Shown here piece by piece: positions 1 through 64,000 of a stretch of DNA of 64,000 bases; within the stretch, counting starts at the first letter, position 1; each line of letters opens with the position of its first letter. The notes beneath the pieces were generated by a model. The model did not search any database and had not been told where the DNA came from. It was given only the letters and a program-made list of their open reading frames with translations. The stretch comes from Paenibacillus sp. FSL R7-0204 (GTDB lineage: Bacteria; Bacillota; Bacilli; Paenibacillales; Paenibacillaceae), in the NCBI RefSeq assembly GCF_038002225.1, contig NZ_JBBOCA010000001.1:1736001-1800000 (forward strand). The letters are read 5' to 3'. The position numbers were made by a program, and so were the translations under genes.

Positions 1-1542
1 CAGGATGCCTTTTTCCCGGTTGCCTACCATCTTAATCTCCCATGGAATGTTAAAAACATATTGCACCAGCCGGTGGTCACAATACGGAACGCGTACCTCC
101 AGTCCCACGCCCATGCTCATCCTGTCCTTGCGGTCCAGCAGGGTCGGCATAAACCGGGTAATGTTGAGATAGGACATCACACGCATCTGTGCCTGTTTGC
201 CGGTCTCGCCGTCAAGCCTCGGTACCTCAGCCACCGCATCGCTGTATCTGTCTCCTAAATATTCCAGCGGACGTATCCACTCCCGGATTTCCGGCGATAA
301 TAATCCGGCACGCATATTGGGGGCCACTGACCAGGGGAAGGTACCGGAAGATAACATCTCCTCACGGTGGAACCAGGGATAGCCGCCGAAGATTTCGTCT
401 GCTGCTTCGCCTGAAATGGCTACGGTTGCCTTCTTTTTGATCTCCTGGCAGAACAAATAGAGTGAGGAATCCACGTCAGTCATCCCTGGCAAATCGCGCG
501 AGTACAATGCATTATCAAGTGCGGCTACAAGCTCCGGTGTGTCAAAAGTGATAAAGTGATGGTTCGTGTCCAGCTCGTCAATCATCCGCTGAATCCAGGG
601 ACCGTCGGCTCCGGGCTGGAAGGAATGGCTTTTGAAATGCTTGTCGTTGTCTACATAATCCACAGAGAAGGTATCGACCCGGCCCTGGCCGGTCCGGTTG
701 TAATAATCTACGGCGAGCGCCGTCAAGGCGCTGGAGTCCAGTCCGCCCGAGAGCAGCGAGCAGACCGGGACATCGGAGACAAGCTGGCGCTCAAGCGTAT
801 CCTGAAGTAACTCGCGTACCCGTGCTGCCGTCTCATCCACGTTATCGGTATGCTGGACGCTCTCCAGCTTCCAGTAAGCATAGCTGCGGATTCCGCTGCG
901 GCTGTAAATCATGGCAGACCCAGGGCGAAGCTCGAATATATCTTTGTATACCCCTTGTCCCGGAGTCCGTGCCGGACCGATAATGAAAATCTCGGCCAGG
1001 CCCTCCGGCCCGACCTTCGGCTGGACGAGGGGATGCTGCAGCAGCGCCTTGGGCTCGGACCCGAAGACGAAGACGTCATCGACCTGGCTGTAGAACAGAG
1101 GCTTCACGCCCAGGCGGTCACGGGCCAGAAATACCTGATCACGCAAGCTGTCCCAGACGGCAAAGGCGAAGATGCCATTGAGCTTCTCCGTGCAATCCGG
1201 CCCCCATTCGATGTAGGCATGCAGCAGAACCTCGGTATCGCATTCCGTGAGAAAATGATGCCCGCGCTGCTTCAGCTCTTTTTTCAGCTCAGGGGCATTA
1301 TATAGCTCGCCGTTATATACTATTGCGTACACCTTATCGTCATGGCGGGCAATCATCGGCTGTGCGCCGTTCTCGGGATCGATGACGCTGAGTCGGCGGT
1401 GTCCGAAGGCAATGGGTCCTGAAATCCATGTTCCGGCTGCATCCGGTCCGCGGTTGGCTAACGTTTCGGTCATTCTGACGAGCAGTTGCGAGTGCCCTGT
1501 AAGATCACCGCGCCACTGGACAAATCCGGTTATTCCGCACAT
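1..1542 (-). CDS. asnB: asparagine synthase (glutamine-hydrolysing), C-terminus cut off by window edge
   Basis: Makes asparagine from aspartate, ATP and glutamine in the cytoplasm. The protein begins MCGITGF, so Cys2 (after Met removal Cys1) is the catalytic nucleophile of the class II glutamine amidotransferase domain; NRGPD, the RLSVIDP region and YNGELYN follow in the first 80 residues. The synthetase domain carries the PP-loop SGGLDSS near residue 265 and GEAADEIFGGYPWF further on. 514 codons are present of about 610 usual for the family, so roughly 100 C-terminal residues lie left of base 1. The start is fixed by MCGI and an AGAGAGGATG ribosome site just upstream. It resembles AsnB/AsnO-type enzymes; which paralogue it is cannot be told. 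Confidence 0.95.
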   Translation of the reverse strand, partial: MCGITGFVQWRGDLTGHSQLLVRMTETLANRGPDAAGTWISGPIAFGHRRLSVIDPENGAQPMIARHDDKVYAIVYNGELYNAPELKKELKQRGHHFLTECDTEVLLHAYIEWGPDCTEKLNGIFAFAVWDSLRDQVFLARDRLGVKPLFYSQVDDVFVFGSEPKALLQHPLVQPKVGPEGLAEIFIIGPARTPGQGVYKDIFELRPGSAMIYSRSGIRSYAYWKLESVQHTDNVDETAARVRELLQDTLERQLVSDVPVCSLLSGGLDSSALTALAVDYYNRTGQGRVDTFSVDYVDNDKHFKSHSFQPGADGPWIQRMIDELDTNHHFITFDTPELVAALDNALYSRDLPGMTDVDSSLYLFCQEIKKKATVAISGEAADEIFGGYPWFHREEMLSSGTFPWSVAPNMRAGLLSPEIREWIRPLEYLGDRYSDAVAEVPRLDGETGKQAQMRVMSYLNITRFMPTLLDRKDRMSMGVGLEVRVPYCDHRLVQYVFNIPWEIKMVGNREKGIL

Positions 1543-1690
1543 GTCTGATTCATCCTCTCTTTTGTGCGATTGTTGTCTGTCCTTTCTTTTTTGCCAAGTA
1601 ATACAGATATATGCCGATTGAAGGGATAAAATGTATGTCCTTATCCGAACACTAGGGGAGAGGGAAATTTGCCAGGAGGGATGATGACAA

Positions 1691-2047
1691 GTGTATTACA
1701 TTAAAGACGCCAAAATCCGCAGAATGACTGACTATGACGGCGCGCCTTGCGCAGAGGTTGGCGTATTGCCTGGAGCTGTGGGCGATTCCGCGCTGCTGGT
1801 GTATATTGTTGAGGATCAGCGCGAGGAGGGCTATGAAATTGTCCGGATTCTGACGAATGATGCGGATACGGCCACCGACTGGTTCGACAATAATCTGCAT
1901 GATGCCTTCCAGGACGTTACGGTCAGCGGCTTCACCGGCAGTACGGTCATGACCCCGGAGGATGAACGCTCCAAGTTCCAGCGCGAGCTGCTGATCTTCG
2001 GCGATCTGAAGCGGCAACTGGGCGAGCACTTCCGGCAGGTTCCCTGA
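1691..2047 (+). CDS. conserved hypothetical protein, 118 aa
   Basis: GTG start preceded by a good AGGAGGG ribosome site about 12 bases upstream. The product is acidic, soluble, and has no signal peptide or membrane segment; the predicted pattern is beta strands followed by a helical C-terminal third (EDERSKFQRELLIFGDLKRQL). It is transcribed away from asnB. I do not recognise the family. The base composition matches the neighbours, so it looks like a resident gene. Confidence 0.7.
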   Translation: MYYIKDAKIRRMTDYDGAPCAEVGVLPGAVGDSALLVYIVEDQREEGYEIVRILTNDADTATDWFDNNLHDAFQDVTVSGFTGSTVMTPEDERSKFQRELLIFGDLKRQLGEHFRQVP

Positions 2048-2146
2048 GCCCACATCTTCCGCAGGTCATGCCCAGGCTTGACTATAGAGCAGGAGGCTTT
2101 CCGTGACGGCGGTTACGGGAAGCTTCTGAACTGGAAGAGTTTGGTC

Positions 2147-2174
2147 TTGCTAATTCTGGTGAATCAGGTATAAT
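2147..2174 (+). promoter_or_regulatory. sigma-A type promoter of tRNA-Arg
   Basis: TTGCTA, 16 bases, TATAAT, ending about 63 bases before the tRNA gene. The -10 is a perfect consensus. Confidence 0.6.
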
Positions 2175-2237
2175 AAATAACGTTGCGTTAATACATATCT
2201 CTTCAAAAGCTTTAAATGATTCAACGTTATCCTACAT

Positions 2238-2311
2238 GTCCCGGTAGCTCAGTTGGATAGAGCATGCGCCTTCTAAGCGCACGGTCGGGGGTTCGAATCC
2301 CTTCCGGGACG
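2238..2311 (+). tRNA. tRNA-Arg (anticodon TCT)
   Basis: A cloverleaf can be drawn: acceptor stem GTCCCGG/CCGGGAC, D-arm TAGCTCAGTTGGATAGAGC, anticodon stem TGCGC/GCGCA with loop CTTCTAA (anticodon TCT, reads AGA), and a T-arm containing GGTTCGAATCC. CCA is not encoded. An identical copy in the opposite orientation lies at 22570-22643. Confidence 0.97.
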
Positions 2312-2318
2312 TCATAAC

Positions 2319-2347
2319 AAACAGCCTTCCTTCGGGAGGGCTGTTTT
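2319..2347 (+). terminator. terminator behind tRNA-Arg
   Basis: Stem ACAGCC..GGCTGT with TTCG at the tip, followed by TTTT. The same hairpin recurs at 2461-2490 and, inverted, after the second tRNA-Arg at 22534-22563. Confidence 0.7.
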
Positions 2348-2431
2348 GACGTCCGGAGGATGAGAACCCAGCGCGCAGCGAGGGGACGTTGGAGCATAAG
2401 CTTCGATAGCACTACTTCGCAATCAGCCCGA

Positions 2432-2502
2432 ATGGGCTGTATCCCTTCCGGGACGTCATAACAAACAGCCTTCCTTCGGGAGGGCTGTTTGTTATGACGT
2501 CC
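2432..2502. repeat. duplicated tRNA-Arg 3' end plus long perfect hairpin
   Basis: The sequence from ATCCCTTCCGGGAC (end of the tRNA) through the terminator is repeated here about 131 bases after the original (2298-2346). In this copy the arms 2451-2470 and 2483-2502 are perfectly complementary over 20 bases around a 12-base loop. The rest of the tRNA is missing, so this is not a second tRNA gene. Confidence 0.8.
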
Positions 2503-2539
2503 GGGGGATGAGAACCCTGGGCGCCAGCAAACCCCACTC

Positions 2540-2727
2540 GTACCTCGCGGACTGGAATTCCGTTATTTCGGCGGATTACGGCCTATTCGCAGGCTGGGCG
2601 GGCTGAGAATCCGTTAAGTAACCCATTACTCCTCATTTTGAGCTCGACGTACCAATTAGCGTCCTCTCAGTCCGCAACGGGCAGCGAATCGGGCCTTTGC
2701 AGCCCAATAACGTCCTCTCAGTCCGCA
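2540..2727. repeat. dispersed intergenic repeat, copy A (188 bp)
   Basis: Nearly identical to copy B at 2805-2993 and clearly related to an inverted, diverged copy at 22141-22270. The unit runs from GTACCTCGCGGACTGG to CCTCTCAGTCCGCA, so both ends contain a short GGACT/AGTCC inverted motif. It has no open frame that looks coding. Together with copy B it fills most of the gene-free stretch 2312-3007. Confidence 0.85.
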
Positions 2728-2804
2728 TACCACTGCTGGTGACCATGCCTGTACACTAAAATAGCTGGCTATGGAGAACGCTCAAACGGGGAAGGACCTG
2801 ACTT

Positions 2805-2993
2805 GTACCTCGCGGACTGGAAATCCGTTATTTCGGCGGATTACGGCCTATTCGCAGGCTGGGCGGGCTGAGAATCCGTTAAGTAACCCATTACTCCTCA
2901 CTTTGAACTCGAACGTACCAATTAGCGTCCTCTCAGTCCGCAACGGGCAGCGAATCGGGCCTTTGCAGCTAAATAACGTCCTCTCAGTCCGCA
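2805..2993. repeat. dispersed intergenic repeat, copy B (189 bp)
   Basis: Direct repeat of copy A, 265 bases further on, differing by a handful of substitutions and a one-base indel. It ends 15 bases before the argS stop codon, so it may shape the 3' end of the argS transcript. Confidence 0.85.
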
Positions 2994-3007
2994 CACCCTA
3001 TTATTTT

Positions 3008-4954
3008 CTACATCCGCTCCGGCTTAGGCAGACCGAGTACGTCGAGCGCTTCGCCCAGCGTATCGGTGAAGCTCCGGGTCAGCCACAGGCGGAAGGTGAT
3101 GCTGGCTTCCCCGCCTTTGAGAATCGGACAAGCCGAGTAGAAGTTACTGAACAACGAGGCCAGGGAATACGCGTAGTTACAGATCGTATTCGGCGTAAGC
3201 TCCCGGCTTGCTGTATAGAGTGTATCTTGCCACAAGCCGAGCTGTCTGAGCAGGGCAAGTTCAGCTGCTTCGAGCTGCGCCGGGAAGAGCGGCACCCCAC
3301 CAACGCCGCTCTCGCCAACGCCAGACTCACCAATGCCGGACCCCCCAGCGCCGGACCCGCCAACGCCGTTCCCGCCACCCGCCGCGGCAGCCTTACTAAG
3401 CACGCGCTGCGCCCGGGCGTAGGCGTACATCAGGTAGACGCCGGTGTTGCCGGAGATTTCCATCGCCTGCTTGAAGTCGAACACAATCTCGGTGCCCAGA
3501 TTGAAGCGCAGCAGGTAGTAACGGATGGCAGCGGTGGCAATGAGCCGGCTGGACAGGCCGTTTTTGTCCGAACGGGTGGATTCAATCATTTCTTCCATGA
3601 GCCGGACCAGCTCGGTTACCTTAATGCCGATTCCCTGGCGCCCGGACATGGCGTAGGAGCTTTTGCCGCTGGAGGTATCAATGCCCAGACCGGCCGCAGA
3701 AGCGGGACTCAGCGAGACCACGCCATAGCTGACATGATGCAGCGCGTCTGCCTGCGCACCGAATCCCAGTGCCTTGAGTGCCTGCTTGACCATCAGCTGC
3801 GGATATTCCTGCCGGTAATCGATGACGTTCACGACCTGGTCCGCCCGTCCAAAAGGCAGAGCCTGTCCGCTCAAGCCGGTCGTCCACAGCCCGCTCTGAA
3901 ATTCGCTGTAGCTGAAATCCTTCTCCAGCAGACCGAACTTCCACAGATGATAGGCGATGTCCTTGGCAGTATAGGTCAGAATTCCGTTCGAGCGCACCAG
4001 CACCTTATCCTTCTGATGCTCCTCCTGCGTGTCCGGTGCGGCATCTTCAGCGGGTTGCTTCAGAATCCAGCAGCCTGCCAGCTTGCCTTCGGTCTCCTGC
4101 ACGAAGATCTCCGTCTGTGACAGCTGCTCGAACGCCGAGGCCCAGAAGCCCTCCTTCAGAATGCTGCTCTCCCACACCAGCAGATCGTAGTCAATGCCGA
4201 ATCCACGCATCTCCTCCACATGCTCTTTCACGATCTGCCCGGCGACGAGGTTGCCAATCCAGGCGGTGTTGCCGTGGCCTTCCTCCAGGGCATGAAGAAT
4301 CTCGGTCCGTTTCTGTACCATCTCCGGCTGCTGCGCGTACGTTTTGTTAATCTCGGCATAGATGTCCCAGCAGTAGTCTCCGAACCTTACATGCTCTCCC
4401 GCCAGCGGAACATTCAGCAGACCGGCTACAGTATCTGCCAGCTGATTACCGAGATCATCCACATAGTTGTGCACCTCAACGGCATGGCCGGTCGCCCGCA
4501 GTACCCTCACCAGCGCGTCCCCGATACATGAGTTTCTTAGATGTCCAATGTGCATACTTTTATTCGGATTGACGGAGGTATGCTCTACAATCACCTTCGA
4601 CCCTCCTGCATGCTGAGGCAACGTGAAATTCCCCTTCGCCCGTGCCCAGGCCTGCCAATCCAGATACATATTAATGAACCCCGGACCGGCGACCTCGGTT
4701 CTCAGCACCAGTCCCTGAACAGAGCCCGAAGCTTGGAGCTCAGCGACGATTAGCCCGGCGATAACCAGTGGAGCTTTGCGCAAGGGGCGGGCGAGCTGCA
4801 TGGCGATATTGCTGGAATAATCCCCGTGGTCGGCACTCGCCGGCTGCTCCAGGGCAACATTGACTTCAGCGATGGCGGGCACGCCCAGGATTAACGCGGT
4901 GGTGTGAACAGACTGCTTCAGGCTTTCTTGAATGAGCTCACTTAACATTGGCAT
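3008..4954 (-). CDS. argS: arginine--tRNA ligase
   Basis: Charges tRNA-Arg. Class I synthetase, 648 aa: N-terminal Add1 domain, HIGH motif in HIGHLRNSC near residue 145, and a C-terminal DALR anticodon-binding domain (AIRYYLLRFNLGTEIVFD onward). The KMSKS position reads AMSGR, a departure from KMSxR. The start chosen is ATG (MPMLSELIQ), 9 bases after AGGAGG; a longer frame extending 27 residues upstream runs into the T-box terminator and is rejected. Odd: five consecutive 15-bp units (3300-3374) insert a Gly/Ser-rich five-residue repeat into the DALR domain. Expression is controlled by the T-box leader upstream. Confidence 0.95.
   Translation of the reverse strand: MPMLSELIQESLKQSVHTTALILGVPAIAEVNVALEQPASADHGDYSSNIAMQLARPLRKAPLVIAGLIVAELQASGSVQGLVLRTEVAGPGFINMYLDWQAWARAKGNFTLPQHAGGSKVIVEHTSVNPNKSMHIGHLRNSCIGDALVRVLRATGHAVEVHNYVDDLGNQLADTVAGLLNVPLAGEHVRFGDYCWDIYAEINKTYAQQPEMVQKRTEILHALEEGHGNTAWIGNLVAGQIVKEHVEEMRGFGIDYDLLVWESSILKEGFWASAFEQLSQTEIFVQETEGKLAGCWILKQPAEDAAPDTQEEHQKDKVLVRSNGILTYTAKDIAYHLWKFGLLEKDFSYSEFQSGLWTTGLSGQALPFGRADQVVNVIDYRQEYPQLMVKQALKALGFGAQADALHHVSYGVVSLSPASAAGLGIDTSSGKSSYAMSGRQGIGIKVTELVRLMEEMIESTRSDKNGLSSRLIATAAIRYYLLRFNLGTEIVFDFKQAMEISGNTGVYLMYAYARAQRVLSKAAAAGGGNGVGGSGAGGSGIGESGVGESGVGGVPLFPAQLEAAELALLRQLGLWQDTLYTASRELTPNTICNYAYSLASLFSNFYSACPILKGGEASITFRLWLTRSFTDTLGEALDVLGLPKPERM
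3300..3374 (-). repeat. 15-bp tandem repeat (x5) inside argS
   Basis: Five in-frame 15-bp units, consensus CCAACGCCGGACCCG on the plus strand with few mismatches, each coding for a pentapeptide of the type GSGVG or ESGVG. No such linker is expected in ArgS. Confidence 0.85.
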
Positions 4955-4984
4955 GAATAACAACCTCCTGATTAAAATAACGAC

Positions 4985-5220
4985 AAAAAAGCCTTCATCT
5001 CCTAAGAGACGAGGCTTGTGCGCTCGCGGTACCACTCTCGTTGCTAAAGCCTTACGGTTCAGCCACCTTACAGGTTAACGGTCCTCGGCCGGGGCTTCCT
5101 ACTACAAGGTTCAGAAGTCCATCTCACGGGTGCGCTTCATGGTTCTAATCTGTACCGGCTTCCACTTTCCCGGCTCGCTGGGGACTAGATATAAGACCAT
5201 TACTCTCCCGGTCATCGATT
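4985..5220 (-). promoter_or_regulatory. T-box riboswitch leader of argS
   Basis: On the minus strand the T-box core AGAGTGGTACCGCG lies at 5025-5038, followed by a terminator hairpin (GCCT...AGGC, 4990-5013) and six Ts, 30 bases before argS. The 5' part (GGGAGAGTAATGG and following) fits stem I. A CGC codon at 5132-5134 in GAAGCGCACC is a plausible arginine specifier. Uncharged tRNA-Arg would favour the antiterminator and raise ArgS synthesis. Confidence 0.9.
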
Positions 5221-5237
5221 GAATATGGATTTGTATC

Positions 5238-5265
5238 AGTATAGCGAATTTCTGGGAGAAAGCAA
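5238..5265 (-). promoter_or_regulatory. argS: sigma-A type promoter of the argS T-box transcript
   Basis: Read on the minus strand: TTGCTT, 16 bases, TATACT, ending just upstream of the T-box stem I. Confidence 0.55.
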
Positions 5266-5304
5266 GAGCGGATTACCATGCAGCAGAAGCCCAACCGTTG
5301 AGAA

Positions 5305-5424
5305 TCACACGTCACTAGGCGCCCCTGTCAGATTCTTGATGTCCGTTGAACCATAAATCAGCAGCATAATTACAATGACCAGCAGGAGCCCGCCGGCAAA
5401 TCCTTCTCCGTCAAAACTGTCCAT
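5305..5424 (-). CDS. small single-span membrane protein, 39 aa
   Basis: Begins MDSFDGEGF, has one hydrophobic segment (residues 10-24, GGLLLVIVIMLLIYG) and ends NLTGAPSDV. It starts 33 bases after the end of the 101-aa gene and is probably co-transcribed with it. The layout, a short polar head followed by a Gly-Gly-hydrophobic stretch, recalls the tiny YjcZ-type sporulation proteins, but it lacks their Tyr/Gly-rich head. Function unknown. Confidence 0.55.
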   Translation of the reverse strand: MDSFDGEGFAGGLLLVIVIMLLIYGSTDIKNLTGAPSDV

Positions 5425-5457
5425 AGCCCCGTCCCTCACTCTCAATTCCGGATGTGT

Positions 5458-5763
5458 TCAGATGTTCTCGGCTTTCTTTTTCAAAGCGGTCATGATCTCG
5501 TTCAGCGTCAGGCTGCTGTTGTCATCGAGGAAGCTGACCAGCTTATCGACATTGTCACTGCTTAGCTCACTTAAGGTTTTATATTTGCCCACCAGACTGA
5601 CGAACATCGACGCGTCCGTGTACATCTGGATAGAGTCTACTTTCAGCTTGCCGGTCAATAGAAGTGCAGCTACGGCGAATTCAAGCCCCTTAGGTGTCTG
5701 GGTTTTGGAGCTGGACGGTGTTTTTTTGGCGGCGGGCTTCTTTCCTTTTCCTGGAGGGGGCAT
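5458..5763 (-). CDS. hypothetical protein with basic N-terminus, 101 aa
   Basis: ATG start with AAGGGA 6-7 bases upstream. The first 25 residues are Lys/Pro/Ser-rich and disordered-looking (MPPPGKGKKPAAKKTPSSSK); the remainder is a compact helical domain (residues 27-100) with no cysteine and no membrane segment. Upstream partner of the 39-aa membrane protein gene. No family recognised. Confidence 0.65.
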   Translation of the reverse strand: MPPPGKGKKPAAKKTPSSSKTQTPKGLEFAVAALLLTGKLKVDSIQMYTDASMFVSLVGKYKTLSELSSDNVDKLVSFLDDNSSLTLNEIMTALKKKAENI

Positions 5764-5955
5764 GGGAGTCCCTTCTTCCGTTCGGCGTTCGTATGCAGAA
5801 AGCTCAGCTTATGGGCGTTCTTTCCTTATTCAAGGATATGCGTGCCTGCGGTCATTGGTGATTAGGCTCAGGCCTGTGTCCACACCGTTACAGGAAAATC
5901 CGAATATGAATATATCGTACTTTGACACTAGAACTTCAAGGGAGGACGAGACAGG

Positions 5956-6315
5956 ATGGAGATTTTGTCAACAGGACCGATAGAGAACAATGCCGTTTCG
6001 GGAGTCAGACCTACGCAGACGGTGACGGTAAGAATTGTCAAGCGGAGTGCCCCAGGCAGCGCCTCTATTAGTATTCAGGGGTACGTGCTGGGCGCTACCA
6101 GAACGCTGTATGTCAGTGAGGTGATTGATGTTGCTCCGAATCAGGTGGTAACCCGGGATTATTTTGCCGATCTGAATGCCTATGAATTTGTGTTCATCAC
6201 TGGAGAAGTGGATGAAGATGAGATTGGAATATCCGTGTGGGGCAAGACATCAACCGGCCAGCTGGTGAATGCACACCGTGTAGTGACGCATGAGAAATTA
6301 AGCTCAGACGTATAG
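5956..6315 (+). CDS. hypothetical beta-rich protein, 119 aa
   Basis: ATG preceded by GGGAGGACGAGACAGG. The protein alternates short beta strands (TVTVRIVKR, ASISIQGYVLG, EFVFITGEV, GISVWGKTS), with no signal peptide, cysteine or membrane segment. It is divergent from the 5763-5305 pair. Small beta-sandwich proteins of this type are common in spore surface layers, but nothing here proves that. The gene ends at a strong hairpin terminator. Confidence 0.65.
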   Translation: MEILSTGPIENNAVSGVRPTQTVTVRIVKRSAPGSASISIQGYVLGATRTLYVSEVIDVAPNQVVTRDYFADLNAYEFVFITGEVDEDEIGISVWGKTSTGQLVNAHRVVTHEKLSSDV

Positions 6316-6354
6316 AGGGGTAGGTATTATTCCAGACTCCCCGGTTGTAAAATG

Positions 6355-6402
6355 AAACAGGGACCTTGCAGAGCTACTAGCTCAGAAGGTCCCTGTTTAT
6401 AC
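6355..6402. terminator. strong hairpin, probably a bidirectional terminator
   Basis: A perfect 13-bp stem (AAACAGGGACCTT / AAGGTCCCTGTTT) around an 18-base loop that itself holds GAGCT..AGCTC. It is followed by Ts on the plus strand and preceded by As. It closes the 119-aa gene. Confidence 0.75.
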
Positions 6403-6795
6403 TGTGAATAGAGCAGAGCGGACTATACCAGATCGCAAGCCTCGGCAGGCATCCAGTGCCTTCCCTTACCTTATACCGGACTTGCCGGATGCGTCCAAAT
6501 CGGGTTCCGCTTCAGGTCCTTGTCCCGTCTTCAACGCACGCAGTTTCCTGGTAATTGTATTCTGTGCAATAGAAACTGTACTTTTGGGCGCAAAAAACCA
6601 TTCTACTGCATTTCATACATTTGATTTTTGGATTTCTGCTCCAAAACAGCAGATACGTAAAAATCTAGTGTACAAAGTGCAGCAGATTCGATTTTTCAGC
6701 CAATATGGCCTTATTCTAGTGTACAAAATGCAGCAGAACAGCAGAAAGTCTGAACAATCCATCCCAGGCCTGGGGCTGGCAATATCGCAGGCGCC
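6403..6795. other. non-coding spacer with short repeats
   Basis: No believable gene: the only long frame runs antisense into the helicase gene. It holds two 22-bp near-identical direct repeats, TCTAGTGTACAAARTGCAGCAG, at 6664-6685 and 6715-6736, and a related inverted stretch near 6600-6650. Nothing else is seen. Confidence 0.6.
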
Positions 6796-9700
6796 TCAGA
6801 TGGAGAGAATCTCGCGGATGTCCTGCTCGCTCAGGCTCGATAACGCCTCCTGCCCCGGCTGGATTACCTCGTCAATCAGGTTTTTCTTCTTCTGCTGCAG
6901 CTCGTACATCTTATCCTCCACGGTACCCTGGGCTACCAGGCGGATGACCTGGACGATCTTTTTCTGCCCGATCCGGTGGGCGCGGTCGGCGGCCTGCTGC
7001 TCGACGGCAGGATTCCACCACAGATCGTAGAGAATGACCGTATCGGCCCCGGTCAGGTTGAGGCCGGTGCCGCCCGCCTTCAGCGAGATCAGGAACAGCT
7101 CGCGCTCGCCTTCATTGAAGCGGCTGCACAGCTCAACCCGCTGGGAGGCCGGGGTCTGTCCGTCCAGATAGAAATGCGGAATCCCGAGCAGCGCCAGCTC
7201 GCGCCCGATCATACCGAGCATCTGCGTGAACTGGGAGAAGATCAGCATCCGCTTGCCGGAGCTGCGGCACTCATCGATAATCTCCAGGAGCTGCTCGAAT
7301 TTGCCGGAGCCTCCGGTATATCCATCTACGAACAGGGCAGGATGGCAGCACAGCTGGCGAAGCCGGGTCAGTCCGGCCAGCACCTTGAGCCGGCCGTTAC
7401 CGAAGCTGTCGCTGTCCAGATGCTTAAGCGCTTCTTTGCGCAATCTGGCCAGGTAGGCGACATAGAGCCTTTTCTGCTCGGGCAGCAGCTCGGAGGCCTG
7501 GAGGGACTCGATTTTGTCCGGCAGCTCCTTCAGCACATCGCTCTTCAGGCGGCGCAGCAGGAAGGGGCGGGAGCGCCTGGCGACCGTCTCCCGGGGAAGG
7601 TCATGGAACGCCTTCTTTCCGGGGAACAGTCCAGGGAAAACGACACTGAAGATCGACCACAGGTCCTCCAGTGCATTCTCCACCGGTGTACCGGTCAGCG
7701 CAAAGCGGTAGCGGGCCTGAAGCAATCTGACCGCCTGCGCGGTCTGGGTCTCATGATTCTTAATCATCTGCGCTTCATCCAGAATGAGCGTGTGGAATGA
7801 CCGCTTGGCATACTCGTCCACATCTCTGCGCAGCAGCGGGTACGAGGTGATGATGACATCATGCCCGGCCGTGTTCCGCAGGGCCCGGCTGCGTTCACCG
7901 GCGGTGCCGTCGGCAATGACCGCCTGAAGTTCCGGGGCAAAGCGCTTCAGCTCGTTAAGCCAGTTATAGAGCAGGGAGGCCGGCGCCACAATAAGCGCAG
8001 GCACGCCGCTCTGCCGGATGTCTTCCCGCATCGAGAGCAGGAAGGTGATGCTCTGCAGTGTTTTGCCAAGGCCCATATCGTCCGCCAGAATCCCGCCGAA
8101 GCGGTAATGGGCCAGCGTCCTCATCCACTGGAAGCCGTACTGCTGGTAATCCCGCAGCACGGGAGCCAGACTCTCCGGCACTGGGAAGTCCAGATTTTCG
8201 GGACTCTCCATGTTGGCCAGCAGCCGCCTGAAGGAGCGTCCGGTCTGGATGGTCTGCCCCTGGACGGTGCCTGCATGGAGATGGAGGGCGCGGACCAGCG
8301 GCAGGGAGAACTCGGTACTCCGGATATCCACGCTGCGGACGCCCAGCTCGTTCATCAGCGCGATAATCTCCTGGAACTCTGAGGTATCCAGCGGGAGCAA
8401 GGCTCCGTCCTTGAGCCGGTGATATTTACGCTTTTCCTGGAGCGACTTAAGGACCTGGGTAATGTCCTTCTCCGTGATGCCCTCCATGGCGAACTTGAAG
8501 TCCAGCCAGTCAGTCTTCTCGTTCCAGCTCAGGCTGACCTTGGGCGCTGCATGCTCCGTAAGCACCCGATCCTTGACCGCAGTGGTCGCATAGACCTGAA
8601 GCAGCGGCTCCAGCAGCGGGATGGTATGATGCAGGAAGTCGAATTCCCCATCCTCGTCACGCATGATATATCCGCTCTCCGTGCGCGAGAAGGACTCATG
8701 GGCCATCAGGTCCAGAATCCGCCGCTCTGCTTCCCCGTCCCGCATTAGAATGACCTCGCTGCTCCGCTCATGCGCCTTCTCCTCCAGCGGATTGATGACA
8801 ATCCCGCCATACTGGAATTCAAGCCCGGCCAGCAGCCGGTCCCTCACCCGGTCCAGGTAGAGTCTGGCGTGAAGCCGGGTCTGGACGATCCGGTCCGCTA
8901 TGGCCTCGGCAATGCTCACTCTGCCCAGCTTCTTCAGCCCGGGAATGACTGTTTCCATGAAGGGCTCCATCTGCTCAGGCGCAATCGCCAGGCTGTCCCG
9001 CCGGCTGCCGCTGAGCATCCGCTTCAGCTCGGAGAGTCGCCCGCATTCCTGCGCCGGGAGCTTCAGCAGTCTGCCCTCGGTCAAGACCAGCCCGTAGCTC
9101 TCCAGAATCGTAAGCTGCTCAAGTCCCCGGACATCCAGCCGGTAGCCGTCCTCCTGTGCCTGGTCGAACTGGAAGCTGAGCGGCAGAGGCTCCTCCGAGA
9201 GGGACAAGCGTTCCAGCAGAAGCTGTCCATGCTGAAGGCGGACGGCAGGCGCTGCTTCGAGTAGGGGATACAGACTCTCCCAGAAAAAAGGGGCCACCGG
9301 CAGCAGCCTGTCATTCCCCGCAGGGTTAGTGCGGGAACCATACGGGCTGGTGAGACTGTGGTAGACCTTCTCATTCAGCATGATCTCAATCAGCTTCTGC
9401 AGGACCTCATTATCCTCCTTGGAGAAACTGTGCAGGGCGGGGTCGTAGCTGAAATGCGCCGTGAATTCAAAAGGCTCGCCCCGGTGCACCTGTTCCAAAA
9501 AAGGCCGGATCTTCTGCACGATATAAAGGCGCTTAGGACCAAGCTTCACTTCCATCCCAAGCATCGTGCTGCCGTAGCTGAAGTTGAAGGGCCGGCAGAT
9601 GAACTCGACCTGGAGCGGTGTCCGCAGATCGATGTACATGCCTGCACCGCTTGGCCGCTGCCGTCCTCCGGTGAATATTCCGAGCATGCTGCTCACCAGT

Positions 9701-10140
9701 TGCCGGTCTCCGCTGCGCTCCCTGTGCTCTGCCCCGGAGGGGCCGGAGCTGCCTTGCGCCAGCGGCGGACTGCTGTCCCTTGCGGAATAAGCCTCCCCTG
9801 CATCTGCCTGCATATCCTCAGCCTGTTCAGCTCCGGCCGCCCGGCTGCTGTAGAGGACCGCCACCAGTGCCGCCGCAATATGCTTGCAGAAGGGGCCGCC
9901 GCGATAGTAAGCCGGGCAGGTGCATTCCCCCTGCACATCCCCGTCACTGTCGATAATTAGCGCAATCTCATGGCTGTCCAGCCCATGAACCTCAGCGCGG
10001 TATTTGGAATATTCGTCTTCCTCATTATGCTCCGTATAGACAAGGTCCACCTTATGGGCATGATAATAAGCCGCTCCCTGGTCAAAAGCGGCGTTGCCGC
10101 ACAGCAGCTTGATTACCCGTTCCGGCACCTGATAACCCAC
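6796..10140 (-). CDS. SNF2-family DEAD/DEAH helicase with N-terminal SWIM zinc finger
   Basis: 1114 aa. An N-terminal SWIM motif (CTCPAYYRGGPFCKHIAAAL, about residues 73-92) is followed by a long bacterial SNF2-associated region, then the SNF2 ATPase: Walker A DDMGLGKT near 688, LDEAQ near 787, and the helicase C-terminal lobe with SLKAGGTGLNLTGAD and QAADRAHRIGQ near 1030-1065. These proteins are DNA-dependent ATPases that move along duplex DNA; their cellular role in Firmicutes is not settled. It is probably a single-gene unit, with a 66-base gap to tetR upstream on the same strand. Confidence 0.92.
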   Translation of the reverse strand: MGYQVPERVIKLLCGNAAFDQGAAYYHAHKVDLVYTEHNEEDEYSKYRAEVHGLDSHEIALIIDSDGDVQGECTCPAYYRGGPFCKHIAAALVAVLYSSRAAGAEQAEDMQADAGEAYSARDSSPPLAQGSSGPSGAEHRERSGDRQLVSSMLGIFTGGRQRPSGAGMYIDLRTPLQVEFICRPFNFSYGSTMLGMEVKLGPKRLYIVQKIRPFLEQVHRGEPFEFTAHFSYDPALHSFSKEDNEVLQKLIEIMLNEKVYHSLTSPYGSRTNPAGNDRLLPVAPFFWESLYPLLEAAPAVRLQHGQLLLERLSLSEEPLPLSFQFDQAQEDGYRLDVRGLEQLTILESYGLVLTEGRLLKLPAQECGRLSELKRMLSGSRRDSLAIAPEQMEPFMETVIPGLKKLGRVSIAEAIADRIVQTRLHARLYLDRVRDRLLAGLEFQYGGIVINPLEEKAHERSSEVILMRDGEAERRILDLMAHESFSRTESGYIMRDEDGEFDFLHHTIPLLEPLLQVYATTAVKDRVLTEHAAPKVSLSWNEKTDWLDFKFAMEGITEKDITQVLKSLQEKRKYHRLKDGALLPLDTSEFQEIIALMNELGVRSVDIRSTEFSLPLVRALHLHAGTVQGQTIQTGRSFRRLLANMESPENLDFPVPESLAPVLRDYQQYGFQWMRTLAHYRFGGILADDMGLGKTLQSITFLLSMREDIRQSGVPALIVAPASLLYNWLNELKRFAPELQAVIADGTAGERSRALRNTAGHDVIITSYPLLRRDVDEYAKRSFHTLILDEAQMIKNHETQTAQAVRLLQARYRFALTGTPVENALEDLWSIFSVVFPGLFPGKKAFHDLPRETVARRSRPFLLRRLKSDVLKELPDKIESLQASELLPEQKRLYVAYLARLRKEALKHLDSDSFGNGRLKVLAGLTRLRQLCCHPALFVDGYTGGSGKFEQLLEIIDECRSSGKRMLIFSQFTQMLGMIGRELALLGIPHFYLDGQTPASQRVELCSRFNEGERELFLISLKAGGTGLNLTGADTVILYDLWWNPAVEQQAADRAHRIGQKKIVQVIRLVAQGTVEDKMYELQQKKKNLIDEVIQPGQEALSSLSEQDIREILSI

Positions 10141-10206
10141 GTATACTCACTTCCTTTTATTGCTTCTGTCTAAGCCGCCCCTTCGGGGTTATGCCGTGCC
10201 TTAGGA

Positions 10207-10893
10207 TTATCCATTCCCGCCGATCCCGTGCAGAATGAAGCTTATAGTCTGTTCAATCTCTGCCTCATCATTCCAGTCCTGCTCCGGCATCAGCACCAGC
10301 CGCGTCAGCAGGTATCCGGCAATCGCGGAGATGGCGAAGCGGATAATCGCAGGTGTAGGCGCGTCAATAACTTCACCTTCTGCCTTGAAGTGCTCGGTAA
10401 TTACAGTGACACGCGCCAGAACCTGCTCGAAGATATTCTCGGTCAGCTGCTCCTTCAACGCAGGCTGGAAGGGGATCTCCTGAATGAGAATTTTGACAAT
10501 CTTGAGATTCCTGCGGACGAACTCCAGCCGGTTCACCATGAAGGCCTTAAGGAAGGCTTCGTAGCTCTCAAACGGCACATCCAGCACACCGCTGAAGTTG
10601 CGCAGCACGAACGGAGCGATCATCCGGCTCATGGTGGGGACCACGATGGCAAGCAGCAGCTCTTTTTTGGTCCGGTAATAACGGAAGATCGTGCCTTCGG
10701 CTACACCCGCCTTCTGGGCGATCTCACTGGTGGCAGCCGCCGAGAATCCCTTCTCTGCAAAAACATCAATCGCCGCCCGCAGAATGGCCAGCTGCTTGGG
10801 CGTGACCTGCTCCTTCTCGCTGAGGTCCAGCAGCTCCTGGACCCACTGGTCTTGCTCCAGCTGCCCCTGATCGGCAGCAGGGTTATTCTCCAT
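10207..10893 (-). CDS. TetR/AcrR family transcriptional regulator
   Basis: 228 aa. HTH at residues about 38-80 (AEKGFSAAATSEIAQKAGV, then GTIFRYYRTKKELL), followed by an all-helical ligand domain. Start set at MENNPAADQ, 8 bases after TGGAGG; a frame 18 codons longer has no ribosome site. It is the last gene of the ABC exporter operon (ATPase, permease, regulator on the minus strand), now separated from the permease by the 11-12.5 kb insertion. The obvious target is the 26-bp palindrome at 14333-14358 over the operon promoter. Confidence 0.9.
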   Translation of the reverse strand: MENNPAADQGQLEQDQWVQELLDLSEKEQVTPKQLAILRAAIDVFAEKGFSAAATSEIAQKAGVAEGTIFRYYRTKKELLLAIVVPTMSRMIAPFVLRNFSGVLDVPFESYEAFLKAFMVNRLEFVRRNLKIVKILIQEIPFQPALKEQLTENIFEQVLARVTVITEHFKAEGEVIDAPTPAIIRFAISAIAGYLLTRLVLMPEQDWNDEAEIEQTISFILHGIGGNG

Positions 10894-10916
10894 CAATAGA
10901 ACCTCCAGACTCTTGC

Positions 10917-11151
10917 AGTTCCTCCTAGTGTACCATAGCCTGTTCACCCTTTACATTCTGCGGTGCTTGCGCAGAGCCAGCACATTCAGCAGCATGAACA
11001 GCAGGGAGAAGCCGATCAGCATGAACATATCCCCGGCGATATTACTCCAGCCTCTGCCGCGTACCATGATATCCATCAGCGCCTGTGAGCCGTAGTACAT
11101 GGGAGTGGCGAGTCCAATTCGCTGGAGCCAGAGGGGAAGGGTATCCAGCGG
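10917..11151. repeat. 235-bp direct repeat, copy 1 (left flank of insert)
   Basis: Matches 12510-12744 at 231 of 235 positions by eye. It includes the last 67 codons of the permease, its stop and the AGGAGG-containing leader of tetR. Confidence 0.9.
10951..11151 (-). pseudogene. duplicated 3' fragment of the ABC-2 permease gene
   Basis: About 67 codons matching the C-terminus of the permease at 12544-13581, in the same strand and frame, ending in the same stop codon. Part of a 235-bp repeat (10917-11151 and 12510-12744) with only four differences, two of them amino-acid changing (Met/Val and Asn/Asp). It has no start and is not expected to make a protein. It marks the tetR-side junction of the inserted cassette. 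Confidence 0.9.
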
Positions 11152-11198
11152 GTAGCCGTGCAGGCCGAGAGCAATGATATAAATGAACTATTGCTAAA

Positions 11199-11987
11199 AT
11201 GAAGAAGGTAACTTCCATTGTGTTTCTTGTTTTGGCTATTTTCACCTCATCCATTTCTACCTCAATTTCTTCAGCAGAAAGTTCGACCAGTAATGTGTCT
11301 TCAAATGTAGAGAGAACTAATTTTGAATGGGTAGTGAATGACGATTTAGGAGGCAACTACGAATACACTTACGAAGAAGAAGGGATTTCCTACAGGATTG
11401 TTGAGAGTATTAATTTAGAAACGATGAAGGATGTTTCAAGTGATATTTACGTAAAAGAAAATGGTGAATATGTATTAAGTTCTAAGATTTCTACAAAATT
11501 ATTGGATGATAATAATGTACTTATTTCTGCTACAAAAGATGGTGTTATCACAACTGAAACGATACCTGTTGAAAGTGTAGACTCTTCCCCACCCAATATA
11601 AATGAAGGAGTAAACAATACTTCTTCCAATAAAATTTCACTATTAGCTGGTAATGCTGATCTCACAGATTGGACTTTCCAATCCATAACAAGAGGATCTA
11701 ACATTGCAGCGAAACTTACGGTTGCTGCTATAGTGGTTGTTTTGAATCATTATTTTCCATATTTACCGGTAAAGTTAGTCACAACTTTATCAGGTACTTA
11801 TTATGCACTAGGTACTCCAACTATTTATTGGCAAAAACAGTGGTACTATAGATATACGTTAACTAATCCACCATTACCTCGGGCAGAACGTGTATTCACC
11901 TATTTCTATACCGATTCTAGTTACACAAATTATGCTTATGACTCTCCGGTAATGCAAGAGACCTATGCTCCAGGTTGGGGGCCATAA
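11199..11987 (+). CDS. secreted protein of unknown family, 262 aa
   Basis: A Sec-type signal peptide is clear: MKKVTSIVFLVLAIFTSSIS, then Ser-rich to SSAESS (cleavage about residue 26). The middle is acidic and Ser/Asn-rich; a hydrophobic stretch follows (about residues 168-190, AAKLTVAAIVVVLNHYFPYL), and the C-terminus is Tyr-rich and aromatic (TIYWQKQWYYRYTLTNPPLP to YAPGWGP). The gene is much more AT-rich than its surroundings and begins only 47 bases after the duplicated permease fragment, with no convincing ribosome site. It converges on a small membrane-protein gene. An antimicrobial or toxin-like role is possible but unproved. Confidence 0.7.
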   Translation: MKKVTSIVFLVLAIFTSSISTSISSAESSTSNVSSNVERTNFEWVVNDDLGGNYEYTYEEEGISYRIVESINLETMKDVSSDIYVKENGEYVLSSKISTKLLDDNNVLISATKDGVITTETIPVESVDSSPPNINEGVNNTSSNKISLLAGNADLTDWTFQSITRGSNIAAKLTVAAIVVVLNHYFPYLPVKLVTTLSGTYYALGTPTIYWQKQWYYRYTLTNPPLPRAERVFTYFYTDSSYTNYAYDSPVMQETYAPGWGP

Positions 11988-12029
11988 GTTAAAATTCATT
12001 AGTACAAACGCACCCGTGTTGTGAAAATG

Positions 12030-12070
12030 AACAAAAACTGACACACTTCGAGTGTCAGTTTTTGTTTTTA
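12030..12070. terminator. strong bidirectional terminator between convergent genes
   Basis: Perfect 15-bp stem (AACAAAAACTGACAC / GTGTCAGTTTTTGTT) with a 7-base loop and flanking A/T tracts, usable by both the secreted-protein gene and the 69-aa gene. Confidence 0.85.
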
Positions 12071-12140
12071 TACTCTATTTTAGTTTGCGCTACATATTCT
12101 CTCCAATAAAATTGACAATTTATTTATGGATCTACTTAAT

Positions 12141-12350
12141 TCATCTAAACACAGCAAATAAAATGACTGCTCCTAAAGAAAAAAGGAGTATTGTTATTAT
12201 GTTTATCTTGGTAGGTTTACGAATGAGATCAACAATTATCCAAATAGCAAATATCGAAGCTGCCAACCATAAATTAAACTCCGAAGGATAAAATATAAGT
12301 ATGATGAATATAGTTAATAAAACTACTGCATTTATTATCTTCTCAATCAT
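12141..12350 (-). CDS. small hydrophobic membrane protein, 69 aa
   Basis: Excellent ribosome site AAAGGAGGATTT directly before ATG. Two to three membrane spans: residues 7-21, 26-42 and 49-68, with a short basic loop LIRKPTK between the last two. AT-rich like its convergent neighbour, and both lie within the 1.6 kb insert. The size and topology are common among immunity proteins of bacteriocins and among orphan membrane proteins; no family is recognised. Confidence 0.65.
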   Translation of the reverse strand: MIEKIINAVVLLTIFIILIFYPSEFNLWLAASIFAIWIIVDLIRKPTKINIITILLFSLGAVILFAVFR

Positions 12351-12509
12351 AAATCCTCCTTTTATCTCTCATCTTCTCATTAACGAAATTATAACATTAT
12401 TGTTTGAAAATAGTATATGATCTAAGGGTTTTTAGAGAAAATTTAGTGTTTTAACAATTGAATGAATATGAATACTTTATTCACCTGGGCTGTAGGTGCA
12501 TCCACAGCA

Positions 12510-12744
12510 AGTTCCTCCTAGTGTACCATAGCCCGTTCACCCTTTACATTCTGCGGTGCTTGCGCAGAGCCAGCACATTTAGCAGCATGAACAGCAGGGA
12601 GAAGCCGATCAGCATGAACACATCCCCGGCGATATCACTCCAGCCTCTGCCGCGTACCATGATATCCATCAGCGCCTGTGAGCCGTAGTACATGGGAGTG
12701 GCGAGTCCAATTCGCTGGAGCCAGAGGGGAAGGGTATCCAGCGG
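12510..12744. repeat. 235-bp direct repeat, copy 2 (within the intact permease gene)
   Basis: Counterpart of 10917-11151. This copy is continuous with the complete permease gene; upstream of position 12510 the sequence changes to the AT-rich insert, where tetR would be expected. Confidence 0.9.
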
Positions 12745-13581
12745 AAATAATCCGCTCAGGAAGATCTGCGGCACAATGACCAGGGGGATGAACTGGATCA
12801 TCTGCAGCTCATTGGCGGCGAACGCCGAGAGCAGGGTACCGAGGGTCAGCGCCGACATCGACAGCAGCAGCGTCATCAGCAGCACGTAGCCGAAGCTGCC
12901 TGTCATCATAATCCCCAGCACCTGAATGGAGAACCAGGAGATCAGCAGGGCCTGGAAGACAGTGAAGATGCCGAAGCCGCATACATATCCGGTGACGATC
13001 TCCCAGCGCTTCAGCGGGGTGGAGAGCAGACGCTCCAGCGTGCCCGTGGTCCGTTCGCGCAGGAAGGAGACACCTGCAATCAGGAAGACAAAGAAGAACA
13101 CGAATACTCCGATCATAATCGGGCCAAAGCGGTCGATCGTCTTCATATCCTCCGCGCCGTAGAGATAGCTGATCTGCGGCTGGAGCTGCCCGCCGCCCGG
13201 CGCTTGCGGCCGGAGGCTCTGTGCAGCTTCCTGGAGCGCCATGATCACAGCGCGGTTAGCCGCCGGATTGCTGCCTTCAAGGACAACAGCGGGTGCGTCT
13301 CCCTTCATTGTAAGGAGAGCATCAATGTCCCCCGCCTTCAGGGCGTCCTGCCCGGTCGATTCATCGGCGTAGCCGGTAACCTCGGCCTGCCGGGCTTCCA
13401 GCGCTGAACTGAACACTGCCGCGCCGCCGGAGACGCCGATCCTCGGCTCATAGGCATCGCTGCCGAACACCAGGCTCATCAGGCTAAGCACCAGCAGGGG
13501 AGCGATGAACATCAGCGCCATGGTTCTCCGGTCATGGATGAACTGCTGCAGAATTCTCAGGGTAATGGCCCGGATTCTCAT
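12544..13581 (-). CDS. ABC-2 type transporter permease
   Basis: 345 aa. One N-terminal membrane span (MALMFIAPLLVLSLMSLVFG, from residue 20), a large extracytoplasmic region (about 45-165), then five spans in the C-terminal half with the ABC-2 signature area around RERTTGTLERLLSTPLKRWEI. It overlaps the ATPase gene by ATGA (13578-13581), implying translational coupling. With the ATPase it should form an exporter of a drug-like or lipid-like substrate, not identifiable from sequence. Confidence 0.9.
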   Translation of the reverse strand: MRIRAITLRILQQFIHDRRTMALMFIAPLLVLSLMSLVFGSDAYEPRIGVSGGAAVFSSALEARQAEVTGYADESTGQDALKAGDIDALLTMKGDAPAVVLEGSNPAANRAVIMALQEAAQSLRPQAPGGGQLQPQISYLYGAEDMKTIDRFGPIMIGVFVFFFVFLIAGVSFLRERTTGTLERLLSTPLKRWEIVTGYVCGFGIFTVFQALLISWFSIQVLGIMMTGSFGYVLLMTLLLSMSALTLGTLLSAFAANELQMIQFIPLVIVPQIFLSGLFPLDTLPLWLQRIGLATPMYYGSQALMDIMVRGRGWSDIAGDVFMLIGFSLLFMLLNVLALRKHRRM

Positions 13582-14309
13582 CGGCGTACACCTCCATAAT
13601 AGAGGAAGGCTTCCTCAATGCTGGCGGTGCGGGTAGCCTGAAGCAGTCCAGCCGGAGTATCGGCCGCCAGTAGTACGCCGTCCCGGATCATCGCCAGCCG
13701 GTCACATTTCGCCGCCTCATCCATCACATGCGTGGTCAGGACAATCGTTGTTCCCTTACGGTTCAGCGCCTTCAGTGCCTTCCAGATGGACTGGCGCAGT
13801 ACCGGATCGATGCCGACGGTCGGTTCATCCAGCAGCAGCAGCGGCGGCTCGTGTAGCAGGGCAATCGCCAGGGACAGCCGGCGCTTCATGCCCCCGGAGT
13901 ATTGGTCCACCCGCTTGCGTAGATGCTCCTGCAGGTTCACCAGCTCTATCACATCCCCGATCCGCCGTGTGCGGTTGCCGCCCTTCAGTCCATAAAGCGC
14001 AGCAAAGAACTCCAGATTCTCCTTGGCGCTAAGCTCGGTATACAAGGCATCCGACTGGGCCATATATCCGATGTGCTGGAGCATGGCAAGCTTCGGCATC
14101 CGCACCCCCAGCACGGTGACCTCACCGGAGGTTACCTCGTCTATGCCCGTAAGCAGCTTGACCAGCGTGGTTTTGCCGGAGCCGGATGGCCCCAGAATCC
14201 CGAAGGTCTCTGCCTGATGCACCTGAAGTGTAACATCCTTCAACACTGTTTTATCGCCAAAAGCCCGGTTCACATGAGTAACCGCAATGACAGGCTTCCC
14301 CTCATCCAT
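13578..14309 (-). CDS. ABC transporter ATP-binding protein
   Basis: 243 aa, full length for the family. Walker A GPSGSGKT (residues 40-47), signature YSGGMKRRL, Walker B LLLLDEPTVGID, and the H-loop in VLTTHVMDEA. First gene of the exporter operon, behind a perfect palindrome that covers the -10. It belongs to the DrrA/NatA-like class that pairs with ABC-2 permeases. Confidence 0.93.
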   Translation of the reverse strand: MDEGKPVIAVTHVNRAFGDKTVLKDVTLQVHQAETFGILGPSGSGKTTLVKLLTGIDEVTSGEVTVLGVRMPKLAMLQHIGYMAQSDALYTELSAKENLEFFAALYGLKGGNRTRRIGDVIELVNLQEHLRKRVDQYSGGMKRRLSLAIALLHEPPLLLLDEPTVGIDPVLRQSIWKALKALNRKGTTIVLTTHVMDEAAKCDRLAMIRDGVLLAADTPAGLLQATRTASIEEAFLYYGGVRR

Positions 14310-14332
14310 AATAATCTCCTCCGTCCCTCATG

Positions 14333-14359
14333 ATAATGAGTGAGCGCTCACTCATTATA
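14333..14359 (-). promoter_or_regulatory. TetR-type operator over the exporter promoter
   Basis: 26-bp perfect palindrome, half-site ATAATGAGTGAGC, at 14333-14358. The minus-strand -10 TATAAT (14354-14359) overlaps its edge, so a bound regulator would block RNA polymerase. TGAGTGA-centred palindromes are typical operators of TetR-family regulators, and a TetR gene ends this operon. Confidence 0.85.
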
Positions 14360-14493
14360 CTAATGATTCTCTGCCCAAAAGTAAATAAAATGGTAAGGAT
14401 TATCCGTTACTCCCACTCTTGATCCGGGTAATAAGAGGGACATCCTATGTTTACCGGCATCCTGAGACCCAATTCACTAAAGGCGGTGGAATT

Positions 14494-14937
14494 ATGGCAG
14501 GACATAAGCTGCTCCTTCCTCTAGGCGTGCTGCTGGCTGCGGCTGGACTTAGCGGCTGCGGCGATGCAGACCATTCAGCTGGTGGCGGACGGTTTCATAC
14601 CTTGGCGGACGAGAAGACGGAGGCAAAGCAATATCTGCCGGAGGATCTGCCGATTCCCGAAGGGGCAGGCATTACTTTTACCCAAGGTGAACAGTCAGAG
14701 GGGAAGAAATCCTCCATGCTGGTCTATCAGACGAAGGAGAGTATGGCCGCTCTTGGAACTACGTACCAGAAGTATGTAAGAGAGAAGGAGCTGGAACGCG
14801 GAACAGAGATTGTGGATAGCCGCAACCTGCTGATTAACGGCAAAGTGAACGGCTCCTATTCATATTCTATTATTGGCAGCCCTTCGGAATCAGAGCGCGG
14901 CGGGAACGAGATTATCGTGACGTGGATTGTGAATTAA
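14494..14937 (+). CDS. lipoprotein, 147 aa
   Basis: Signal peptide with lipobox LSGC (Cys22) after MAGHKLLLPLGVLLAAAG. Start taken at this Met behind AAAGGCGGTGG; a longer frame adds 25 residues that spoil the signal sequence. The mature part is small, charged and probably alpha/beta (EDLPIPEGAGITFTQGEQ and onward). Membrane-anchored on the outer face. No family recognised. Confidence 0.75.
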   Translation: MAGHKLLLPLGVLLAAAGLSGCGDADHSAGGGRFHTLADEKTEAKQYLPEDLPIPEGAGITFTQGEQSEGKKSSMLVYQTKESMAALGTTYQKYVREKELERGTEIVDSRNLLINGKVNGSYSYSIIGSPSESERGGNEIIVTWIVN

Positions 14938-14953
14938 CACAGCGTTTACAATA

Positions 14954-14989
14954 GGCCGGTCCGGGAGGATTCCCGGGCGGGTCTTCTTT
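14954..14989 (+). terminator. possible terminator after the lipoprotein gene
   Basis: GC-rich stem CCGGTCCGGGA / TCCCGGGCGG with loop GGAT, followed by TCTTCTTT. The T-run is interrupted, so confidence is moderate. Confidence 0.4.
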
Positions 14990-15009
14990 GGGTTGGGCTT
15001 GTAATTATT

Positions 15010-15055
15010 TTTACAGTTTATATTTCCATAACATTCCTACGCAACAGAATTGACA
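15010..15055 (+). promoter_or_regulatory. possible PhoP box / promoter of the pst region
   Basis: TTTACA (15010), ATAACA (15028) and TTGACA (15050) are spaced hexamers resembling the TTAACA-like direct repeats bound by PhoP in Bacillus; the last could also serve as a -35. No good -10 follows, as expected for an activated promoter. The spacing is irregular, so this is tentative. Confidence 0.35.
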
Positions 15056-15108
15056 CTCGTAGACGAAAATAACATTAGCAGTTACCTATAGGAAAAGGGT
15101 GAATCTAA

Positions 15109-16545
15109 TTGAAGAATAGTAAATGGATCGGCGCGGCTCTGGCTTCTGCACTTCTCGTAACAGGGGGAGCTGTTAGTGTTTTGGCCACAAGCAGTCAAGT
15201 AAGTGCCGCAGCTGTGAAGACAGCAGCAGCCGTAGAGGGCAGCGTGTCCTGGAGCATCAACGGTACGCCGGTTACACTCAGCACAATCAACAGCGGCGGG
15301 TACAAGCTCTATTCCTTGAGCCAGGTAGCCGCAGAGCTGGGAGCAGGAATTGTGCACGGCAGTAGCGGAATCCAGCTAAATGACAGCAAAGGTCTACATA
15401 GTGTGCAGATCCAGGCAGGCGTGAAAAGCTATCAGGTGGATGGCGAAACCCTGGAATTCACAGTGGCCCCCGTCGTGCGTAACAGCAAAACGTATGTGGA
15501 GCTGACGAAGCTGGTTACGGCGCTTGGCGGTGAGCTTGCGGCTGATGCCCACACGATTCTGAGCTTTGCCCGGCCCGCAGGTTCATTTGATACTCTTCAC
15601 TGGAGCGCTGACGGTGGTCTGATTGCGAACAGAAGCGACGCTCAATCCACTCTGCTCTATAAATTCACCCAGACTCCAGGCAACTATGACCTGTTCTCTT
15701 CCAGCGAAGGCGCGGTGGATTTCGCAGTCTCCGCCGACCGGCAATGGGGCGCATTCAGCGATGAGACCGGCCAGCTGAAGCTGATCAACCTGTCCACCGG
15801 CCTAATCAGTCCGCTCGGCAAGGATACCAGCGTGAAGACAGATATCGTGTGGTCCAGTGACGGCAAGACGCTCTATTTCGTCCAGGGCGACAAGCAGGAG
15901 AAGCTGGCACAGATTTCAGTAGAGACTGGAGAGGTTAAGGCTCTGCTTGAAGATAAAGTAGAGAACAAATCGGAGCTTCGCATATCGGCAGACGGCAAAA
16001 GTGCAGTGTACATTGTCAACATCACCGGTACCGCGAAGAATGATGCCGACAGCACAGAAGATTCACTTACAGTAGACTTCAGCAAGGCCGGAGAACAGCT
16101 CTATAAGCTGGATCTTACCACCAAAGGTGCTAAACCAGTAGCCTTGACTACTACACCTGACAACAAGTTGTATCCTGAGATTCTGGCTGGCGGCAGCGTG
16201 TCCTACCTGAGTGCGGATGCAGACGGCAATGCCGCTAACACGCTGAAGCTGATCACAGCAGACGGTAAAAGCACAGATGTCGCCCTCGGTGCAGAGGTGA
16301 ACTGGTCCACAGGGGTTAGCACGGGCCTCGTAGTCTCCGGAACTATAGCGGATGGCAGCACAGTAATCTATTCTATTGCGGGCAGCGCAGCTCCGGTTGA
16401 ACTGTACCGGACAGCCGAAGACGTATCGGAAGTAGCGGTATCGGCAGACGGCAACAAGCTGGCGATCATCAGCGACGGCAGAGTACTGGTCATTCAGAAC
16501 GGCAAAGCGCTGCAACTGTCAGCTTCACCGGAAGTGGCTAATTAA
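15109..16545 (+). CDS. secreted protein: copper-amine-oxidase N-terminal-like domain plus beta-propeller
   Basis: 478 aa, TTG start after AAAGGGTGA. Signal peptide to about residue 34 (SQVSAA). Residues 45-150 form the CuAO-N-like stalk domain common in Paenibacillus exported proteins (GYKLYSLSQVAAELGAG, KTYVELTKLVTALGG). Residues 160-475 contain repeated blades of TolB/WD-like type (LHWSADGGLI, SADRQWGAFSDETGQLKLI, VWSSDGKTLYF, ISADGKSAVYI, VSADGNKLAIISDGRVL). It has no oxidase domain. It lies 44 bases before pstS and is likely co-transcribed with it, so a role at the cell surface under phosphate stress is an inference from position only. Confidence 0.8.
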   Translation: MKNSKWIGAALASALLVTGGAVSVLATSSQVSAAAVKTAAAVEGSVSWSINGTPVTLSTINSGGYKLYSLSQVAAELGAGIVHGSSGIQLNDSKGLHSVQIQAGVKSYQVDGETLEFTVAPVVRNSKTYVELTKLVTALGGELAADAHTILSFARPAGSFDTLHWSADGGLIANRSDAQSTLLYKFTQTPGNYDLFSSSEGAVDFAVSADRQWGAFSDETGQLKLINLSTGLISPLGKDTSVKTDIVWSSDGKTLYFVQGDKQEKLAQISVETGEVKALLEDKVENKSELRISADGKSAVYIVNITGTAKNDADSTEDSLTVDFSKAGEQLYKLDLTTKGAKPVALTTTPDNKLYPEILAGGSVSYLSADADGNAANTLKLITADGKSTDVALGAEVNWSTGVSTGLVVSGTIADGSTVIYSIAGSAAPVELYRTAEDVSEVAVSADGNKLAIISDGRVLVIQNGKALQLSASPEVAN

Positions 16546-16589
16546 TTACAACATTTAACGGCGCACACCGCCGGGAGGAGAATTCAGAC

Positions 16590-17453
16590 ATGAAGCTATT
16601 CAAAAAATTCACAGTTACAGCACTCACCGCGGTGATCGCGGTTACCGCATCCTTTGCAGGGGTAGCCGCAGCAGCGGACAGCCTCAAGGGTAAAATCACC
16701 GTTAACGGTTCTACGGCCCTGCTTCCGCTGACGCTGCAGGCCGCTAAGGAATTCCAGAAGCTTCATCCTAAAGTGAAGATCGCCGCTTCAGGCAAGGGCT
16801 CCGTGACCGGACCGCAGGCCGTGAAGAAGGGGATTGCCGATATCGGAGCCTGCGACTGGGATGCCAGCATGGATGTTCCGGGCTTCAAGGCCTTTGACGG
16901 ACAGGTGGCGAATAAGGTCGCTGTGATTCCTTTTGCAACCATCGTTAATAAGAATGTCGGAGTCGACAACCTGACTACAAAGCAGCTCAAAGGCATCTAC
17001 GCCGGTAAAATCACCAACTGGAAAGAGGTCGGCGGATCAGATGCAAACATCGTAGTGATCACCCGTGCCTTCGGCTCCGGGACCCGCGTTAACTATCAGG
17101 CCAAAGCGCTGGGCGGCGGAGATATCGTGAAGAAAGAAAAGAACTACAAGGAAACCGGCTCCAGCGGCGACATGAAAACAGCTGTAGGTACAACGCCTAA
17201 CGCTATCGGATACATCGACCTTGTCTATGTAACGGGCGGCGATATCAAGGCTGTGAAGTTCAACGGTGTGGAAGCTAACACGGATAACGTAATCAACGGC
17301 TCGTACAAGATCTGGGCTTACGGCTACTACATGACAAAGGGCCAGCCGACCGGCGCGACCAAAGAATTCATCGAATATGTACAGAGCAAGAAGTTCCAGC
17401 AGGGCTCGCTTAAGAAGCTTAAGTTCATTCCAATCTCTGCGATGCAATCCTAA
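16590..17453 (+). CDS. pstS: phosphate ABC transporter substrate-binding protein
   Basis: 287 aa. Binds phosphate outside the membrane for PstCA. Phosphate-binding motifs: GSTALLPLTLQ (residues about 39-49), SGKGSVTGPQAVKKGIADIG, and TRAFGSGTR. Sec signal peptide MKLFKKFTVTALTAVIAVTA ending AAAA-D near residue 29. Odd: it has no lipobox Cys, whereas most Gram-positive PstS proteins are lipoproteins, so retention at the surface must occur another way. Ribosome site GGGAGGAG precedes ATG. Confidence 0.93.
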   Translation: MKLFKKFTVTALTAVIAVTASFAGVAAAADSLKGKITVNGSTALLPLTLQAAKEFQKLHPKVKIAASGKGSVTGPQAVKKGIADIGACDWDASMDVPGFKAFDGQVANKVAVIPFATIVNKNVGVDNLTTKQLKGIYAGKITNWKEVGGSDANIVVITRAFGSGTRVNYQAKALGGGDIVKKEKNYKETGSSGDMKTAVGTTPNAIGYIDLVYVTGGDIKAVKFNGVEANTDNVINGSYKIWAYGYYMTKGQPTGATKEFIEYVQSKKFQQGSLKKLKFIPISAMQS

Positions 17454-17496
17454 GATCCTTGAACCAAGCAAGCACAATAGATTGATAGGTAACAGC

Positions 17497-17525
17497 GGCC
17501 AGCTCCGGGATATACGGGGTTGGCC
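17497..17525 (+). promoter_or_regulatory. intercistronic hairpin between pstS and pstC
   Basis: GGCCAGCTCCG / CGGGGTTGGCC stem around a 7-base loop, no T-run. Such hairpins commonly stabilise the pstS message and reduce read-through, giving more binding protein than permease. Confidence 0.5.
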
Positions 17526-17543
17526 TCTTACAGGAGGGAAAGT

Positions 17544-18488
17544 ATGGGGGCACCGGTTCATGGCCTGACAGTTAAGGCACAGACAAGCCTGGAGGAAGTT
17601 AAACGTAACACCAAGCGGCACCGCAGACATCTGCTCGGCAACAGCATCTCCCGTTATTATTTCTTATTCAGCATCCTTGCGCTCTGTCTTGTGCTGGGAC
17701 TAGTTATTGTATTCATCGGCAAAACGGCGCTGCTGCTCTTCACCCGCATCTCCCCGCAGGACTTCTTCTTATCGTTCAACTGGACGCCGGAAGAGGATGC
17801 CTTCGGCGCCGCCGCCTTCATCGTAAATACATTGTCGCTCACTGCGTTGACCCTGGTCATCGCCGTGCCCATCTCGGTTGGGATGGCTGTGCTCTGTGCG
17901 GAGATTGCCCCGAAATGGCTGAAGAGCTTCATCCGTCCGGTGCTTGATCTGCTGGTCGGTATTCCTTCTATTGTATACGGCTACTTGGGCTTGACCGTAC
18001 TGCTGCCCTTCCTGCGCAGAGTCAGCGGAGAAGGCCTCGGAGACGGGCTGCTCGCCGCCGCACTCGTGCTGGCATTGATGGTACTGCCCACCATCTGCCG
18101 GATCAGTGATGATGCCATTGTTGCTGTTCCGCGCAAATACCGCGACGCTGCCTATGCACTCGGCTCAACCCGCCTTCAGGTCATTATGCGCGTCGTTCTG
18201 CCCGCTGCCAGCCGGGGTATTATCTCTGCTGTGATTCTTGGCATGACCCGCGCAGTCGGGGAGACCATGGCGGTGGTAATGGTCATCGGCAATACGCCGC
18301 AGCTGGCGAAGAGCCTGTTCGCACCCACCTCGGTGCTGACCAGTAATATCGTGATGCAGATTTCCAACGTGGAGTTCGACTCCACCTGGAACTACTCCCT
18401 GCATATGATGGCCTTCCTGCTGCTGCTGATCTCGTTTGTACTGATTCTGATTATCCGGCTCCTGGGCCGCAAACGGAGGGATGCCTGA
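17544..18488 (+). CDS. pstC: phosphate ABC transporter permease PstC
   Basis: 314 aa, six membrane spans beginning near residue 40. The binding-protein-dependent transport (EAA) loop is AYALGSTRLQVIMRVVLPAASRGI. Start MGAPVHG chosen because AGGAGGG lies 6 bases upstream; an ATG 8 codons earlier sits before that site. The TGA overlaps the pstA ATG by one base. The inner-membrane partner is PstA. Confidence 0.93.
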   Translation: MGAPVHGLTVKAQTSLEEVKRNTKRHRRHLLGNSISRYYFLFSILALCLVLGLVIVFIGKTALLLFTRISPQDFFLSFNWTPEEDAFGAAAFIVNTLSLTALTLVIAVPISVGMAVLCAEIAPKWLKSFIRPVLDLLVGIPSIVYGYLGLTVLLPFLRRVSGEGLGDGLLAAALVLALMVLPTICRISDDAIVAVPRKYRDAAYALGSTRLQVIMRVVLPAASRGIISAVILGMTRAVGETMAVVMVIGNTPQLAKSLFAPTSVLTSNIVMQISNVEFDSTWNYSLHMMAFLLLLISFVLILIIRLLGRKRRDA

Positions 18489-19369
18489 TGAACGGATTCA
18501 CGCGCACACGCCATACGGCCAGAGCCCAGCGGCGGAATAAACTGGCGACCATCGGCTTCTATACGCTGGGCGTTCTGGTCATGCTGCTGATCTTCTGGCT
18601 GCTGTTCACCATCCTGAGCAAAGGCCTGCCTTCGCTCAGACTGGATTTCCTGCTCAAGCAGCCGGAGGAGATCGATCCCGGCGGCGGGATTGGCCCCGTT
18701 CTGTTCAACTCCTTCTATATCCTGTTCATCTCCCTCCTGATCTCGGTTCCCATCGGGATCGGGGCAGGGATCTATATGGCGGAGTATGCGCCGGATAATG
18801 CCTTCACAGGGGCGCTGCGCATCTGTGTGGAATCCCTGTCTTCGGTACCGTCCATCGTGTTCGGACTCCTGGGTCTGGCTATCTTCGCCGAGTACTTGGG
18901 CGTCGGCCTGACGATCCTCGGCGGGGGTGTCAGTCTGGCACTGCTGAATCTGCCGATGCTGGCCCGCGTCACAGAGGAGGCGGTGCGTGCGGTGCCCGGC
19001 GAGATCCGTGAAGCCGGCTATGCCCTCGGCATGACGAAGTTCCATGTCATCCGCAAGGTTGTCGTGCCGGTAGCCCTTCCGGCTATCGTCACCGGCGTCT
19101 GCCTGGTGGCCGGACGCGCCTTCGGGGAGTCGGCGGTCATCATCCTGACCGCCGGACTCAGCACCTCCGGCGAGATGTGGGACTTCAACCTCTTCTCACC
19201 GGGCGAGACACTGGCTGTGCATCTGTGGTACGTGCAGTCTGAGGCCATTGTCGAGGATGCGCGGCAAATCGCGGATAAGTCTGCCGCCGTGCTGGTCTTT
19301 GTCGTGCTGCTGATCAACTTTATGTTCCGCTTCCCGCTGTGGCTGGGCAACCGCCGCCGGGGACGCTGA
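18488..19369 (+). CDS. pstA: phosphate ABC transporter permease PstA
   Basis: 293 aa, six spans, with the EAA loop EAGYALGMTKFHVIRKVVVPVALPAI and the typical PstA stretch ESLSSVPSIVFGLLGLAIF. Translation is coupled to pstC (TGATG). No pstB or phoU follows: the next gene on this strand is unrelated and has its own promoter, so the ATPase must be encoded elsewhere. Confidence 0.93.
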   Translation: MNGFTRTRHTARAQRRNKLATIGFYTLGVLVMLLIFWLLFTILSKGLPSLRLDFLLKQPEEIDPGGGIGPVLFNSFYILFISLLISVPIGIGAGIYMAEYAPDNAFTGALRICVESLSSVPSIVFGLLGLAIFAEYLGVGLTILGGGVSLALLNLPMLARVTEEAVRAVPGEIREAGYALGMTKFHVIRKVVVPVALPAIVTGVCLVAGRAFGESAVIILTAGLSTSGEMWDFNLFSPGETLAVHLWYVQSEAIVEDARQIADKSAAVLVFVVLLINFMFRFPLWLGNRRRGR

Positions 19370-19408
19370 GAGGGATGCAAACGGGAGAATAGAACTATAT
19401 CCTGGAAG

Positions 19409-19453
19409 AACAGGCTGCTCTGCTATGGAAGTTTCATGGCGGGCAGCCTGTTT
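19409..19453 (+). terminator. terminator-like hairpin after pstA
   Basis: AACAGGCTGC / GCAGCCTGTT, 10-bp stem with a long loop and a short TTT. It ends the pst unit. Confidence 0.5.
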
Positions 19454-19506
19454 GCTATGTAATAGAGGAAGCTTCGGAGTGCTCAGGGAAGCGCTGAACC
19501 TCACCT

Positions 19507-19535
19507 CTGACGCTCCTGTTCCCATATGCTATAAT
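19507..19535 (+). promoter_or_regulatory. sigma-A type promoter of the RQC/SEC-C gene set
   Basis: CTGACG, 17 bases, TATAAT; a second TATAAT follows 10 bases later. Confidence 0.55.
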
Positions 19536-19602
19536 TCGACTATAATTTGGGTGCAGGCTGGACTAGCCTGGGTCCATTATAAGGACAAGGAGGAAGAACG
19601 CT

Positions 19603-20409
19603 GTGAGCACGAAGAAGACTAATCGCCTTAAGCCGAACCGGAAGCAGAAGACCGCGTATCCTTTGAACACACCGCTGCCAAGGCTAGAGCTGCTAGCCAT
19701 TCTGCAGGCAGCTGATGAGATTATCGGTGCAGGAGGGCGTACGCTTTTGGCCAAGATCCTGAAGGGCTCGAAGGAGAAGAAGCTGCTCGAACTCGGCCTG
19801 GATCACACGCCCGCCTATGGCTTTTACCGCGAACTGACGATGGAGCAGACTATGGAGAAGGTGGACGTCCTCATAGAAGCCGGGTACCTGAAGACCGGGT
19901 TGTACGGGAAGCTTCCCATGATCGAGTTCACCGTCTACGGCTGGACCGTCCGGCGGGAGCGGGCGGCGGAGGAGCTGCTGCGGGAGTGGGAGAAGTGGCT
20001 GGACCAAGGGATCACGCCGGTCAGTATGGAGTATTTGAAGGATAGGAACCGGGGCATGATTCTGATGTTCCTGTTCAAAATCCTGTGTTCCGGTGACCGG
20101 AAATACATTCCTTTCCTGGAGCAGTGGCAAACGATAGAGTTTCAGAAGGTACAGACTCAAATCCGCCAGCTAATTGCAGACCTTAGAATGCGCTACAAGA
20201 TGGATGAAACAGCGTGGCAGCAACTGCTGGAGGAAAGAGCGCAATTGCTTATTATACGCCCGCGTGATCATGTTTTGCTGGCATGTCAGGAATGCGGGGA
20301 GCCGTTTGTGTTCGATCACCTTGATTTTAGCTGCTACCGGGCAGATGGCATTTACTTCACGGAGAAGTGCGGGCGTTGCAGGAATACGGAGGACGGCATG
20401 CATGAATAG
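19603..20409 (+). CDS. RQC-domain DNA-binding protein (RQC-minor-1-like)
   Basis: 268 aa, GTG start behind AAGGAGG. A RecQ-C-terminal-like winged helix can be recognised in residues about 20-110 (LPRLELLAILQAADEIIGAGGRTLLAKILKGSKEKKL, then YGFYRELTMEQTMEKVDVLIEAGYLKTG). A second half ends in a Cys cluster (CQEC ... CGRC, residues 228-262) that probably binds zinc. It has no helicase motor. The name RQC-minor-1 is from memory of a family of stand-alone RQC proteins. First of three tightly spaced genes. Confidence 0.75.
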   Translation: MSTKKTNRLKPNRKQKTAYPLNTPLPRLELLAILQAADEIIGAGGRTLLAKILKGSKEKKLLELGLDHTPAYGFYRELTMEQTMEKVDVLIEAGYLKTGLYGKLPMIEFTVYGWTVRRERAAEELLREWEKWLDQGITPVSMEYLKDRNRGMILMFLFKILCSGDRKYIPFLEQWQTIEFQKVQTQIRQLIADLRMRYKMDETAWQQLLEERAQLLIIRPRDHVLLACQECGEPFVFDHLDFSCYRADGIYFTEKCGRCRNTEDGMHE

Positions 20410-20773
20410 GGAGGAATTGAACAAGAAAGTGGGCGAAATTGTTAAGAAGCTCATTGCAGGAAAGGGCGTTGTCGCTCCGTTGGAAGTCTTCCTCAGACTT
20501 GGAGCAGTCAGTCCTGAACAGGTAGAAGAGTGGCGTCTGGGCAAAGTTCCTTATCTGGAACGGGTCCTTCGCGGCAACCTGTCGCAGTTCAACTTCATTC
20601 TCTCACTGATCCGTCAGAAGGCACGGGAGCATGAACTGAAGCCATCTCACACCGTTTATATGAATTGGGGCAAGGGCCCCAAGCGTCCGCTTCGTTTCTC
20701 CAAGACCGGAGATCCAACGATGGAACAGCGTTATTCGACACATTATGTAATTAGCCAAGAAAATAATAAGTAA
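20402..20773 (+). CDS. conserved hypothetical protein, 123 aa, partner of the RQC gene
   Basis: Start MNREELNKK overlaps the end of the RQC gene by 8 bases and has GGAGG 9 bases upstream; the longer upstream frame is out-of-frame coding of the RQC gene and is rejected. The first 75 residues look like a small all-helical domain ([36 protein letters not shown]), possibly HTH-like; the C-terminal part is basic ([15 protein letters not shown]). Translational overlap suggests it works with the RQC protein. Confidence 0.7.
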
Positions 20774-20784
20774 GGGGGATTAAT

Positions 20785-22020
20785 ATGTTCACTACTGAAC
20801 AAGTGAAGGGGTTTATTCTTCATCCAGAGACGATAGTAACTAATGCCGCTATGAAGTATTTTGACGAAAGTTTTTTGTATGAGAATGATCCGACGCTGAT
20901 GCCGCTGGTGCTGCAACAAATGAAGCAATCCGGGGATATCGAAGGGCTTAATCTGTTCCATGCGTATAAGTTCCCGCAGACCGAAGAGACCATAAGTGCA
21001 CTGCTGGATTGGTACCAGTCTTCTTCAACCGGCAATAATACGAAATTTCAAGTGTTGAATATATTGATGAATAGTGATCTTCAGCTATTGGAGCCGTTCA
21101 TGGAGTCTGTCAAGGCCATTCCTGAATGGAAAAATAAAGTGGTGCAGAAAACTCGGCTCGCAAAGATGACGAATCAGGAGCTGCTGGGTGAATTTCAATT
21201 GTTTATTGAACAGAGTTACGGGAAATACTGGGATGAATTTGATCATGCTTACGGAGACGAACTCGTAGAGATGCTGGCTCTGAGACAATGTCTCGACGAA
21301 GATACTGTGCTGCAGAAGCTGCACGATAACGTTCCTGATGGTCCAAGCTATGAACAACAGTATCTGGTCCAACTCGCAGGGTTAATGAAGCTGGAGGCGG
21401 CTATTCCTCTGCTATGCAGTTTTTTGGGTTCAGACGATGATTTCCTTCCAGCCAGTGCTGCTGAGGCACTTGCGCGAATAGGCACAGCAGAGGTAATTAA
21501 GACGTTAACTGAGCATTATATTTCTGCTGAACAGGAGTTCTTCCGGCTGTTTGCCACCGATGTATACGGTGCAATCAAGCTGCCGGAATCAGAGGAGGCG
21601 CTGCTTGCCCTATTACCGGAAGAGCACGATATTACGAATGCGACCAAGCTGGCTGATGATCTCTGCAAGCTGGGATCAGCACAAGGACTTCCGCTCGTTG
21701 AGGCGATGGTGGAGGAAGGCTATGATGACGGGTATTTAAATCTTATGGAATCACTTTATGCCTGCTGTGTGATTTCAGATATTGCTCACCCTTCACGGCC
21801 GCAGTGGAAGAAGGAGCTTGAAGCAGAAGCAGCGCGGTTGGCTAAGCATCAGGCACGTATTGAGCGGTCGTTCAACATCAAAGCCCCCATAGGGACGCGC
21901 AACAGGTTGAACGGAACGGGAAAAACGTTGTATACAAATCCGAACAAAGTAGGACGTAACGACCCCTGCCCCTGCGGAAGCGGGAAGAAGTTCAAGAAAT
22001 GCTGTGGTGCTAACGCTTAA
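20785..22020 (+). CDS. HEAT-like repeat protein with C-terminal SEC-C zinc motif
   Basis: 411 aa. Long stretches of paired helices in residues 1-370, with HEAT-like character around [42 protein letters not shown] (about 205-240). The final residues [16 protein letters not shown] are a complete SEC-C metal-binding motif as in the tail of SecA. Starts 11 bases after the 123-aa gene behind AAGGGGG, so the three form one operon. Confidence 0.8.
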
Positions 22021-22140
22021 TAGTGGGACTTGAGCCGGTTCATGTTGAACGATTCAACGAATAGACATGTAGCCCCCAGTAGAGTTAGGAGGACTGAGGA
22101 TTCGCTATTCGTCGAAAAAACCAACTTTTCTGTCATAAAC

Positions 22141-22270
22141 GGACTCAGAGGACGTTAAACTGTACATTCGAGCTGAAAAAGCGGAGAAACGGGTTACTTA
22201 ACGGCCTCTGAGTCCGCATGACCCTGCGGACAGGCGTGATCCGCCGAAATAAGGGATCTCCAGTCCGCAT
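22141..22270. repeat. dispersed intergenic repeat, copy C (inverted, diverged)
   Basis: Read on the minus strand it matches copies A and B over GCGGACTGGA, CTTATTTCGGCGGAT, CCGTTAAGTAACCC and CGTCCTCTGAGTCC with point changes between. Confidence 0.7.
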
Positions 22271-22533
22271 AGTTCGTGCATGGTTCGCATCCTCCACTAC
22301 TAAAGAGTGGTGATTTCTTTGGAAGTTCATTTCCCGCTCAAACAGCGGAGAGGACGGAACGATTGTGGAAAAGCGGCAGCGGTCGCCTTTGTCTCCGGAT
22401 TTTTACCGATTAGGGGAATGAAAAAAATCTGGAAAACACAGCGATTGGAACAACGGTCCGTTCGCGCAGCGCCCACCCAAGCGTTCACGTTGATCCTACT
22501 AAAAATAAAAGGGGGTTCTCATCCCCCGGACGA

Positions 22534-22563
22534 CAAAACAGCCCTCCCGAAGGAAGGCTGTTT
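22534..22563 (-). terminator. terminator behind the second tRNA-Arg
   Basis: Same ACAGCC..GGCTGT hairpin and following TTTT as behind the first tRNA-Arg. Confidence 0.7.
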
Positions 22564-22569
22564 CGTATA

Positions 22570-22643
22570 CGTCCCGGAAGGGATTCGAACCCCCGACCGT
22601 GCGCTTAGAAGGCGCATGCTCTATCCAACTGAGCTACCGGGAC
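22570..22643 (-). tRNA. tRNA-Arg (anticodon TCT), second copy
   Basis: Base-for-base the same gene as 2238-2311, on the opposite strand, with the same downstream terminator and the following GTCC...GGATGAGAACCC. The two copies bracket 20 kb as an inverted repeat. Confidence 0.97.
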
Positions 22644-22712
22644 ATGATGACTGACTGAAAAGCAAGCAAAAATTATGTTATCATACATAGTTAACTTTTT
22701 CAACTTGTTTTT

Positions 22713-22740
22713 TTGAAACCGCGCAGGGATATGCTATAAT
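22713..22740 (+). promoter_or_regulatory. strong sigma-A promoter
   Basis: TTGAAA, 16 bases, TATAAT, with an extended -10 (TGCTATAAT). Drives the 309-aa gene and perhaps tig. Confidence 0.7.
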
Positions 22741-22796
22741 CTACAATTGATTAAGGTTCAGAAGCGATTACAGTTCGGAGAAAAGGAGGTGCCCTC

Positions 22797-23726
22797 ATGA
22801 ATCAATTCAATTCCCCCGCCAAAGAGAACATCGTGCTGTTTCCCAAGACCCTGGATTACTATCAGATTCAGCTCACAGTTATGCTGGAGAGTGAACGTTA
22901 CGGGGAAGCGATGGAGCTGCTGCGTTTTTTGCTGCAGTGCCAGGGACAGGAAGAGCGGCACTACGAGGAATGGCGGTCGCTGCTGGAATGGCTGGTGGCG
23001 GCCTTCCCCAACGCGGCGCAGGGCGGTGGCGGGAACGGTGCCCCGGATGCGGAGGAGATGGATTTGGGGGAAGAGGATATGGCCAGGATTCTGGCCATAT
23101 CCAAGCTGGAGGAGGATGCGGAGTACCCGGATAAGCTGCTGAAGCGGGTCATGAATGAACCGCTGTCCGAAGCGACAGTGCTGGCGTTGGAGCAGCTCTC
23201 CTACCTGGAGGGAAGCGGGGTAGATGAAGCGCTGACCGGCTGGCTGCAGCAGGCTGAGGTGCACCCGCTGCTGCAATTCCGCACACTGCAGACGCTGAGG
23301 CGCAGAGGGGCGCAGGGGGCAATCCGGCTGAGCCGGGGCCATGAGGCCGCTGAGGTGGAGATCGAGACCGTGCCGCTGCACAGCGACGAGTTCCCGCCGC
23401 AGATCAGCCAGGTGCTGGAACGGGTGGCCGAGCAGGCAGAGGTGCATGAGCCGACGCTGTATTATTTTGCCCAGGAGCTGTGGGGGCAGTTTGTCATGTC
23501 CATGTACGGGACGGCAGATTACCGCAAGCTGCTGGACGGGGAGTATTCGCAGCTGGATATTTGGGCGGGAGCCCTGCACCAGATGGTGTCGGAGAGCCTG
23601 AACGGGAACCGCAAAGAAGAGGAAACACGGGGCATGTACGGCATCACCGATAGCATGCGCTTCCAATTTGAGGGGGCCTACCGTTCGCTCAGGGGATTTG
23701 TAAAGAGTTCTCTACTTGATAAATAA
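22797..23726 (+). CDS. conserved hypothetical helical-repeat protein, 309 aa
   Basis: ATG with AAAGGAGGTG 6 bases upstream. The protein is rich in Glu and Leu and looks like TPR/HEAT-type helical hairpins throughout (YGEAMELLRFLLQCQGQEE, SEATVLALEQLSYLEGSG, HPLLQFRTLQTLRRRG). It has no signal peptide and no catalytic motif. It stands directly upstream of tig with a separate strong promoter between them. Confidence 0.75.
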   Translation: MNQFNSPAKENIVLFPKTLDYYQIQLTVMLESERYGEAMELLRFLLQCQGQEERHYEEWRSLLEWLVAAFPNAAQGGGGNGAPDAEEMDLGEEDMARILAISKLEEDAEYPDKLLKRVMNEPLSEATVLALEQLSYLEGSGVDEALTGWLQQAEVHPLLQFRTLQTLRRRGAQGAIRLSRGHEAAEVEIETVPLHSDEFPPQISQVLERVAEQAEVHEPTLYYFAQELWGQFVMSMYGTADYRKLLDGEYSQLDIWAGALHQMVSESLNGNRKEEETRGMYGITDSMRFQFEGAYRSLRGFVKSSLLDK

Positions 23727-23744
23727 AGTAATGTTGTATATAAT
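23716..23744 (+). promoter_or_regulatory. tig: strong sigma-A promoter of tig
   Basis: TTGATA, 17 bases, TATAAT, beginning inside the last codons of the preceding gene and ending 78 bases before the tig start. Confidence 0.75.
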
Positions 23745-23821
23745 ATAGTGGTTATTCTGTGCGTGAAATGTTGGACTATTTAAGTAAACATGTAACCTAT
23801 TTTTGGAGGGAAAAGTATATT

Positions 23822-25165
23822 ATGAAAGCAACTTGGGAAAAAATAGAGAAGAACCTCGGAGTTCTTGAAGTCGAAGTTGAAGCGGAACGCGTAGCTGCAG
23901 CACTCGACAAAGCCTTTAATAAAGTGGTAAAGAAAGCAAACGTTCCTGGATTCCGTAAAGGTAAAGTACCGCGGCCGATTTTTGAATCCCGTTTCGGTGT
24001 TGAAAGCCTGTATCAGGATGCTATCGACATTCTTCTTCCTGAAGCTTACGGCGAAGCCGTTGAACAGACTGACATCTTCCCTGTAGACCGTCCTGAAGTG
24101 GACATCGAGCAATTCGCTAAGGGCCAGCCGTTCATCTTCAAAGCGAAGATCACAGTTAAGCCAGAAGTGAAGCTGGGCGAGTACAAAGGTCTGGAAGTAC
24201 CAGTACAGAAGGCAGAAGTCACTGACGAAGAGCTGAATGCTGAACTGAAGCGTCTGCAAGAGCGTCACGCTGAGCTTGTTGTTATCGAAGAAGGAGCAGC
24301 AGCGAACGGCGACATCACTGTAATTGATTTTGACGGTTCGGTTGACGGCGTTCCATTCGAAGGCGGACAGGCTGAGCGTCATTCCCTGGAGCTGGGCAGC
24401 AATTCCTTCATTCCAGGATTCGAAGAGCAGGTAGTGGGCATGTCCACTGGAGACTTCAAGGATGTTGAAGTAACCTTCCCTGAGACTTACCACGCTGCTG
24501 AACTGGCAGGCAAGGCTGCTGTATTCAAAGTGAAGCTGCACGAAATCAAGCGCAAACAGCTTCCTGAGCTGGATGATGAATTCGCCAAGGACGTTAGTGA
24601 ATTCGATACACTGGAAGAATACAAAGCAGACCTGAAGGCACAGCTCGAATCCCGCAAGCAGGAAGAGCTGAAGAGCGTTCGTGAATCCGCAGTAGTTGAC
24701 GCAGCAGCAGCAAATGCTGAAGTGGAAATTCCTGAGGCTATGATCGCCAGCGAAGTGGAGAACATGGTTCGTGACTTCGATACCCGTCTCCGCCAGCAGG
24801 GCATGAACATGGACATGTTCCTCAGCTTCTCCGGCCAGACCCGTGAAGACCTGCAGGGACAAATGAAGGGCGATGCTGAGAAGCGCGTTCGTAACAACCT
24901 TGTTCTGGAAGTTATTGCTAAGGAAGAGAAGATCGAAGTGTCGGAAGAAGAAGTTACGCAAGAGCTGGCTACTATGGCTGAAGCTTACAAGCGTACTCCT
25001 GAAGAAATCCGCAGCATCCTGGCAGCCAATGGTTCCCTGAGCAGCCTGAACGATGAGATCTCTCTGCGCAAGACCATCGATTTCCTCGTTAGCAACAGCG
25101 TGGAAGTTGATGCTCCGGCAGCACCTGCAGAAGAAGCGGCAGCAGAAGAAGCGAAGGCTGAGTAA
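23822..25165 (+). CDS. tig: trigger factor (ribosome-associated chaperone, peptidyl-prolyl isomerase)
   Basis: 447 aa. N-terminal ribosome-binding domain with the signature VPGFRKGKVPR (about residues 40-50), FKBP-type isomerase domain around 160-245 (GDITVIDFDGSVDGVPFEGG, IPGFEEQVVGM), and a helical C-terminal chaperone domain ending in an Ala/Glu-rich tail. Start MKATWEK placed 16 bases after GGAGGG; a frame 21 codons longer lacks support. It folds nascent chains at the ribosome exit. Confidence 0.96.
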   Translation: MKATWEKIEKNLGVLEVEVEAERVAAALDKAFNKVVKKANVPGFRKGKVPRPIFESRFGVESLYQDAIDILLPEAYGEAVEQTDIFPVDRPEVDIEQFAKGQPFIFKAKITVKPEVKLGEYKGLEVPVQKAEVTDEELNAELKRLQERHAELVVIEEGAAANGDITVIDFDGSVDGVPFEGGQAERHSLELGSNSFIPGFEEQVVGMSTGDFKDVEVTFPETYHAAELAGKAAVFKVKLHEIKRKQLPELDDEFAKDVSEFDTLEEYKADLKAQLESRKQEELKSVRESAVVDAAAANAEVEIPEAMIASEVENMVRDFDTRLRQQGMNMDMFLSFSGQTREDLQGQMKGDAEKRVRNNLVLEVIAKEEKIEVSEEEVTQELATMAEAYKRTPEEIRSILAANGSLSSLNDEISLRKTIDFLVSNSVEVDAPAAPAEEAAAEEAKAE

Positions 25166-25217
25166 GCTTCAATCCTTAACCTAAGAACGGCTATCCATTA
25201 GCCTCCATAGAGATTTG

Positions 25218-25255
25218 ATAAGGCACGTAAGTTTTTGTTACGTGCCTTATTTTTA
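25218..25255 (+). terminator. terminator of tig
   Basis: Perfect 13-bp stem ATAAGGCACGTAA / TTACGTGCCTTAT with 7-base loop and TTTTT. Confidence 0.9.
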
Positions 25256-25298
25256 TCGGGGGCCGGGCGTTTGGTAGTACATATCATGAATCCGTCAA

Positions 25299-25328
25299 TT
25301 GGCATTGTCCGTGGAATTGCGTTATAAT
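25299..25328 (+). promoter_or_regulatory. clpP: promoter of clpP
   Basis: TTGGCA, 18 bases, TATAAT. A further weak candidate (ATGACA, 17 bases, TAAAAT) lies about 70 bases downstream. No clear CtsR heptad repeat was seen. Confidence 0.55.
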
Positions 25329-25449
25329 GGCATGCACATGAGCAATGCGGCTTGGAAGGAACAGTGAATAAATGACATCCCGCTTTGAACGTGTTAAAAT
25401 ATTTCTGAAACGGAAAGACTAATCTGTATAGAGAAAAGAGGTTGGTGGC

Positions 25450-26040
25450 ATGAGTCTGGTACCAATGGTTGTGGAAACGACAAGCCGGGGAGAACGCTCA
25501 TACGATATCTATTCCAGATTGCTCAAGGATCGCATCATCTTCCTGAGCAGTGCGATTGACGATGATGTCGCCAATCTGGTTATTGCGCAGTTGCTGTTCC
25601 TGGCCGCAGATGACCCCGAAAAAGACATTCACTTGTACCTCAACTCGCCCGGTGGTTCTGTGACAGCCGGCATGGGTATATATGATACGATGCAATATAT
25701 CAAACCGGATGTTTCAACGATTTGCGTAGGGATGGCAGCCAGTATGGGATCATTGCTCCTGACAGCCGGAGCGCCCGGCAAAAGATATGCGCTGACCAAC
25801 AGCGAGGTCATGATTCATCAGCCGCTCGGCGGCGTTCAGGGGCAGGCGTCCGACATCTGGATTCATACCGACTGGATTCTTAAGACGAGACAGAAGCTGA
25901 ATCAGATTTATGTAGAGCGCACAGGTCAGCCCCTTGACAAAATCGAACGGGATACAGACCGCGATAACTTCATGAGCGCGGAAGAAGCGAAGGAATACGG
26001 GCTCATTGACCAGGTACTCTCTTCACCGATCATATCTTAA
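25450..26040 (+). CDS. clpP: ATP-dependent Clp protease proteolytic subunit
   Basis: 196 aa, standard length. Catalytic Ser98 in GMAASMGS, His123 in MIHQP, and the Asp of the triad in the [10 protein letters not shown] region. Forms the tetradecameric chamber used by ClpX, encoded 12 bases downstream. Confidence 0.97.
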
Positions 26041-26052
26041 AGGGGTGGTAAG

Positions 26053-27309
26053 ATGTTTAAATTTAATGATGAAAAAGGACAGTTGAAATGTTCCTTTTGC
26101 GGCAAATCACAAGAGCAGGTTCGTAAGCTCGTAGCGGGACCTGGTGTTTATATATGTGACGAATGCATCGAGCTGTGCACGGAGATTGTGGAAGAGGAGC
26201 TGGGCCACGAAGAAGAGCTGGATATGAAGGATATTCCGAAACCGAAGGAAATCCGCGATATTCTGGATCAATACGTTATCGGCCAGGAGCAAGCGAAGAA
26301 ATCGCTCTCCGTTGCTGTCTATAATCACTACAAGCGCGTGAACAGCCAGAGCAAGATTGAAGATGTGGAGCTGACGAAGAGCAACATTCTGCTGCTCGGA
26401 CCTACAGGCTCCGGTAAGACCCTGCTGGCGCAGACGATGGCGAAGATCATCAACGTGCCTTTTGCCATTGCAGATGCCACTTCCCTTACGGAAGCCGGTT
26501 ATGTGGGTGAAGATGTTGAGAACATTCTCCTGAAGCTGATTCAAGCGGCTGATTATGATGTGGAGAAAGCCGAACGCGGCATTATCTATATAGACGAAAT
26601 TGATAAGGTAGCGCGTAAATCCGAGAACCCTTCCATTACCCGTGACGTATCCGGTGAAGGCGTTCAGCAGGCGCTGCTGAAGATTCTGGAAGGTACGGTC
26701 GCTTCGGTTCCACCGCAAGGCGGACGCAAGCATCCTCATCAGGAATTCATCCAGATCGATACGACGAACATCCTGTTCATCGTGGGCGGTGCCTTCGACG
26801 GCCTGGAGCAAATGATTAAGCGCCGTATCGGCAAAAAAGTCATCGGCTTCAACGCTGCGGTTGAAGGACAGAAGGATCTTAAGGCCGGTGAATACCTGTC
26901 CATGGTATTGCCTGAGGATCTCCTGAAGTTCGGCCTTATCCCCGAGTTCGTTGGCCGTCTGCCGGTCATCTCGACCTTGGAGCCGCTTGATGAGAGCACA
27001 CTGGTACGTATCCTCTCCGAGCCTAAGAATGCGCTCGTGAAGCAGTATGTGAAGCTGCTGGAGATGGATAATGTAGCGCTGAAGTTCGAACCGCTTGCTC
27101 TTGAAGCGATTGCGAAGGAAGCGATTAAGCGCAACACCGGTGCCCGTGGACTGCGTGCAATTATTGAGAGCATTATGCTTGATGTAATGTACGAAGTGCC
27201 TTCACGCGATGACATTAAGGATTGTGTCATTACCGAGCAGGTTGTTCAAGAGAAGTCTCTGCCGGAGCTTAGTCTCAAGAAGGATAAGAAAAAAGAAGAA
27301 AGCGCGTAA
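26053..27309 (+). CDS. clpX: ATP-dependent Clp protease ATP-binding subunit ClpX
   Basis: 418 aa. N-terminal zinc-binding domain with Cys13, Cys16, Cys35 and Cys38; Walker A GPTGSGKT near residue 117; Walker [10 protein letters not shown]; sensor-2 region TGARGLRAI. The ClpP-binding loop is [10 protein letters not shown]. Unfolds substrates and feeds them to ClpP. Co-transcribed with clpP. Confidence 0.97.
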
Positions 27310-27349
27310 GTCAGGCTTCATTACCCGGCCTGACCCGGCTTAACAATAC

Positions 27350-27414
27350 AGCTCAGGGTCTCCACTTTCTCCCGCACACCCCGCATGACCTGCGGGGGGC
27401 GGAGAGGGTGGAGC
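27350..27414 (+). promoter_or_regulatory. large hairpin in the clpX-ispG gap
   Basis: Outer arms CTCCACTTTCTCCCGC (27360-27375) and GCGGAGAGGGTGGAG (27399-27413), inner perfect stem CCCCGCA/TGCGGGG. It ends 13 bases before the ispG ribosome site and has no T-run, so it may act on mRNA stability or initiation rather than as a terminator. A smaller stem GTCAGGC/GCCTGAC precedes it at 27310-27334. Confidence 0.45.
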
Positions 27415-27439
27415 TTTGATCGTTATGGGGGAGAAAATC

Positions 27440-28579
27440 ATGTTCCTGAGACACCAGACCCGTCCCGTCAATGTTGGCGGAGTGATTATCGGGGGTAACA
27501 ACGAGGTTGCAATCCAAAGCATGTGTACGACCAAGACCGCCGATGTAGAGGCAACCGTGGCCGAGATTCTGCGGCTGGAGGAAGCTGGCTGTCAGCTCGT
27601 GCGTGTAACGGTCAACAATGAGGAAGCGGCAGCGGCGATTAAGGAAATCAAGAAGCAGATTCATATCCCGCTCGTAGCGGATATTCATTTCAATTACAAG
27701 CTGGCTCTGCTGGCGATTGAGAACGGCATCGACAAGGTGCGGATCAATCCCGGCAATATCGGACGCCGTGATAAGGTGGAAGCTGTCGTTAAGGCCTGTA
27801 AGGACAAGGGGATACCGATCCGGATCGGCGTGAATGCCGGTTCGCTGGAGAATCACCTGCTGGAGAAATACGGTTATCCTACACCGGAGGCTATGGTTGA
27901 GAGTGCCTTGTACCATATCGGCATTCTCGAAGAGCTGGACTTCCACGATATCATCGTGTCACTGAAGGCATCCGATGTGCCGATGGCCATCGAGGCTTAC
28001 CGTCAAGCTGCAGAAGTGATTCCTTATCCGCTGCATCTGGGTATCACTGAATCCGGCACACTGTTCGCCGGAACAGTGAAGAGCTCGGCCGGGATCGGTG
28101 CGCTGCTCTCCATGGGCATCGGCAGTACGGTGCGGATCTCTCTGAGTGCTGATCCGGTGGAGGAAGTGAAGGTAGCGCGTGAGCTGCTGAAGACCTTCGG
28201 TCTGATCTCGAATGCCGCTACCCTGATCTCCTGCCCGACCTGCGGACGTCTGGATATTGACCTCTTCTCGATTGCAAACGAAGTGGAGGAGTACATCTCC
28301 AAGCTGAAGGTGCCGATCAAGGTATCCGTCCTCGGCTGTGCGGTGAATGGTCCGGGGGAAGCCAGAGAAGCGGACATCGGCATCGCCGGTGCGCGCGGAG
28401 AAGGGCTGTTGTTCCGTTACGGCAAGATGATCCGCAAGGTGCCTGAGGCAGAGCTCGTCTCCGAGCTGAAGAAGGAGATTGACATTATTGTCGAGCATTT
28501 CGAGGCGACCGGCGAGATTCCCGGCCGCAGCCACGCTGGATTGGCTCCGGCAACACCAGTCGGCAACACAGAGAACTAA
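27440..28579 (+). CDS. ispG: 4-hydroxy-3-methylbut-2-en-1-yl diphosphate synthase (flavodoxin)
   Basis: 379 aa. Converts methylerythritol cyclodiphosphate to HMBPP, the penultimate step of the MEP isoprenoid pathway. N-terminal TIM barrel ([38 protein letters not shown]) and a C-terminal domain with the iron-sulfur ligands in SCPTCGR and [12 protein letters not shown]. The start at MFLRHQT has GGGGGAG 6 bases upstream; a TTG eight codons earlier is less likely. Confidence 0.96.
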
Positions 28580-28595
28580 TTCTATATATAACAGC

Positions 28596-28640
28596 GCCCT
28601 GCCCGTTTGCGGATGATCTGCAAGCGGTCAGGGCTTTTTT
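28596..28640 (+). terminator. terminator of ispG
   Basis: GCCCTGCCCGTTTGC paired with GCAAGCGGTCAGGGC, then six Ts. It sits between convergent ispG and gerB-type genes. Confidence 0.85.
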
Positions 28641-28679
28641 CTATGCCTGGTTCAGTAAGTTAGCAGGTACAACCGGGTC

Positions 28680-29783
28680 TTAAGACTTGGCTGCGGTGGC
28701 AGTCCGCTTATGACGGATTAACGCAATCAGACACACCAGCAGAGGAAGGAATACGAGGTGGATGGCAGCGAATTTCCACCAGACCGTCTGCACCATATGT
28801 ATAAGATAGATGAGGTTGATATAAATATTGGAAGCGAAGACGAATAACAGAACCGCCAAAGGAAAGATCAGGTAGGTGGTCCGCTTCAGGCTGAACACGG
28901 TCTGGAAATTCTGCAGGATCAGCAGGAAGAGTAAGGAGATTTTAATGAAGAAGGTCATAATCCAGATCGTAATTAACATTCCTTCGACTCGTTGCAGGAT
29001 GTTACCGATATTAATAGCCTTTGCCAGAATGAACACCGGGTAGTTGCTGTTCGAGGTCTGCTCAATCCCAAGGACGAGCACGCTAAGCAGTGTCAGCACG
29101 AAGAGAGTCAGCCCGCCAACAACTGTTCCGCCGAGGAAGGCCCGCGCCTGCTTACCAGGCTGCTTCACCAGAGGGAGGAGGCCCATTAATACAATAGGCT
29201 CTTGGAACATGGCGGCCTGGATGCCCGCAGACATAACCGGCCCCAGGCCATCCTCCAGAATGGGACGGATATGTGTCCAATTGGTTTGAGGAACCAGTGC
29301 CAGAATGAGCAGCGTCAACAGAAGAACCAGCCAGGGGAAGAGCAGCTCACTTAATCGGGCCAGAATAACGATGCCTTTGTACGCGCTGATAACGATCACA
29401 ATCAGAAATATTATTTTGATCGCCTCGATCGGGGTTTCAGGCATAACCTCTGTGGTGACGAAGGTACCCAGATCACCCAGTAATGCACTGGTAAGGATGA
29501 GGAAATAGAATAAGTAGATGAGTGACAGTGCCTTGCCCAGCCATCGGCCCAGTACAGACTCTAGAATCTCGAACAATGTCTGCCCCGGATAGAGCCGGGA
29601 GAGAACAAGACATAAGACAACCATTATAAGGTTGATGATCAGGCTGAAGAGGGAGGCGATCCAGGCGTCCTCTCTGGCGGTTTGTGCCATTGCACCGGGC
29701 AAGTCAAGAATGGAGCTCCCGGTCGTCAGCCCGAAGGTCAGGATAAATAATTGTAAGGAGGAGAGCTTCTTAGACTTGCTCAC
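28680..29783 (-). CDS. spore germination permease, GerB family (GerAB/ArcD/ProY)
   Basis: 367 aa, about ten membrane spans. B subunit of a germinant receptor in the spore inner membrane; related to amino-acid permeases. N-terminal LSSLQLFILTFGLTTGSSIL is typical. Start set at GTG (VSKSKKLSS), 6-7 bases after AAAGGAGA; a TTG six codons upstream overlaps that site. Last gene of the minus-strand operon A-C-small-B. Confidence 0.92.
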   Translation of the reverse strand: MSKSKKLSSLQLFILTFGLTTGSSILDLPGAMAQTAREDAWIASLFSLIINLIMVVLCLVLSRLYPGQTLFEILESVLGRWLGKALSLIYLFYFLILTSALLGDLGTFVTTEVMPETPIEAIKIIFLIVIVISAYKGIVILARLSELLFPWLVLLLTLLILALVPQTNWTHIRPILEDGLGPVMSAGIQAAMFQEPIVLMGLLPLVKQPGKQARAFLGGTVVGGLTLFVLTLLSVLVLGIEQTSNSNYPVFILAKAINIGNILQRVEGMLITIWIMTFFIKISLLFLLILQNFQTVFSLKRTTYLIFPLAVLLFVFASNIYINLIYLIHMVQTVWWKFAAIHLVFLPLLVCLIALIRHKRTATAAKS

Positions 29784-29813
29784 AGGTCTGTCTCCTTTCA
29801 AGGAGGTTAGTGG

Positions 29814-30026
29814 TCAGAAGGATAACATCTTGATGATGCTGTACACCCAGTTCATAGGCCTGATTAGAGTGGAGCCTGCCATATCGGCAATTGTGAACGA
29901 AGCTGTAAGCAGCCAGAACACGCAGAAGACGGACGTATCCTGTGGAGAACGCAGCCGGAGCAATGAAGGGAGTTGCGTAAAGGCAGTGAATAGCAGGATC
30001 AGAAGCAGCAGCCAGTCCCAGTTCAT
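29814..30026 (-). CDS. small two-span membrane protein of the germination operon, 70 aa
   Basis: Overlaps the gerC-type gene by ATGA. Spans at residues about 4-20 (WLLLLILLFTAFTQL) and 33-50 (FCVFWLLTASFTIADMAG). Small D-type subunits encoded within ger operons are known to modulate germinant receptors in Bacillus; position, size and topology fit such a role, although sequence alone does not prove it. Confidence 0.75.
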   Translation of the reverse strand: MNWDWLLLLILLFTAFTQLPSLLRLRSPQDTSVFCVFWLLTASFTIADMAGSTLIRPMNWVYSIIKMLSF

Positions 30027-31231
30027 TTCAGTTCCATCTCCAGTCTCTGCGGTTGAATAATAGAGCCGATCCGCCGGATATGCGTCTGGCAGTCAACGGT
30101 AATCTTCACCTGCTTGAAATGATCATCCCAATCCTCACGGTAAGCTTTCCAGACCTTGGGATATTTACGGTGCAGCGCTTCGCCGAAGCCAAAGATATCG
30201 GAGGAATAGTGCTTTTGCACATTTTGAATATTATCGTGCATACTCGACTTGAACTTGTTTTCAATTTCGGTCTGAATCATCTCTACGTTGGACGGCTTGG
30301 TGAGATCAAGCGTGCTCTGAATCGTAGTGAGATCGGCCTCAACGTTGACCGTGATGGTGAATTCCGGCTGCCCGGCCGGATTCAGCTGCGGCCGGATACT
30401 GCTCTCGGAGCGGGTGACGATGAAGCCGACCTTGCCTCCATCCGGGCAGGTGACATCGCCGTTAGAGGAGCTGACTTCATTAAGCGCATAGTTGACCGTC
30501 TTGCTCGTGCTCTCACCCAGCCAGCCGACCAGACGGTCTTTTTTGAAAATAGCAATTCCCGCCTGGACAATTTGAGTCTTGGGGACAATGGATTCAATAT
30601 TCTTGATGGTTCCTCCCTCTGATACATCGCCGTTCAGCCTTACGCCTGACATAATCGGGTTGGAGCCGCCGCGCTCCAGTTCAAGAATGAACTGCTGCAA
30701 GGTGACTTTGCCGGTAGCTGCCCAATTTTTATGGGACACCAGAATGGAGGAGTAGAGCGAATTGGCTGGTATCTGTTCGAACGGCGTATTAATCTCCAGA
30801 ATATCGGAGGCCTGGGAATGCTTCGCTACCACCAGGAAGAAATCACTGCGGAGCTGATGGTTCCGGGTGATGAAATCAAGGATGTCACTGACTCCTTGCC
30901 GTGCCAGCTTTTCTCCAAGAACAAGAACACGGATGTGAGATAAGTAGAGAGTACGCGGCGCTGTACTGAGCATATGCTGGAGGGCATCGGGAACCGTCTG
31001 GCCTGCGGCTTTGTAGGTAAGAACAGGCAGACTTTTGCCTGCTGCTCCTTTGGTGCTGCGTGCTTCTCCCGAATTCAGCACCTGTGCAGAAACGGCATAA
31101 CCCTCAGGTGCGTCATCAATTCCCATCGCCATGACCACGGCCAGCTCGTTCAGCTCCTTGCGGCTCCAGCATCCGGGCAACACCGCCAGACTGAAGACCA
31201 GGAGCAGGCAGACTACTTGTTGAATACGCAT
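30023..31231 (-). CDS. spore germination lipoprotein, Ger(x)C family
   Basis: 402 aa. Lipobox LPGC (Cys21) after a short signal peptide, then the family opening WSRKELNELAVVMAMGIDD. C subunit of the receptor, anchored on the outer face of the inner spore membrane. GAGAGGAG ribosome site upstream; 19-base gap after the A-type gene. Confidence 0.94.
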   Translation of the reverse strand: MRIQQVVCLLLVFSLAVLPGCWSRKELNELAVVMAMGIDDAPEGYAVSAQVLNSGEARSTKGAAGKSLPVLTYKAAGQTVPDALQHMLSTAPRTLYLSHIRVLVLGEKLARQGVSDILDFITRNHQLRSDFFLVVAKHSQASDILEINTPFEQIPANSLYSSILVSHKNWAATGKVTLQQFILELERGGSNPIMSGVRLNGDVSEGGTIKNIESIVPKTQIVQAGIAIFKKDRLVGWLGESTSKTVNYALNEVSSSNGDVTCPDGGKVGFIVTRSESSIRPQLNPAGQPEFTITVNVEADLTTIQSTLDLTKPSNVEMIQTEIENKFKSSMHDNIQNVQKHYSSDIFGFGEALHRKYPKVWKAYREDWDDHFKQVKITVDCQTHIRRIGSIIQPQRLEMELK

Positions 31232-31250
31232 AGAAGGTTGCTCCTCTCTG

Positions 31251-32720
31251 TCAGTTATGTCCGGTATACTTCTTCATGTTGCGCCTTGACAGCCTTATGA
31301 GGCTGTCCTTCTGGCTAAGCCACTGCCAGGGGGCGAAGGAAGTCATGTAAGGAACACCTACGGATTCCAGGCTGCATAAGTGGAGACCCAGAATAATTAA
31401 GGCGACAACAATCCCGTATAGGCCGAAGGAAGCGCCAATCCCCATCATCACGAAGCGCAGAATCCGTACCGAGATCCCGATGTTGAAGGCGGGAAGGGCG
31501 AAATTGGATATGGCTGTAATGGAGACGACGATGACCATAGCAGCCGAGACTAGCCCTGCATCCACCGCAGCCTGGCCAATGACCAGCGTACCTACGATAG
31601 ATACGGACTGGCCCATTGATTTGGGCAGGCGGATACCGGCCTCACGCAGAATCTCGAAGGTGATCTCCATCAGGAAGGCTTCGAGAAACGCCGGGAACGG
31701 AATGCCTTCACGCTGCCCGATCAGGCTGACCAGCAGGGTCGTCGGAATCATCTCCTGGTGAAAGGTGGTGATTGCAATATAAAAGGCCGGGGTCAGCAGT
31801 GCTACAGCGAAGCAGAAATAACGGAGGATGCGGACCAGACTGGCAAAATCGCTCCGCTGATAGTAATCCTCACTGGATTGGAAGAACTGTACGAACAAGG
31901 CGGGAACGATGAGCACAAACGGCGTACCCTCAACCAGGATAGTGATCCGTCCTTCAAGCAGTGCTGATGCGGCGGAATCCGGGCGTTCCGTGTTATAGAC
32001 CGTCGGAAAAGGGCTGTATTGCGGGTCCTGAATCATCTCCTCGATATAATTACTCTCCAGTACGCTGTCGAGCTTGGCTTCATCCAGCCGTCTGCGCAGC
32101 TCATTCAGCACCCCGGGATCTACATTGCCTTCTATATACATTACAGCTACATTCGTCTGCGTCTGTTCCCCGAGGGTTCTCTCCTCAATGCGCAGCTTGG
32201 GGTTCTGGATTCTCCGCCGGATCAGGGCGGTATTCTCCCGCAGGGATTCCGTGAAGCCTTCACGCGGCCCCCTTACAACGGATTGTGAGCCGGCATCCTC
32301 CACTGCCCGCTGCTTCAGCGCTTCCGTTCCGGCAGACAGTGCCTTCGGAGCTCCGTCAATGATGAGGATCGAGTTACCGGCGAGCAGCTCGCGCTCTACC
32401 TCTGTGTAATTGCTGACCTCCCCGACCTTGCCGAGGGAGAGCGTCCGTTCCTGCAGCAGCTTCAGGCAGCTCTCCGGCTGAGGCTGGCTGAATTGTTGAT
32501 ATAGACTGGAGTCCTCATGAATGGCCTGAATCATCTCCTGCGGATCTGCGAGTCCTTCAATGAAGATAATTACTGCGGACGAAGGGCCGAGCGTGATGAA
32601 ACGATAGATGATATCTGTGCTTTTGCCCAGGCGGATTTGCATCCCTTCTATTATGGCGGACAGGGCTTGCGGCAGCTTCTCCTGCGGCCCTTGGGTATTC
32701 TCCAGATGTGTGATGGTCAT
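31251..32720 (-). CDS. spore germination protein, GerA family
   Basis: 489 aa. N-terminal cytoplasmic domain (about 1-250) and a C-terminal membrane domain with GerA hallmarks: IEGNVDPGVLNELRRRLD, PFPTVYNTERPDSAASALLEGRI, and LPKSMGQSVSIVGTLVIGQAAVDAGL. First gene of the operon; makes the germinant receptor with the B, C and small subunits. The ribosome site GGAGG lies only 3 bases before the ATG. Confidence 0.94.
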   Translation of the reverse strand: MTITHLENTQGPQEKLPQALSAIIEGMQIRLGKSTDIIYRFITLGPSSAVIIFIEGLADPQEMIQAIHEDSSLYQQFSQPQPESCLKLLQERTLSLGKVGEVSNYTEVERELLAGNSILIIDGAPKALSAGTEALKQRAVEDAGSQSVVRGPREGFTESLRENTALIRRRIQNPKLRIEERTLGEQTQTNVAVMYIEGNVDPGVLNELRRRLDEAKLDSVLESNYIEEMIQDPQYSPFPTVYNTERPDSAASALLEGRITILVEGTPFVLIVPALFVQFFQSSEDYYQRSDFASLVRILRYFCFAVALLTPAFYIAITTFHQEMIPTTLLVSLIGQREGIPFPAFLEAFLMEITFEILREAGIRLPKSMGQSVSIVGTLVIGQAAVDAGLVSAAMVIVVSITAISNFALPAFNIGISVRILRFVMMGIGASFGLYGIVVALIILGLHLCSLESVGVPYMTSFAPWQWLSQKDSLIRLSRRNMKKYTGHN

Positions 32721-32818
32721 TCACCTCCAATCATCCGGTATAGTCTTTCCGATTGTGGAAATCCTATGCAATCTATGAGCGCGGAAGGAGAATGGGATTC
32801 GGTTTTTTTGCTGCGGGA

Positions 32819-32847
32819 GTTTACGAATGTTTGAAACGGCTATACTA
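32819..32847 (+). promoter_or_regulatory. lonB: possible forespore (sigma-F/sigma-G type) promoter of lonB
   Basis: GTTTA, 14 bases, GGCTATACTA. The second box fits the sigma-F -10 pattern GGNNANAMTR exactly; the spacing is one base shorter than usual. B. subtilis lonB is transcribed in the forespore by sigma-F, which supports the reading. Confidence 0.5.
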
Positions 32848-32902
32848 CCTAGTAGTAGCTGAATACAGAACTGGCAGACGGAAGGATACAGGAGGGTGAC
32901 CT

Positions 32903-34612
32903 ATGGAACTAAGTATATTGCTGATGGTCGTGCAGCTTTTTTTCGCGCTGGTCATCGGCGTTTATTTTTGGAATCTGCTGCGGGGACAGAAGACGAACAA
33001 GACGGCGGTGGACCGGGAATCGCGCAAGGAGCTGGATAAGCTGCGGAAGATGCGGATGATCTCACTGACCAAGCCGCTTTCAGAAAAGACACGCCCCGCC
33101 TCCATCGACGATATCGTCGGACAGAAGGACGGGCTGCGCGCCTTGAAGGCCGCGTTATGCAGTGCCAATCCGCAGCATGTCATTATCTACGGGCCGCCGG
33201 GTGTGGGCAAGACGGCAGCGGCGCGGGTGGTTATGGAGGAAGCAAAGAAGAATGCGTTGTCTCCGTTCAAGCGTGACGCCAAATTTACCGAGATCGATGC
33301 CACTACGGCCCGCTTCGACGAGCGCGGAATTGCCGATCCGCTGATCGGCTCCGTGCATGATCCGATCTATCAGGGAGCGGGGGCCATGGGCGTGGCCGGA
33401 GTCCCGCAGCCGAAGCCCGGAGCGGTAACCAAGGCGCATGGGGGGATTCTGTTCCTCGATGAGATTGGCGAGCTGCATCCCATTCAGATGAACAAACTGC
33501 TGAAGGTGCTGGAGGACCGCAAGGTGCTGCTGGAGAGCGCCTATTACAACTCCGAGGACAGCAATACACCTGCGTATATTCATGATATCTTCCAAAATGG
33601 CCTGCCTGCCGATTTCCGGCTGGTCGGAGCCACGACACGGTCGCCGGACGAGATCTCACCCGCGCTCCGTTCGCGCTGCATGGAGATCTATTTCCGCCCG
33701 CTGCTGCCGGAGGAGATTGCCGTGATTGGACGGGATGCCGTCCAGAAGATCGGGCTGAAGCCAAGCCCGGAAGCGGTCGAGGTCGTGCAGCAGTACGCTA
33801 CGAACGGCCGCGAGGCGGTGAATATGATCCAGCTGGCTGCGGGTCTTGCGCTGACCGAAGGCCGGGACACGCTGAGCGCTGCGGAAGTGGAATGGGTTGC
33901 CAGCAGCAGCCAGCTGCCGCTGCGGACGGAACGCAAGATCCCTTCCGCTCCGCAGGTCGGACTGGTCAACGGCCTTGCCGTCTACGGACCCGGCATGGGC
34001 ACGCTGCTGGAGATCGAGGTCTCCGCTGCGCCCGCCCTTAACGGGCCGGGCAGGCTGAATATCACCGGGGTAGTCGATGAAGAGGAGACGCGCGGAGGTT
34101 CGCGGACTGTGCGCCGCAAGAGTATGGCCCGGGGCTCGATTGAGAATGTGCTGACCGTCCTGCGCTCCATGAAGCTGGAGCCGGACAAGTATGACCTGCA
34201 CATTAACTTCCCCGGCGGGACGCCGATTGACGGCCCGTCCGCCGGGGTGGCCATGGCGGTGGCCATCGTCTCCGCCATCCGGCAGCTGCCGGTGGACAAC
34301 ACGGTGGCGATCACCGGGGAGGTCGGCATCCATGGCCGGGTGAAGCCGGTCGGCGGCGTGGTCGCCAAGGTGGAGGCGGCCTTCCAGGCGGGAGCAACGA
34401 CCGTGCTGATTCCGAAGGAGAACTGGCAGTCGCTGTTCGCCGATCTCGGCGCGCTGCGGGTGATCCCGGTGGACACGGTGGAGGAAGTCTTCCGCCACCT
34501 GTTCGGCACCGATACGGCAGACATCAGAATGCCCGCCGTATCCGGCGAGACCTTCTCTTCAGCGCCTTCATTGCTGAAGGCGGACGCTTCGGGCGAGAGT
34601 ATGCCCGGGTAA
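32903..34612 (+). CDS. lonB: ATP-dependent protease LonB
   Basis: 569 aa. One N-terminal membrane span (residues 4-26) anchors it; AAA+ module with Walker A GPPGVGKT (97-104) and Walker B GGILFLDEIGEL; C-terminal Lon protease domain with catalytic Ser in GTPIDGPSAGVAM and Lys in GRVKPVGGVVAKVEA. It lacks the LonA N-terminal domain. Active during sporulation in relatives. Ribosome site AGGAGGGTGA. Confidence 0.95.
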   Translation: MELSILLMVVQLFFALVIGVYFWNLLRGQKTNKTAVDRESRKELDKLRKMRMISLTKPLSEKTRPASIDDIVGQKDGLRALKAALCSANPQHVIIYGPPGVGKTAAARVVMEEAKKNALSPFKRDAKFTEIDATTARFDERGIADPLIGSVHDPIYQGAGAMGVAGVPQPKPGAVTKAHGGILFLDEIGELHPIQMNKLLKVLEDRKVLLESAYYNSEDSNTPAYIHDIFQNGLPADFRLVGATTRSPDEISPALRSRCMEIYFRPLLPEEIAVIGRDAVQKIGLKPSPEAVEVVQQYATNGREAVNMIQLAAGLALTEGRDTLSAAEVEWVASSSQLPLRTERKIPSAPQVGLVNGLAVYGPGMGTLLEIEVSAAPALNGPGRLNITGVVDEEETRGGSRTVRRKSMARGSIENVLTVLRSMKLEPDKYDLHINFPGGTPIDGPSAGVAMAVAIVSAIRQLPVDNTVAITGEVGIHGRVKPVGGVVAKVEAAFQAGATTVLIPKENWQSLFADLGALRVIPVDTVEEVFRHLFGTDTADIRMPAVSGETFSSAPSLLKADASGESMPG

Positions 34613-34631
34613 GACAGGCACAGTATGAAGG

Positions 34632-34667
34632 AATCCCCTGGCGGGCAGCTGCCGGGGGATTTTTTAT
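34632..34667 (+). terminator. terminator of lonB
   Basis: AATCCCC...GGGGGATT stem followed by TTTTTTAT. Confidence 0.8.
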
Positions 34668-34772
34668 ATGGATGAGGAGGAGTGGTTACGGCGGCATAGG
34701 ACACGAATGTTCAGCGAATACTACATACCGATGGGTGAGCGTGCCAATAACGCCAATTGCGGACACGGGTTG

Positions 34773-34802
34773 TTGGTGTTTTCATGCGGCTTTTGTTAGA
34801 AT
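34773..34802 (+). promoter_or_regulatory. lonA: possible promoter of lonA
   Basis: TTGGTG, 18 bases, TAGAAT, ending 45 bases before the start codon. Confidence 0.45.
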
Positions 34803-34847
34803 GAATGCATATGACACAACTTATGAACCATGGGAGGTGCGAAAGCG

Positions 34848-37247
34848 ATGATACAAAATAAATCCAAAGGTCGTCGTTTTCCTTTATTACCGCTTAGAGG
34901 TCTTCTTGTCTATCCCAGTATGGTTCTGCATCTGGATGTAGGCCGTGAGAAGTCCGTCCGGGCACTAGAGAAAGCTATGGTTGAAGATAATTTGATTCTG
35001 CTCTGCTCCCAGTCGGAAGTTAATATTGAGGAGCCAGGGCAAGAGGATATATTCCGCGTGGGTACGGTGGCGAATGTGCGGCAGATGCTGAAGCTTCCCA
35101 ACGGTACGATCCGTGTGCTGGTGGAAGGCGTAGAGCGGGCCGAGATTATTCATTATACAGACAACGAGGAATACTATGAGGTGATGGCGCGTGAGCTGCC
35201 GGAGCAGGAGGATGTGGACCAGGAGAGCGATGCCCTGATGCGCAGCGTGCTGAGCCAGTTCGAACACTACATCACTTTGTCCAAAAAAGTAACGCCGGAG
35301 ACACTCGCTGCAGTCTCCGATATCGAGGAGCCCGGGCGGCTGGCGGATGTCATCACCAGTCATCTGGCGCTGAAGATCAAGGACAAACAGGAGATTCTGG
35401 AGACCATTGACGTCAGCAAGCGTCTGGAGAAGCTGCTTGATATCCTCAATAATGAGCGCGAAGTGCTGGAGCTCGAACGTAAGATCAGCCAGCGTGTGAA
35501 GAAGCAGATGGAGAAGACCCAGAAGGAGTATTACCTGCGCGAGCAGATGAAGGCGATCCAGAAGGAGCTTGGCGAGAAGGAAGGCCGGGCCGGTGAAGCC
35601 GATGAGCTGCGCACCCAGATGGAAGAGAAGAATCTGCCGGAGCGGGTGCAGGAGAAGATCCTGAAGGAGATCGACCGTCTGGAGAAAATGCCGGCAAGCT
35701 CGGCCGAAGGCAGCGTTATCCGCAACTATGTGGATTGGCTGCTCGGTCTGCCCTGGAGCGACGCCACGGAAGATGATCTGGATATCCGCAAGGCGGAAGA
35801 GGTGCTGGACGCTGACCACTACGGTCTGGAGAAGCCGAAGGAACGGGTGCTGGAATACCTGGCCGTGCAGAAGCTGGTCAAGGGGCTGAAGGGGCCGATT
35901 CTGTGTCTGGTAGGTCCTCCGGGCGTCGGCAAAACCTCGCTCGCCCGCTCCATCGCCCGCTCCCTGAACCGCAAGTTCGTCCGTATCTCGCTGGGCGGCG
36001 TGCGGGATGAAGCCGAGATCCGGGGTCACCGCCGTACGTATGTCGGCGCAATGCCGGGCCGGATCATCCAGGGGATGAAGACGGCAGGCAGCATCAACCC
36101 GGTCTTCCTGCTGGATGAGATCGACAAGATGGCGGCGGACTTCCGCGGTGATCCGTCGGCGGCCCTGCTGGAGGTGCTGGACCCGGAACAGAACAATACA
36201 TTCAGTGATCACTTCGTAGAGCTGCCGTTCGACCTGTCGAACGTCATGTTCGTCACTACGGCGAATGCCGTGCACAACATTCCGCGTCCGCTGCTGGACC
36301 GGATGGAGATGCTGTTCATTCCCGGCTATACGGAGCTGGAGAAGCTGCAGATTGCCAGCCGTTATCTGCTGCCGAAGCAGCGCAAGAGCCACGGCCTTGC
36401 GGAAGAGCAGCTGTCCATCGGTGACGATACGCTGCTGAAGATTGTCCGCGAGTACACCCGCGAATCCGGGGTGCGGAATCTGGAGCAGCAGATTGCTGCC
36501 CTTTGCCGCAAGGCGGCGAAGCAGATTGTCTCGGAAGAGAAGGAGCGCGTCAGCATTCTTCCGGAAGAGATCAAGGATTACCTGGGAGCCTCCAAGTTCC
36601 GCTATGGAATGGCAGAGCTGGAGGATCAGATCGGTACCGTTACCGGGCTGGCCTGGACAGAGGTTGGCGGCGATACGCTGCTGATTGAAGTAACGGTGGT
36701 CCAGGGCACCGGGAAGCTGACGCTGACCGGACAGCTCGGCGATGTAATGAAGGAGTCGGCGCAGGCCGCCTTCAGCTATACCCGCTCCAAGGCGGAGGAG
36801 CTGGGGCTTGCTCCTGATTTTCACGAGAAGAACGATATTCACATCCATATTCCCGAAGGTGCGATTCCCAAGGACGGCCCGTCCGCAGGGATTACCATCG
36901 CCACGGCGCTGATCTCCGCGCTTACCAAGCGTTATGTCTCCAAGCATGTTGCCATGACCGGTGAGATCACGCTGCGCGGACGCGTATTGCCTATCGGAGG
37001 CCTGAAGGAGAAGTCCCTGGCAGCCCACCGTGCAGGCTACAAGAAGATTCTTATCCCGAAGGACAATGAGCGCGACCTCAAGGATATTCCTGAGAGTGTC
37101 CGTAATGATGTCGAGTTCGTGCCGGTATCCCATATGGATCAGGTACTGAAGCACGCGCTCGTAGATCATGAACAAGGCATCAACACCGGCTCAGACTCAG
37201 ATACAGATACAGAAATAAGCATTGAAGCGCCCAGTAGTGTGCATTAG
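34848..37247 (+). CDS. lonA: ATP-dependent protease LonA
   Basis: 799 aa. N-terminal LON substrate domain ([21 protein letters not shown], from residue 11), coiled region, AAA+ module with [15 protein letters not shown] near residue 355, and a C-terminal Ser/Lys protease domain ([17 protein letters not shown] near 678; catalytic Lys in [14 protein letters not shown]). Start at MIQNKSK because GGGAGGTG lies upstream of it and inside the alternative 6-codon extension. General quality-control protease in the cytoplasm. Confidence 0.96.
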
Positions 37248-37259
37248 AAAGGAAGTCTT

Positions 37260-37925
37260 ATGAAAGTTAACAACGCCGAATTTATAATCAGTGCCGTAGG
37301 CCCTGACCAATACCCTGTGGATGCCTTGCCGGAGATTGCTCTGGCAGGGCGCTCCAATGTAGGGAAGTCCTCTCTGATCAACCGGATGATTAACCGCAAG
37401 AATCTGGCCCGTACCAGTTCTACACCGGGCAAGACGCAGCATATGAACTATTATCGTGTGAATGAGAGCATGTATTTCGTTGACTTTCCGGGCTATGGCT
37501 ACGCCAAGGTCTCGAAGACACAGCGCGCCTCCTGGGGCAAGATGGTCGAGAAGTACATGGCGGAACGCGAGACGCTGAAGATGGTCCTGCTTATCGTAGA
37601 TCTGCGCCACCCGCCGACGGCCAATGACAAAATGATGTTCGACTGGCTGAAGCACTATGATCTGCCGCTCTGCGTAGTGGCTACCAAAGCGGACAAAATT
37701 CCGAAGACCCGCTGGCCGAAGCATATTAAGATCATGAAGCAGGAGCTCGGCGTGCTGCCCGGAGACAGCTTCATTGCGTATTCATCAGAGATTGGACTTG
37801 GCAAAGACGAATTATGGGAACTTATAGATAGACAGACTCTACCCACCGAAGAAGAGCCTCCGGCAGAACCGGATGATCCGAATTCCGGGGATGAACCGCA
37901 GCACGAAGCGCCTTCCGAGACTTAA
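37260..37925 (+). CDS. ysxC: ribosome biogenesis GTPase YsxC/EngB
   Basis: 221 aa. G1 GRSNVGKS (30-37), G2 around [10 protein letters not shown]3 DFPGYG, and G4 TKADK. Needed for 50S subunit assembly. Starts 12 bases after lonA, the usual lon-ysxC pair. A C-terminal acidic, Pro-rich tail of about 25 residues ([18 protein letters not shown]) extends beyond the usual end. Confidence 0.95.
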
Positions 37926-37955
37926 GGGTTTGTCATTAAGAATTGAGGGATGTTT

Positions 37956-38543
37956 ATGGCTCAGCGTCTGGCGATGGAATATGTGAATGCAACGATGCAA
38001 CTGACCGAATTTCAGCTGAACCAGTTCCTGCTGACCGCCGACACCAGCTATATCAGTCACCGTGTCAAGGTACTTGGCGCGGGCGAACAGGAGATTGTGC
38101 TGGAGGAGGCCGGAGGCGAGGAGGTCCATCTGTCTTTTGAACGCAAAGGCGGCATCTATATGGGTTCCTTGTCCTGCAGGGTGGTGAATCCTCATCTGAT
38201 TAATGCAGTCCGCAAATTATTCTTCATGTATAAGGGCACGGGGACCGTAAACCGCATTTATAAGGATCTAACGATGATGTATTACTATGAGGGCGGCTCG
38301 GTGCGCCGGATCTCGGAAGTGAGGCCGGAAGGCACCAAGCTGATCTATCAGCATAAATATTCAGTAGCAGAGATGCTGGCTGTCTACAAGCGTCAGACGG
38401 TAGAAGGTGAGATTGAGCAGCTCCGTCAAGAAGTTAATAGACTGCTTGATCTGCGCAACCGTAGTCAGCAACAGGCAGTAATAAACGAAGTAGATGAGAG
38501 ACTTGCAGAGGCGGCCTGCCGGCTGTTCAAACTGGAAGCGTAA
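37956..38543 (+). CDS. conserved hypothetical protein, 195 aa
   Basis: Start MAQRLAMEYV has GAGGG 6 bases upstream; an ATG two codons earlier abuts that site. Alpha/beta first half (ELNQFLLTADTSYISHRVKV, GGIYMGSLSCRVVNPHL), basic Tyr-rich middle (DLTMMYYYEGGSVRRI), and a heptad-patterned C-terminus (GEIEQLRQEVNRLLDLRNRS) likely to form a coiled coil. Position next to ysxC; no family recognised. It is soluble. Confidence 0.7.
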   Translation: MAQRLAMEYVNATMQLTEFQLNQFLLTADTSYISHRVKVLGAGEQEIVLEEAGGEEVHLSFERKGGIYMGSLSCRVVNPHLINAVRKLFFMYKGTGTVNRIYKDLTMMYYYEGGSVRRISEVRPEGTKLIYQHKYSVAEMLAVYKRQTVEGEIEQLRQEVNRLLDLRNRSQQQAVINEVDERLAEAACRLFKLEA

Positions 38544-38644
38544 GTGATATTGTTTCAAAAGATGGCAATCATTTCCTAGTGAAATGGTTGTATTTTTTTG
38601 CGAAAACTATACATATCCTCTACGAAAGGACCGATAAACAACAT

Positions 38645-39427
38645 ATGATAGATATCCATAGCCACATTCTACCCTTCATGGATGACGGAGCCGCTGATTA
38701 CGATGCCGCTCTCGCCATGGCGCTTGACGCCCATAACGATGGTATTACAACTGTAGTAGCTACCCCCCACCATGCGAACGGAGTCTATATGAATCCGGCT
38801 CCGGAGATTGAAGCGGCGGTGCGGGTGCTGAATGCGAAGCTGCAGGAGGCAGGCAATCCGCTGATCGTGCTGCCGGGGCAGGAGATCCGGATCTACGGAG
38901 AGCTGCTCGATGATCTGGAGCGGGGACAACTGCTGACGCTTGCCGGTTCCCGGTATATTTTGCTGGAGATGCCCTCTTCCCGATTGCCCCGCACGATGGA
39001 AGAGACCTGCCATGAACTGGTCATCCAGGGAATGGTGCCGGTTATCGCCCACCCGGAGCGTAATGCGGAGGTTGCTGCCGATCCGTCCAAGCTGCTGCGC
39101 TTAATAGAGCTTGGCGCTCTGGGACAGGTTACTGCACAGAGCATGGCCGGCGTCTTCGGGAGTAAGCTGCAGAAGCTGTCGCTCGAATTATGCCGGCAGC
39201 ACGCCGTGCATATTATTGCATCAGATGCGCATGATTCGGTGCACCGTCCCTTTGGATTAAGCGAGGCTTACGGGGTGGTGCGGCGAGAATTGGGAGAAGA
39301 ATCATTCGACTTTTTTCTACAAAATTCGCACGATATCCTTACAAATAAGGAGATTAATCGAGTTAATCCTATTCAATCTGCCAGCAAACTTCATAGATTG
39401 TTCGGATTTTTTTCTCGTAAGGGGTGA
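38645..39427 (+). CDS. ywqE: tyrosine-protein phosphatase of the PHP type (CpsB/YwqE)
   Basis: 260 aa. PHP metal ligands are evident: MIDIHSHILP, DDGA, ATPHHANG, PVIAHPERN and ASDAHD. Manganese-dependent dephosphorylation of the BY-kinase encoded at 42385-43071 and its targets, controlling polysaccharide assembly. Start at MIDIHSH behind AAAGGACC; a frame with 22 extra residues is rejected because the metal site begins at the chosen Met. Confidence 0.92.
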   Translation: MIDIHSHILPFMDDGAADYDAALAMALDAHNDGITTVVATPHHANGVYMNPAPEIEAAVRVLNAKLQEAGNPLIVLPGQEIRIYGELLDDLERGQLLTLAGSRYILLEMPSSRLPRTMEETCHELVIQGMVPVIAHPERNAEVAADPSKLLRLIELGALGQVTAQSMAGVFGSKLQKLSLELCRQHAVHIIASDAHDSVHRPFGLSEAYGVVRRELGEESFDFFLQNSHDILTNKEINRVNPIQSASKLHRLFGFFSRKG

Positions 39428-39457
39428 CCTACTTAACTTTTGGTGGTAGAATGGGTA

Positions 39458-39486
39458 TTACTGGATTTATGTTCTATTTATATAAA
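39458..39486 (+). promoter_or_regulatory. possible promoter of the SLH-domain protein
   Basis: TTACTG, 17 bases, TATAAA, 27 bases before the GTG start. Confidence 0.4.
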
Positions 39487-39512
39487 AATACATACACAGA
39501 GGTGGATGACAA

Positions 39513-41534
39513 GTGACTTTGAAGAAAAAATTGGCAGTATCTACACTAGCAGTAAGCATGGCAGCGGCATCCGTTGCCGGATTCCCGTTCAGCAGCAAGG
39601 GGCTGGCTGAGCATTTTGGAGTGAGTACAGCTTCCGCAGCAGCAGTATCGCAGGCAGATGTGAAGGCGAAGGTTGAGAAGATTTATGCTCAGCTTACAGA
39701 AAACGATAAAAAAGCACTTCTAGCATACGAGAAGGAAGCAGGCAATATCAGCGCTGCAGTTTTCGAACAGATCTTCCAACCAGTGCTTTCCAAGCTTGCC
39801 TTGGATACTGATGATCTTGCAACTGCTCATAAAGCCTTCACTAGTGTATCCAGTGTAGTCTACGATGTGTATGACAAGGATTACACTGCAATTAAGGAAA
39901 TCCGCTACAATATGGACAACGTTGCCTTGCTGAAGAAGATTGCAGCTAAGGCTGGCGTAAAGAATCTTACAGCTGAAGACTTCACTGAATTCCTGTTCGG
40001 CGACAAAGGCGTTGAAGCTGAACTTCGTGCAATGATCAGCAATAAGTCCAAAACTGACTTAATGAACCTGATTCTTAATGCTTCCAGCACTGATGATGCT
40101 CTGAATACATTGCTGGATGAAGCTATTACCAAGGTTCTGAATCACAACACAATTGAGGGTGGCCTTACCGTAAGCCAGGTAGTCTACAACCTTAACATTA
40201 CTCCAGGAGATATTAAGCTCAGTCTCAAGAACCTGAAGGATAGAGTTCCAACAGCTGCGCCAGCAGTAAGGGCTCTTGCTTTAGCTTATGTGAAAGCTTA
40301 CATTAACGAGCCTGTAACACCTAATCCTGGAACCCCTGGTGGCAACACTAGTGGCGGCAACGGCACAGTAACTACTCCAGTTACGAACCCTACAGCTACA
40401 CCAGGTCTGTACGATGTATCCAAGCTGGTAACGGTTGTAGGCGACAAAGCAACCCTGAAGCTTGTAGATGCTGACGTACTGAAATCCTTTGATGCACTGG
40501 TTGCAGCCAATGCCGGTAAGACAGGTCTTACCCTTACCCTGGACCTGGGTACAGTGAACGCGGCAACAGTAGAGGCTCCATTGTCCAAAGCAATCATCGA
40601 AGCAGCCAAGGCGAAAGGCATTGCCAACATTGCCATTACCTTCAACGGCTTGACCGTAACGATTCCGGTAGGACAGTTCAGTGAATCTATTGCACTGACC
40701 ACTTCCACTGTAGCAGATACAACCGTAACTTCCTTGTCCAGCATGAAGCTGGCATCCAGCGTATATGACTTCGAACTGACTGTGGGCGGTGTGGTTACAA
40801 CCACTTTCAAGGAGCCAATCATCATCAAGCTGCCGCTTAAGAATACAGAAGGCCTTGACCGTGAACTGCTGTCCGTTGCGAAGGTAGTCTACGAAGAACT
40901 GCAATACCAGGGTGGTGTTGTAGACGGCGAACATATCATTGAACCGCGTCCTGTCTTCTCTTCCTATGCTGTACTGGAGAACAAAGTCAGCTTCAAGGAT
41001 ATTGCCAGTGTACAAGCCTGGGCTGGAAGACAGATTTCAGTCGTAGCAGCCAAGGGCGCTATTGAAGGCGTAGGCAACGGCAACTTTGCTCCGAAGAACA
41101 ATGTAACCCGTGCAGAATTCGCCAAGATGCTGATCCGCGCACTGAACCTGGAGAATAACTCCGCGAAGCAGAGCTTCGGCGATGTAAGCTCCACTGCCTG
41201 GTATGCTCCTTACGTAGCTGTTGCTGCTGAGAAGGGAATCATTACTGGACGCAGTGCAGCCCAGTTCGATCCTAGTGCAACGATTACCCGTGCGGAAATG
41301 GCAACCATGATTGCCCGTGCCGTGAAGTCGCAGAAGCCGGAAGCTGCAACGAATGCCAGCGCCCTGAGCAAGTTCTCCGATGCAGGCAAGATCGCTGCTT
41401 CCCTGAAAGACGGAGTAGCCTTCGCAGCCAGCAATAACCTGGTTATCGGCAACGCCGGTAAGTTCAATCCTAACAACACAGCTACACGTGCTGAAGCTGC
41501 AGTGATTATCTACCGCACGATCAACTTCAAGTAA
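39513..41534 (+). CDS. S-layer homology (SLH) domain protein, 673 aa
   Basis: GTG start behind AGAGGTGGATG. Signal peptide to about residue 43 (VSTASAAA). The N-terminal half is helical (residues 45-265), then a Pro/Gly/Thr linker (PVTPNPGTPGGNTSGGNG), a beta-rich domain (300-480), and three SLH domains starting near residues 492, 553 and 619, each with the TRAE motif. SLH triplets bind pyruvylated cell-wall polysaccharide, so the protein is anchored at the surface. It sits at the head of the polysaccharide region. Confidence 0.92.
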   Translation: MTLKKKLAVSTLAVSMAAASVAGFPFSSKGLAEHFGVSTASAAAVSQADVKAKVEKIYAQLTENDKKALLAYEKEAGNISAAVFEQIFQPVLSKLALDTDDLATAHKAFTSVSSVVYDVYDKDYTAIKEIRYNMDNVALLKKIAAKAGVKNLTAEDFTEFLFGDKGVEAELRAMISNKSKTDLMNLILNASSTDDALNTLLDEAITKVLNHNTIEGGLTVSQVVYNLNITPGDIKLSLKNLKDRVPTAAPAVRALALAYVKAYINEPVTPNPGTPGGNTSGGNGTVTTPVTNPTATPGLYDVSKLVTVVGDKATLKLVDADVLKSFDALVAANAGKTGLTLTLDLGTVNAATVEAPLSKAIIEAAKAKGIANIAITFNGLTVTIPVGQFSESIALTTSTVADTTVTSLSSMKLASSVYDFELTVGGVVTTTFKEPIIIKLPLKNTEGLDRELLSVAKVVYEELQYQGGVVDGEHIIEPRPVFSSYAVLENKVSFKDIASVQAWAGRQISVVAAKGAIEGVGNGNFAPKNNVTRAEFAKMLIRALNLENNSAKQSFGDVSSTAWYAPYVAVAAEKGIITGRSAAQFDPSATITRAEMATMIARAVKSQKPEAATNASALSKFSDAGKIAASLKDGVAFAASNNLVIGNAGKFNPNNTATRAEAAVIIYRTINFK

Positions 41535-41553
41535 GTAAATAGTATTGTGGAGA

Positions 41554-41589
41554 GCCTCCTCTCGTCGTTTAGAGAGGAGGCACTTTTTT
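41554..41589 (+). terminator. terminator between the SLH gene and the polysaccharide operon
   Basis: Perfect 10-bp stem GCCTCCTCTC / GAGAGGAGGC and TTTTTT, ending 33 bases before the Wzz-like gene, with no obvious promoter in between. Confidence 0.9.
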
Positions 41590-41621
41590 GAAGAATATAA
41601 GAATTTACAGCTTGGAGGGAA

Positions 41622-42404
41622 ATGCACTTGTCAGCACAAGAATTGGATTTGCGCGATTATTTCCAGATTGTCAGGAAGAGACTGTGGATGATTATCAGCA
41701 TTGTTATCGTGGCTTGTGTTCTTGCCGGGATCTACAGCTTATATATCAAGAATCCGGTCTATGAAGCTTCAACGAAGATCATTGTTAATCAGACGCCTAC
41801 CCAAGCTACGGCGGCGCAGCTGGATCTGAATCAGATTAATACCAACATTCAGCTGATCAATACGTACAAGGAAATTATCAAGACTCCGGCGATCCTCGAT
41901 GTTGTGGCCAAGAACTATCCTGAGTTCGGGATTACGGCAGAGGAAATGCTGAAGAAGGTTAACGTGAGTTCCGTAAATAATACGCAGGTGATGACACTTG
42001 TCGTTCGAGATAATTCATACAAGAGAGCTGCAGAGATCGTGAATGCCATATCCCTTGTATTTAAGCAGGAGATTCCGTCCTTGTTCAACGTACAGAATGT
42101 GTCTATCCTCAACGAAGCTAAGCTTAATCCGCCAGTCGCACCCGGACCGGTAGAGCCAAATGTGGTCATGAACCTCGCGATTGCTTTTATCGTATCCCTG
42201 ATGATCGGTCTTGGAATTGCCTTCCTGCTGGAGTATCTCGATGATACGCTGAAGACAGAAGACGACATTAAGAAATACCTTGGACTTCCGACTATAGCTA
42301 TGATTACCCGGCTGGGCCAGGAAGAAACCAAGACCACCGGGCAGCAGGCTCAGACACAGAGCAGAAAGGCGGGGGAACTAGAGCATGTCACAGCAGCCAA
42401 ATAA
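41622..42404 (+). CDS. ywqC: Wzz-type chain-length regulator / BY-kinase activator
   Basis: 260 aa. Two membrane spans (about residues 19-40 and 180-205) bracket an extracellular Wzz domain (YEASTKIIVNQTPTQ onward); the PGPVEPN motif precedes the second span, and the short cytoplasmic tail would activate the kinase. Overlaps the kinase gene by 20 bases. The start may be this ATG (3 bases from GGAGG) or the TTG at 41628 (9 bases), which has better spacing. Confidence 0.9.
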   Translation: MHLSAQELDLRDYFQIVRKRLWMIISIVIVACVLAGIYSLYIKNPVYEASTKIIVNQTPTQATAAQLDLNQINTNIQLINTYKEIIKTPAILDVVAKNYPEFGITAEEMLKKVNVSSVNNTQVMTLVVRDNSYKRAAEIVNAISLVFKQEIPSLFNVQNVSILNEAKLNPPVAPGPVEPNVVMNLAIAFIVSLMIGLGIAFLLEYLDDTLKTEDDIKKYLGLPTIAMITRLGQEETKTTGQQAQTQSRKAGELEHVTAAK

Positions 42405-43071
42405 ACAACGCCATCTGATCACCGTGACCAACCCGCGTTCGCCGGTATCCGAAGCCTTTCGGGCACTGCGCACGAACATTGATTTCTCCTCTGTAGATGA
42501 ACAGATCCAGATCATTATGGTCACTTCTTCCGGACCGGAGGAAGGGAAGTCAACCGTTACCGCTAACCTGGCCGCTGCTTACGCGCAAGCGGATAAGAAG
42601 GTGCTGCTGATTGACGGTGACCTGCGTAAGCCTACAGCGCATAAGACCTTTTCCCTGAGTAACCGGTATGGGTTGTCCTCCTTGCTCTCGCAGCAGGCGA
42701 ATCTGTCCGATGTGATTCAGGAATCCGGTGTGAACAACCTGTATCTGATGACATCCGGCCCGATTCCTCCGAATCCTGCGGAGATGATGGCCTCCAACCG
42801 GATGAGTGCAGTGCTGCAGGAGCTGCGCCAGTTATATGATGTCATTCTGATTGATACACCGCCGCTATTGGCCGTTACAGATGCACAGATTGTTGCCTCC
42901 AAGAGTGACGGCGTAATCATGGTGGTCAGCTACGGTAAGGTGAAGCGCGATATTGCAGCTAAGGCGAAGGCCAATCTGGACCGGGTCGGGGCCAAGATGC
43001 TGGGCGTGGTTCTTAACAACGTGAAGCGCAAGGCCAGCGAAGGCTACTACTATTACTACTATGGCAATTAA
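42385..43071 (+). CDS. ywqD: bacterial tyrosine kinase of the CpsD/CapB/YwqD family
   Basis: 228 aa. Walker A SSGPEEGKST (residues 49-58), Walker A' VLLIDGDLRKP, Walker B VILIDTPP, and a C-terminal autophosphorylation cluster with six Tyr in a row before GN. Controls polymer length and export together with the preceding membrane activator; substrate for the PHP phosphatase. Confidence 0.94.
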   Translation: MSQQPNKQRHLITVTNPRSPVSEAFRALRTNIDFSSVDEQIQIIMVTSSGPEEGKSTVTANLAAAYAQADKKVLLIDGDLRKPTAHKTFSLSNRYGLSSLLSQQANLSDVIQESGVNNLYLMTSGPIPPNPAEMMASNRMSAVLQELRQLYDVILIDTPPLLAVTDAQIVASKSDGVIMVVSYGKVKRDIAAKAKANLDRVGAKMLGVVLNNVKRKASEGYYYYYYGN

Positions 43072-43112
43072 ATTGTTTAATAGATAAATTGTTATTTTTG
43101 GAGGCACTGAAA

Positions 43113-44945
43113 ATGACAGCGAAAACCAGAGTGTTTATGTTGTTTCTAATTGATATTGCGATCATATGGTTTAGTGTAGTCACTTCGTATATGTTCCGTT
43201 TCTTTGATGGCATTCCGCATGAATATGTTGTACAAATGATCCAGTTTGGAATAATTTCTACAGTTGCTATCGGAGGGAATTTGATCTATTTCGGGTTATA
43301 TCGACGGATGTGGCAATATGCCAGTATCGGTGAAATAGTATCTATCCTCAAGGCTATAATAACTGGGGCAATAATAGCTTATGGTATAGCTCTATTAATT
43401 TTACCGGCGCGTGTACCCTTTGGAGTAGAGGTTCGGATTATGGAGACCACTCTAGTTCTGGTTGGTGGTATCCGCTTCCTATGGAGATTCCTTCGAAAGG
43501 AACGGATTAATGACAAGAATAGAGAGACCCATGCTTTAATCGTCGGAGCCGGGGATTGTGGAATGCTAATTGCCAAGGAAATGATGGGTCCTTCATTCGC
43601 AGATACGAAATTGGTGGGCTTCATTGACGACAGCTCCAATAAATATCATATGTCTATTTTGGGACTGCCTGTCTTGGGGAATAGATATGATCTGCCGCGT
43701 CTGGTGAAGGAGAAGAATATTCATGAGATTATTATTGCCATGCCTTCAGTTTCCAGAACTGAAATATCCGAGATTATTAACCTGGCCAAGGCTACAGGCG
43801 CGAAGCTGAAGATTATCCCGGCACTGAATGACCTGATCGCAGGCAAGATCTCTGTCAAGAAGCTGCGCGATGTCAGTGTAGAAGACCTTCTGGGCCGTGA
43901 GCCGATCGTGGCAGACATGAACAGTATTCTAGGCTATGTTCATAACAAGACTGTATTGGTTACGGGCGCAGGCGGTTCAATCGGATCAGAGCTATGCCGC
44001 CAGATCTCTCCTTTTGCACCGGACAAGCTGCTGATTCTAGGACATGGCGAGAACAGTATCTATACAATCGAGATGGAACTGCGCAAGAGCTTCCCTTACT
44101 TAGAGATCGTGACCGTGATTGCCGATATTCAGGATCGTACCCGGCTGATGGATATATTCCAGAGCTACAAGCCGCAGGTCGTCTTTCATGCGGCAGCACA
44201 TAAGCACGTTCCTCTGATGGAGCGCAACCCTTCCGAAGCCATCAAGAATAATGTCTTCGGGACCCGCAATGTAGCTGACTGTGCAGACAAATATGGTGCA
44301 GAGCGCTTCGTGATGATTTCCTCAGACAAAGCGGTTAATCCAACCAGTGTCATGGGAGCCACGAAACGGATTGCAGAGATGTACGTGCAGAGTTTAAATG
44401 CCACAAGCCAAACGAAGTTCTCGGCAGTTCGATTCGGAAATGTTCTTGGCAGTCGAGGTAGTGTTATTCCAGCCTTCAAGAAGCAGATCGCAGCTGGGGG
44501 ACCAGTAACCGTTACGCATCCGGAGATGGTTCGTTATTTCATGACTATTCCTGAGGCCGTTCAACTGGTGATTCAGTCCGGCTCCTTCGCGAATGGCGGA
44601 GAAGTTTTTGTCCTGGATATGGGAGCACCGGTTAAGATTCTGGCTCTGGCCGAGGACTTAATCACACTGTCCGGTTACGAGCCTTACAAGGACATCGACA
44701 TCACCTTCTCAGGTATCCGTGAAGGCGAGAAGCTGTATGAAGAACTGCTGACTGATGAGGAGAACCTGGGTTCCACTCAGCATGACCGGATCTTTATCGG
44801 CAGACCTAATGTCTTTACTCAGAGCCAGATGGAGCTAGAATTCAAACGGTTAGAACGGGTTCTTACCGAAGATGCGGAAGCCATCCGCGAAGTGATTAAC
44901 CAAATCGTACCGATGCAGCCAGTCATCCAGGCAGCTATTAGCTAA
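43113..44945 (+). CDS. nucleotide-sugar 4,6-dehydratase, CapD/PglF/WbpM type, membrane-bound
   Basis: 610 aa. Four N-terminal membrane spans (within residues 1-110), a CoA-binding-like Rossmann segment (THALIVGAGDCGMLIAKEMM), then the catalytic SDR domain from about residue 275 (GAGGSIGSELCRQI; SSDKAVNPTSVMGATKR as the active-site region). Expected to convert UDP-GlcNAc to the 4-keto-6-deoxy sugar, the first step to bacillosamine when PglE and PglD homologues are present, as they are at 47.4-49.2 kb. Start at MTAKTRV, 8 bases after GGAGG. Confidence 0.93.
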   Translation: MTAKTRVFMLFLIDIAIIWFSVVTSYMFRFFDGIPHEYVVQMIQFGIISTVAIGGNLIYFGLYRRMWQYASIGEIVSILKAIITGAIIAYGIALLILPARVPFGVEVRIMETTLVLVGGIRFLWRFLRKERINDKNRETHALIVGAGDCGMLIAKEMMGPSFADTKLVGFIDDSSNKYHMSILGLPVLGNRYDLPRLVKEKNIHEIIIAMPSVSRTEISEIINLAKATGAKLKIIPALNDLIAGKISVKKLRDVSVEDLLGREPIVADMNSILGYVHNKTVLVTGAGGSIGSELCRQISPFAPDKLLILGHGENSIYTIEMELRKSFPYLEIVTVIADIQDRTRLMDIFQSYKPQVVFHAAAHKHVPLMERNPSEAIKNNVFGTRNVADCADKYGAERFVMISSDKAVNPTSVMGATKRIAEMYVQSLNATSQTKFSAVRFGNVLGSRGSVIPAFKKQIAAGGPVTVTHPEMVRYFMTIPEAVQLVIQSGSFANGGEVFVLDMGAPVKILALAEDLITLSGYEPYKDIDITFSGIREGEKLYEELLTDEENLGSTQHDRIFIGRPNVFTQSQMELEFKRLERVLTEDAEAIREVINQIVPMQPVIQAAIS

Positions 44946-44968
44946 TTAGAGATGTGGAGGTACCTGAT

Positions 44969-45649
44969 GTGAAAAGATGGAAAAAAGTGTTGATCTGGAC
45001 GCTATCAATCGTCGTCGTGTTAGGTGTTGGCGGGCTATTCGCGGCCAATTATGCTGTCGATAAGCTCATGAACTCCATGGCAGGCGGCTTCGATGTAGAA
45101 GCTGGAAATACGCCCAGTGTCCCTCAAGGACAAGTGATTGAGCCTATAGTTGCAGATAGCGATCCGTCTGCGGAGCCATCAGCTTCTGTTGCTCCGGCTT
45201 CAAGCTCTGCTCCAGATAGCACGCCTGCATCCGGTAATGCCATTGATCCGGCAGCTGCCAGCACGGACAAGCCGGTGAGTAATGGCAAGCCTGCAAGCAC
45301 TCCTGCTCCAACCCCTGCGGGTGTGGATGGATTAGCCCACATTTCAACGGACAAGGCCAAGGAAGTTCAAGAGAATGTAACGATCACAGATAAAGCGAAT
45401 GTGGCAGCGATCGTAGCTGCGCAGCTCAGTGTAGCAGATATTAAGAGATTGCAAGAGTTAGCCCAAGGCGGACTAACAACTGAAGAGAAGCGGGAAGCCC
45501 GCAGCATTATCCTCGGCAAGGTCTCAGAGGAGCAGTATAACGAGCTTGCTCAGATTGCCAAGAAGTACGGCGTGAGCCAAGGCAAGACCCGTGATCAGAT
45601 CCTAGCTGAAGAAGAGCAACTCAAAGCCCAAGAAAAAGGAAGTGAATAG
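44969..45649 (+). CDS. membrane-anchored protein with Pro/Ala/Ser-rich linker, 226 aa
   Basis: GTG start 8 bases after GGAGG. One N-terminal span (residues 7-27), then a low-complexity extracellular stretch rich in Ala, Pro and Ser (about 55-120) and a helical C-terminal part (VAAIVAAQLSVADIKRLQELAQGGLTTEEKREA). It has no recognised domain. Starts 23 bases after the dehydratase gene and ends 2 bases before the next, so it is part of the polysaccharide operon; a role in cell-wall passage or scaffolding is speculative. Confidence 0.75.
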   Translation: MKRWKKVLIWTLSIVVVLGVGGLFAANYAVDKLMNSMAGGFDVEAGNTPSVPQGQVIEPIVADSDPSAEPSASVAPASSSAPDSTPASGNAIDPAAASTDKPVSNGKPASTPAPTPAGVDGLAHISTDKAKEVQENVTITDKANVAAIVAAQLSVADIKRLQELAQGGLTTEEKREARSIILGKVSEEQYNELAQIAKKYGVSQGKTRDQILAEEEQLKAQEKGSE

Positions 45650-45651
45650 GC

Positions 45652-46701
45652 ATGTTCAAGATCAAGATTCCAGCAGCAGCACTTCTGAGCTTAGCCTTAA
45701 TGGGTTGTGAGCCCCTGACAGCATCGGCTCCGGTTACTGTAGCGGCAGCTACTCCTGTATCCACTGCTACAGCTGCTCCCATCAAAGAATCCAATTCCAT
45801 CAAAGTACAGAATGTGGATGTAACCATGCTATTCGATGGTGTTGCACTACAGCCGCCAGTTGGACAACATGTGTTCATGTACAATAACACTACCTATGTC
45901 CCTTTGCGCTTCATGTCGTATGCGCTGCAGAAGAGCGTAAGCTGGGATGCCAAGAACTTGAAGGTAACCGTAGCTGAGCCAAGCAGCTCAGAGATGGTAG
46001 TCATTAAGGAATACCTGATGAATGCGACTTCCAGTCCTTCTTTTGTAACCAAGAATATTACCCTGAACAACGTTAATGCAAGTTATGTATTTAGCGGGAG
46101 CACGAAGGCATTGCCCGCAGTCCAGTCCAGTTATCTGCTGAACGGCTCGATCTATGTCCCTCTAAGATTCTTATCGGAATCTGTAGGAAATTCCATTAGC
46201 TGGAATCCTAAAACAAAGACCATAACAGCAAATTCCAAGAACTACGAAGAAAATACAGCTTCTGCGAAGCCAACCGACAAGGGAACTAGCCCATCTGCAA
46301 GTGCAAAACCGGCACCAGCAGCAACCCCAACGGCTGAACCAGCTGGGGCAGCCGGTGGTTCAGGATCGGCAGGAACAGGGTCTGGTAAGGTTTCTTATGA
46401 GAGTATCACTAGTGAGACTGAAGCGAAGTTAAGTGCGTTAAAGTCACAAAGTACTTCTACTTTGTTTGGAATTGCCTTGGAATATGTGAATGCTACAGAT
46501 GCTGCAACCAAGCAAAGTATCAAGGCCAAAGGGATAGAGCAACTAGCCTCTTTTAAAGCCTCATTTAACAGTATAATCACTGACGCTGAACAAAAACTAA
46601 ACACTAATGGATATAGCACAGCTATTATTGCTCAATATAGAGCGGCTTTTGAGTCTGAGTTAAATGAAGGAAAAGCAATTGCTGAACGTATGGGGAAATA
46701 A
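45652..46701 (+). CDS. lipoprotein with two copper-amine-oxidase N-terminal-like domains, 349 aa
   Basis: Lipobox LMGC (Cys19). Two CuAO-N-like repeats, each with VPLRF (NNTTYVPLRFMSYALQKSVSW and NGSIYVPLRFLSESVGNSISW), residues about 50-200; a Pro/Ala/Gly-rich linker (about 205-245); then a helical C-terminus. It has no oxidase domain. Same operon as the neighbours; GC content begins to fall in its last third. Confidence 0.8.
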   Translation: MFKIKIPAAALLSLALMGCEPLTASAPVTVAAATPVSTATAAPIKESNSIKVQNVDVTMLFDGVALQPPVGQHVFMYNNTTYVPLRFMSYALQKSVSWDAKNLKVTVAEPSSSEMVVIKEYLMNATSSPSFVTKNITLNNVNASYVFSGSTKALPAVQSSYLLNGSIYVPLRFLSESVGNSISWNPKTKTITANSKNYEENTASAKPTDKGTSPSASAKPAPAATPTAEPAGAAGGSGSAGTGSGKVSYESITSETEAKLSALKSQSTSTLFGIALEYVNATDAATKQSIKAKGIEQLASFKASFNSIITDAEQKLNTNGYSTAIIAQYRAAFESELNEGKAIAERMGK

Positions 46702-46800
46702 TAGGTGTTGAAATAGACTTAACAAAGAAGAGAAATTGTCGAGAAGATGGCGGTTTAACATCCGCTATTTTCAATATCTGAAAACAGAGGTTGATAGTGA

Positions 46801-47421
46801 ATGAGGCCATATTTAGTAGTAAAGAGGGTTGTTGATTGGCTCATTGCATGTGTGCTTATTGTACTAAGTTCGCCCTTTATGATAGCAGCAATTATAGCTG
46901 TGAAGATTAGCTCAAGAGGGCCTGCTTTATTTAAGCAAGAACGCCCCGGAAAAAACTGCAAAATCTTCACGGTTTACAAGTTTAGGACAATGTCTCTAGA
47001 GACGGATGTGCAGGGGGAACTTTTGCCCGATATCCAAAGAATGACTAAGGTAGGTTCTTTTTTGCGTAAGACGAGCATTGACGAACTGCCCCAATTGTTT
47101 AACATTCTTAAGGGGGATATGAGCTTCATTGGACCGCGTCCTCTGTTAGTCAAATATCTTGAATATTATACACCTGAACAAAATCGTAGACATGACGTTA
47201 CACCAGGGATATCAGGGTGGGCTCAAGTGAATGGAAGAAACACAATCAGCTGGGAAGAAAAGTTCGACTATGATGTTTGGTATGTTGATCATATTAATTT
47301 AAAACTTGATATAAATATTTTCTGGAAAACGGTTAAGAATGTTTTGATTAGAGAAGGGGTTAACAACTCTCAGACAGATACGATGCCAGTCTTTACGGGT
47401 GGCAATACAATTGAAAGCTGA
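46801..47421 (+). CDS. initiating sugar-phosphate transferase (PglC-like, monotopic PGT)
   Basis: 206 aa. Residues 8-30 form the re-entrant membrane helix; motifs GPALFKQERPGKN, YKFRTM, TKVGSFLRKTSIDELPQLFN and IGPRPLL are diagnostic of bacterial sugar transferases. Transfers the first sugar phosphate to undecaprenyl phosphate. The short form, without the four extra spans of WbaP-type enzymes, and the adjacent PglD/PglE genes suggest UDP-diNAc-bacillosamine as donor. Confidence 0.92.
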   Translation: MRPYLVVKRVVDWLIACVLIVLSSPFMIAAIIAVKISSRGPALFKQERPGKNCKIFTVYKFRTMSLETDVQGELLPDIQRMTKVGSFLRKTSIDELPQLFNILKGDMSFIGPRPLLVKYLEYYTPEQNRRHDVTPGISGWAQVNGRNTISWEEKFDYDVWYVDHINLKLDINIFWKTVKNVLIREGVNNSQTDTMPVFTGGNTIES

Positions 47422-47448
47422 TTATTCTATCAAGGCCAGGTGACTTCA

Positions 47449-48087
47449 TTGGGAAACTTATTGATCTTGGGGGCTGGAGGACATGGTAAGGTTATCGCAG
47501 AAACGGCTATGCTTACTGGTCTATGGGACGAGATAGCCTTTTTGGACAATGATAGTACTCTTAACAGGGTGATAGGGATTCCTGTTATTGGAGGTTTCGA
47601 TACTTATCCTAACCATAAAGAGACATATTCTAACGCGATCGTTGCCATCGGGAATAATTACAATAGGTTGATTTGGCTGGCTACACTTGAACAAGCGGGC
47701 TACAAAATCCCTGTAATAATTCATCCCTCCAGCATATTAAGTGAATTCTGTGAAATTGAGCCCGGTACTGTAGTTCTCGCTGGTGTTGTGGTCAATGCAG
47801 ATGCTAGAATCGCAAAGGGATGCATCCTTAATACTTCAAGTACGATTGATCATGATTGTGTGATTGGGAATGGGGTTCATATTTCTCCTGGCACCAATAT
47901 TAGCGGTACAGTTACAATTAATGATTTCTCTTGGCTAGGTGTAGGGTCGAAGGTTGTAAATAATATCACTATAGGCTCGAATGTGATTGTGGCCGCTGGC
48001 GCTGTAGTAATTAATGATATTCCTGATAGTGTAATGGTAGCAGGTGTACCAGCACAAATAAAAAAATGTTTTGGAGATGAAATGTAA
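47449..48087 (+). CDS. sugar O/N-acetyltransferase, NeuD/PglD family
   Basis: About 212 aa. N-terminal Rossmann-like segment LLILGAGGHGKVIAETA, then left-handed beta-helix hexapeptides (GTVVLAGVVVNADARIAKGC, IDHDCVIGNGVHISPG). Likely acetylates the 4-amino sugar to UDP-diNAc-bacillosamine. TTG at 47449, 5 bases after AGGTGA, puts the product start in register with family members; GTG at 47440 is the alternative. The stop overlaps the next start by one base. Confidence 0.9.
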   Translation: MGNLLILGAGGHGKVIAETAMLTGLWDEIAFLDNDSTLNRVIGIPVIGGFDTYPNHKETYSNAIVAIGNNYNRLIWLATLEQAGYKIPVIIHPSSILSEFCEIEPGTVVLAGVVVNADARIAKGCILNTSSTIDHDCVIGNGVHISPGTNISGTVTINDFSWLGVGSKVVNNITIGSNVIVAAGAVVINDIPDSVMVAGVPAQIKKCFGDEM

Positions 48088-49223
48088 TGCAGGAGCGTAT
48101 ATATTTGTCACCTCCACATATGAGTGGAAATGAAATGAAATACATACAGGAGGCATTCGATAGTAACTGGATTGCTCCTTTAGGCACTAACGTTGATAAG
48201 TTCGAAGAAGAGATTTGCGACTATGTTGGCATGGAGCATGGGCTTGCCTTGTCATCAGGTACAGCAGGAATTCACCTGGCACTGAAATACTTTGGTGTAG
48301 GTCCTGGTGATTATGTCTTCTGTTCAGATTTAACCTTTGCAGGAAGTTGTAATCCGATTCTTTACCAGTACGCGAATCCAGTATTCATTGATTCCGAACC
48401 GGAAACTTGGAATATGTCACCTGTAGCTTTAGAAAAAGCATTTGAATGGGCCTTAAAGGAAGATAAAATGCCCAAAGCTATAATTATCGTAGATCTTTAT
48501 GGACAAAGCGCGGACTACGATCAACTTTTGCCTTTATGCAGGAAATATGGTGTACCAGTAATTGAAGATGCAGCAGAAGCGCTGGGTGCCACCTATAAAG
48601 GGAAAAAGTGTGGTACATTTGGTGACATTAATATTTTTTCATTTAATGGAAATAAAATCATTACTACCTCTGGTGGAGGAATGATTGTTTCAAACGATGA
48701 GGCTGCAATTAAGAAAATGCGTTTTTGGGCTACACAGTCGAGAGAACCAGAAAAACATTATGAACATAAGGAAATTGGATATAATTATCGGATGTCTAAT
48801 ATTTGTGCAGGAATAGGCAGAGGACAATTAGAAGTTCTAGAAAAACGCATAGAATCCAAAAGAAAGATAAGATATTTATATGAAGAAAAGCTCAAGGGAC
48901 TACCAATTGTATTCCTACCAGTTACAAAAGACAGTTCTTCAAATTATTGGCTCACAGTTGTATTAATTAAAAAAGAGAGCCAGGTTAGGCCCAATGATAT
49001 AATCGGATTTTTAGAAGAAAACAATATCGAATCAAGACCCGTTTGGAAACCAATGAGTCTTCAACCTATTTTTAAAAAATATGAGTGTTTTAAGGGATTT
49101 GAAGCTGATTTAGGAGAAAAAGTTTTTGAAGATGGTATTTGTTTGCCTTCTGGAAGTGACTTAAGTGAAGCCCAAATAGGTTTAGTTATTAAACTTCTTC
49201 TTAAGTTGTTTAAAAGTATTTAG
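48087..49223 (+). CDS. PLP-dependent sugar aminotransferase, DegT/DnrJ/EryC1/StrS (PglE-like)
   Basis: 378 aa. The cofactor-binding region is clear: SSGTAGIHLALKYFG, VIEDAAEALGA, and FSFNGNKIITTSGGGM with the Schiff-base Lys in GNK. Adds the 4-amino group to the 4-keto-6-deoxy sugar from the dehydratase. Translationally coupled to the acetyltransferase gene. Confidence 0.94.
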   Translation: MQERIYLSPPHMSGNEMKYIQEAFDSNWIAPLGTNVDKFEEEICDYVGMEHGLALSSGTAGIHLALKYFGVGPGDYVFCSDLTFAGSCNPILYQYANPVFIDSEPETWNMSPVALEKAFEWALKEDKMPKAIIIVDLYGQSADYDQLLPLCRKYGVPVIEDAAEALGATYKGKKCGTFGDINIFSFNGNKIITTSGGGMIVSNDEAAIKKMRFWATQSREPEKHYEHKEIGYNYRMSNICAGIGRGQLEVLEKRIESKRKIRYLYEEKLKGLPIVFLPVTKDSSSNYWLTVVLIKKESQVRPNDIIGFLEENNIESRPVWKPMSLQPIFKKYECFKGFEADLGEKVFEDGICLPSGSDLSEAQIGLVIKLLLKLFKSI

Positions 49224-49255
49224 TTTTTTTATATACGATAAAAGGGGCAAACATT

Positions 49256-50458
49256 GTGACAAAAGATATACTTCTAGTTGCACATTTTTTTGGCGATTTA
49301 GGCACCAGTGAAAATAATCGTTTTAGTTATATTGCCAATATGTTATCAAAATCTCAGTATAATATTGAAGTTGTAACTTCGGATTTTTCCCATAACACAA
49401 AAAAGAAAAAAGATATTTTAAAAGAAAGTTTGAATTATAAAATAAAATACATTGCCGAACCAAGTTACTTGAAAAATGTATCATTAAATAGATTCAGTAG
49501 TCATTTTGTGATGGGAAGAAGACTGAGGAAGTATTTACAATCGCGTAAAAAGCCGGATTTAATATATTGTGCTGTTCCTTCACTAGATGTGGCTAGAGTT
49601 GTAACCAAGTACGCAAAAAAGCATGAGATTCATTTAGTCCTTGATATTCAAGATTTATGGCCCGAAGCATTTGAAATGATTTTTAATGTACCTATATTGA
49701 AAAAAATATTTTTCTTACCAATGCAAATGAGAGCAAACTTTATTTATAAATCTGCTGATGAAATTATTGCAGTATCAAATACTTACGTGGAAAGAGCTAT
49801 GAGAGTTAACAAAAAATCTAATAGGCCTTATTGTGTATATTTAGGTACTGAATTAAAGACATTTGATAGGTTAGCTGAAAAAAATAAAATAATTAATAAA
49901 CCGGAGAATGAGTTTTGGCTTGTGTATGTTGGTACTTTGGGACATAGTTATGACTTAACCTGCGTAATCGATGCGGTATCTATACTTAAACATCAGGGTA
50001 TAGAAAATATTAAATTTAAAGTTTTAGGGGATGGTCCGCTTAAGCATAGGTTTGAAGCATATGCAAAAGAAAAGAAGATTGCAGCTGATTTCCTAGGAAG
50101 ACTTAATTATGGTGCTATGACTGGCATATTAATAGAATGTGATATTGCTGTCAATCCTATTAGTCCAAGAGCGGCTCAGAGTATAATAAATAAACATGGT
50201 GATTATGCTGCTGCTGGTCTCCCCGTACTAAATACTCAAGAGTCTTTGGAATATAAGAAATTAGTCGATGATTATAAAATGGGGATTAATTGTAATAACA
50301 ATGATCCAGATGATTTGGCCGCAAAACTAAAAGAATTATATGAAAATGATGAATTAAGAAAGGTAATGGGACTGAATAGTCGGAGGTTAGCCGAAGAAAA
50401 ATTTGATAGAGCACAAACTTATCCAATCATCCTTGAGGCAATTAACAAGGGGGGATGA
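49256..50458 (+). CDS. glycosyltransferase family 4
   Basis: 400 aa, GTG start behind AAAAGGGG. GT-B fold: N-terminal half with LVLDIQDLWPEAFEM, C-terminal donor-binding half with LVYVGTLGHSYDL, KVLGDGPLKHRFE, and an EX7E-like area replaced by NPISPRAAQSIINKHGDYAAAGLPVLNT. Resembles WbuB-type enzymes that act on lipid-linked amino-sugar acceptors. Very A/T-rich codons. Confidence 0.9.
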   Translation: MTKDILLVAHFFGDLGTSENNRFSYIANMLSKSQYNIEVVTSDFSHNTKKKKDILKESLNYKIKYIAEPSYLKNVSLNRFSSHFVMGRRLRKYLQSRKKPDLIYCAVPSLDVARVVTKYAKKHEIHLVLDIQDLWPEAFEMIFNVPILKKIFFLPMQMRANFIYKSADEIIAVSNTYVERAMRVNKKSNRPYCVYLGTELKTFDRLAEKNKIINKPENEFWLVYVGTLGHSYDLTCVIDAVSILKHQGIENIKFKVLGDGPLKHRFEAYAKEKKIAADFLGRLNYGAMTGILIECDIAVNPISPRAAQSIINKHGDYAAAGLPVLNTQESLEYKKLVDDYKMGINCNNNDPDDLAAKLKELYENDELRKVMGLNSRRLAEEKFDRAQTYPIILEAINKGG

Positions 50459-50525
50459 TTTCTAAGTAAGTATTTGGATTATAGCTTAATTTTATTTGAA
50501 AATAAGAAATTAGAGGATGGTTAGT

Positions 50526-51341
50526 TTGGAGAAAAATGCTGATATGGCTATTTTAGTTGTTTCCTGTGATGCGTATGTAGATGTCGCTGAATATTTTTTT
50601 CCACTTTATTATAAATATTGGTCTGATTCTCCTTTTCCTGTTTACTTTGTGAATAATACAATTAGTAAAGAATACGGGAATACAGTAACTGTTATCAATG
50701 CAGGTAATGAAAAAGACTGGTCAGGAAGAGTGAAATTAGCACTAGGTCAAATTAAAGAAAAATATATTTTGTTTATGTTAGAAGACTACTACATTGGAAA
50801 ACATGTGAATACAAACGTAATTTCCGAAGCGCTAAATATTATGAATTCCGAAAAAATTGTATATTATAGAATAACAAATCAGCCTAAAGGTAAATTTGAA
50901 CACAAAAAATATAAGTACTTATCACCAATAGCTGATAATCAAGCATATGGAGTTAACTTACAGGCTGCAATCTGGGAAAAAGAGTTTTTCGAGAAATATT
51001 TAGGCGATGTTGATTGTTCGGCTTGGACAGTGGAAATTAATCATTTGAAAAAGGTGAAAGATAAATACTCTGAAGATATTAAAGATTGCGTAGTTGATAC
51101 AAGGGGAATCATTGACATTCATAATGGAGTTATTAAAGGTAAGTGGGTTCCGAAAACCTTAAAGTACTTTAAACAAAACGGGATTTTCATTGATAAAGGA
51201 GCAAGAGGCGTTCTTTCCTTGAAAAATAATTTGAGCATTAATGCACGTGCTTCCTTGAGCCCGATTTTTTCAAATGAGTCTAGAAGATTATTAAAGAGAA
51301 ATTTATCAAAGCTAGGATTTACATTCACATCAGATAATTAA
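50526..51341 (+). CDS. putative glycosyltransferase, 271 aa
   Basis: The N-terminal strand MAILVVSCDAYVDVAEYFFP and the acidic motif FMLEDYYIG (about residues 90-98) fit a GT-A type transferase with an ED-x-Y metal-binding site, but I cannot name a family. Start TTG (MEKNADM) has GAGG 9 bases upstream; the ATG at 50517 directly abuts it. Lies within the AT-rich island. Confidence 0.65.
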   Translation: MEKNADMAILVVSCDAYVDVAEYFFPLYYKYWSDSPFPVYFVNNTISKEYGNTVTVINAGNEKDWSGRVKLALGQIKEKYILFMLEDYYIGKHVNTNVISEALNIMNSEKIVYYRITNQPKGKFEHKKYKYLSPIADNQAYGVNLQAAIWEKEFFEKYLGDVDCSAWTVEINHLKKVKDKYSEDIKDCVVDTRGIIDIHNGVIKGKWVPKTLKYFKQNGIFIDKGARGVLSLKNNLSINARASLSPIFSNESRRLLKRNLSKLGFTFTSDN

Positions 51342-51471
51342 TGAGGAATATTGTTTTCCCTTACTTTAACTACATGTTTTAAATCATATTACCCATTTGA
51401 ATATTATTTTAAATGAATTTTGTTTTAATAGATTATCTAATAATATAATTGTAAAGAAAGAGGAACTTGAT

Positions 51472-52494
51472 ATGTTTAAAGATAAAACTTTGTTAATTAC
51501 TGGTGGTACAGGAAGCTTTGGAAATGAAGTGCTTCAACGTTTTCTAAACACTGACATAAAAGAAATAAGAATTTTTTCAAGAGATGAAAAAAAACAAGAT
51601 GATATGCGCAGACACTATCAAAATGATAAGATTAAATACTACATAGGGGATGTACGGGATTTACAAAGTTTGAAGAGTGCATTGTCAGGTGTTGATTATG
51701 TTTTTCAAGCTGCAGCATTAAAACAGGTGCCAAGTTGCGAATTTTTTCCTATGGAAGCTGTTAAAACTAATATTGTTGGTACAGAAAATGTACTAACTGC
51801 ATGTATTGACTCAGGAGTGAAAAAAGTTATTTGCCTTTCAACTGATAAAGCAGCCTATCCAGTAAATGCGATGGGGATTTCTAAGGCTTTAATGGAGAAA
51901 GTATTCGTAGCTAAATCCAGAACAGTATTACCAGATAAAACTCTTATCTGCGGTACTAGATATGGAAATGTACTCTACTCAAGAGGATCAGTTCTTCCTT
52001 TATTTGTAGAACAAATAAAAAGTGGAAAACCGTTAACTGTTACTGAATCTTTGATGACTCGTTTCATTATGAGTCTTGAAGAAGCAATGGAGTTAGTAAT
52101 GTTTGCGTTTGAAAATGCGGAAACAGGAGATATATTAATACAAAAAGCTCCTTCTTGTTATATTGGCGATCTTGCACAAGCTATTAAAGAATTATTTCAA
52201 GTTGATAATGAAATAAAAATTATTGGAACTCGACATGGCGAGAAAATGTATGAAGTGTTGATGACTAGAGAAGAAGCAGCTAAGGCTAGTGATATGGGAG
52301 AATATTATCGTATTCCTGCCGATAATAGAGATTTGAATTATGAAAAATATCTAGAAAATGGTTCATCCGAAATTACTGTAGCAGAAGAATATACTTCAAG
52401 TAATACAAAAATACTTACAGTTGAAGAGATAAAAAAAAGACTCCTAGAAATCGATGAGATTAAAATAGAATTAGCAGCATGGGAGGGGAGATAG
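51472..52494 (+). CDS. UDP-GlcNAc 4,6-dehydratase/5-epimerase (CapE/FnlA-like)
   Basis: 340 aa, SDR fold. NAD motif GGTGSFG (residues 10-16), active-site stretch LSTDKAAYPVNAMGISKALMEK (with Met-Lys typical of this family), RYGNVLYSRGSV. First enzyme of the UDP-L-FucNAc pathway. Start at MFKDKTLL behind GAGGAAC; the 25-codon upstream extension is AT-rich and unsupported. Directly followed by the CapF-like gene. Confidence 0.9.
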   Translation: MFKDKTLLITGGTGSFGNEVLQRFLNTDIKEIRIFSRDEKKQDDMRRHYQNDKIKYYIGDVRDLQSLKSALSGVDYVFQAAALKQVPSCEFFPMEAVKTNIVGTENVLTACIDSGVKKVICLSTDKAAYPVNAMGISKALMEKVFVAKSRTVLPDKTLICGTRYGNVLYSRGSVLPLFVEQIKSGKPLTVTESLMTRFIMSLEEAMELVMFAFENAETGDILIQKAPSCYIGDLAQAIKELFQVDNEIKIIGTRHGEKMYEVLMTREEAAKASDMGEYYRIPADNRDLNYEKYLENGSSEITVAEEYTSSNTKILTVEEIKKRLLEIDEIKIELAAWEGR

Positions 52495-53229
52495 TTGAAG
52501 ATACTAATTACTGGTTCCAATGGTTTTATAGGGAAAAATCTTGTAGCTGAATTAAAAAAAGAAAGTTGTAATCAGATATTTGAATGTACACGTGAAAATT
52601 TCAATGAAGAAATTGATTTTTTTTGCAAAGAATGTGATGTGATCTTTCACTTAGCTGGTATTCAAAGACCGGAAAATAATGATGAATTTATGAAGGGGAA
52701 TTATGAAACGACAGTTTTAATACTTGAAAAATTGAAAAAATATAATAATAGGAGCCCAATAATACTTGCGTCATCTATTCAAGCTGAATTAGATAATATA
52801 TATGGTATCAGTAAGAAAGCAAGTGAAAATGAATTAATTAATTATAATCAAGAAACTGGTGTTGCCGTATATATCTATCGGCTGACTAATATATTTGGTA
52901 AATGGGGGAAACCAAATTTTAATAGTGCAGTTACTACTTTTTGTTATAACGTTGCACATAAGTTACCCTTAACAGTTAACGATCCTTCAACTGAGATGCG
53001 TCTTATATATATAGATGATGTTATAAAGGAATTCTTAAGAGCTATAAATGGAGAAGTTACTTCAATAGACGGATTTTGTTACATTGAACCTATATACAGA
53101 AAAAGCTTGGGGAAAATTGTGAATTTATTAGGTGATTTTAAGAAAAATAGAGATATAGAGCAAAAACAATTATTCGAAGATGAATTTTCACGAAAACTAT
53201 ATATAACATATTTGAGTTATGTACCATGA
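52495..53229 (+). CDS. CapF/FnlB-like NAD-dependent reductase, lacking the cupin domain
   Basis: 244 aa. MKILITGSNGFIGKNLVAEL is the Rossmann start and IYGISKKASENEL carries the YxxxK pair. The family (CapF) is usually about 370 aa with a C-terminal cupin that does the C-3 epimerisation; here translation stops after YITYLSYVP with two TGA codons in a row, and no cupin sequence follows in any frame I can see. UDP-GlcNAc 2-epimerase (FnlC), expected next, is also missing. May be a truncated remnant or a reductase-only variant. Confidence 0.8.
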   Translation: MKILITGSNGFIGKNLVAELKKESCNQIFECTRENFNEEIDFFCKECDVIFHLAGIQRPENNDEFMKGNYETTVLILEKLKKYNNRSPIILASSIQAELDNIYGISKKASENELINYNQETGVAVYIYRLTNIFGKWGKPNFNSAVTTFCYNVAHKLPLTVNDPSTEMRLIYIDDVIKEFLRAINGEVTSIDGFCYIEPIYRKSLGKIVNLLGDFKKNRDIEQKQLFEDEFSRKLYITYLSYVP

Positions 53230-53382
53230 TGAAATTTATTTCCTGAAAACATTGTGTTTTAATATAAGTCAAGCGAGTTATAAATGAAACTTAATTAAGT
53301 TTGGAGTTGGGGTAATAAGTGAGATTCCTCTTATATTTATAAGTAACCATAAAAAAACTTTATTTTAAAATTGGAGATATTT

Positions 53383-54315
53383 ATGATAGGAATAATAATT
53401 CTTAATTATATAAATTGGGAAGATACTATTAGATGTATTGAGAGTATTTTTGTGAACGAAAAAAAGACTTTATACCATATATATGTGGTGGATAATGCTT
53501 CACCTAATAGGATGAATAGAGATGTAGAAAACTTTCTATTAGTGCAAAATAGAATTACGTTTATTCAAAGAGAAACAAATGATGGATATTCTGCGGGTAA
53601 TAATAGTGGAATAAAGATGGCTCTTTCAGATGGCTGTCAAGAAATATTAATAGTAAATAATGATGTGTTATTAAAAAACAATAGTATTTATAATTTACAA
53701 GAATTCTTGAAACTTAATAAGGAAGTTGGTATTGTAGGCCCTAAAATTTTTCTGGCTAATGGTCAATTACAAATGATTAATATGGGAATAAAAACGGGAT
53801 TAAAAGAAAAATATATGTATTTACTTAGGAAAACTATATTTTCAAGTTTTGTGAAGAATTTCATAAGAAAGTTTTGTGCTTTAGATCAAGATTTAACCAA
53901 ACCATTTGAGGTTCATTCTGTATCTGGATGTTGTTTTATGATGAGTGAAAAATGTGCTCATGATATTACTCCTTTTGATGAAGAAACTTTTTTATACCAA
54001 GAAGAGTTGATTATTGGAATTAAGATGGAGGAAAAAGGTTATAAAACCGTTTATTACCCTAGCAGTGAAGTCACACATGTTCATGGTCAGAGTACTAAGC
54101 ATATTAAGGCATTCTCATATATTTGTTTAGTTGAGAGTGAAATTTACTACTTTAGAAAATATCTAAAAACGTCAAAAACTGCATTATTCCCACTATATAT
54201 TATAAGAACAGCCAAGTACATTACTTTGTGTCTAATACACCAGAACTTCAGAACCAATATTAAGTTATATTTTCAAAGTACACTAAAAAAAATGTTTCGG
54301 AATTATTCAATTTAA
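53383..54315 (+). CDS. glycosyltransferase family 2
   Basis: 310 aa. IGIIILNYINWEDTIRCIES, VVDNASPN, GYSAGNNSGIKMA and NNDVLLK give the GT-A fold with DXD-like NND; the C-terminal part ETFLYQEELIIGIKMEEKGYKTVYYP is typical of rhamnosyltransferase-like proteins. Start at MIGIIIL, preceded by TTGGAGATATTT. dTDP-rhamnose genes follow downstream, so rhamnose transfer is plausible. Confidence 0.88.
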   Translation: MIGIIILNYINWEDTIRCIESIFVNEKKTLYHIYVVDNASPNRMNRDVENFLLVQNRITFIQRETNDGYSAGNNSGIKMALSDGCQEILIVNNDVLLKNNSIYNLQEFLKLNKEVGIVGPKIFLANGQLQMINMGIKTGLKEKYMYLLRKTIFSSFVKNFIRKFCALDQDLTKPFEVHSVSGCCFMMSEKCAHDITPFDEETFLYQEELIIGIKMEEKGYKTVYYPSSEVTHVHGQSTKHIKAFSYICLVESEIYYFRKYLKTSKTALFPLYIIRTAKYITLCLIHQNFRTNIKLYFQSTLKKMFRNYSI

Positions 54316-54341
54316 AAGATTGCTTTTAGGAGAGGAAATAA

Positions 54342-55445
54342 GTGCAATATTTTATAGCGGGAATATTAGCAGTTTTAGGTTTGAAGATAAAAAAATCGAA
54401 AATTCTATTTGTTATACTTTTTTGTTTTATGTGGTTGCTTTTTGGATGGAATAGATGGAATGCTGACTATTATGGATACCAACAAACATATTACTCCATA
54501 GGTTCATATAATGTTTTTTATGAGTATTTTGAACAATTTGAAATTGGATATCGTTATTTTTGCAGATTTATGTTCTCTCTTGGTGTGGATTATGATACGT
54601 TTCTTATTATATATTCATTAATTGGATTGTTACTTATTGGAAGTACAATTATAAAATTCACAAATAAGCCAGGTTACGTTTTAGCATTGTATTTTATTTA
54701 TCCTTTTTTAATGGATATTGTGCAGATACGGAATTTCATGGCTATGGCCTTTATCATATTCGGGATACGCTATTTGTTCTCGTCTAGAAAAGTTGACCAA
54801 TTTAAGTATGTTTTTTTTGTATTTTTAGCTGCCTCATTTCAAAGTGTAGGTTTATTCTACTTGATTCTATTATTTGCTAAAATGCAGAGTGTTAAGAAGC
54901 TTGTGAATTGGGTTAGCTTGATTACAGCTTTTTTAGTGTTTATGCTCTTCTTGATGAAGAGTGGCTATTCTATACCATTCGTAGGAAGTGTAAGTTATTT
55001 TTCTACAAAGACTAGTATCATAACTCGCATAGGGTATTTTTTCTACTTTATTATAGGTTTTCAATTGGTGCGATTTTCATATAAGCAAATTAGAGATAAC
55101 ATTCATGAAAAAGAAGTGACTGATTTATGTACTCAAGAGGATTTAATAATTATCAAAATAGCAGATGTTATTTATAAGATGAATATAATAATACTTAGTG
55201 TATACCCGTTATTGTTTTTTTCGGTTGATTTTATAAGACTTTATAGAAATATTCTTCCTATCAGTTATATTTTGTTTTCTATTGCGGTGACTCAAAGTAA
55301 AAATGAAAAAATGATCATTTTTAAAATAGCAACAATAGTGTTTTTGTTTTTTTCAGAGTGGCTTTTTGCCTATTATATGAGTGGTAGTGATGTCTTTTAC
55401 CCTATTTTTGAACAAAATCACATATTTAATTTTTTTAAAAAATGA
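54342..55445 (+). CDS. EpsG/Wzy-like polysaccharide polymerase
   Basis: 367 aa, GTG start behind AGGAGAGG. About ten membrane spans; NRWNADYYGYQQTYYSIG near residues 35-55 and VQIRNFMAMAFIIFGIRYLF (about 128-147) are typical of EpsG-family polymerases, where an Arg in the IRNF motif is conserved. Expected to join repeat units outside the membrane. Partner of the flippase that follows. Confidence 0.85.
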   Translation: MQYFIAGILAVLGLKIKKSKILFVILFCFMWLLFGWNRWNADYYGYQQTYYSIGSYNVFYEYFEQFEIGYRYFCRFMFSLGVDYDTFLIIYSLIGLLLIGSTIIKFTNKPGYVLALYFIYPFLMDIVQIRNFMAMAFIIFGIRYLFSSRKVDQFKYVFFVFLAASFQSVGLFYLILLFAKMQSVKKLVNWVSLITAFLVFMLFLMKSGYSIPFVGSVSYFSTKTSIITRIGYFFYFIIGFQLVRFSYKQIRDNIHEKEVTDLCTQEDLIIIKIADVIYKMNIIILSVYPLLFFSVDFIRLYRNILPISYILFSIAVTQSKNEKMIIFKIATIVFLFFSEWLFAYYMSGSDVFYPIFEQNHIFNFFKK

Positions 55446-55505
55446 TATTTATAGGCATTTTAATGATATATACCAAAAAAGTTCGTAAATTGGAGATTTA
55501 TTAAA

Positions 55506-56927
55506 TTGAAAATGAACAAGAGATTTTCCACAGTAATAACTAATGTTTTCTATGCGTTTTCGGCACAAGGTATTTCTTTTTTGCTAAGTGTGATCTTATC
55601 GCTAATTGTGCCAAAGATATTAGGCGTTGAGGAGTTTAGCTATTGGCAGTTATCAATTTTTTATATGACGTATCTAGGATTCTTTCATTTTGGCCTGAAC
55701 GATGGTATTTATTTAAGACTCGGTGGAGAAGAGTATAAAAGATTAGACTATAAATCTTTAGGTTCTCAATTCTGGATAGCTTTTATCTTCCATTGTGTAA
55801 TAGGGTGCTCCTTTATCATCTATAGTTTGTTATTTATTGATGATTGGAAGCGTCAGTTTGTAATTGTAACTACGGGTATTTATTTGCCTTTGATTAATGC
55901 AATTGGTTTTATTGGTTACATTTTCCAATCTGTAAATAGAACTAAATTATTTTCTCTATCAGTAATAATAGACAAACTGTGGTTTATTATTGTAGTAATT
56001 ATACTTCTGATTTGTAAAAATGATAATTTTATCTGGTTTGTTATTTTGGATATTATCGGAAAGTTGGCTTCAATAGGCTTCTTAATATGGAATGGGAAAA
56101 CAATTATCGTTTCTAAACCGCACTTTTCAAAAAAAATACTCAAAGAGATTTATAAAAATATATCCATTGGAATTAATTTGATGTTTTCAAATGTCGCAGG
56201 TTTGTTTATTTTAGGTAGTGGTAGGTTTGTAGTAGATAAAAATTGGGGGATTGAAGTATTTGGTGTTTTTTCGCTGGCAGTAACTTTAGCAACTTTTTTG
56301 CTTTCTTTTATTGCTCAAATAAGTATGGTTTTATTTCCCGCTCTTCGACAAAGCAAAGAAGAACAGCAAAAAAAATTTTTTGGGATTTCACGTGAAATAC
56401 TAGGATGGACTTTGCCGGGATTTCTTCTAGTGTATATGCCGTTATATTATGTTTTGAACTTATGGCTACCACAATATAAAGAAAGTTTAGTATATTTAAT
56501 TTTTTTGCTTCCATTATGTGTTTATGAAGGAAAAATGAACTTGCTATGCACTACATATTTTAAAGTTTTACGTTTAGAAAAAAAATTACTTAAAATTAAT
56601 CTTATATCCTTATCATTAAGCATTTTACTTGCTGTGCTAGGTGGCTATTTAATTCATGATATATATGTAGTCGTACTTTCTTCAGTAATAGCAATAGCAT
56701 TTAGGAGTATTCTTTCGGAATTCTACTTAATAAAGTTGCTAGGAGGAAAGGCACTAGTGAAAGTTGCAGAGGAAGCATTGTTAGTTCTGATTTTTGTGAG
56801 TGCTACTTGGTTTACAGGACCATTTAAAGGGTTTTACATATATTTATTTTGTTATGGTATATATTTAATTTGCTCTAGAAAAAAAATAAAAACTACTGTT
56901 TACTTTTTGAAAAAACATATTAGCTAA
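55506..56927 (+). CDS. oligosaccharide flippase Wzx (MOP superfamily)
   Basis: 473 aa with 12-14 predicted spans. N-terminal SAQGISFLLSVILSLIVPKILGVEEFSYWQL is the PST-family pattern. Flips lipid-linked repeat units across the membrane. Start TTG at 55506 is about 10 bases after GGAGA; ATG at 55512 is an alternative. Last gene of the AT-rich island. Confidence 0.9.
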   Translation: MKMNKRFSTVITNVFYAFSAQGISFLLSVILSLIVPKILGVEEFSYWQLSIFYMTYLGFFHFGLNDGIYLRLGGEEYKRLDYKSLGSQFWIAFIFHCVIGCSFIIYSLLFIDDWKRQFVIVTTGIYLPLINAIGFIGYIFQSVNRTKLFSLSVIIDKLWFIIVVIILLICKNDNFIWFVILDIIGKLASIGFLIWNGKTIIVSKPHFSKKILKEIYKNISIGINLMFSNVAGLFILGSGRFVVDKNWGIEVFGVFSLAVTLATFLLSFIAQISMVLFPALRQSKEEQQKKFFGISREILGWTLPGFLLVYMPLYYVLNLWLPQYKESLVYLIFLLPLCVYEGKMNLLCTTYFKVLRLEKKLLKINLISLSLSILLAVLGGYLIHDIYVVVLSSVIAIAFRSILSEFYLIKLLGGKALVKVAEEALLVLIFVSATWFTGPFKGFYIYLFCYGIYLICSRKKIKTTVYFLKKHIS

Positions 56928-57007
56928 TATAATTTAATAATAATTTTTATATTTTGGAAACTCATAGTCGTAAGTTGTATAAATGTATTTAGCAGAGGAG
57001 TGAAGTT

Positions 57008-57886
57008 ATGAAAGGCATAATCCTAGCAGGTGGCTCCGGCACCCGGCTCTATCCGTTAACCATGGTAACCAGTAAGCAGTTACTGCCTGTTTACGATAAG
57101 CCCATGATCTATTATCCTTTATCCACCTTAATGCTAGCCGGAATTAAAGATATCCTTATCATCTCCACACCTGAGGATACTCCGAGATTTGAGAGTCTTT
57201 TGGGGGATGGTTCTCAGTTTGGGATCTCTCTACAATACATAGTACAACCCAGTCCTGACGGTTTGGCTCAGGCTTTTATTTTGGGCGAATCGTTCATTGG
57301 GAATGACTCTGTGGCTATGATTCTTGGCGATAATATTTATTATGGGAATGGTATCCGTAAGATGCTTCAGCGTGCTTCCGGGAAGGCGCAGGGGGCGACT
57401 GTGTTCGGGTATCATGTCCATGATCCGGAACGGTTCGGTGTGGTGGAGTTCAATGATGAAGGCAAGGTACTGAGTGTGGAAGAGAAGCCGGTACAGCCTA
57501 AGTCTAATTATGCGATTACGGGTCTGTACTTCTATGATAACCGTGTTGTGGAGATTGCCAAGAACGTGCAGCCTTCTTCCCGGGGTGAACTTGAGATCAC
57601 TTCTATTAATGAAGCATATCTTAAGATGGGAGAATTGGATGTGGAACTCCTGGGCCGCGGCTTTACCTGGCTGGATACGGGGACTCATCAGAGTCTGGTG
57701 GATGCCACCAATTTTGTCCGGACGATTGAGGATCATCAGGGGATCAAGATTGCCGCGCTCGAAGAGATTGCATATATTAACGGATGGATTACGAAGGAGC
57801 ACCTGCTCCGTTGCGGGCAGAAGCTAAGCAAGACTGGCTACGGCCAGTACCTGATCAAGGTTGCTACCGGGAAAATTCAATATTAA
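57008..57886 (+). CDS. rfbA: glucose-1-phosphate thymidylyltransferase
   Basis: 292 aa. [11 protein letters not shown] (residues 8-18) and the EKP motif ([22 protein letters not shown]) are diagnostic. Makes dTDP-glucose, first step of dTDP-L-rhamnose. Ribosome site GAGGAG. GC content returns to the background here. Confidence 0.96.
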
Positions 57887-57906
57887 GCAGTAGAGGTGTA
57901 GAGGAT

Positions 57907-58467
57907 ATGAAGTTAACAGAAACGGCGCTTCCAGGCGTGTATATAGTTGAACCTGCGGTATTCGGGGACCACCGGGGATGGTTCATGGAGACGTTCAGTG
58001 ATGCGAAGTTCAGAGAGCAGGGCATCGATATTGCTTTTGTACAGGATAATCAGTCCTATTCTGCGGTTAAGGGCACCTTGCGCGGCCTGCATTATCAGCT
58101 CAATCCCAAGGCTCAGACCAAGCTGGTGCGTTGTACCCGTGGAGCCATCTTCGATGTGGCCGTGGATGTCAGAGCAGGCAGTCCCGCTTATGGAAAGTGG
58201 TTCGGTGTTGAACTAAGCGCGGAGAATAAGAAGCAGCTGCTGATTCCCAAAGGGTTCGCTCACGGGTTCATGACGCTGACCGAGGATGTTGAAGTTCAGT
58301 ATAAGTGTGATGAGCTGTATGCTCCAGACTGTGATGGCGGCATTCTCTGGAATGATCCGGCTATCGGGATTGAGTGGCCCCTCCACGTTACGCCCGTTCT
58401 CTCCGGCAAAGACGAGCAGGCTCCGTTGCTGCAAGACGGTGTTCTGAATTTTACCTATACTCCCTGA
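57907..58467 (+). CDS. rfbC: dTDP-4-dehydrorhamnose 3,5-epimerase
   Basis: 186 aa, cupin fold. FVQDNQSYSAVKGTLRGLHYQ contains the catalytic His; the remaining signature GFAHGFMTL follows. Third enzyme of the rhamnose pathway, encoded second here (order A-C-B). Starts 20 bases after rfbA. Confidence 0.95.
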   Translation: MKLTETALPGVYIVEPAVFGDHRGWFMETFSDAKFREQGIDIAFVQDNQSYSAVKGTLRGLHYQLNPKAQTKLVRCTRGAIFDVAVDVRAGSPAYGKWFGVELSAENKKQLLIPKGFAHGFMTLTEDVEVQYKCDELYAPDCDGGILWNDPAIGIEWPLHVTPVLSGKDEQAPLLQDGVLNFTYTP

Positions 58468-58508
58468 AGCAGGTCGAAATTCAATTGAATGATTCTGAGG
58501 TGTAATTG

Positions 58509-59504
58509 ATGAATAGAAAGAAATTGCTGGTCACCGGAGGTGCCGGTTTCATTGGCGGAAATTTCGTGCAGTACATTATTGATAAGTACTCCGATTACGA
58601 TGTCTATAACCTGGATCTGTTAACCTATGCTGGTGACCTCACCAAGCACAAAGAGATTGAGGATCGGGATAACTACCACTTCGTTCAGGCGGATATTGCG
58701 GACCGTGAGGCTATTCAGTCTCTTTTTGCAGGGGAGCGATTTGATTATGTGGTACATTTCGCAGCTGAGAGTCATGTGGACCGCTCTATTACAGATCCGG
58801 CGGTATTCGTCCGCACGAATGTGATGGGAACCCAGGTGCTGTTGGATGCTTCCCGTGCGATTGGAGTGACCAAGTTCGTTCATGTGTCTACGGATGAAGT
58901 GTATGGTGAGTTGGACTGGGACCCTACGGTATTCTTTACGGAAGAGACGCCTTTGCAGCCTAATAGTCCTTATAGTGCCAGCAAAGCGTCATCTGATCTG
59001 TTAGTCCGTGCGTATCACGAAACCTTCGGCTTACCGATGAACATTACCCGCTGCTCTAATAATTATGGCCCTTATCACTTCCCGGAGAAGCTCATTCCCC
59101 TTACGATCTCTAAGGTTCTGAATGAGCAGAAGGTTCCTGTCTATGGAGATGGCGTGAATATCCGGGATTGGCTGCATGTGTGGGATCATTGTGCTGCGAT
59201 TGATTTGGTGCTGCATGAGGGCGTAAGCGGTGAGGTGTACAACGTAGGGGGGCATAATGAACGCACCAATCTTGAGGTTGTGAAGACGATTATTCATACT
59301 TTGGGGAAATCTGAGGATTTGATTGAATTCGTTACCGACCGGCTGGGTCATGATAAACGTTATGCGATTGATCCAACGAAGCTGGAGCGGTTGGGCTGGA
59401 AGCCTACGTACACGTTCGAGACTGGGATCGCCCAGACCATCCAGTGGTATACGGAGAATGCACATTGGTGGGAACAGATTCTTAGCGGCGAGTACCGGAA
59501 GTAG
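58509..59504 (+). CDS. rfbB: dTDP-glucose 4,6-dehydratase
   Basis: 331 aa, SDR fold. GGAGFIGGNFV, STDEVYGEL and YSASKASSDLLV (YxxxK) present. Start ATG 7 bases after GAGGTG; a TTG one codon earlier is possible. Second enzyme of the dTDP-rhamnose pathway. The reductase RmlD is not encoded next to it. Confidence 0.95.
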   Translation: MNRKKLLVTGGAGFIGGNFVQYIIDKYSDYDVYNLDLLTYAGDLTKHKEIEDRDNYHFVQADIADREAIQSLFAGERFDYVVHFAAESHVDRSITDPAVFVRTNVMGTQVLLDASRAIGVTKFVHVSTDEVYGELDWDPTVFFTEETPLQPNSPYSASKASSDLLVRAYHETFGLPMNITRCSNNYGPYHFPEKLIPLTISKVLNEQKVPVYGDGVNIRDWLHVWDHCAAIDLVLHEGVSGEVYNVGGHNERTNLEVVKTIIHTLGKSEDLIEFVTDRLGHDKRYAIDPTKLERLGWKPTYTFETGIAQTIQWYTENAHWWEQILSGEYRK

Positions 59505-59507
59505 CTT

Positions 59508-60158
59508 ATGAGCCGTAACCTAACTAGGACCAAGATGGGCAAGCGCAGAAAAAGAATTCTTTTTCTGTTCTTGCCCCTTCTGTTAATGCTCTTGCTGTTC
59601 CTGTGTGCGGGACGCTTCCTTCCGCTCTCGGAGATTCCCAAGCAGGCCGATGTCATTATCGTCCTCAGTGGCGGGGGAGGGCGGGTGGAGCAAGGGGTTA
59701 AGCTGTTTCAAAGTGGCTATGCGCCGCAGCTCCTGTTGTCTAACGCTAAGGAGGGGGCCGGCTCTGCCGGTGACATGCGCGAAACTGCCCTCTCCTTAGG
59801 CATCCCGGAATCTGCTATCTTGACGGAAGACGCTGCCGAGAGCACCTACCAGAACGCGCAGCTCACGCTCCCGATCATGAAGCAGAAGGGCTTCAAGTCG
59901 GCGATTGTGGTGTCGTCGGATTTTCATATGCGGCGGGTGAAGATTATCTTCGATCATGTGTATAGGAAGTCGGGGATTGCGCTGACTTATATCGGGGCGG
60001 ATTCGGGCTATAACGCGAAGACGTGGTGGAGTGACCGGTATAGCCGGGAGATGACGTTTAACGAATATATCAAGATGATTGGCAATGCCTTCGGCTACAA
60101 TGGCCCGGAAGCGAAGGGGTCGCTGGAGCAGATTAAGCGCTGGTTCCGCAGTGGTTGA
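59508..60158 (+). CDS. YdcF/SanA-like DUF218 protein
   Basis: 216 aa. N-terminal membrane span (LFLFLPLLLMLLLFLCAG, residues 18-35), then the DUF218 domain: ADVIIVLSGGGGRVEQGVKLF, LLLSNAKEGAGS, ESTYQNAQLTLP, and VVSSDFHMRRVKIIFDHV. Some relatives handle lipid-linked or envelope substrates, but the reaction is not established. The final 25 codons are repeated at 63909-63982. It closes the polysaccharide operon. Confidence 0.85.
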   Translation: MSRNLTRTKMGKRRKRILFLFLPLLLMLLLFLCAGRFLPLSEIPKQADVIIVLSGGGGRVEQGVKLFQSGYAPQLLLSNAKEGAGSAGDMRETALSLGIPESAILTEDAAESTYQNAQLTLPIMKQKGFKSAIVVSSDFHMRRVKIIFDHVYRKSGIALTYIGADSGYNAKTWWSDRYSREMTFNEYIKMIGNAFGYNGPEAKGSLEQIKRWFRSG

Positions 60159-60342
60159 AGCAGGGGGGACAGTAGAGGCAGCAGCTTTGCAATTGTGATA
60201 CCAGGACGACAGAGACCTTATGTGACTACTAGGTGTTTCTGCTGAATCATAACGCCGCGAAGCTGGCGGGATTGCCTGTCCGGAAGTTGCCGGATATAAT
60301 AACAGGATTCTAACAAAGAAGACATAGACGATGTTCATATGC

Positions 60343-60375
60343 AGCAGGTTATCTTTTCGATAACCTGCTCTTTAT
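60343..60375 (+). terminator. terminator downstream of the polysaccharide operon
   Basis: Perfect 11-bp stem AGCAGGTTATC / GATAACCTGCT, loop TTTTC, followed by CTTTATCTT. It may also serve the minus-strand gene that ends at 60412. Confidence 0.75.
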
Positions 60376-60411
60376 CTTGATTTACCTTAATTTAATTATC
60401 CACTATCATCT

Positions 60412-61107
60412 TTATACACCTGACACTACGATATTCAAGGCTTTGATTTTCCCGTTATTAAGCTTGAAGCGGAAATCCAGTGGAATTGGACTGCCCTTGA
60501 AATTACCTGAAATCGTGGCGGTGACCACCGTTTCGTCATTTTTCTCCACACAATTGTTGACTTCAGTCCTACCCGCGGCGTCCCTGTTGGCCTTCACAAT
60601 AAACTTGCTGATAACTTCGGGACCATGAAATTCTTCTCCATTGTCAACTAATATGGCATCCTCTGCAAAGCAGTTAGCGAGAAGGTCGTCGTCACAGATA
60701 TCTGAGGCATGATAATAGGCTGCAATAGGCTGCGGTAAAGGAATTGCCTTACTGTTAGAGGAAAGAACATTGTGCAGGCGTGTAATCTTATCTCCATCCA
60801 CAGTAAAATGAAAATCAAAATAAAGGGGGTCAGGTAGTCCGGTTTTGTCGTAATTTCCGTCTGATTGTGCGGTAACAACGATCTCCTTGGCATTCTCAAC
60901 AACATTTTTGATTTCCAGTCTTAAGCCTACTCCGAAATAGTCGTGGTCGCTCCACTCTTTGATAGCGGTTTTCCCGTGATATTCTTTGCCAGCGTCGAAA
61001 ACAATGGCATCCTCGGCAAAGATCGAAAGGAAGGTCGCGGGATCATTTGTATTTGTCGCATGAAAATGTTCCTCAACCGGTCGGGGGAATTGGATTTTGT
61101 TTATCAT
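60412..61107 (-). CDS. two-domain SnoaL-like (NTF2 fold) protein, 231 aa
   Basis: Tandem copies of an NTF2-like module: residues about 5-115 (EEHFHATNTNDPATFLSIFAEDAIVFDAG...) and 120-231 (AAYYHASDICDDDLLANCFAEDAILVDNGEEFHG...). Each has the FAEDA segment and the cone-like strand pattern; no defined activity. Start MINKIQF lies 10 bases after AAAGGAG; two upstream ATGs are too close to it. Divergent from a YafY-type regulator that may control it. Confidence 0.8.
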   Translation of the reverse strand: MINKIQFPRPVEEHFHATNTNDPATFLSIFAEDAIVFDAGKEYHGKTAIKEWSDHDYFGVGLRLEIKNVVENAKEIVVTAQSDGNYDKTGLPDPLYFDFHFTVDGDKITRLHNVLSSNSKAIPLPQPIAAYYHASDICDDDLLANCFAEDAILVDNGEEFHGPEVISKFIVKANRDAAGRTEVNNCVEKNDETVVTATISGNFKGSPIPLDFRFKLNNGKIKALNIVVSGV

Positions 61108-61283
61108 AATCATCATTCTCCTTTATAATGTGCGGACAACGCCGCAGCTCAATTACAGTTCTTAATATAAAGGACAAAACCTGACAACAGCCCGTCTGGT
61201 TTTGGATTAATAATAAATATGTGAATATGACACACCGCTGTCGTGTTTAGAACGATATACTGTATTTGAATTGAGGTGATTGA

Positions 61284-62210
61284 ATGCAGATCAGCAGACT
61301 TTTCGGCATTGTTTATTACTTGCTGGAGAAAAAAGAATCTACGGGGCAAGAGCTTGCCGACCGTTTTGAAGTATCGGTTAGAACCATATATCGCGATATT
61401 GAGACCTTAAGCAGTGCTGGCATACCTGTCTATACGAATCAAGGCAGAGGCGGCGGAATCGTCATTCTTGACAAATTTATACTAAACAAGTCGTTACTTT
61501 CTGAAAAAGAACAGGATGAAATACTGCTCGCCTTGCAGAATCTATCAGCAGCGCGGTATCCGGAAATTGAGACTATTCTTTCACGATTAAGCAGCCTTTT
61601 CAAAAAGAGCGATGTGAATTGGATTGAATTGGACTTTTCTCCCTGGGGAAGTGATGAAAGAAACAAAGAAAATTTCAATGCACTAAAAATGGCAATTATA
61701 AGCAAACATATTATTATATTTGAATATTTCAATACCTCAGGTGTGAAAAGCTTACGCAGGGTTGAGCCGCTTAAGTTGATTTTTAAGGATAAGGCATGGT
61801 ATTTGAAAGCGTATTGCTATGATAAAAGAACATACAGAACATTCAAAATATCCCGTATGGCAAATATCGAAATCACTGAAGAGGTTGTGGAGCAAGAGAC
61901 ATTAGTGGAATCTGAGGCTGAAGCGACAGATAATCAATTTCAGAAATTTATTGATATTCGGTTAAAGATCTCTCCGGCGGGAGCGTATAGAATATACGAT
62001 GACTTTAGTGAAAAACAAATAACAAAACATGAAGATGGATCTTTTACTGTTAATGCATCCATGCCCGAAGGAGATTGGCTTTCAAATTACTTTCTCTCTT
62101 ATGGCCCGATTATTGAAGCGATGGAGCCTGAAAGTCTACGGGATGCTGTGATGAGCAAGATAGAGGTGATGATAGGGAATTTGAATCGAAAGGGTGGCCC
62201 TGCCTTATGA
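61284..62210 (+). CDS. YafY-family HTH/WYL-domain transcriptional regulator
   Basis: 308 aa. DeoR/HTH-11 winged helix at residues 1-58 (SRLFGIVYYLLEKKESTGQELADRFEVSVRTIYRDIETLSSAG); WYL domain about 135-210 (RRVEPLKLIFKDKAWYLKAYC); WCX-type C-terminus. GAGGTGATTGA ribosome site. Divergent to the SnoaL-like gene across 176 bases, the normal arrangement for these local regulators. Confidence 0.9.
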   Translation: MQISRLFGIVYYLLEKKESTGQELADRFEVSVRTIYRDIETLSSAGIPVYTNQGRGGGIVILDKFILNKSLLSEKEQDEILLALQNLSAARYPEIETILSRLSSLFKKSDVNWIELDFSPWGSDERNKENFNALKMAIISKHIIIFEYFNTSGVKSLRRVEPLKLIFKDKAWYLKAYCYDKRTYRTFKISRMANIEITEEVVEQETLVESEAEATDNQFQKFIDIRLKISPAGAYRIYDDFSEKQITKHEDGSFTVNASMPEGDWLSNYFLSYGPIIEAMEPESLRDAVMSKIEVMIGNLNRKGGPAL

Positions 62211-62234
62211 GACCCCTAGGGTCTCTTTTTTTTT
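62209..62234 (+). terminator. terminator overlapping the yafY-type stop codon
   Basis: GAGACCC-CTA-GGGTCTC followed by nine Ts; the stem begins on the last bases of the TGA codon. Confidence 0.85.
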
Positions 62235-62375
62235 GCCCTTATGGCAAACGGGTTGCCTGTAGTTCACGGATTAGACTAATCTGCAGCAGTCTACGTTATT
62301 GACCATTGGAATAATGTGACATATTATTACAACTATAAAAGAAATTATATTGGATTCCAGTTAGGTGGTGTTTGC

Positions 62376-63776
62376 ATGGTCCCTACTACTAGAACTATGA
62401 TACGTGATCTATTAGCGTTGCATTTGTCGCAGAAGGGAATGTCTATTCATCAATTTTCCATACAATCCGGAATTAATTCAGGAACGCTTAGCCGGATACT
62501 TAGTGGTCATCAGCCCATTGCTATGAACCATCTGGAGCGAATCACCAAGGCGATGGATCTGCCAGAGGATCATTTCTATAGCTTATATGTGGATGAATGT
62601 TTCTATTTCTCGTCACCCACTTGGCGGCGTCTGCGGCCTTTTCTTGTGCGGTCGGCTGAGCTGGGCCGTCTGGATTGCGTTGAACAGGTGGTTCAGAATC
62701 TGCTGGAGAATCTGGTCTATGCCCCCATGCTGTTCGAAGTGGCTGAAGGACTGTTTCAAGAGGGGCTGTGGCAGGCTGCCGAATTATTGTATAAGAATGT
62801 GAGTGTCAGTGAGAAGTATCAGAATTCCGAGAGACTCGCGTTATGCCAATACCGTCTATTCCGAATCGCCATTGGTGATGACCAGACGAAGAATTTGCAG
62901 GCTGCGCATCTCTTCGAATGTTACCTGGACCGGCTGGATGAAGCGGATCAGTTAGATGGATTGAAGCATCTCGCTCATGTATATGTTTCATTGAACAACT
63001 GGCTTAAGGTGGATGAGTTGGCAAAGCAAATGCAGCAATTAGCGACTCTTCGTTATAATCTCCAGCGTCAGTCGGACCGCAGAGAGAGTAACGAGGAAAA
63101 AACTGAGAAACCACTGTACTTCTACATCTTGTACGCACAGCTTATCCGTTCATATGTGTGTGAACAAATAGGAGACTACCCATCGGCATTAGATTGGGTG
63201 TCCCTCTATATGGATGGAAGCTGGATACAGGAAGACGATGGAGAAGTGAAGCGGACTGTGGCTCAGTTCCATGAGTGGGGTACCGCAAACAGACTACTCT
63301 ATCGAGTGATGCAAGGACAACACGAGGCGCTCTCTGAATATGTTGAATATATCTCCCACCGGACAGATGAGATATTTACAGCGTTATACAGTATTGTCAT
63401 ATCGGCTAACCGCTACAATTGGAATGTTGATTATATTCTGGAGCGATTTGCTGCCTATATTCCTTACCGGACGTATTCTACAGAATTTGGCGATTATAAT
63501 CGGCAGGTTATGTTGGACCAACACACTCAATTCCTTGCTGAAATGGCAGCCTATTATTTACATAATGAACGTGAAGAAGGTATTAGATTCATCCTACAAA
63601 GTTTGGAATCGTCTGCTAGAATCAATGATGAGAGAAATATTATCAAATGTGTTGATCTATTCGAACAGCATCGGCATCTGGCAGGTGAAGAAGAGCAAGA
63701 GCAATACAAACTTCTAATTAGAGAGGTGCAGGTTTCACATGAACAGAAAATTTATCAAGCTTCTAGCTTCCTGTAG
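62376..63776 (+). CDS. HTH-TPR quorum-sensing regulator, RRNPP superfamily (AimR/Alo-like)
   Basis: 466 aa. N-terminal XRE-type HTH, residues about 6-62 (RDLLALHLSQKGMSIHQFSI, then SGINSGTLSRILSGHQ), followed by about 400 residues of degenerate TPR-like helical pairs (LENLVYAPMLFEVAEGLFQEGLWQAAELLYKNV, LAHVYVSLNNWLKVDELAKQM, EMAAYYLHNEREEGI). This is the plan of peptide-sensing regulators (NprR, PlcR, AimR). Start MVPTTRT chosen behind AGGTGGTG; a frame 20 codons longer is unlikely. The last 38 bases overlap a peptide-precursor gene. It should bind DNA, with its activity switched by a short imported peptide. Confidence 0.85.
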   Translation: MVPTTRTMIRDLLALHLSQKGMSIHQFSIQSGINSGTLSRILSGHQPIAMNHLERITKAMDLPEDHFYSLYVDECFYFSSPTWRRLRPFLVRSAELGRLDCVEQVVQNLLENLVYAPMLFEVAEGLFQEGLWQAAELLYKNVSVSEKYQNSERLALCQYRLFRIAIGDDQTKNLQAAHLFECYLDRLDEADQLDGLKHLAHVYVSLNNWLKVDELAKQMQQLATLRYNLQRQSDRRESNEEKTEKPLYFYILYAQLIRSYVCEQIGDYPSALDWVSLYMDGSWIQEDDGEVKRTVAQFHEWGTANRLLYRVMQGQHEALSEYVEYISHRTDEIFTALYSIVISANRYNWNVDYILERFAAYIPYRTYSTEFGDYNRQVMLDQHTQFLAEMAAYYLHNEREEGIRFILQSLESSARINDERNIIKCVDLFEQHRHLAGEEEQEQYKLLIREVQVSHEQKIYQASSFL

Positions 63777-63882
63777 TCTGGCTATTGCAATTATTATACC
63801 GGTTGCTACTACTGAGACCGTAGCAAATATCAGCATTCAAAGTTTTATTCAAACTATGGGCCACGGTATAGGTGGCGGTTGA
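63739..63882 (+). CDS. secreted signal-peptide precursor, 47 aa (AimP/AloP/Phr-like)
   Basis: Starts inside the regulator's last codons in another frame, with AGAGGTG about 10 bases upstream. Positively charged start MNRKFIKLLA, hydrophobic core CSLAIAIIIPVA (residues 12-23), then a polar region and the C-terminus FIQTMGHGIGGG. This is the make-up of exported propeptides of RRNPP systems, whose mature 5-7 residue signal is normally cut from the C-terminus. GHGIGG is close to the SHGRGG signal I recall from a Paenibacillus polymyxa Alo system. Maturation and uptake (Opp) are inferred. Confidence 0.8.
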   Translation: MNRKFIKLLASCSLAIAIIIPVATTETVANISIQSFIQTMGHGIGGG

Positions 63883-63908
63883 TGCTTACTGGGCAGCAGC
63901 GTTATTTT

Positions 63909-63990
63909 GATGATTGGCAATGCCTTCGGCTACAATGGCCCGGAAGCTAAGGGTTCGTTGGAGCAGATCAAGCGCTGGTTCCTCAGGTAA
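63909..63990 (+). pseudogene. duplicated 3' end of the ydcF-like gene
   Basis: 74 bases matching 60074-60147 with four differences, all synonymous, continuing in frame to a TAA after WFLR. It encodes only the last 26 residues from MIGNAFGYNGPEAKG. It bounds the SnoaL/YafY/RRNPP block on the right. Confidence 0.88.
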
Positions 63991-64000
63991 CGGGGTACGA

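Follow-up and report, generated by a model that had tools for sequence, protein, structure and literature searches.

Does a regulator gene that runs into a very short gene, close to the right end of the window (the whole 64,000-nucleotide stretch of DNA analysed here), encode a receptor together with its own peptide signal, and has such a pair been described before? We conclude that the locus, which comes from a soil bacterium, is a member of the Alo (AloR-AloP) family, an already described kind of RRNPP-type system, and that, judged from the encoded tail, the pair has its own variant of the Alo signal. We refer to the two genes as aloR and aloP.

The overlapping genes and their surroundings

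aloR occupies positions 62376-63776 of the forward strand (466 codons; ATG at 62376, stop codon at 63774-63776) and aloP positions 63739-63882 of the same strand (47 codons; ATG at 63739, TGA at 63880-63882). aloP starts out of frame within the end of aloR, giving a 38-base overlap at 63739-63776 (+), and these lengths and positions agree to the base with what the sequence-only reading of the locus had claimed. A candidate ribosome-binding site for aloP, AGAGAGGTGCAGG, lies within the aloR coding sequence at 63720-63733 (+), and similar sequences precede the 12 aloP starts listed for comparison. The 47-aa product, MNRKFIKLLASCSLAIAIIIPVATTETVANISIQSFIQTMGHGIGGG, has a basic and hydrophobic N-terminus of signal type (mean hydropathy 2.66 for the best 12-residue stretch) and the C-terminus ...IQTM-GHGIGGG, bearing out the earlier description of a small gene with its own ribosome site, a signal-type N-terminus and an MGHGIGGG tail. 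The codon pattern for MGHGIGGG followed by a stop occurs once in the 7.71-Mb genome, and the five protein relatives found for AloP are all without a name.

By ORF reading, Pfam and structure prediction, the 466-aa AloR consists of an N-terminal Cro/C1-type HTH (about residues 9-66) and a TPR superhelix (about residues 83-458). The Pfam match is to HTH_26 (E 3e-4; 21.4 bits, slightly below the curated cut-off of 22), and the structure model (pLDDT 88.6) comprises N-terminal helices and the superhelix, as expected for the HTH plus helical-repeat regulator proposed earlier. In a structural search, the model resembled the NprR, Rap, PlcR and AimR structures and other TPR proteins too. Folds of the TPR and HTH kinds are shared with numerous proteins of no relation, the top VIA-align rows being for LGN, and this counts against our preferred explanation. 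NprR, PlcR and AimR were absent from the 14 PDB matches of AloR in a sequence-profile search (E up to 1), no NCBIfam model matched AloR at its curated cut-off, a PHROGs search gained no identification, and Rfam gave no match in 6 kb of the surrounding locus (L016). Of 507 receptor relatives, the 120 listed have generic names (for example helix-turn-helix transcriptional regulator or hypothetical protein).

Alignment of related upstream DNA revealed a sigma-70-type aloR promoter (TTGACC-17-TATTAT, 62299-62327, +), preceded by a conserved box, GTTCACGGATTAGACTAATC (62262-62281, +), which is a candidate regulator site. In a comparison with 23 related receptor genes, both align upstream of most of them. 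The box has three exact hits in the genome, two of them preceding aloR and its tandem copy, and it is not enriched genome-wide (43 matches when up to 2 mismatches are allowed, 39 with the reversed pattern). Further upstream, behind the WYL-regulator gene, a terminator-like hairpin, GAGACCCCTAGGGTCTC, followed by a T run (62209-62225, +; L016 1210-1226), is also aligned in relatives.

The tandem copy of aloR lies just right of the window (contig 1800253-1801590; L003; L016 3254-4606). It is 83-87.7% identical to aloR and has a similar promoter, an altered 3´ end and no intact peptide gene. The genes around the pair comprise sugar-nucleotide genes (assigned by eye), DUF218, SnoaL and WYL genes, the aloR copy and an M24 peptidase gene, and several of them are in kept order in named relatives. 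The simplest arrangement is that of Paenibacillus piscarius, rfbB-DUF218-aloR-aloP-50 aa ORF-M24 peptidase (sugar-nucleotide genes again assigned by eye). In the window, aloR is preceded by SnoaL and WYL genes, and aloP is followed by the second aloR and a 78-base copy of the DUF218 3´ end (63909-63986, +; 93.6% identical to 60074-60151). This repeat is a scar that marks the duplication boundary; a similar copy is present behind aloP in P. tritici, and the second aloR copy of P. phytohabitans retains an HGIG remnant. We read the window arrangement as a probable tandem duplication followed by decay of the second peptide. Receptors like the tandem copy, ending in ..QIGAYL or close variants, are found again in other genomes (for example at L073, L090, L099, L101, L104 and L132).

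Two other ORFs near the cassette were noted. A conserved 50-aa ORF (MPNYYFREMWTPLR...; L016 4728-4877) is found near alo cassettes, also at L017-L020, and lies directly before the M24 peptidase gene in L016, L018 and L019; it is a possible AloR target. Neither this ORF nor a phage small ORF had a Pfam match. A 744-aa ORF (contig 1803866-1806100; L016 6867-9101), whose N-terminal part we take to be S-layer-like from its appearance, contains internal DNA repeats of ~250 bases with 73-76% identity.

Conservation of the pair and relation to Alo

A search with AloR of its own 7.71-Mb genome gave 14 matches at E up to 1, ten of them long (self included; 32-100% identity). Seven of the long receptors are followed by peptide genes, with the tails GHGIGGG (window), SHGVGGS, SHGIGG, GHGTGDG, GHGWGT, THGDG and EHGVEF, and the 38-base overlap is exact in six of these seven pairs. 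No such small ORF was found behind the other three (L003, L007 and L009). Three of the four partial matches (L012-L014) have small ORFs with the tails NHGAGH, SHGMGH and GHGVDY. The genome encodes about ten receptor-peptide pairs. The receptor of the SHGIGG system is 65% identical to AloR, and its tail differs from that of the window by one residue and the final Gly. Spo0E-like ORFs, detected by expression match, follow the SHGIGG and GHGWGT systems, the former with a Pfam SpoOE-like match (E 7e-11). In the own genome, a peptide-less receptor of the L007 class sits behind an SHGIGG-Spo0E-like cassette, an arrangement that resembles Alo14 beside Alo13. L007 belongs to this peptide-less class of about 20 further loci whose receptors end near profile position 425, many with ..FEIAIS.. 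(for example L136-L138, L143, L144, L146, L147, L150, L151, L155 and L163).

Conservation of the small ORF behind homologous regulators, by which the sequence-only reading was to be judged, was found both in close relatives and across the genus. Among five named relatives (P. tritici, P. piscarius, P. silagei, P. phytohabitans and Paenibacillus sp. HW567), the pair is intact at the equivalent locus in four, with the tails GHGIGGG in P. tritici, NHGYGGG in P. piscarius and P. phytohabitans, and GHGYGG in P. silagei. At the HW567 locus (L021; receptor 72% identical), the tail codons are present and the frame is broken upstream of them; this locus was scored as a miss. A ten-receptor profile had matches in 89 of 100 genomes of the genus, the own genome included (E up to 1e-40). 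We took 156 loci (10 from the own genome, 5 from the named species and 141 from other genomes) and scored 152 receptor ORFs that were complete and had distinct 3´ ends. The 141 comprise 29 of the 30 loci from the profile search, the thirtieth being the window itself, and 112 more places among the matches listed. Receptor ORFs truncated at the end of their locus (32) were removed before counting, as were duplicates sharing their last 900 bases. The set stands apart from L012-L014 and from the plasmid, viral and phage loci (L041-L056), and one receptor (L064 and L095), of the class with a hydrophobic ORF lacking HG, is probably counted twice.

Behind 94 of the 152 receptor ORFs lies a small ORF whose N-terminus is hydrophobic and whose last 10 residues contain HG; nine of the remaining 58 have a hydrophobic ORF without HG and 49 have none. 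These 58 count against our preferred explanation, and several of them look like classes of conserved orphans. HG was a selection criterion, so its presence in 94/94 is by construction. The start of the small ORF at exactly -38 (86 of 94 pairs) was not selected for. HG was absent from the last 10 residues of all 63 candidate small ORFs that were not hydrophobic, and a similar rule let through none of 101 other ORFs, each 200 codons or longer, from the window and six loci, these controls being open frames of both strands, not all of them genes, 17 of which had a hydrophobic small ORF. Given 94 of 152 receptors, 86 of these 94 at -38, against 0 of 101 control ORFs, the pairing is not due to chance. 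A Spo0E-like ORF was matched within 1.3 kb downstream of 30/94 peptide-bearing vs 5/58 other receptors (regular expression, as far as the stretch reached); the window copy is not among them, and this too counts against our preferred explanation.

This layout is that of Alo, described in the accessible text of PMC7425212 as an HTH-TPR receptor with a downstream ORF of 32-50 aa and a hydrophobic N-terminus. The window pair has the corresponding parts, namely an HTH (HTH_26, E 3e-4), a TPR superhelix in the model, and a 47-aa ORF in a 38-base overlap. According to the same text, Alo is essentially found in Paenibacillaceae, with up to 40 receptors per genome, orphans and Spo0E-like neighbours; the host range agrees, since all five named relatives are Paenibacillus. 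AloR homology is defined there by BLASTP with E up to 1e-5 over at least 250 aa, and AloR matched the plasmid NZ_CP024796.1 of strain ATCC 842 at the place of WP_029515185.1 with 40.6% identity over 97% (tblastn, E 5e-102), which falls within that definition. The small ORF behind the plasmid homologue ends in QGYIGGA, without HG, and this counts against our preferred explanation. The RRNPP_Detector paper, in its accessible part, treats AloR as one known subfamily and reports an AloR-AloP system on a Brevibacillus plasmid (PMC10075063).

Alo13 was sought in the 100 genomes. The AloP13 propeptide as protein query had weak matches in four of them (L022-L025; E 0.23-0.80), and no Alo pair was seen at the two loci read, L022 and L025. 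A degenerate codon pattern covering SHGRGG and a stop, along with some other residues, had 15 matches in 14 of the 100 genomes, none of them, by eye, a signal-type propeptide behind a receptor. AloR13 and the exact SHGRGG peptide were therefore not found by these searches.

Mobile elements carry related receptors. In Brevibacillus phage SecTim467 (L051), an AloR homologue (29% identical) lies directly behind a gene annotated Spo0E, and the ORF overlapping the end of this homologue has no HG tail. At ten viral-contig and P. polymyxa plasmid loci (L041, L042, L044, L045, L047-L050, L053 and L054), the tails end in GGA, GGF or GGS (for example QHGGA, QVGGA and YIGGA), a possible second tail class. 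The tails HHGEI (L046) and HIGSF (L056) differ, and the plasmid loci L052 and L055 retain HGxG.

The peptide scaffold and receptor specificity

The 94 peptides are built on a constant HG-x-G scaffold in which a single residue, x, is hypervariable. In 93 of the 94, Gly is the second residue after HG, which was not selected for, and the residue between is of 14 types (T 18, I 14, W 14, A 12, V 9, Y 6, others). There are 53 distinct tails. In the clade of the window copy (19 peptides of equal length), M40, H42, G43 and G45 are invariant, position 44 is occupied by Y, I, L, V, T, F or A, and the codons of H42 and G45 show synonymous changes. The HG-x-G codons sit 86-97 bases past the aloR stop, beyond the overlap. 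For the non-overlapping part of aloP, dN/dS between the window copy and 18 relatives ranges from 0.27 to 1.16, which indicates weak constraint outside the tail and counts against our preferred explanation.

The predicted mature signal is GHGIGGG, codons 41-47 (63859-63879, +), as suggested by conservation and by analogy with AloP13 of P. polymyxa, whose SHGRGG signal was deduced from mass spectrometry (PMC7425212, accessible text). Because SHGRGG starts at the residue preceding His, this heptamer would be the most direct prediction, ahead of GHGIGG or HGIGGG.

The hypervariable x may set specificity. A broader proposal, which we hold only tentatively and judge rather unlikely, is that a [G/S/T/N]-H-G-x-G- scaffold extends genus-wide in chromosomal Alo and that x, and less so the pre-His residue, is an address code that the receptor reads through its residues 265 and 263. 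If so, new private channels could arise once a peptide of ~7 residues and a single receptor helix had undergone one or two changes, and the about ten parallel channels of one genome would be explained. A tree of the 94 receptors shows 39 changes of x and 17 of the pre-His residue; the strongest partner of x is receptor residue 265 (max-statistic P 0.002, or 0.015 when the bins are finer), and that of the pre-His residue is residue 263 (P 0.002). The two receptor residues are close together, at and just after the end of predicted helix 247-264, an inner TPR helix. Two of five control positions in the propeptide also reached P 0.015 and 0.010 (residues 195 and 286), x grouped into classes gave no covariation (best P 0.36), and enrichment was found neither for inner helices overall (Mann-Whitney P 0.54) nor for helix 247-265 (P 0.60). 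All four columns with z of at least 3 within residues 83-450 scored as inner (Fisher P 0.026), a value to be discounted because two helices had been extended one residue past the model borders (206 and 265), adding two of the four; column 462 (z 3.4), in the overlap-coded tail, falls outside the residue 83-450 test. Covariation thus lends the 265/263 code weak support, since the control positions and helix tests weaken the signal.

The earlier claim of a new receptor-signal specificity proved overstated, as P. tritici has the same GHGIGGG tail, 89 of 100 genomes of the genus hold such receptors, and the own genome encodes the near-identical SHGIGG. In the full-text literature, SHGRGG was found in PMC7425212, and SHGIGG, GHGIGG, HGIGGG and GHGYGG were not found. 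The words "motif", "glycine", "histidine" and "specificity" are absent from the accessible main text of PMC7425212, the x-H-G-x-G pattern was not found in full-text literature, though figures or supplements may show it, and by title no further Alo study was among the matches listed. The present set adds a large and consistent group of mostly nameless signal genes to a known family, reveals a conserved signal grammar, x-H-G-x-G, and points to receptor residues that may be relevant to specificity. Recurrent peptide-less receptors beside peptide-bearing ones would provide a natural arrangement for crosstalk.

Proposed circuit, rival readings and known systems

Our main reading, to which we assign a probability of about 0.86, is an Alo-family cassette of the RRNPP type. 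AloP would be exported by its N-terminal signal and cleaved extracellularly between Met40 and Gly41 (give or take one residue); an oligopeptide permease would take the resulting GHGIGGG back into the cell, where its binding to the TPR groove would alter AloR action on nearby promoters. As in Alo13, AloR may be a transcription activator that the peptide switches off. The promoter of aloR would be a likely target, and so would the neighbouring orphan copy, a plausible listener or target with its 83% identity and similar promoter.

A variant of the same circuit, possible although we consider it unlikely, is that the peptide is not private, with GHGIGG(G) and its sister SHGIGG cross-activating as redundant copies of an Alo13-like signal. 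The presence of SHGIGG in the same genome, behind a 65%-identical receptor and with so similar a tail, suits this variant, and crosstalk at some level is on record, as SHGRGG, which is active on AloR13 in B. subtilis, lowered the expression of several other aloP genes (PMC7425212, accessible text). Against it, different clades have different residues at x and before His, and these may covary with positions 265 and 263 of the receptor, an argument itself weakened by the similar P values at two of five control positions.

Three other readings have little in their favour. That the aloP product is an antimicrobial or some other Gly/His-rich peptide with a role outside the cell, secreted under HTH-TPR control and not returning as a signal, is very improbable; a signal-type N-terminus and a short Gly-rich tail suit any secreted peptide, but the overlapping layout is kept in 86 of 94 pairs, and the conserved tail of 5-8 residues is short for a bacteriocin. 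AloP13, with a similar tail, moreover acts as a signal (PMC7425212, accessible text). Even less probable is a relic, a duplicated cassette decaying in this strain, as the peptide-less tandem copy and the broken peptide gene of L021 might suggest, since neither gene of the window copy is damaged, its promoter and ribosome-binding site are conserved, and the orthologues are intact in four named species. We give the least credence to the idea that aloP is translated merely for coupling or terminating aloR translation, its product being functionless. The out-of-frame start inside aloR means that some conservation could stem from aloR, but the HG-x-G codons lie outside the overlap, and in the 19 clade members x varies while H, G and G stay constant, with synonymous changes at H42 and G45.

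The Alo-family cassette can be set beside four known systems. Arbitrium (AimR-AimP) is phage-encoded and controls aimX; AimR is not among the 14 PDB profile matches of AloR, and no phage gene was recognised by eye in the ORF lists of the window at 56-64 kb and of 12 kb downstream. The Rap proteins of Bacillus (Rap-Phr) are not known to have an N-terminal HTH; AloR has an HTH_26 match (E 3e-4) and N-terminal helices in its model. In NprR-NprX and PlcR-PapR of Bacillus, the gene for a cytoplasmic transcription factor of HTH-TPR type is followed by a small propeptide gene; AloR matches these receptors structurally but not by sequence profile (PDB, 14 matches, E up to 1), and the NprX and PapR tails presumably differ from that of the window. 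Compared with Alo13, the window locus is in another species, adjoins dTDP-rhamnose-synthesis-like genes (by eye), and has the tail GHGIGGG in place of SHGRGG (I for R, G for S, one residue longer). Its copy has no Spo0E-like match within 1.3 kb downstream (regular expression), and the receptor next door is a tandem duplicate without a peptide. Like Alo13, it joins an HTH-TPR receptor to a short ORF with a hydrophobic N-terminus, the two overlapping in the window locus, and its genome has the many paralogues, the orphan receptors and, beside some paralogues, the Spo0E-like genes of Alo. The RRNPP-type receptor-propeptide pair first proposed for this locus accordingly stands, and by its layout, its conserved small ORF and its HTH-TPR model it is closest to Alo.
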